From Chloroflexi bacterium TSY (GTDB lineage Bacteria; Chloroflexota; Anaerolineae; Caldilineales; Caldilineaceae), in the NCBI GenBank assembly GCA_019217005.1, contig JAHBNG010000180.1, forward strand, positions 1 to 23,838: a DNA stretch of 23,838 bases, given 5' to 3'. Each line of letters opens with the position of its first letter. Position 1 is the stretch's first letter. The notes beneath the pieces are model-generated. The model was not told where the DNA came from, made no database searches, and was given only the letters and a program-made list of their open reading frames with translations. Positions 1 to 23,838 of the stretch are shown in pieces. The position numbers and the translations under genes are program-made.

Positions 1-1389
1 CAACCCGAATCGATCTTGCGCTGGAAATGCTCAACCCGAATCGAGAGTGGGGGAGAGTGAGCGAACTGTCAACGGCGTACAATGTGTCTCGAACGTGGCT
101 CTATAAGTTGAGAGAGAGCGGTGAAGCGGCGCTGAAAGCGATCTTGTCGCCAGTGAGTCCAGGACCGCAGCCGAAAAGCCATGTGATCGAAGTGGATGAG
201 ACGTTCATCCGACGAACCATAACGGTGTTGCCGATGCTGCGAGGAAGCGTACGAGATATCCAAAGGGGGTTGGGGTTGCTGCTAGGTGTGGAGCGGTCGG
301 TGGGATTCATCCAAGGGACGCTGGCGGAAGTTGGAGAACTGGCATCGGCGTACAATGAGAGCAGCCGACGCTGCCGGTGTTGGGGGAAGCGGATGAAATT
401 TTCTGTGGCGACCAACCGTGCCTGACGGTGGTGGACGGAGCATCGTTTGCGCTGTTGAATATCTCAGCAGCCGATGCCCGAGATGAAACAACATGGGGGT
501 TGAAGTTTCTCGAATTGCTCGAGCGAGGCATCACCTTTGATGACTTGGTGACCGATGGGGCTTTGGGCATTCAGGCAGGAGCCAAGGCAGCGGGGATGAA
601 TGCGCCACACTCCTATGACCTCTTTCACCAAATGCAGAATGGCACCAAAATCACCCAACGTCTGGAGAGAGAAATGGACCAGGCCATGACCGACCGTGAC
701 GTAGCTTGGCAAGAGTTGGACGAGCAGTCTGCTCGTCGCCCTGGGCGACCACGCAAATGCACAGTGACTCTCGAGGTTGCCGACCAAACGGTGCTGACAG
801 CAGTTGACTTGCACGAGAACTGGACATGGCTTCTCCGAACGGTCCGTCAGGCACTGGAGCCGATTTCACCGACCGGGCAGCTTGTCAACACAGATGCCGC
901 GCAACAAACCATTCTGGCTGCCACCCAACTTATGATGGAGATGAACCGCGATGAAATTGCACACTTTGCCACCCAACTGCAGCAGAATCTACCTACATTG
1001 CTGGCTCCCCTCCGCCAGAACCTCTCACCTGAGTACGAAGCCTTCATCACACACCTCTGGACTTATCGCCATGACCATCAACTTCCCATTGAACAGCTTT
1101 TCCTCCTCATTGCAGCCTATGGTTCTTTTCTGGCATGCACTGGATCTTCCATCGGGCTTCTTCTCTAGCTGAATCCTTTCATGCTTGGCTCAGGCCCTTT
1201 CTTGCAATCCATCGCTCTTTGCCCGATTGGTTGGCCGCTCTTTTACAGCTCTTTTGGAATCATCGCACCTTCTCACGTGGCAAACGCTCCGGTCACTCAC
1301 CCTTAGAACTGGCTACCGATTCCTATGTCCCTTCTTTGGCTGACGCCCTTGATGCCATTCTTCAGCCTCAACAGCAACTGGCTCTTTAA
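1..1389 (+). pseudogene. Decayed DDE-type transposase, cut by the left window edge
   Basis: The frame is already open at the first bases, so the start lies outside the window. The N-terminal part has a helix-turn-helix look (residues like VSELSTAYNVSRTWLYKLRE). The core reads ADEIFCGDQPCLTVVDG, then a second acidic stretch VTDGALGIQAGAK, and the C-terminal part reads SSLAESFHAWLRPFL, which resembles the catalytic-Glu helix of DDE transposases. These parts lie in different frames: a shift near 355-375 and two more between about 1115 and 1150, so no intact protein can be made. A 13-base direct repeat (1-13 and 32-44) lies at the N-terminal coding part. I recognise the fold class but not the IS family by name. 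Known: DDE enzymes cut and paste DNA between terminal inverted repeats. Inferred: dead relic of an insertion sequence. Confidence 0.75.
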
Positions 1390-1422
1390 CCTATTCTCTT
1401 TTTAACGTGCCCATTTCAATTT

Positions 1423-1458
1423 TGTAAACCTAACTCATCCCTTGTTCTGAACCTGCCC
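1423..1458 (+). repeat. Right terminus of the left-edge insertion element
   Basis: This 36-bp stretch begins TGTAAACCTA, continues with CTCATCC and ends TGAACCTGCCC. The right end of the MITE at 16753-16788 has the same length and the same blocks (TGTAAACCTA, CTATCC, TGAACCACCCC). I therefore take 1458 as the right boundary of the transposase element starting before the window. The left terminus is not in the window. The serine hydrolase relic starts directly after this boundary. Confidence 0.6.
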
Positions 1459-1462
1459 AACT

Positions 1463-2814
1463 TTGGCATCACTTTATGAAGGGACTTGGCGCAGATTTTG
1501 CGAATTTGTTCCACAATTGATGGAGAAACATCAGGTGCCGGGCGTGGCCATCGGGCTTTTGCATGGTGGTGAAAAAAGAACAGTAGGTTTTGGTGTAACC
1601 AATGTAACTCACCCGCTATCCGTTACAGCTGAAACGCTCTTCCAGATCGGATCGATTACCAAGACATTCACCGGTACGGCCATGATGCGCCTGAACGAAA
1701 TGGGCAAAGTCAATCTAGATGCCACAGTACGCACCTATCTTCCCAACTTCACGGTTCGTGATGAATCTGCCGCGGCACAAGCAACCATTCGTCATCTCTT
1801 GACCCACATGGGGCTGGGTTGGAGACTATTTTGATGATACGGGCGGCGGCGATGATGCCCTCGTCAAATATGTTGCAAACATGGCTGAACTTGAGCAACT
1901 TGCATCGTTGGGCACAGTTTGGTCCTATAACAATGCAGGTTTCTCAGTTGCGGGTCGCATCATCGAAGTTGTGACAGGTCAACCTTTTCATGTTGCCCTT
2001 CAGGAATTAGTGCTGGATCCGTTAGGCTTAACCAATGCTTACCTGAACCCCACCGACGTCATGCCCCATCGCTTTGCCACGGGTCATCAGGATGGTGATG
2101 ATGGCCCTGAGATTGCATTTCCTTCGCTCTCGCGTTGTGAGGCACCCATGGGCGGGCTGATTACGAATGTCTCCGCGCTGCTCAAATATGCTGAATTTCA
2201 CTTGGGGATGGAACAAGCGTGGACGGGACCCGCATACTAGAACAACGAACCGTCACTGCAATGCAAAGGCCTGAGACTTCAGTCTGGAACCATCGAGAAT
2301 GGGGCCTCACCTGGGCAATTGACAAAATTGATGAGGTACACCAAATCTGGCATAGCGGTGGGACAGTGGGTCAAATTTCGCTATTGGCCTTGATTCCGCG
2401 TGCAACTTTGCCATTACTGTCCTCACAAACTCTTACCAAGGGCGTCATGTCACCGAACGGGCGCGACGTTGGGCACGAAGCACTATCTGGACCTGGCTGT
2501 GGAAGACCCTGAACCACTCGAAGCACCCGAATCTGAGTTGATACCGTATGTAGGGCGCTATCGCCGCCCATTTGCGGAACTCGATTTGGGGTTGCTGGGT
2601 GGCAAATTGATCGTACAAATGACGAACCGGGGCGGTTTTCCACCAAGGATACACCACCACGTCCATCACGCCCCCCATGTCGCTGGCGCTCACCGGACAA
2701 GATCAGCTAACCGTGGTAGATGGTCCGATGAATGGCCATCTAGAGGTTATCCGTCAAGCCGATGGGACCATTGGTTGGTTGCGCTTTGGAAGCCGTATTC
2801 ATAGAAGGCAATAG
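1463..2814 (+). pseudogene. Serine hydrolase, class C beta-lactamase family (PF00144-like), frameshifted
   Basis: All hallmark motifs of the penicillin-binding-protein/class C beta-lactamase fold are visible: SITK (SxxK nucleophile, Ser codon at 1652), YNN at 1926-1934 (YxN) and HSGG at 2351-2362 (the KTG-equivalent strand), followed by a C-terminal lipocalin-like stretch (YVGRYRRPF to GWLRFGSRIHRRQ). They lie in different frames, with breaks near 1810, 2215, 2400-2470 and 2650. The relic frame is open only from about 1451, just before the IS end at 1458, so the native start was probably lost or displaced by the insertion. Known: the family hydrolyses peptides, esters or beta-lactams outside the cytoplasm. 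The substrate cannot be told here. No signal peptide remains. Confidence 0.85.
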
Positions 2815-2966
2815 TACAACTAGAGAAATAGGCGCTTACTCATCAACATCGACAACTTTGTGTCGATAGCGAATAATCGTTTGTCGATTTGGCCGTAGGC
2901 CTCTTTTGCGCCGCCGTCCGCACCAAAGTTGCAGGCGCAAAAGTAGAATCTTGCAGCACAACAAGA

Positions 2967-3911
2967 TTACTCACGCTCTAGAATGGCCGTGAGGCACCCA
3001 ATTGCGCCTGCTGCCTTGCTCAATTCGTCGACAGCGATGGCATGACAGCGAATGCCTAGATCTTCGTAGAATGACTGCGTAACGGGGTTGCCTGCGGCCA
3101 TCAAGATCTGACGTGGTCCCAGAGTAACGAAATTTAAAGGCGAACCAGTACGCGCTTCTTGTTCGTCAGGCAAAAAGGCAACTTGATATCCGCGTTCACG
3201 TAGTGCTTCAACCCCGGCATGAACCAACCGATTGGGCCACACAATTGCCAGATTCTCATCTGCAATGCGCAACATGCCCATCAAGTGCATTGATCCAAAG
3301 GGCAAATCCACTTGGATCACGTCGATACCGATTTCGTGCAGGATATTTGTTACTTGACTGGACCCGTCTGCATTGGTGCGCAATCCTCTGCCCAGAATCA
3401 CGGTTTCCGGTCGAGCCACATAGCATCCGCTCCTTCGAAGGTACCCGGCCACCGATGCTACGCAGGATCGGAATGCCTAGATCGGCCAAACGTCGCGCAA
3501 TCTGCCGTTCTTCGCCCGCCCGAACCTCAGAGGCCGGACGCACCAGAATCACACCTCGGGCGTCATAAACATGAGGTCGGCCATAAACATTTGGTTGGGA
3601 GTCGGTTTCTCTATTGGATTGAGATAGTGAACAGTGACGCCAACCTCTTTGTAGCCCGTGTAATGGCTTCGTGCTGCTTTTGGGCACGCGCAACGTTCAA
3701 CACATCCAGCATTTGAATGCTGTTCGGGTCAGGAAGCAGTTAGTTCTGAACCAGGCTTGTGAAGCAATACAGACTTCAAAGTTGCCCATTCGGTAGACTG
3801 ACCGCAGGCCGTCCACAGTCGCCCAATTTCATCGCGCATCGATTGTTGGCGTGGACGCCAGCCTGGTCCACCGTAAGCAGCATTTTTGTGTGATTGGAAG
3901 CGAACTATCAT
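2967..3911 (-). pseudogene. Dimethylargininase/amidinotransferase-like protein, multiply frameshifted
   Basis: Reading from ATG at 3911, recognisable segments follow in order: GWRPRQQSMRDEIGRLW, LKSVLLHKPGSE, HYLNPIEKPTPNQMFMADL, GVILVRPASEVRAGEER, GIPILRSIGGRGTFEGADAMW, ETVILGRGLRTNADG, LPFGSMHLMGMLR and finally AGAIGCLTAILE, whose Cys fits the catalytic cysteine of the guanidine-modifying superfamily. The frame changes at least four times (about 3730, 3650, 3565 and 3420-3440), so the gene is dead. Total length (about 314 codons) matches the usual size of DDAH-like enzymes. Known: such enzymes hydrolyse methylated arginines or related guanidines. It lies 47 bp downstream of the AhpD-like selenoprotein gene on the same strand and may once have shared its transcript. 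Confidence 0.8.
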
Positions 3912-3958
3912 ATGCCTATTCCTTCAATGTCCATTTACCATTTATTGTACACAAATGC

Positions 3959-4504
3959 TCACCGCATATGAGGCTCCAACGGCACCCCTAAACCGTCAGC
4001 CAGCCGGTTAACATATGCATAATAAGCCGTCACTTGGTTGATGTCCAGGATGGCAGCATCTGAAAATCCAGCTTCTCGTAAAGCAGCAACATCATCTTCC
4101 ACCATTTCCCAAGGACGCAGTGTCAACTTCTCGGTATACTCGAGCATTGCCCGGTCTACATCACTTAGAGTTGCTCGCCGCCAATCTTGCTTCAACTGCG
4201 CCACAAGCTCGTCGTCATCCGTCAGTTTACGGAGACCCGCTCCGTGGTGCTCTATTCAATAACGACAATGATTGGCTGTGGAACTCACAACAGCGATCAT
4301 TTCTCGCTGTGCTCGACTCAATTCGGAGCGACCTCGCATCAGATGCGCATAGAGATCAAAATGGGTCTGCATCGACTTGGGGTTCAGACTATGAATTTTG
4401 AGAATGTTGTCAACACCACCCCACGAACGGTCAAAGTACTTCTCATACAACTCCTTGAGTCTTCCTGTCGCGTCGGCTTCTTTAATCACCTTGATCCAGG
4501 CCAT
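3959..4504 (-). CDS. AhpD-like peroxidase-related enzyme, probable selenoprotein (CxxU)
   Basis: ATG at 4504 is preceded by a good ribosome site (AAGGTGA, 3-4 nt away). The frame runs 181 residues to a TGA at 3959 with one internal TGA at 4256-4258. Size and sequence fit the carboxymuconolactone decarboxylase/AhpD superfamily, 'peroxidase-related enzyme' branch. Family motif: E68, NHC80-R-Y-(TGA83)-IEHH87-GAGL. In Mycobacterium AhpD the catalytic set is Glu118, Cys130, Cys133 and His137; the spacing here (68, 80, 83, 87) is identical, so the TGA replaces the reactive second Cys. The C-terminal part (LEYTEKLTLRPWEM, AILDINQVTAYYAYVNRLADGLGV) is clean and in the same frame. A hairpin fitting bacterial SECIS rules follows the TGA. 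Inferred: Sec-containing disulfide reductase/peroxidase acting in the cytosol. Alternative: a nonsense mutation (TGC or TGT to TGA) in a decaying neighbourhood. The native promoter may be lost, because an IS ends 29 bp upstream of the ATG. Confidence 0.75.
4229..4245 (-). promoter_or_regulatory. Putative bacterial SECIS hairpin
   Basis: On the transcript the 5' arm ACGGAG and 3' arm CUCCGU pair perfectly (6 bp) around the loop CGGGU. Counting the U of UGA as 1, the stem covers 14-19 and 25-30 and the loop 20-24, with G22 G23 U24. In the E. coli fdhF SECIS, as I know it, the SelB-contacting loop bases are G23 and U24 at the same distance, and its local sequence AGGUCU (21-26) differs from GGGUCU here by one base. 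The fdhF-type bulged U17 is absent: this stem is uninterrupted. Confidence 0.7.
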
Positions 4505-4532
4505 AAATCACCTTATTTTCACCTTTACTTTC

Positions 4533-4549
4533 TGGTAAAAGAAAAGAGA
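4533..4549 (+). repeat. Left terminal inverted repeat of the IS
   Basis: Seventeen bases, perfect inverted match to 5999-6015. A further block GTGACAAA occurs just inside both ends, supporting homologous termini. Confidence 0.85.
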
Positions 4550-4616
4550 TGAGAAATGTGACAAAAAGCGGTTAGCAGTTCATCCTAAAGGTAGAGAACC
4601 CAAAAAGGAGGAAGGA

Positions 4617-5906
4617 ATGCTAACCGCGCCAGAAATAACTATAGCAGTACTGATGAATGTATTGCAAGTAACGCCGATGGGAACAAACGTAAATGTAATG
4701 CGTCTGATGTGGGCAATGCTGAATGGGTCGTTTCTGAAAAGTCGAGGAGCAATCCATAGCGCATTGAAAGAAAGCGGGTTTGAAGATGAGGAGCTCCGGC
4801 GAAGCTGGTGGAGCTTTCGATATGGATCATGGGATATCACAAGTCTGCTGGGGTCGTGGCAAGAAGAAGTGGAAAGGGGAATGGGAGGCAAAAAAGTTAG
4901 AAGGGTACCGAGTGAAAAGCATAGATATCACAGGGTTCTGGCGACCGAAGCTGCAAGGGAAAGTGAACCGACTCTATAACTCAACGGCTCGTCGGGCATT
5001 GCCCGCGCTCATCTTTGGAGTGATGATAAGCTCGGGGGGAGATAGGCGGGAAGCGAGTGCCACTGCTCAAGGCAATCATGAGATGCACGGTTGGAACAAA
5101 GGAAAGTGAGTTTCGGAAAAAGCTGCTGACAGAGACGAAGAAATCACTGGAGTCAGACGAAGTGGCGGTGGTCGATGCCGGGTTTACAATCAGAGAAATG
5201 CTAGAAAGCGGCATAGACCGATTTGTCCTGCGGGAAGCGATTAACTGCACAGTGCGCCGCAATGAGTTCCCCAAACGCAAAGAAAAAGGCAGACCACCTG
5301 AATATGGTGATATTGTGCGACCGCTCTCGCAGCTATAAGGAAAGCGACTCGAGGCTACAACTCCGGACTCGTCTGGTCGCTTTCTCTATAGTGGTCGCCT
5401 GATTTGCTATCAAGCATGGCACAATCTCGTCCCCAGAACAACCAAGGTGGATACAGCCAACCGTACCTACTCGATTTACGTCATTCAGGATCCGGCCTAC
5501 AACACACCTTTGGTTTTGGCGACCGTTATGACTTTGCAGCCTGAAACCATTTATCTTGTCTACCTGGAACGCTGGCCTGTTGAACCTCCCCCCCTTGGCT
5601 TCCAAGCAGATGATTGGCTTACATCGTCAATTTGTTCATGCCGATGAGGCTTGTTTCCGCTTACCTGAACTGGGGCTGCTGGCTGGCAATCTTCTTTCCC
5701 ATTTAGCCGCTTCTCTTCCTCCCATACCGACTGGCTACTGGGATCGAGAGCCTCAAGCCACTCCCGGCAGGCTGCGCCGTGTTCTCTCGAGTGCTCTTTT
5801 TCCAACTCCTGACCAACTCGACCCTGACTTTCGGAAAAAGGCCTCGGTTTCACACCATTTCCCTAAAGGCGTTCTCGCTCATCACCGCCTCAATGCCGCT
5901 GCTTAA
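4617..5906 (+). pseudogene. DDE-type transposase of the 17-bp-TIR IS, disabled
   Basis: ATG at 4617 has an excellent ribosome site (AAGGAGGAAGGA). Transposase signs: VKSIDITGFWRP (first Asp), VAVVDAGFTIREM (second Asp) and IYLVYLERWPVE (Glu with the ERW/E signature of RNase H-like transposases), then a C-terminal domain ending HHRLNAAA. Lesions: frameshifts near 4890 and 5035, an in-frame TAA at 5336-5338, and a shift in a run of eight C near 5590. Intact length would be about 430 residues. Parts around 4750-4800 (FEDEELRRSWWSFRYGSW) look like a conserved N-terminal domain of this family. It probably cannot mobilise its own element. Confidence 0.75.
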
Positions 5907-5998
5907 ACTAGCCGAGCACTATTTTTACATTTTATCCCGTTTTTTCAGGGTGGATTCTTTTTTCCGCCCCTTTCGGTTTGCCCTTTGTCACTCAAGCC

Positions 5999-6015
5999 TT
6001 TACCAGAAAGTAAAG
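5999..6015 (-). repeat. Right terminal inverted repeat of the IS
   Basis: Perfect reverse complement of 4533-4549, located about 90 bp after the last transposase codon. Confidence 0.85.
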
Positions 6016-6281
6016 TTTAACACCTTCTCGCGTATATTTTATTTTTTGGATTGGCCTTACACACTTTGGGACACACTCCCTTGTTTGCTGTCTCTATCAG
6101 TCAGCCATCGCCTGTCTAAATGCGTTGATACCCTCCACTGCGGCAGTTGAAATGTGCGGTAGCCCTAGAAAATCAGAGCCGTGAATCATAACAGGGCAGT
6201 TGTGGAGTTCCATTTGTATAGTTTAGCATTAGCAGCGGAGCACCGGATGAACGCTTTTGGCAAATGATGGGAAAGTTGCTT
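6016..6281. other. Non-coding stretch, nothing recognised
   Basis: Between the IS right repeat and the 3' end of the FAD oxidoreductase gene. AT-rich at first, with no convincing frame, RNA gene or repeat. No clear intrinsic terminator for the oxidoreductase transcript is seen. Confidence 0.5.
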
Positions 6282-7472
6282 CTAAATAATCCCCTGCTCT
6301 GGATATGGATTATTGTTAAGCACGCGCTGATAGGACATGCGGCTGAGGTCCATTGTACGATAGCGTCCTTCCAAAATTAGTTCTGACATTGCCAACCCTA
6401 CTGCTGGCGCGTGCATGACGCCGTGACCAGAAAATCCACTTGCAACATAGAGATTTGTAGCTGTATCACCCACATCGCCCAGAATCATATTGCCATCCAA
6501 CATATTTTGGGCATAGTGACCTGTCCAGCTTCGTTGGCATTGGACTGTGCCAAATGCTGGGAGACGTGTTGCTAAAAGCGGTCGCACGGCTCGCTCAAAG
6601 TATCCATCAAAGTAACGAATCAGCTTATCATTGTTGGCCGCAAAGCTAAATCCCGGTTGAATCTCCCAACTAGGTCTGCCGCCCACAAACCCTGCCCCTA
6701 ATGGGCGAAAAAAGAGACCAGACTCATCTTTTACCAAGGGCAAAGGCTCAATTTCATTTTGACATGTCCAATAGTGCTTGACTCGACACATGGGTACTAC
6801 AGGTAGTGATAGGTTGACCATGGCTGCAATTTCGCTGGCCCAAGCGCCAGCGGCGTTGACAAAAACATCGGCTTGTATCGTCGTCCCTTCTTCAAGCTGC
6901 GCGAACTGCACGCGATTTCTGTGGAGTTCTAGTGCTCTCACGCGTGACTCAATGTAACGAACCCCTAGGCTTTCTGCTTTGCGACGAATTCCCTGCAACG
7001 CGAGCGATGTAGTCAATGTTCCATCATCTGGCGAAAGGCACCCCAGAACGATATCGGTGAGACCCAATGATGGGAAACGTGCGGCGAGCGCTAAGCGATC
7101 GAGAAGAAGTGCCTGAACACCTTGTTCAACTTGCTGCGTGTAATTCATCTCTAGCTGGCTTGCGCCATGTTCCCCTACCACAAAAAGATACCCTCGTTGG
7201 TTAAAATCAATCTCAGCAGCCACACCATCAATGGCCATCGTCTCGGCAAAACCTTTGTAGAACTGAAGCGAGTATTGCGACATCCAAATATTTTCTGGTC
7301 GGCTAAAGAGCTGCCTAATACCTCCGGCCCCATTGGGGGTTGCTGCCAGTGTGTAACCTGAATCTGGCTCGATCACTGCAATTGGACCCGCTTGGCCCGA
7401 GCGTACGAGAAAATAGGCGATCGAAGAACCGATAATACCGCCACCTATGATGACAACATGTTGCTTAGTCAT
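6282..7472 (-). CDS. FAD-dependent oxidoreductase, DAO family (glycine/D-amino acid oxidase-like)
   Basis: The protein starts MTKQHVVIIGGGIIGSSIAY, a textbook Rossmann GxGxxG (G10-G15) for FAD binding. A TTG 45 bases further upstream is also in frame, but ATG at 7472 puts the nucleotide-binding strand at the usual distance from the N terminus. A long DAO domain follows with VNAAGAWASEIA (the conserved NAAGAW motif, about residue 205), GGRPSWE, and a C-terminal GFSGHGVMHAPAVGLAMSELI, the second FAD/substrate-side signature. About 396 residues, normal for sarcosine oxidase beta/DadA-like enzymes. Known: these oxidise secondary or D-amino acids with release of reduced flavin or H2O2. The exact substrate is not readable. 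It is intact, unlike its left neighbours, and is transcribed divergently from the following plus-strand genes. Confidence 0.88.
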   Translation of the reverse strand: MTKQHVVIIGGGIIGSSIAYFLVRSGQAGPIAVIEPDSGYTLAATPNGAGGIRQLFSRPENIWMSQYSLQFYKGFAETMAIDGVAAEIDFNQRGYLFVVGEHGASQLEMNYTQQVEQGVQALLLDRLALAARFPSLGLTDIVLGCLSPDDGTLTTSLALQGIRRKAESLGVRYIESRVRALELHRNRVQFAQLEEGTTIQADVFVNAAGAWASEIAAMVNLSLPVVPMCRVKHYWTCQNEIEPLPLVKDESGLFFRPLGAGFVGGRPSWEIQPGFSFAANNDKLIRYFDGYFERAVRPLLATRLPAFGTVQCQRSWTGHYAQNMLDGNMILGDVGDTATNLYVASGFSGHGVMHAPAVGLAMSELILEGRYRTMDLSRMSYQRVLNNNPYPEQGII

Positions 7473-7676
7473 ACTGAATATCCATAGAGTCCTATCTGCA
7501 TAGAGGAAATTGTGCAAATGCGCCCTGATTGATTATATCACCATTCTCTTTGATGTGATCAATTATTTTGAAGAATCAAGAAATCTTATGCACAAGTTAT
7601 TTTCCTATGATAAAATTGGCTTTGCGAACCTTTACTGTTATGGAAGCCCCTTCCTACTGCTCAACAGGAAGAAATA

Positions 7677-7931
7677 GTGTCAACTTTATCAGAATTAATT
7701 CAACAGATCGACGACCGCAAAGCACAACTCGATAACATACGTCCTCTTTCCCTTGAGGCAGCACAGCGTCTACGCGCCAAGCTCAATCTGGAATGGAACT
7801 ATCACTCCAATGCAATTGAGGGCAATACGTTGACATTTCAGATATATTCCGAAGCAAGAACAAATTTATGCTCAAATGGGGATTGCATAAGCAAGAGGCT
7901 CCAGTATCTGAAGTCGATCTTTTCCCAATGA
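7677..7931 (+). pseudogene. Truncated N-terminal fragment of a Fic-family protein
   Basis: GTG at 7677 is preceded by AGGAAG at 5 nt spacing. Residues 1-55 read like the N-terminal helices of Fic (AMPylase) proteins, including LRAKLNLEWNYHSNAIEGNTLT, where (S/T)xxxE(G)N is the inhibitory-helix region. Similarity stops around 7840, and the Fic catalytic motif HPFxxGN is absent from the window. The remaining codons are unrelated. Inferred: remnant of a deletion that removed the Fic core. Confidence 0.65.
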
Positions 7932-8056
7932 CTCTAGTTGAAGTCGCCTATCACGAAATCGGCTTCAGTGATGATGAAATTGCTACACTAATCACTATCA
8001 TCTCTGATGAGATTTATCACAGCGTTGAAGAGCTTGTCACGTCGTACAAACAGTAG
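7868..8056 (+). CDS. Small hypothetical acidic protein (possibly a relic)
   Basis: A 62-codon frame from ATG 7868 overlapping the tail of the Fic remnant. It is acidic and helical in look (LVEVAYHEIGFSDDEIATLITIISDEIYHSVEELV). No family recognised and no strong ribosome site. It ends 24 bp before the phosphotransferase gene and could be the C-terminal piece of a gene whose 5' part was lost. Confidence 0.35.
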   Translation: MLKWGLHKQEAPVSEVDLFPMTLVEVAYHEIGFSDDEIATLITIISDEIYHSVEELVTSYKQ

Positions 8057-8079
8057 ATTTATCTCTGGCCTGTCTGATT

Positions 8080-8949
8080 ATGATCGATCAATACGTTATC
8101 GAAATCCAAAAAGGTTACCCAGAACTTGCGATCGAAAACGCATATCTCAACGAAGATGGTCAATATAACGATGTAGTGGTTGTCAATGATGCGCTGATCT
8201 TTCGTTTTGCAAAGTTTCCAGAGTCGGTTAAGACGTTGCAACGAGAAACAACCATTTTGCTGAGTATCCAGAACTACATCTCGCTGGATATCCCAAATCC
8301 CATCTATCAAAATCTGGAAGGCAGAACGCCAGACCAAACGTTTGTCGGTTATCCCATGATCTCCGGCACGCCACTTTGGCATGAATATTATCAAGAGATT
8401 CGAGACGAAAGCGTGCTCGACACAATGGCGGATCAACTAGCGACTTTCCTCAAGGAGTTACATTCAATTCCGGTTCAGGGGGTCGTGCCAATCAAACTCG
8501 TGAACGAGGATAAGCGGCCTTATTGGATGGATCTCTATACCCGCTTTCGGGCAAATCTTTTTCCCCACCTGAGTCTAGATGGATGCGACCGAGTGATTGC
8601 CCACTTTGAGAACTTCCTAGACCATCCTGATCAATTTGACTACGAACCTGTCCTGCGGCATGGAGATTTTGGCGGAGGCAATATTATTTTTGATGATGAA
8701 GCGAACCGTATTGGGGGCATTATCGACTTTGGTTTTGCTGGTCTTGGCGACCCGGCCATCGATGTTGGCGGATTATTCAGCTTTGGGGAATCGTTTGTCA
8801 AGCGTTGCTATCGAATCTATCCAGAAATTGAAGAGATGCTCCCAAGAGTGCATTTTTATCGCGGAACTTTCGCCCTTCAAGAAGCGCTATATGGCATTGA
8901 ACATGATGATCCAGAAGCGTTCGAAGCTGGAATCGCCGACTATCAATAA
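8080..8949 (+). CDS. APH-family (aminoglycoside/choline kinase-like) phosphotransferase
   Basis: 289 residues, typical of APH/PF01636 kinases. The catalytic loop is clear: RHGDFGGGNIIF with H194, D196 (base) and N201, followed by GGIIDFGFAGLGDP with D216 of the DFG-like metal site. The N lobe contains the expected nucleotide-binding strands (ALIFRFAKFPESVKTLQRE, where K or R would face ATP). Known: family members phosphorylate aminoglycosides, macrolides, choline, homoserine or other small hydroxyl substrates. Overall it resembles the APH(2'')-like branch, but I cannot assign resistance from sequence alone. No good Shine-Dalgarno is seen. The next gene begins 51 bp downstream on the same strand. 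Confidence 0.85.
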   Translation: MIDQYVIEIQKGYPELAIENAYLNEDGQYNDVVVVNDALIFRFAKFPESVKTLQRETTILLSIQNYISLDIPNPIYQNLEGRTPDQTFVGYPMISGTPLWHEYYQEIRDESVLDTMADQLATFLKELHSIPVQGVVPIKLVNEDKRPYWMDLYTRFRANLFPHLSLDGCDRVIAHFENFLDHPDQFDYEPVLRHGDFGGGNIIFDDEANRIGGIIDFGFAGLGDPAIDVGGLFSFGESFVKRCYRIYPEIEEMLPRVHFYRGTFALQEALYGIEHDDPEAFEAGIADYQ

Positions 8950-9000
8950 AAGCCATCTTCTGTTCATCTCTCATCAACCGAGTGGGCAAACACAATATTT

Positions 9001-10398
9001 ATGAACAAACTTTCTCCCGACAAGATGCGCAAAATCGGCTACCAGGTTATTGACATGTTGGTCGATCACTACGATACTGTGGCAGAGAAGCCCGTCACAC
9101 GCAACCCAACCCGCGCTAAACTTGAGGAGCTGCTCCGCGAACCTCTACCGATCGAGGGAACAGAGATCGATCCGCTTCTATCTCAGCTACGTGATGACGT
9201 TTTCGCCAATGTCATGCATGTCGACCATCCGCGCTTCTTCGCTTTTGTGCCGAGTCCCTCCAACTTTATCAGCGTTATGGCGGAAACATTGATTGCGGGA
9301 CACAATGTTTTTGCGGGAATCTGGATGGAGGGTGCAGGCGCTGCCCAAATCGAGTTGATTGCCTTAGATTGGCTGCGGCAGGCGTGCGGAATGCCGGATT
9401 CTGCGGGAGGAATTTTCCTCAGCGGTGGGTCAATGGCAAATATTACAGGGATTGCTGTTGCGCGGCATCTCAAACTTGGTGGACCCAATCCAGACGCTGT
9501 GATCTATACATCGGAACAGACACACTCTTCGATTGAACGGGGGCTGAAGTTTTTGGGTTTCTATCCAGATCAATTACGCAAAGTTCCTGTGGGCAACGAC
9601 TATCGCATGGATCTGAACGCGCTGGCGAAATCGGTCCGCTCAGACCAGGTTGCCGGGCAAGTACCTTTTTGTGTCGTGGCCAACGCCGGCACAACCAATA
9701 CAGGCGCAATCGATCCACTACCGGAGATCGCAGATTTTTGTGAGCAGCATGATCTGTGGTTCCATGTTGATGGGGCATATGGTGCAGCCGCCGCACTATC
9801 TGCCCGAGGAAAAGCAAAATTAACTGGTATGGAACGTGCGCACTCTCTTGTCCTTGATCCGCACAAGTGGCTCTTTCAGCCGTTCTCGATGGGTTGTCTA
9901 TTGGTTCAACATGAACGTTGGCTACGCGAAACGTTTCATATCCGGCCTGAATACCTGGCCGATGTGGAGGCTGAATTCGGTGCTGTGAACTTCTGCGATC
10001 GAAGCGTTCAACTCACTCGCGAATTTAGCGCGCTCAAGTATTTTGGACAATCTGCTTTTGCATCGGCCATCGAACACGGATTCGAAGCGGCAGAATTGAC
10101 GGAAAGACTCATCCGAGCAAAGCCGGATTGGCAAATCTTTACCCCAGCCCAGATGGGGATCGTCACCTTTCGCTATGCACCAGGCGATTGGTCGCTTGAC
10201 GCCATCAACGTCCTCAACGGCCAACTTGTTGATGACATCATTGCGGATGGTTTTGCCATGATCACATCGACCGTCTTGCGTGGCCAGACTGTTTTGCGCA
10301 TGTGTACAATCAATCCGCGGACCACGGATCGAGATATCCAACAGACCACTGATTGGTTGGATGATCTTGCGAAAACCAGAAGCAAAAGAACTCAATGA
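9001..10398 (+). CDS. PLP-dependent group II decarboxylase (aromatic-L-amino-acid decarboxylase-like)
   Basis: 465 residues, the usual length. Signatures: HPRFFAFVPSPSNFIS (substrate-side motif of AADC-like enzymes), GIFLSGGSMANITGIAVAR (phosphate-binding turn), HVDGAYGAAAAL with D257 contacting the pyridine nitrogen, and DPHKWLFQPF with K289 forming the Schiff base. Known: these enzymes decarboxylate aromatic amino acids (tyrosine, DOPA, tryptophan) to arylamines, and some family members are aldehyde synthases. Substrate is not determined here. The stop codon overlaps the ATG of the next glycosyltransferase (ATGA), so the two are likely translationally coupled. Intact and well conserved. Confidence 0.9.
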   Translation: MNKLSPDKMRKIGYQVIDMLVDHYDTVAEKPVTRNPTRAKLEELLREPLPIEGTEIDPLLSQLRDDVFANVMHVDHPRFFAFVPSPSNFISVMAETLIAGHNVFAGIWMEGAGAAQIELIALDWLRQACGMPDSAGGIFLSGGSMANITGIAVARHLKLGGPNPDAVIYTSEQTHSSIERGLKFLGFYPDQLRKVPVGNDYRMDLNALAKSVRSDQVAGQVPFCVVANAGTTNTGAIDPLPEIADFCEQHDLWFHVDGAYGAAAALSARGKAKLTGMERAHSLVLDPHKWLFQPFSMGCLLVQHERWLRETFHIRPEYLADVEAEFGAVNFCDRSVQLTREFSALKYFGQSAFASAIEHGFEAAELTERLIRAKPDWQIFTPAQMGIVTFRYAPGDWSLDAINVLNGQLVDDIIADGFAMITSTVLRGQTVLRMCTINPRTTDRDIQQTTDWLDDLAKTRSKRTQ

Positions 10399-11573
10399 CC
10401 CACAATTGTCCCATGCGTGTCGTCATGGTCAGCAAAGCACTGGTTGTCGGTGCCTATCAACGAAAAGCGCAAGAGATTGCGCAGCTTGGTGTTGATTTAA
10501 CGGTACTCGTCCCTCCCTACTGGCAAGATAGCCGTGGCAGACACGTAGCAGAAGAAGCCTTCACAGAGGGTTATACATTCAAAGTGATCCCCATGCGTTT
10601 CAATGGGCACTTCCATCTCCACTACTATCCAACACTTGCCCATGAATTACGACATCTCCAGCCTCAAATCTTGCACATGGATGAAGAACCCTATAATCTC
10701 TCCACCTGGTTCGCTATGCGAGCCTGCCAAAAGCTGGGTATTTTAGGCACGTTCTTCACTTGGCAGAATATCGATAAGCGATATCCGCCTCCTTTCGGCT
10801 GGTGGGAAAAGGCTGTTTTGCAGAACACGTCCGTTGCGATAGCGGGCAATCAAGCGTCCGGTCAAATCCTGCGTCGCAAAGGATTTCAAAATGAAATCAT
10901 CACGATTCCTCAATTCGGTGTTGATCCCAATATTTTCAAGCCCCAGACGCGCTCCGACGTTACTTCGACTCCGTCTACAATCAAAATTGGTTATGCCGGT
11001 GGTCTCGTACCAGAAAAAGGTGTTGATCTGTTGATTCGTGCGTGTGCCGGCTTAGAAGGAAATTGGTCATTGGAGATTGTGGGATCTGGAGTGGACGAGA
11101 AGCGGTTACGCAAACTTTGCGTTGAATTGGGGGTAATAAATCGGGTTCGGTTAGGGCGTTCGCTGTCTAGTATGGAGATGCCTGATTTCTACCGTGGATT
11201 GGACATCTTTGTTCTACCGAGCCGCACAATGTCCAATTGGAAAGAGCAATTTGGTCGCGTCTTGATCGAAGCCATGGCCAGCGAAGTTGTCGTGGTTGGC
11301 AGCAACAGCGGTGAGATCTCCAACGTGATTGGCAATGCCGGACTGATCTTTGAAGAGGGAAATGTCGATACACTGCGGGAAAGATTGTTCTATCTGCTCA
11401 AACACCCCCAAGAACGAGCACGTTTGAGACAAGCAGGACGGCACCGAGTCTTGCAGCAATTTACGATGAAGCAGATCGCTGTCCAAACAGTGGAAGCCTA
11501 TAACGAATTGCTCAGGAACGAGCAGTGCCGTAACCACACAGGAAAAACTACGTTATTTACTGGAACACGCTGA
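10395..11573 (+). CDS. Glycosyltransferase family 4 (first of two)
   Basis: 392 residues with a GT-B fold layout. The N-terminal domain starts MRVVMVSKALVVGAYQRKA and the C-terminal GT4 domain (from about residue 195) contains IGYAGGLVPEKGVDLLIRA, the EIVGSGVDEKRL loop and FGRVLIEAMASEVVVVGSNSGE, the conserved E-x7-E-like nucleotide-sugar site. The sequence before residue 7 (MTHNCP) could be extra; ATG 10395 is kept because it overlaps the upstream stop. Known: retaining transferase adding a sugar from a nucleotide donor to a lipid carrier or glycan. The last ~18 residues look unconserved. Confidence 0.9.
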   Translation: MTHNCPMRVVMVSKALVVGAYQRKAQEIAQLGVDLTVLVPPYWQDSRGRHVAEEAFTEGYTFKVIPMRFNGHFHLHYYPTLAHELRHLQPQILHMDEEPYNLSTWFAMRACQKLGILGTFFTWQNIDKRYPPPFGWWEKAVLQNTSVAIAGNQASGQILRRKGFQNEIITIPQFGVDPNIFKPQTRSDVTSTPSTIKIGYAGGLVPEKGVDLLIRACAGLEGNWSLEIVGSGVDEKRLRKLCVELGVINRVRLGRSLSSMEMPDFYRGLDIFVLPSRTMSNWKEQFGRVLIEAMASEVVVVGSNSGEISNVIGNAGLIFEEGNVDTLRERLFYLLKHPQERARLRQAGRHRVLQQFTMKQIAVQTVEAYNELLRNEQCRNHTGKTTLFTGTR

Positions 11574-11950
11574 TCAGAGAATGCGTTTATATTGAGCACT
11601 GCCATAGAAGCAAAGAGAATGGGCCGCTTACAGTTGAGTAGAGTCACCCATTTCTGCATAGGATGGGAGCATATAAAGTTGGTCCCTGGGCGTCTTGCCC
11701 GTCCGGTGCAGACGAGACGTCCAAGGATCGATTTGGCGAAACCTTTTTCATCTATGAGCGAGCTCGGCATAAGACGATCAGAACAGCTGTGAGTCTTGTA
11801 TCAATCTACCCAAACAACGACAATTTGTTCTTTTGAAAAGTTTCATACCATCCAGCTGAGACGCTCAGTGCCCGTTTACTGAGTTTGCGTCAATCCGCGT
11901 CTCGCAGATCGGAGACGGTATAAAACTTTTCTGGGTGAGTATAAGATTTC
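11574..11950 (+). other. Spacer between the two glycosyltransferase genes
   Basis: 377 bases without a convincing gene. A 6-bp perfect hairpin (CGTCTC at 11898-11903 with GAGACG at 11912-11917) sits shortly before the second glycosyltransferase, followed by TATAAA (11919-11924), which could be a -10 box, but no properly spaced -35 is visible. Otherwise nothing recognised. Confidence 0.45.
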
Positions 11951-13072
11951 ATGCTCAAACGACGCGTTCTTCACATCTATCAGGACTTTCATCCCAAGCG
12001 AGGTGGAATTGAGGATCACATCCTGGCGTTGGCCTCGTTCCCCTCTGAACAGTTTGAACATTGTGTGCTGGTCTCGGCGCTTGGCGCAACGACACAGAAA
12101 GAGAATGTTCAAGGCATTCATGTTGTGCGGGCTGCTACGTTTGGCAGATATTATACCCCCTTTTGTCCAACGATGCCTCGTTGGGTCAGCAAACTCAATC
12201 CAGATCTGCTCCATCTGCATCACCCTTGTCCAATGGCCTTTTTGACGGCCATGCTACACCGCAGAGCTGTTCCTGTAGTTGTCGGTTACCACAATGATGT
12301 CGTTAAACCGAAAGCACTGATCAAGACATTTGATCTCTTGCAACGCATTGTCTTTCGGCGCGCCCGTGCCATTCTGGTTGGAACCCAATCGTATCTAGAA
12401 GCTTCGCCTTTTCTCGCGCCGTTTCATGCAAAATCCCATGTCATTCCCTACGGTATCTCGCTGAATCAGTTTATTCCAACACACACATCAACCCAGCAAA
12501 GCACTCAAATTCGTCAACAATATCCTGCTCCAATCACTCTATTTGTGGGTCGGCTCTGTTATTACAAGGGTCTAGATGTGGCAATTCAAGCAATGGAACA
12601 GGTTAATGGGACATTGCTGATCGTTGGCACAGGACCATTACAGTCACAAGTTCGCCATCAAATCCAAGAACTCCAACTAGAACAGAAAGTAATCATGGTT
12701 GGCTCTGTTGATGATGATACGCTGACCGCCTATTATCAGGCTTGCGATCTGCTGATCTTGCCATCTGTCTACACAAGCGAGGCGTTTGGCTTGGTGATGC
12801 TTCAAGCACAAGCGTTTGCACGTCCGGTCATCTGTAGTGATCTGCCAGGGTTGTCGACGGTCAATGTCCATAATAAGACGGGGCTACTTGTACCACCTGG
12901 CAATGTGGATGCCCTCTCAGCAGCGATCACACATTTGAGCATGAAACCAGAGCGACGTTGCGAGATGGGAGAAGCAGGGCGGAAGCAAGTAGAGCAGAAA
13001 TATTGCATCGATTTGATGGCGAGTCGTATAGAGGAGGTATACAATCAGATCGACAAATCATCCCCAATATGA
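11951..13072 (+). CDS. Glycosyltransferase family 4 (second of two)
   Basis: 373 residues. N-terminal domain begins VLHIYQDFHPKRGGIEDHI, the glycine-rich acceptor/donor loop (GGIE) typical of GT4 enzymes. The C-terminal domain has ITLFVGRLCYYKGLDVAIQAM, LLIVGTGPLQ, and LPSVYTSEAFGLVMLQAQAFARPVICSD, in which the second Glu of the usual E-x7-E motif is replaced by Gln (SEAFGLVMLQAQA), a common variation. Known: nucleotide-sugar dependent glycosyl transfer at the membrane face. It is followed 40 bp later by a deacetylase and fits an exopolysaccharide or glycolipid cluster. Confidence 0.9.
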   Translation: MLKRRVLHIYQDFHPKRGGIEDHILALASFPSEQFEHCVLVSALGATTQKENVQGIHVVRAATFGRYYTPFCPTMPRWVSKLNPDLLHLHHPCPMAFLTAMLHRRAVPVVVGYHNDVVKPKALIKTFDLLQRIVFRRARAILVGTQSYLEASPFLAPFHAKSHVIPYGISLNQFIPTHTSTQQSTQIRQQYPAPITLFVGRLCYYKGLDVAIQAMEQVNGTLLIVGTGPLQSQVRHQIQELQLEQKVIMVGSVDDDTLTAYYQACDLLILPSVYTSEAFGLVMLQAQAFARPVICSDLPGLSTVNVHNKTGLLVPPGNVDALSAAITHLSMKPERRCEMGEAGRKQVEQKYCIDLMASRIEEVYNQIDKSSPI

Positions 13073-13112
13073 TGAATTTTCGCAAAGAAACACCGCATGT
13101 AATCAACTACCC

Positions 13113-13988
13113 GTGCCAGCTCAAGAGCCAATTACAAACGCTTTAACCATCGACGTGGAGGATTGGTACCACGGTTTTCTACCGAAAGATCAATGGGAGC
13201 AAGCAGAACCTCGTCTATCGATCGGCTTGATGCGCATTCTAGATCTTCTAGATAGGTATCGGGTCAAAGCGACTTTTTTTGTTCTGGGGATTGTTGTGGA
13301 ACAATGGCGTTCTCTTCTTGGCGCAGTTGCTGATGCAGGTCATGAAATCGCTGCTCATGGATTTGATCACACGCCTGTCTACCGCTTGTCACCGCGTGAC
13401 TTTGCGCAGGATTTGCTTCAGACATTGTATCTTCTCCGGTGTATCACAGATGAACCAATTCAGGGATACCGCGCACCATATTTTTCCATTACCAAACAAA
13501 ATTTCTGGGCTTTGTCGATCGTGGCAGAGTGCGGCTTGCGCTATGACACAAGTATTGTTCCGGCCCATAACCCACGTTATGGAATTCCTGACGCCAATCG
13601 TTTTCCTCACAAACTAACTCTTCACCCGCCAACTATTCGAACAAATCTGCGTGAATATCCCATTTCCACAATGCGCATCGGTTCCTATCATCTGCCGTTC
13701 AGTGGTGGCTTCTACGCCCGCTTTTTACCCTATCCACTCATTTCTCGAGCCATTCGGCAACTGAATCAAGTGGGCCAACCAGCGATTTTCTATCTCCATC
13801 CATGGGAGTTTGATCCAGACCACCCTCGCGTCTCGGAAGGTGTCGCGCCACTTTATCGTATGACTCATTATTATAGGCTGGATTCGATGGCGATCAAGTT
13901 GGAACGACTGTTGCAGGAGTTTCAGTTTGTGCCAATTTCAGCGCTGGAACAATCTGTATTGCCCAATGTGCAAGACATTCACGCATAA
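13113..13988 (+). CDS. Polysaccharide deacetylase, NodB type with DUF3473-like C terminus
   Basis: GTG start at 13113; no in-frame ATG lies closer to the conserved N terminus. 291 residues. NodB motifs: ALTIDVEDWYHG (D14, D17; metal ligand and base) and AAHGFDHT (H82, H86; metal ligands), QGYRAPYFSI (motif 3, Arg), and C-terminal FYLHPWEFDPDHPR, typical of the DUF3473 region found in XrtA/PEP-CTERM-associated deacetylases. No signal peptide. Known: removes N-acetyl groups from glycan intermediates. Neighbouring GT4 genes make an exopolysaccharide role likely; no exosortase is in the window. Confidence 0.9.
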   Translation: MPAQEPITNALTIDVEDWYHGFLPKDQWEQAEPRLSIGLMRILDLLDRYRVKATFFVLGIVVEQWRSLLGAVADAGHEIAAHGFDHTPVYRLSPRDFAQDLLQTLYLLRCITDEPIQGYRAPYFSITKQNFWALSIVAECGLRYDTSIVPAHNPRYGIPDANRFPHKLTLHPPTIRTNLREYPISTMRIGSYHLPFSGGFYARFLPYPLISRAIRQLNQVGQPAIFYLHPWEFDPDHPRVSEGVAPLYRMTHYYRLDSMAIKLERLLQEFQFVPISALEQSVLPNVQDIHA

Positions 13989-14034
13989 GTCACTAAACTG
14001 CGCTGTTTTCTTGAGTGAGCCTCTATTCTCCAGT

Positions 14035-14253
14035 CTCAGTAGATCCAAATTTCAGGTTTTGAGAGAGAATTCTGGCTAAACAGTTGACATAAATACAAAT
14101 TTGCCGGTCGATATCTAGTTTTTGCGTTAGATTTGGGCGATTTTCAGATATGAAATAGGTTGTTTTCTGTAACCGAAATCTGAATAAATGACTCCAAAAT
14201 CCCTGCAATCTCGACTGAAAATCGCCAAAAACGCCAAATTTGGATCTACTGAG
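14035..14253. mobile_element. MITE-like palindromic element, 219 bp
   Basis: Bounded by perfect 18-bp inverted repeats: 14035-14052 (CTCAGTAGATCCAAATTT) and 14236-14253. Inside there is a further perfect 12-bp inverted pair, GGCGATTTTCAG and CTGAAAATCGCC, plus smaller hairpins, so the whole stretch can fold on itself. It contains no gene. No clear target duplication was found. Non-autonomous insertion or a structured repeat (REP/BIME-like) are both possible. Confidence 0.6.
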
Positions 14254-14359
14254 TATACTGAAAGACATCACTCAGACCAATCTGAGCACTGCCATAAACT
14301 GAAAATAGATGGAGCTATGCGTGTTAGTGGATCGAGACGTGGCGATATGGCGAGTAGTG

Positions 14360-14400
14360 GGTGGCGAGTTGAGCATCACCCGCCACCGCTGCTCGCCACC
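14360..14400. promoter_or_regulatory. GC-rich stem-loop, 9-bp stem
   Basis: GGTGGCGAG at 14360-14368 pairs perfectly with CTCGCCACC at 14392-14400 around a 23-base loop that itself contains complementary bases. It lies about 120 bp upstream of the dehydrogenase start, in its probable leader. Could be a leader RNA structure; no T-run follows, so it is not an ordinary terminator. Confidence 0.5.
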
Positions 14401-14429
14401 TGACTCGTCCCGTACACTTTCTCGCGTAG

Positions 14430-14447
14430 GGCCAAATCTATTTGGCC
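14430..14447. promoter_or_regulatory. Palindrome upstream of the short-chain dehydrogenase
   Basis: GGCCAAAT-CT-ATTTGGCC, arms of 8 bp, centred about 80 bp before the ATG. Size and symmetry suit an operator for a dimeric repressor (TetR/LacI-like), but no regulator gene is in the window. Could equally be a transcript hairpin. Confidence 0.45.
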
Positions 14448-14517
14448 GTTCCAGTCGGGTAGAAGCGGCGAATTCATTTTCAGTTTATTTGCAAGTGCAG
14501 TAAAAAGGAGGGACAAA

Positions 14518-15315
14518 ATGACCGTAAACGAGTATGGATTGACCCGTTTTACAGACAAAGTCGCATTAATCACCGGCGGTGCATCCGGCATCGGTCGGGC
14601 GACGGCTTTGCGCATGGCTGCGGAAGGCGCATATGTGATCATTGTCGATCACAATGTTGAGTTTGGGAATCAAGTGGTTGCGCGGATCGAAAAAGCAGGC
14701 GGCAAAGCCGTCTTTATAGAAGCAGATTTAGCTGACGATGAAGCTGTCAAATCTGTTGGTCAGACAGTTGCCGGGCAGTTTCCAGTGCTGAACTATTTGG
14801 TCAACAACGCGGCTATTGTCAGACAAGGAATGATCGAGGATGGTGGATGGCTGGACAACTGGGAAATTGAAACCAGGATCGGTTTAAGAGGCTGGATCTT
14901 AATGACTCAAGTTCTCATGCCTTTGTTGAAAAATGAGGGCGGTGCCATTGTCAATATCTCATCAGAAGGTGGTTTTATGGGGCGCCCCCGTCAGGTAGTT
15001 TATGACGCAATCAAAGCAGGTCTGGTCTCAGTGACCAAGACAATGGCCCAGGAATTTGTAGGGTATGGAATCCGGGTCAATGCAATCGCACCGGGATGGG
15101 TTGTAACAGAGATGCACTTTGGGAACGCGCCAGATCCCCAAGCGCGCAAAAAGGAACTGGAATCGACCCCGATCACATCTTGCATCATGGGAAGACGTTG
15201 TGGGCCAGAAGAAATTGCATCTGTTATCACGTTTCTACTGAGTGATGATGCCTCATATATGACTGGAACAACAGTGCATGTGGATGGTGGTCGAGTTGGT
15301 ATGAATTTGAAATAG
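14518..15315 (+). CDS. Short-chain dehydrogenase/reductase (classical SDR)
   Basis: 265 residues; ATG preceded by AAAAAGGAGGGACAAA, a strong ribosome site. NAD(P) motif TGGASGIG (T19-G26), VNNAA structural motif, catalytic S149 and Y162-x3-K166 (YDAIK), and the C-terminal SYMTGTTVHVDGG strand, all as in FabG-like SDRs. D at the end of the second beta strand (IIVDHN) favours NAD(H) by analogy. The substrate cannot be inferred. Converges with the MATE gene, 16 bp between stop codons. Confidence 0.92.
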   Translation: MTVNEYGLTRFTDKVALITGGASGIGRATALRMAAEGAYVIIVDHNVEFGNQVVARIEKAGGKAVFIEADLADDEAVKSVGQTVAGQFPVLNYLVNNAAIVRQGMIEDGGWLDNWEIETRIGLRGWILMTQVLMPLLKNEGGAIVNISSEGGFMGRPRQVVYDAIKAGLVSVTKTMAQEFVGYGIRVNAIAPGWVVTEMHFGNAPDPQARKKELESTPITSCIMGRRCGPEEIASVITFLLSDDASYMTGTTVHVDGGRVGMNLK

Positions 15316-15331
15316 GTAAATTTGGAACGTG

Positions 15332-16645
15332 CTAGACCATGCGCTCTGGTACTGCTTGGGAGACTGTTCGCTGAAAATGTCGCCACATGAGCCAAGAAGA
15401 AACCGGACCAGTCACCAGAAATGAAGACCAAATCGTCCCCAAGCCACCCGCAAAGAGAGTGATCAGAAAGTAGCCTAACAGGACAGCGGCCCAAACGCCG
15501 ACTGTGTTCACCCAAAGAGGAAATTTTGTATCTCCTATTCCACGCAACGCACCGCTTTGGACGATTATGATGGCCCAAAATGGTTGGGTGCTTGCCAGAG
15601 GCCAGAATCCATTTGCACCGATGGCAATGACAGCTGGATCATCTGTAAACCAGCCCATGATTGTTTGACGAAAAATGATGAATAGAATCCCAAGCAGCCC
15701 CATCCAAACGACGGCCCAGATTGTTGAGATGCGCGCGACAATTTTGGCCTCATCCGGCCGGCGGGCACCAATGCTTTGTCCGACCAAGGCAGTCGCAGCC
15801 AAGCCAAAACCAACTCCAGGTAAGAAAGAAATTGATAGCGCATTGAAAATAATACGCTGAGCGGCCAATGTGTTGGTTCCTAAACTAGCCACCACAACAG
15901 TCATCAGGAGGAAACCAATGGAGGTGAGTATCTGCTCTAAGGCTGCGGGAATGCCAATTTTGAGGAGTTGTCGGGCTGAGCCGAGCGCTGGCAACCAGTC
16001 CTGATGACCACGAATTGAGACACCATTCTTCCCTTGCCATAAGATGAACAGCAGAATGACAAAGCCCACAATGCGCGACAAAAATGTTCCCCAAGCGCTA
16101 CCAACCACGCCCAGTTCAGGCATCCCCAATTCACCAAAAATCAGTCCGTAGGTCAAAACGATGTTGACCACATTTGCGAACGCCGTCACCAACATCGGCG
16201 TTCGCAAATCGCCAGCGCCACGGAGAACGCCACCCCCCAGAACCAACAGCGTCAAGACAACGACAGTTCCCATTGTGACCCGTAGATACTCGACACCAAT
16301 TGCGCTCACATCTGGCTCCATGCCAAAAACAGCAATGACCGGTTCCGTGGCAAAGAGACCTACCAAGATGAGTGGAATCGAAACGATAACGCTCCAGACC
16401 AATGATTGCTTGGCGAACACGCTCGCCTGTGTCAGCTCTTTCGCACCAACCGCCTGTGCAACCAGCACTGAACTGCCGACAGATGTGGCACTCAAAGCAG
16501 CAATGACAAAATACATGATCTGGATCGCCGCGCCTAAAGCAGCGACCATGAAGGTATCGACAATTCCCAGTAAAGTTTGCAGAAAGTTTTCGCCAATCAC
16601 GGGCCAGGCCAAGTTAAAAACACGACGAGAATGGGGGTGGTTCAA
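15332..16645 (-). CDS. MATE-family multidrug/metabolite exporter, 5' end rewritten by a MITE
   Basis: 437 codons with about 12 hydrophobic segments. Family features: FNLAWPVIGENFLQTLLGIVDTFMVAALG at the start and the repeated half (LLKIGIPAALEQILTSIGFLLM). Known: Na+ or H+ coupled antiporters for cationic drugs or metabolites in the inner membrane. The only start available is TTG at 16645, which with the next three codons lies inside the MITE at 16634-16788; no ribosome site is apparent. Removing the MITE and one 8-bp target copy joins the frame to 52 upstream codons beginning at ATG 16952, giving a 485-residue protein. The N terminus is therefore altered; whether the remaining frame is still expressed is open. 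Confidence 0.85.
   Translation of the reverse strand: MNHPHSRRVFNLAWPVIGENFLQTLLGIVDTFMVAALGAAIQIMYFVIAALSATSVGSSVLVAQAVGAKELTQASVFAKQSLVWSVIVSIPLILVGLFATEPVIAVFGMEPDVSAIGVEYLRVTMGTVVVLTLLVLGGGVLRGAGDLRTPMLVTAFANVVNIVLTYGLIFGELGMPELGVVGSAWGTFLSRIVGFVILLFILWQGKNGVSIRGHQDWLPALGSARQLLKIGIPAALEQILTSIGFLLMTVVVASLGTNTLAAQRIIFNALSISFLPGVGFGLAATALVGQSIGARRPDEAKIVARISTIWAVVWMGLLGILFIIFRQTIMGWFTDDPAVIAIGANGFWPLASTQPFWAIIIVQSGALRGIGDTKFPLWVNTVGVWAAVLLGYFLITLFAGGLGTIWSSFLVTGPVSSWLMWRHFQRTVSQAVPERMV
16626..16633 (+). repeat. Target site duplication, left copy
   Basis: CGAGAATG, identical to 16789-16796, directly abutting the MITE ends. Confidence 0.85.
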
Positions 16646-16788
16646 AATTAGGTTTACACTTTTGATATATAGACAAAAATCTATATGAGACCGTTTTCTC
16701 TCTGAGAACCGGCGAAATCAGAGAATATAAACGTTCTTTCTGTTTCTAAAAGTGTAAACCTATCTATCCAGCTAAAATGAACCACCCC
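16634..16788. mobile_element. MITE inserted into the MATE gene
   Basis: 155 bp. Terminal repeats GGGGTGGTTCA (16634-16644) and TGAACCACCCC (16778-16788), perfect over 11 bp. Subterminal inverted pair AGGTTTACACTTTT (16651 area) and AAAAGTGTAAACCT (16748-16761). No coding capacity. Flanked by the 8-bp direct repeat CGAGAATG. The right terminus matches the transposase-linked terminus at 1423-1458. Confidence 0.88.
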
Positions 16789-16796
16789 CGAGAATG
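16789..16796 (+). repeat. Target site duplication, right copy
   Basis: Second CGAGAATG. Joining the chromosome across one copy restores the MATE frame. Confidence 0.85.
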
Positions 16797-16952
16797 CGAT
16801 TGTAATTCGGTTCTCCCAGCCGTGTCATCCGTTAAATGGTCCGATGCCGTTTGACGGGTTTGCCAGCCAAAATGCTTGGTGACATTATTGATTTGTTCAG
16901 CCAGTAACTTCGCTCTGGCTCGGCCAGCGGGCGGATGTTCAGGATATGGCAT
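16789..16952 (-). pseudogene. Severed N-terminal part of the MATE gene
   Basis: From ATG 16952 the frame reads MPYPEHPPAGRARAKL to TAGRTELQSHS, then runs into the MITE and stops after a few foreign residues (RGWFILAG). Without the MITE it continues QSHSRRVFNLAWPVIG in frame. The segment is hydrophilic, as expected for a cytoplasmic N-terminal tail before the first membrane helix. Confidence 0.75.
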
Positions 16953-16971
16953 GGATTAATACTCAATCATC

Positions 16972-17163
16972 GTGTATTCATTGCACTCAGAGCGACCCGT
17001 TTGGCAAGTTTCTATCATATTCCTTCGCTACAACATCGGACCAGTGCGACTTGGGTTTCTAGATATCGATGCCACAACAGGTGACGTAATCCCCCTGACC
17101 GACGAGCAAATTCAAAAGATCCGAGACCGCGCCAATGCCTTTGTTAAATGTCATACATTATAG
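16972..17163 (+). CDS. Small conserved-looking protein next to a C39-like peptidase
   Basis: GTG start at 16972, 63 residues, ending GFLDIDATTGDVIPLTDEQIQKIRDRANAFVK. The pattern 'D-x-x-TGDVIPLTDEQI' recalls small proteins that I associate with C39-like peptidase genes in Chloroflexota and cyanobacteria; function unknown. It overlaps the next frame by 29 bp. No ribosome site is evident and the N-terminal part looks unconserved, so the gene may be truncated at its 5' end. Confidence 0.5.
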   Translation: MYSLHSERPVWQVSIIFLRYNIGPVRLGFLDIDATTGDVIPLTDEQIQKIRDRANAFVKCHTL

Positions 17164-17296
17164 CCAACGCTATGAGGCAGATTGTCTAGCCGCCTGCGCA
17201 CGTATGGTGTTGGAACATATCGGCATACGGGTAAGTTTACATGACCTTAGTCATAAAAAAGCCTCATATAACCTACTCGCATCATGCGCAGGCTAG
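17135..17296 (+). pseudogene. Truncated papain-like C39-type cysteine peptidase domain
   Basis: ATG 17135 starts MPLLNVIHYSQRYEADCLAA, then CARMVLEHIGIRVSLHDL. The DCLAAC motif carries the nucleophilic Cys as in C39-like domains. The family normally reaches 150-200 residues with a catalytic His and Asp; here similarity stops near residue 40 and the frame ends at 53, so the His/Asp half is missing. Start overlaps the preceding small gene, implying a former two-gene unit. Confidence 0.65.
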
Positions 17297-17361
17297 ATAT
17301 GTACTACTAGGCTCACTCGTAATACTGGTAGGGTATAAACGCTAGTACATTGCGGCCTAAA

Positions 17362-17421
17362 AGAAACCAGGGTTTTACTCTGGGAATAGAGCGATTTGGA
17401 CGACTCAAAACCCTGGTTTCT
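17362..17421. terminator. 15-bp inverted repeat between converging genes
   Basis: AGAAACCAGGGTTTT (17362-17376) and its exact complement at 17407-17421, separated by 30 bases. It lies 29 bp past the membrane-protein stop codon and downstream of the peptidase relic, the position of a shared terminator. The loop is larger than in standard intrinsic terminators and no long T-run follows, so a mini-insertion or attachment-like site is an alternative. Confidence 0.45.
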
Positions 17422-17450
17422 AACCATCGGTCTATTTGCGCTGCCGTGTA

Positions 17451-17900
17451 CTAGAAGCTTGGGATGAACGCTCTATCCCACGGAATACGTGACAAAATTG
17501 CCACGAATGCAAGCGTATACCAAATGGCTGCGGTGCGAAATTTGGTCGTCCCTTCACTGCTTCGCTTGACGCGAACATTCCCAATGTGAGCAAAGACTAT
17601 CCCCAATATCATCATCATGAGGTGTTCAACGGCATAAAAGCGCTGAACATCATCGCCCATTGCTGCACCAAAATCTGACATAGCCAACCGGGTGATCGGA
17701 CTGAGCACGAAATAGAGCAAAAGCCCCAAGAGGAGTTGAATATCCAGTGATATTGTAAACAGAGAACCAGGACGACGATCCGATTCTGTCCAGGTTCGCG
17801 AGAGCGCCAAACCGCTAAAGGCACTGACCAAAGCCCACACACCGAGCAAGAGAACTACCCAGCGCATAATATTGTGAATTGCGAGAATTGTTGGATACAT
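17451..17900 (-). CDS. Four-helix integral membrane protein, function unknown
   Basis: 149 residues from ATG 17900 (a GTG at 17915 is an alternative; GAAAGG lies just before it). Hydrophobic segments: ILAIHNIMRWVVLLLGVWAL, LDIQLLLGLLLYFVL, EHLMMMILGIVFAHIG and AAIWYTLAFVAILSRI. Conserved-looking polar residues in or near helices (H14/R18 in the first, H in EHLMMM, H in FAHIG) suggest heme or metal binding like cytochrome b561-type bundles, but this is inference. Similar short proteins are widespread and unnamed. Regulated perhaps through the palindrome at 17982-17996. Confidence 0.75.
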   Translation of the reverse strand: MYPTILAIHNIMRWVVLLLGVWALVSAFSGLALSRTWTESDRRPGSLFTISLDIQLLLGLLLYFVLSPITRLAMSDFGAAMGDDVQRFYAVEHLMMMILGIVFAHIGNVRVKRSSEGTTKFRTAAIWYTLAFVAILSRIPWDRAFIPSF

Positions 17901-17981
17901 TGTGAAATTTGTCACCTTTCAAAGTTAATAGATTTTAGGATAGTGGATGATTAGTAAGTGAGGAATCATATTTGAAGCTAG

Positions 17982-17996
17982 GATACTCGGAGTATC
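17982..17996. promoter_or_regulatory. Perfect palindrome upstream of the membrane-protein gene
   Basis: GATACTC-G-GAGTATC, 7-bp arms with a single central base, 80 bp upstream of the start codon. Operator-like, but no cognate regulator is seen. Confidence 0.4.
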
Positions 17997-18149
17997 AACA
18001 AATATCAACGAGATTCGGACACTTACTATCGACCTATTATCAATTTTAGATGTGTGCGATATATTCTCAATCGGATACGGCCGGACAGAACCAACCTTCC
18101 CGGACACGCTTAGTCAGTAAGAGAGATACCAAATAGGCGCGTTGAAAAG

Positions 18150-18176
18150 AGTCGGAAAAAATCAACAATTCCGACT
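18150..18176 (-). terminator. Hairpin in the right end of element A
   Basis: AGTCGGAA (18150-18157) and TTCCGACT (18169-18176), 8 bp, loop 11. Read on the minus strand it is followed by CTTTTC, so it could terminate the transposase transcript. Absent from element B. Confidence 0.4.
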
Positions 18177-18260
18177 TTATGTAAACTTGGGTATTGAGCT
18201 GGTAGCAAGTAGACATAAGAGAGAAATCAAAGGCAATCAAGAAAAAAAACAGTAGCAGCA

Positions 18261-18339
18261 AAAGTCGGGTACAAATTTTTCATGCAAACAGAGGGCTGCT
18301 CTAGGATTTCACCCTTATGGTCATTTTGTACCCGACTTT
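18261..18339. repeat. 79-bp mini-palindrome inside element A
   Basis: AAAGTCGGGTACAAA (18261-18275) and its exact complement (18325-18339) enclose 49 bases. The corresponding stretch in element B lacks it, suggesting a small insertion. No target duplication is convincing. Confidence 0.5.
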
Positions 18340-18369
18340 GCCGTAGCTGAAAAAAAAGAAAGCAGAAAA

Positions 18370-19581
18370 CTAAGCTTGTGGTCGACGACGGATAGTTCGT
18401 TGACGAATGTGGAAAGATTCGTCATAGGTGGTTCGGTCTTGCCACATTTTCCAAAGAATGGCCAGCCAGCGGTTGGCTAAAGCCCGATGAGAGCGACTGA
18501 CCGAGTGGCCCTTTGACGAGCTTGTAAAGTAAGCCGAAGCCAGCGAGATTGCTGGCGCGAAGAACGAGCCAGTTGCTGAGAAAAGTAACGAAACTCTTTA
18601 TCACAAGAGCGGCGAAAGTGGACCAAGTGGACTTTGCCACTTTGGTTGGTAACGGGAGCCGTGCCAGCTAAAGTCTGGACCATGCTGGAATGGGGGAAGC
18701 GGCGGCGATCTTCGCCAAATTTGACCAGCAAAGAGGGAGCCAAGAGCTCTCCTGCGCCCGGCAGGAAGCAAAATGGGGTGATCCTCGTGTTGCAGAAAAA
18801 GAGAGTTCAACTGTTGGAGTGTTGCTTGCTTGGAGTTGAGGGTATGGAGCAAGAGTCGGGCAAGTTGCTGGGCTTGAACTTGACAAGCTTGGGCAACACC
18901 CGGAGCTGAACGGGGATGTTGTGTGGTCAAGGCATCAAAACAGGTGAGCCATTTGGAGGGCTGATTATGTTTATGTTGCTTGAGAAAGACCTGAAATTCA
19001 TCATAGGTTGCTTTTTCTGCTGCTTGCGGCGACGGATAAGCCAGAATCAGATGAGCTGCAATGGGCGATGGCCAACTAAAGACATTGAGCAAAGCGGGAT
19101 GGTATCTGAGCAAACAACTACGCAAGCGATTGGAGACAGCAACCGTTTCTTTGCGCCAAAACTCGGTCATGCTCACCACGATGCGCATTTGCTGGAGTAA
19201 TTCACTCCCTGGATGCCAAGGATAGAATCGGTGAACATCTGTTCTGACCAGTTCAGCTATCGTATATGCATCACTTTCATCAGTGCGAGCACCGCTCTGA
19301 TTGTACCTCGCCCGACTTGCTTTGACCACGTTCGGTGGGAGGACATATAGATTTGTATACCCAGCATCCCATAAGTAGTCAATTATCAGATTATGTGCTG
19401 TCTCTAATCCGATTCGACATTTTTCATGGCCGATATCCATCGTTTCTCGCCACTTTTCTAGTTGCTTAAAGCCATCCACACTATGTTCTATTGTCATGTA
19501 GTTAATTCGACGACCGTTTTCATCCGTTATCATTACATCATGTTTTGTTTCACTCCAGTCTATTCCTATGAATATCTGCAT
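18370..19581 (-). pseudogene. IS110-family DEDD transposase A, frameshifted
   Basis: ATG 19581 follows GAGGAGGTCAAAA, a strong ribosome site. N-terminal RuvC-like DEDD domain: IGIDWSE (Asp), GLETAHNLIIDYLW (Glu), DESDAYTIAELVRTD (two Asp). C-terminal Tnp domain: LPGAGELLAPSLLVKFGED and LAGTAPVTNQSGK, the serine-bearing motif, ending ANRWLAILWKMWQD to RRRPQA. The second half is in other frames: one shift near 18770 and at least one more near 18550. Intact length would be about 404 residues. Known: cuts and rejoins DNA guided by a bridge RNA. Confidence 0.88.
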
Positions 19582-19847
19582 TTTTGACCTCCTCATTCAC
19601 TTGAGGATTGCCTTTGGTCATTTTTTTCGGACGCTCTTTTCCGTTTTCCTATTATGGCATTCGAGATGCTACACGCTTGCGACGGTTCTAGGCGTCGGCT
19701 TGGTGGACGGTCCGGGAAGGGCGGTCGCACCGCGGGAAGAGGGCGGTCCTTTTTACCAAGCCGGAGTTCGATTCCGAGTGACAGCTTCTCTCTTTCTGTC
19801 TCTCTCATTCTAACTCCTTTCCTATATTATCTAATAGGAAGAGGTCA
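19582..19847 (-). ncRNA. Candidate bridge RNA region of IS110 element A
   Basis: 266 bp between left end and transposase ATG, non-coding. It aligns with the equivalent region of element B, with conserved blocks (AAAAAGGACC, GCGGTGCGACCGC hairpin at 19721-19733, CGCCCTTCCCGGAC, GGAAAACGGAAAA) and divergent stretches between. In IS110-group elements a structured bridge RNA is known to be encoded here, with loops pairing to donor and target. Exact ends of the RNA cannot be set by eye. Confidence 0.6.
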
Positions 19848-19867
19848 GAAATCGTCTCGACCCAACT

Positions 19868-20125
19868 TGACCTCTTCCTGTTAGGTAATATAGGAAAGGA
19901 AGATAAAATAAGGGAAGGCAAAAGCAAGGAAAGCCGAAACTTATTGGACTCTCGACCTGGCAAAAAGGACCAACCTCTTCGCGGTGCGACCGCCCTTCCC
20001 GGACAGTCCGCCAGGTCGACGCCGTGCAACGCGAAAGCGTGCAGCACCTCGAGTGCCATAACAGGAAAACGGAAAACAGCGTCCAAAGTTGAGGAGCTCA
20101 GGCGATACGGGAGAGGAGGTCCAAG
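19868..20125 (+). ncRNA. Candidate bridge RNA region of IS110 element B
   Basis: 258 bp, non-coding, homologous to the region of element A. Shows the hairpin GCGGT-GCG-ACCGC (19981-19993) and ACGC-GAAA-GCGT, a stem capped by a GNRA tetraloop, near 20028-20040. The stretch before AAAAAGGACC differs strongly from A, as expected for a guide loop. Confidence 0.6.
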
Positions 20126-21341
20126 ATGAAAGTGAAAATGGGAATCGACTGGAGTGAAAAGAAACATGATGTGATGATGTTGGATGAGACAGGAAGCGCT
20201 GGGCTATGCGCAGATAGAGCATAGCCAGAAGGGATTTCGCCAAATTGAAGAAATGAGAAAGAAGACAGGAGCGAGCCATGATGAAGTGACAGTGGGACTG
20301 GAAACAGCGCATAATTTGCTGATTGATTATCTCTGGTCGAGCGGGTACAAGAATGTCTATGTGGTGCCGCCGAATGTGGTGAACAAGAGTCGGGAGCGCT
20401 ATAGTCAAAGTGGTGCGCATAATGATAAGAGTGATGCCTATGTGATAGCAGATTTGTTGCGGACCGATGTCCATCGATTTTATCCTTGGTCACCTGGCAG
20501 TGAATTACTCCAGCAGATGCGAGTGGTCAGCAGTGCCACACAATACTGGACCAAAGAGACTGTGGCCTTATCCAACCGTCTGCGCGCTTGCCTGTTGCGT
20601 TACCATCCGGCGCTGCTTGAGGTCTTCAGCAACTGGCCTTCTCGGATTGCCTGCCACCTGGTTCTGACCTATCCAACGCCAGAGCATGTGCGCAACTCCA
20701 CCTATGAAGGCTTCCAAGAGTTTCTCAAGCAGCACCGACATACGCAACCCCGTAAATGGGTCACTTGTTATGATAAGTTAACCGCCACTTATCCCACATC
20801 AGCTCCTGCATTTGTGCCAGCGTATCAACGAGAAGCTCTTCAGCTGGCTGAATGTCTTTTGCTTGCACTGCGCTATGAACAAGAGACCCTTGACCAGTTA
20901 CAGTCACTTTTTCTGCAACATCCGGATCAGCATATCTTTGCTTCTTTACCTGGTGCTGGCCAGCTTTTAGCTCCCAGTCTTCTGGTCAAGTTTGGCGAAG
21001 ACAGGAAACGCTTTCCTCTCCCATGAGCCTTCAGTCTCTGGCGGGAACCTGTCCTGTCACCAAACAAAGTGGCAAAGTCAGAACCGTTCATTTCCGCAGA
21101 GCTTGCGATCACGACTTTCGTTATTTTACTCAGCAATTTGCTGCTGCTCCCGCAAAGAGTCTTCTTGGGCCGCTGCTTTTACACCGCCGCTCGCCAACGC
21201 GGTCTCAAAAAGAGTCATGCTGATCGCACTCTCGCTAATCGCTGGATTTGCATCATTTGGAAATTGTGGCAAGACAAGAAACCTTATGATGAATCTTTCC
21301 ATTTGCAGCAACGAGCCCATCGTCGCCAACCTATCGCTTAA
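20126..21341 (+). pseudogene. IS110-family DEDD transposase B, frameshifted
   Basis: ATG 20126 follows GAGAGGAGGTCCAAG. Same architecture as transposase A and clearly homologous: GIDWSEKKHDVM, GLETAHNLLIDYLW, DKSDAYVIADLLRTD, then LPGAGQLLAPSLLVKFGED and LAGTCPVTKQSGK, ending YDESFHLQQRAHRRQPIA. Frame changes near 20190, near 21020 and near 21170 disable it. Intact length would be about 405 residues. Differences from A are spread along the protein, so A and B are diverged relatives, not a recent duplication. Confidence 0.88.
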
Positions 21342-21509
21342 TTGCTTCTAATTTTACTATGTATCGCCTTTGGGTTCCTTGCCTTTGTCCTCATCTATAT
21401 GTTGACATAACACGCTGCTGGTTCTCTATCAGTTCTTCTTCAACGCGCCCTTTGAACTGCCATTACATACAAAGCGTGTCCGGGAAGGTCCTGCCTCACA
21501 TTGTTGAGC

Positions 21510-21756
21510 AAGTACTATATACTCTATACTCAGTAGATAAACATGCGGTGAGCCAACACAACAGGGGATGAAAAATGTGTTAAAGTGTGGTGGCAGCCGC
21601 CGAACAGAAATCGGGAAAGGTCCGTGGTCAAGTAAAGAACGCTCAGTAGCTAGATTGGTACACCGACGCACCACGGGATGTGGACGTTCCTCGGGACGAA
21701 ACACGCAGGCAGACTGTGCTCACAATCGGCACATAAGCCTGCGAAAGGAAAGGAAG
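21510..21756 (+). ncRNA. Structured 5' region of IS110 element C, bridge RNA candidate
   Basis: About 250 bp of non-coding sequence before transposase C. A perfect 7-bp stem CCGTGGT (21622-21628) with ACCACGG (21670-21676) and other self-complementary stretches are present. Only one copy is in the window, so conservation cannot be tested here. Position matches where IS110-group bridge RNAs lie. The element's left boundary is unknown. Confidence 0.45.
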
Positions 21757-22951
21757 ATGGAAGTGATGTTTCCGAAGTGCAGCGGCCTGGATGTTCACAA
21801 GCGGATGGTAGTGGCGTGTGTGGTAGATGAATCAGGGAGGATGGAGCAGGTGCGCAAGCGATTTGGGACAACGACGGTCGAGTTGGAGGGGTTGAGGTCG
21901 TGGCTGTCGTCGTATGGGATCACGCATGTGGCGATGGAGAGTACGGGAGTGTGGAAACCGATCTCTTTTTTTGTGTTGCATGAGCATTTTGAGGTCTGGA
22001 TTGTGAATGCCCGCCATCTGGCACAGGTGCCTGGTCGCAAGACGGATGAGAGCGATGCGGCCTGGATCACGAAACTGATGAGTTATGGACTGCTGGAGCG
22101 CAGTTTCATTCCAGATGTGGAGCAAAGGGACTTGCGAGACCTGACGCGCTATCGGACGCGTCTCTTGCAAGAGAAGAGTGCGGCAGTCAATCGCCTGCAT
22201 AAGGTGTTGGAAGATGCCAACGTCAAGTTGGGATCGGTGGTCACGAGCATCCAAGGTGTATCGGCACGCCAGATGATCGAGGCCCTGATTGCAGATGAGA
22301 TGGACCCAGAAGCCATGGCTGACTTGGCACAAAAGCGGCTGCGGGCCAAGATTCCCCAGTTGGTTGATGCGTTGACGGGACTGGTCCGTCCTCATCATCG
22401 TTTTATGCTGCAAGAAGTTCTGCATCATCTCGATCACCTGAATGTACGCATTGATGCCCTCAATCAACAGATTGGGGTCCTCATGGCTCCGCATGCTGAC
22501 CTCATCGCACGCCTAGATGCCATTCCCGGTGTGGGGCGAGTCGTCGCCGAGATAATTCTGGCGGAGATCGGTCCCTCGGTCGAAAGCTGGCCCTCAGCTA
22601 AGAAACTGGCCTCCTGGGCTTGTGTCTGTCCTGGCAACAACGAATCGGCGGGCAAACGCAAGAGTGGTCGCCGACGAAAGGGCCAGAAATGGTTAGTCAC
22701 CGCCCTCCTCGCACCAGGACACCTATCTCGCCGCACAGTTCCACCGTCTCAAGGCACGACGCGGAGCCAAGCGGGCAGCTATTGCCGTGGCCCATTCCAT
22801 CTTGACCATCGTCTATCATCTCATCGACAAGCCCGATGCCGTCTTTGAAGAACTCGGCGGCGACTTCTTTCTCAAACGACGCAAGGAGCATGCAAAGCCG
22901 GCGCACTCAAAACCCTCGAGTCCCTCGGCTTCTTTGGCACCGACCGCCTAA
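21757..22951 (+). pseudogene. IS110-family transposase C, C-terminally damaged
   Basis: ATG 21757 follows AAAGGAAAGGAAG. N-terminal half is clean: CSGLDVHKRMVVACVVD (Asp), AMESTGVWKP (Glu), GRKTDESDAAWITKL (two Asp), coiled middle, then LDAIPGVGRVVAEIILAEIG and ASWACVCPGNNESAGKRKSG (C-terminal domain with the Ser motif). After KGQKWLVTAL (about 22705) roughly seven expected residues (AWAA-type helix) are missing and the frame shifts to HQDTYLAAQFHRLKARRGAK, then AIAVAHSILTIVYHLIDKP. A possible further shift near 22895 leaves the true end uncertain. A different IS110 lineage from A and B. Confidence 0.85.
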
Positions 22952-23111
22952 GTACGGTGCTCACTACAACTGATTTGCGCACAGGCAACGACGCCACCCA
23001 CTCTGGCGGGTCAACTTGGACCCGCTTCTTATTCAACGCGGCCTTTAACTCTCTCTTGCTGCCCTTTTTTGCAGCGGAGTCGCATATGGCGACTGTGGTC
23101 TACTGATTATC
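22952..23111. other. Right flank of IS110 element C
   Basis: Holds TTCAACGCG-GCCTTTAACT (23032 onward), which resembles the right-end block TTCAACGCGCCCTTTGAACT of element B and may mark the end of element C. No gene is seen. Confidence 0.35.
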
Positions 23112-23820
23112 TTATACAGTTTGTTGATAAAGACGCGAGCGGCTGCGTTTTCCCAACTCTTGAATCATCCCCATTTTCCGTAAACAGTACGCCATTTTGC
23201 GCGCGAGAGCTGACGATATTGCTAGTTTTTTAGCTAGATCTGTCGTGGTGAAGCAGTCTGGCAAGTTGGCAGGCAAGAGTGTGCTCAAATCAGATGGAGC
23301 GTCGAAGCGATGACGTTCGACCACTTTGATCAAGCGCCGTTCTTCTGTCTTCCATCCACGACGCCGCCATGCCTGTCGTCCCAAAGCGCCGAACTTCCTC
23401 TTCTTGAATCAGTAGAACCTCCAACGAAAAATTTGGCTCTGACAAAAGTGTCGGAAGACTAACGAGTTCATGAAAGATGTCGAGAACGGAACCAAGCTTG
23501 GGCGATTTACGACGCTTCTCCTCTTGTTGACCGTCTTCGCTCAACTTAACGATCCATTTTTCTCGGGCAATAGGATGCACAAGACAAACAGGGTATGCTT
23601 TCACCAAACCAAGCTTACGCTTTAACCCAGAAAAGCCTCGGGTTTGAATCTCGATCAAAGAGTCATCCTGAACAAGATCAATCACATAACCGTCTGCCGT
23701 TCAAATGGCAGATGGTCCTGCATACCACTTTTCAGCAAAGCATGCAGAGGTTTTCGTTGAGCGTGATTTGATTCAAGAGTTATAGTTTCCCTTCCCACCT
23801 GTTCGCGGAAACGCTTTGTC
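23112..23820 (-). pseudogene. Uncharacterised nuclease-like protein with C-terminal winged helix, frameshifted
   Basis: From about 23700 downward the frame reads GYVIDLVQDDSLIEIQTRGF, then LKRKLG, YPVCLVHPIAREKWIV, RRKSPKLGSVLDIFHELVSLPTLL, LEVLLIQEEEVRR, then after a shift near 23385 GRQAWRRRGWKTEERRLIKV, FTTTDLAKKLAISSALARKMAYCLRKMGMI and LYQQTV. The pattern ID-x(7)-IEIQT followed by a Lys/Arg-rich helix resembles PD-(D/E)xK-type nuclease cores (DUF8091-like, from memory), and the tail is a winged-helix DNA-binding fold. The N-terminal codons at 23700-23820 also contain a shift and a stop, so the gene is dead. Function unknown. Confidence 0.6.
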
Positions 23821-23838
23821 ACCCACAGACAGACCTCC

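Follow-up and report, generated by a model that had tools for sequence, protein, structure and literature searches.

Does the in-frame TGA at positions 4256–4258 (minus strand) of the window, by which we mean the whole stretch of 23,838 nt that was analysed, break a gene, or does it encode selenocysteine (Sec)? The codon lies in a frame that, read directly from the sequence, runs on the minus strand from 4504 down to 3959 and comprises 181 codons and a terminal TGA. It is the sole internal in-frame TGA, at codon 83, and stands in the motif NHCRY-TGA-IEHH. An ordinary open reading frame listing splits the gene into two pieces (4256–4504 and 3959–4204), as the original prediction had expected of ordinary gene calling. 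With codon 83 read as Sec, the translation matched the NCBIfam model TIGR01926 (“peroxidase-related enzyme”) over residues 2–178 with 164.8 bits (cut-off 81.8), which places it in that family, and the Pfam CMD domain with 47.2 bits. Translation and TIGR01926 alignment together bore out the claim that the TGA occupies the place of the second Cys of a CxxC motif. A Shine-Dalgarno-like AAGGTG (4509–4514, minus strand; read directly) precedes the ATG by 4 nt, and the start MAWI is shared by most of the full-length relatives aligned.

The residues of an AhpD-type relay were found at fixed spacing, namely Glu68 (4301–4303), Cys80 (4265–4267), Tyr82, the predicted Sec83 and His87 (4244–4246), all on the minus strand. 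Glu68, Cys80 and His87 occupy columns that are invariant in 29 aligned rows. In AhpD of Mycobacterium tuberculosis, the relay is formed by Glu118, Cys130, His132, Cys133 and His137, according to the publication from which we take the residue roles (PMC3141380). Glu68 and His87 are thus the equivalents of Glu118 and His137, Cys80 is the partner of Sec83, and the equality of spacing between Glu68-Cys80-TGA83-His87 and the mycobacterial residues, which had been proposed from the sequence alone, held when compared with that publication. The protein resembles M. tuberculosis AhpD, a CxxC protein that serves as adaptor of the peroxiredoxin AhpC, in its helical-hairpin active site and in the spacing of Glu, Cys, Cys or Sec, and His. 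It differs in having a predicted Sec for the second Cys and Tyr82 for His132, and in belonging to the TIGR01926 subfamily. A Pseudomonas aeruginosa protein also has Tyr in place of His132, according to the same source (PMC3141380). No AhpC-like match was found among the window proteins scanned. The TIGR01926-type structures 3c1l and 2pfx align to the family profile with E-values of 2.2e-53 and 1.1e-52, respectively, and have Cys where this protein has the predicted Sec. The alkylhydroperoxidase-related (seleno)protein model NF041238 (AhpD_rel_CFYUT) likewise describes an AhpD domain with CxxU. That model, however, is longer and represents another family; the translation scored 64.9 bits against its cut-off of 175 and falls outside it.

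The codon at the Sec column was examined in the DNA of relatives, using 80 loci that were the best of 563 confirmed candidates in genome contigs. The column held TGA in 76 of these best 80 loci, TGC in three, TGT in one and TGG in none, so that TGA is conserved among them beside a minority of Cys codons, both of which the original prediction had named for homologues at this column. A second in-frame stop inside the match occurred only in L047 among the same best 80 of 563 loci. By record titles, the TGA forms in this set come from Chloroflexota, Acidobacteriota, Gemmatimonadota, Actinomycetota, Planctomycetota, Marinimicrobia, Bacillota, SAR324 and others. A second search covered 298 genomes of the class to which G001, the genome of locus L001, belongs, and 51 of them had a match at E ≤1e-30. 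Exactly one in-frame TGA was present in 56 of the 64 matches, none in seven, and one match was degenerate; the TGA column itself was checked for 20 loci. These 20 loci, among which L082 repeats L001 and L094 probably repeats L029, had TGA at the column in 17 cases and TGT in one, and the motif pattern found nothing in two. The same TGA was present in the four nearest of the best 80 of 563 loci and in the five nearest of the class search. A second copy, 44–49% identical and containing a single in-frame TGA, is present in several genomes of this class (e.g. G001, G097, G283 and G029) and suggests that a paralogous subfamily of Sec proteins exists. Viral contigs yielded 21 stretches that matched a pattern, none of which encodes a relative, and the 463 matches in plasmid records were all below 60% identity.

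A tree was built from 77 Sec and 55 Cys rows (132 in all), without the Trp and other rows and with the Sec column masked. In it the gene grouped with the Chloroflexota loci L001–L004 in a Sec-only clade of five rows with support of 100/98, and all four clade mates have TGA. The Sec label changed eight times over the 132-row tree, compared with 42.3 times for shuffled labels. Pairwise comparisons with seven relatives gave pS of 0.75–0.87, which is saturated or nearly so, and pN of 0.16–0.25. Because silent sites are saturated, no dN/dS ratio is given. Few replacement changes against saturated silent changes nevertheless indicate long-lasting selection on the protein, and on these alignments the remainder of the frame is under purifying selection.

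Genes for Sec insertion were surveyed in 50 of the genomes behind the best 80 of 563 loci; 46 of these 50 had the TGA form and four the Cys form. A tRNA-Sec match exceeded the cut-off in five of 14 control genomes, so that scores close to the gathering cut-off have no diagnostic value. Therefore, tRNA-Sec was counted only at 57 bits or more; G032 drops out under this rule, its match of 49.4 bits beginning at the first base of its contig. Of the 46 TGA-form genomes, 38 had tRNA-Sec at this threshold and 38 had a selB match above the cut-off; 41 had one or both. The five with neither were G002, G007, G011, G036 and G038. Both were present in two of the four Cys genomes and neither in the other two. 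The genomes G001, G003 and G004 of three clade mates have selA, selB, selD and tRNA-Sec, while G002 (of clade mate L002) has selB only as a fragment at a contig end. In seven near genomes, selA was found in six and selD in all seven. In every one of the seven, selD itself contains an in-frame TGA, which in G283 lies in one of two pieces of the gene. Co-occurrence was compared in 45 genomes out of the 298 in the class of G001. A selB match exceeded the cut-off in 18 of 20 that have the TGA form, in four of five that have a non-TGA form alone, and in 17 of 20 that lack a match at E 1e-30; within this class, selB therefore does not follow the presence of the gene. The 23,838-nt window itself contains no tRNA genes.

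Downstream of the UGA, inside the coding sequence (4229–4245, minus strand), a synonymous-shuffle test and a register survey point to a SECIS-like hairpin, ACGGAG-CGGGU-CUCCGU. Its stem begins 10 nt and its apical loop CGGGU 16 nt after the UGA, and it has G in the apical loop, as expected of the bacterial SECIS type. In both this gene and fdhF of Escherichia coli, 18 nt separate the UGA from GGUCU. The gene's own hairpin score had p = 0.013 against 1000 synonymous-codon shuffles. For the 76 TGA sequences (this gene and 75 loci; L024 was left out for an N), the mean score was 15.5 as against 10.46 for shuffles (sd 0.35; maximum of 1000 shuffles 11.66), i.e. 14 sd above synonymous shuffles, and 29 of the 76 reached p < 0.05 singly. 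Counting from the UGA, nt 19–20 are GG in 60 of 76 sequences, and 43 of 76 have GGUCU at nt 19–23. The Cys homologues that could serve as a control were only four, L075 among them with p = 0.047. Energy-based folding depended on context. With 36 nt, the probability of the SECIS pairs was 0.74–0.81, and with 59–60 nt the minimum-energy fold of the RNA was another structure without these pairs. Nor was the fdhF hairpin obtained when a 37-nt stretch of that gene was folded, so that the minimum-energy test is weak. Rfam gave no matches in the whole window, nor at 4150–4300 at E up to 1.

The position of the hairpin varies across the family. The five core pairs were found in the register of this gene in 33 of 76 sequences, in a register two nt further in 18, and in neither in 25. 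Within the group of 33, which was chosen by pairing and is hence biased, two pairs change in both arms, in six cells, and the further pair types there do not exceed those of shuffles (229 of 500 were as high). In the Anaerolineae group L022, L025, L028–L031 and L034, HH is followed by ARN (SRN in L034) and the usual hairpin is absent (p 0.45–0.60). Five of these seven loci, when folded apart, showed another hairpin about 12 nt further downstream, at about nt 20–42 after the TGA, which is apparently a relocated SECIS. The registers proposed for the family are a loop at nt 17–21 after the UGA (the type of this gene), one two nt further, an intermediate, and, in this Anaerolineae group, one about 12 nt further downstream.

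A search for related proteins retrieved 866 hits with E-values up to 1e-3; the counts that follow concern the 120 listed. The residue at the Sec column among the 120 was Trp in 55, Cys in 51 (49 by pattern, and P0073 and P0112 by eye), Gly in six, and Arg, Leu and Ser in one each, and five of the 120 were C-terminal halves of about 100 residues, 78–85% identical to this protein, that start just past the TGA column. Gene-calling programs can choose a code in which TGA is Trp for short contigs. The contigs of the 55 Trp records are at most 3,252 bases long, with a median of 1,120, compared with a median of 4,687 for the Cys records. One Trp record, P0038, shares 99.5% identity across 182 residues with L018 translated through its TGA. 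Most Trp entries are thus probably gene-calling artefacts in which Sec was mis-called on short contigs, with one record tied to TGA.

The surroundings of the gene are of mixed condition. Directly downstream on the same strand lies an interrupted gene of the arginine deiminase family (PF02274; 2970–3923, minus strand). Its piece 2970–3476 matched PF02274 with 28.6 bits (cut-off 22.8) and its piece 3732–3923 had no Pfam match; both pieces match L006 next to the Sec gene of that locus. A serine hydrolase gene of the beta-lactamase family (PF00144; 1463–2240, plus strand) is split over two frames, and three IS110-type transposase genes or fragments occupy 18601–19596 (minus), 20184–21026 (plus) and 21568–22848 (plus). 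The original prediction had set a clean frame against neighbouring relics with frameshifts. This was borne out in part, by the deiminase-family and beta-lactamase-family genes, but seven genes between 6282 and 16645 have long open frames and near-complete family matches. The decarboxylase encoded in the window has its best match elsewhere, at 65% identity, in a Chloroflexota MAG, so that the source is probably a member of Chloroflexota; among the 298 genomes of the class of G001, however, just four had a match to it at E 1e-100, the closest at 61% identity.

Gene order was compared with that of 107 loci. Apart from the gene itself, the deiminase-family pieces recur in three Marinimicrobia loci, and all other matches are scattered ones at family level. 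It is possible that the deiminase-family gene is a former operon partner. No common gene partner emerged, as no cluster among the 486 ORFs within 3.5 kb occurred in more than seven of the best 80 of 563 loci. Other arrangements were seen at single loci or groups. In the Marinimicrobia locus L006, a short deiminase-related ORF (5599–5910) adjoins the Sec gene. Seven Gemmatimonadota loci (L032, L037, L041, L051, L052, L063 and L066) have a gene of an aromatic amino acid lyase cluster 30–198 bases after the Sec gene on the same strand, and six of these seven and L046 have a urocanase-type gene nearby (one representative was scanned in each case). In L002, a nickel superoxide dismutase gene (2088–2543) lies 154 bases downstream of the match of the Sec gene.

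How, then, should the TGA be read? It is one base from TGC or TGT, and more distant relatives have Cys at the same column, as would suit a chance nonsense mutation of a Cys codon or a sequencing error. The same TGA, however, stands in the nearest loci and in 76 of the best 80 of 563, i.e. in independent genomes, which rules out both. Together with the all-TGA clade, purifying selection, the hairpin and the Sec genes found in relatives, this conservation leaves neither mutation nor base-calling error tenable, and we consider their chance negligible. A variant genetic code or a suppressor might instead have TGA read as Trp or another standard residue, and the Trp found at the column in 55 of the 120 listed hits (of 866) seems at first to favour this. 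Those Trp records, however, come from contigs of no more than 3,252 bases, and P0038 is nearly identical to a locus with TGA. The variant code was rejected because no internal TGA interrupts the long genes of the window, which are open under table 11, TGG occurs in none of the best 80 of 563 loci, and most of the relatives' genomes have tRNA-Sec and SelB; decoding as a standard residue is accordingly extremely improbable.

A subtler possibility is that a former Sec gene in a decaying neighbourhood has just gone out of use, with its frame still intact and its UGA no longer decoded or the gene unexpressed. The interruption of the gene directly downstream, the splitting over frames of another that ends about 1.7 kb away, and the IS110-type transposase genes in the window would fit such a history. 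Against it, all 181 codons are intact, replacements are few although silent sites are saturated, the SECIS-like hairpin has been kept, the start and the Shine-Dalgarno-like sequence are in place, and seven long genes are open elsewhere in the window. Recent disuse is thus very unlikely. The reading that we prefer is that 3959–4504 (minus strand) encodes a functional AhpD-like selenoprotein of COG2128/TIGR01926, with the UGA of codon 83 decoded as Sec in a CxxU redox pair, to which we give a probability of roughly 0.96 on sequence evidence. The reading of TGA as Sec that was first suggested is hence supported by TGA in 76 of the best 80 of 563 loci, an all-TGA clade, selection, the hairpin and the machinery of relatives, from which we also infer Sec insertion in the source organism.

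If the gene functions as predicted, the UGA would be decoded by SelB and tRNA-Sec, guided by the mRNA hairpin with its stem after 10 nt and its loop after 16 nt. On the conserved helical hairpin, Cys80 would pair with Sec83 as the two redox residues of CxxU, and protons may be relayed through Glu68, Tyr82 and His87 much as in AhpD. A peroxide, or a disulfide of a partner, would be the target of the selenolate, which may be recycled through a selenenylsulfide with Cys80. This catalytic cycle, its substrate and its partner are putative.

Selenoproteins of this kind were already known, as had been stated when the gene was first noticed. Four publications describe an AhpD-like CxxU selenoprotein of COG2128 with 27 Sargasso Sea sequences in 2005 (PMC1088965), “AhpD-like 1” with 299 sequences in the Global Ocean Sampling survey (PMC2398784), and, in reviews, an AhpD-like selenoprotein listed under COG2128 (PMC9312934) and TIGR01926 (PMC13188914). 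Compared by family model and motif with the marine proteins as described there, the protein shares TIGR01926 membership, CxxU with Sec at the second position, a stem-loop after the UGA and widespread Cys homologues. Nothing essential differs, except that the gene lies here on a contig with Chloroflexota-like genes, beside broken genes. The gene is therefore a further member of an already described family, and the surprise is small for that reason.

For this organism, the Sec reading means that a seeming pseudogene is almost certainly an intact, working selenoenzyme gene, as predicted from comparative evidence. For the family, the AhpD-like Sec form spans many phyla and is often hidden in databases, either split at the UGA or carrying a probably false active-site Trp. 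Such hidden Sec affects the functional annotation of redox enzymes in metagenomes. We tentatively propose, at somewhat less than even odds for the two parts jointly, that the SECIS hairpin re-forms at several places in the mRNA with the Sec codon fixed, and that much of the family is concealed in databases as Trp entries or halves. The hairpin positions across the family are usable for studying the movement of SECIS elements within coding sequence. If the hairpin does re-form, the family may offer a view of how the elements recognised by SelB shift or are built anew within a coding sequence.
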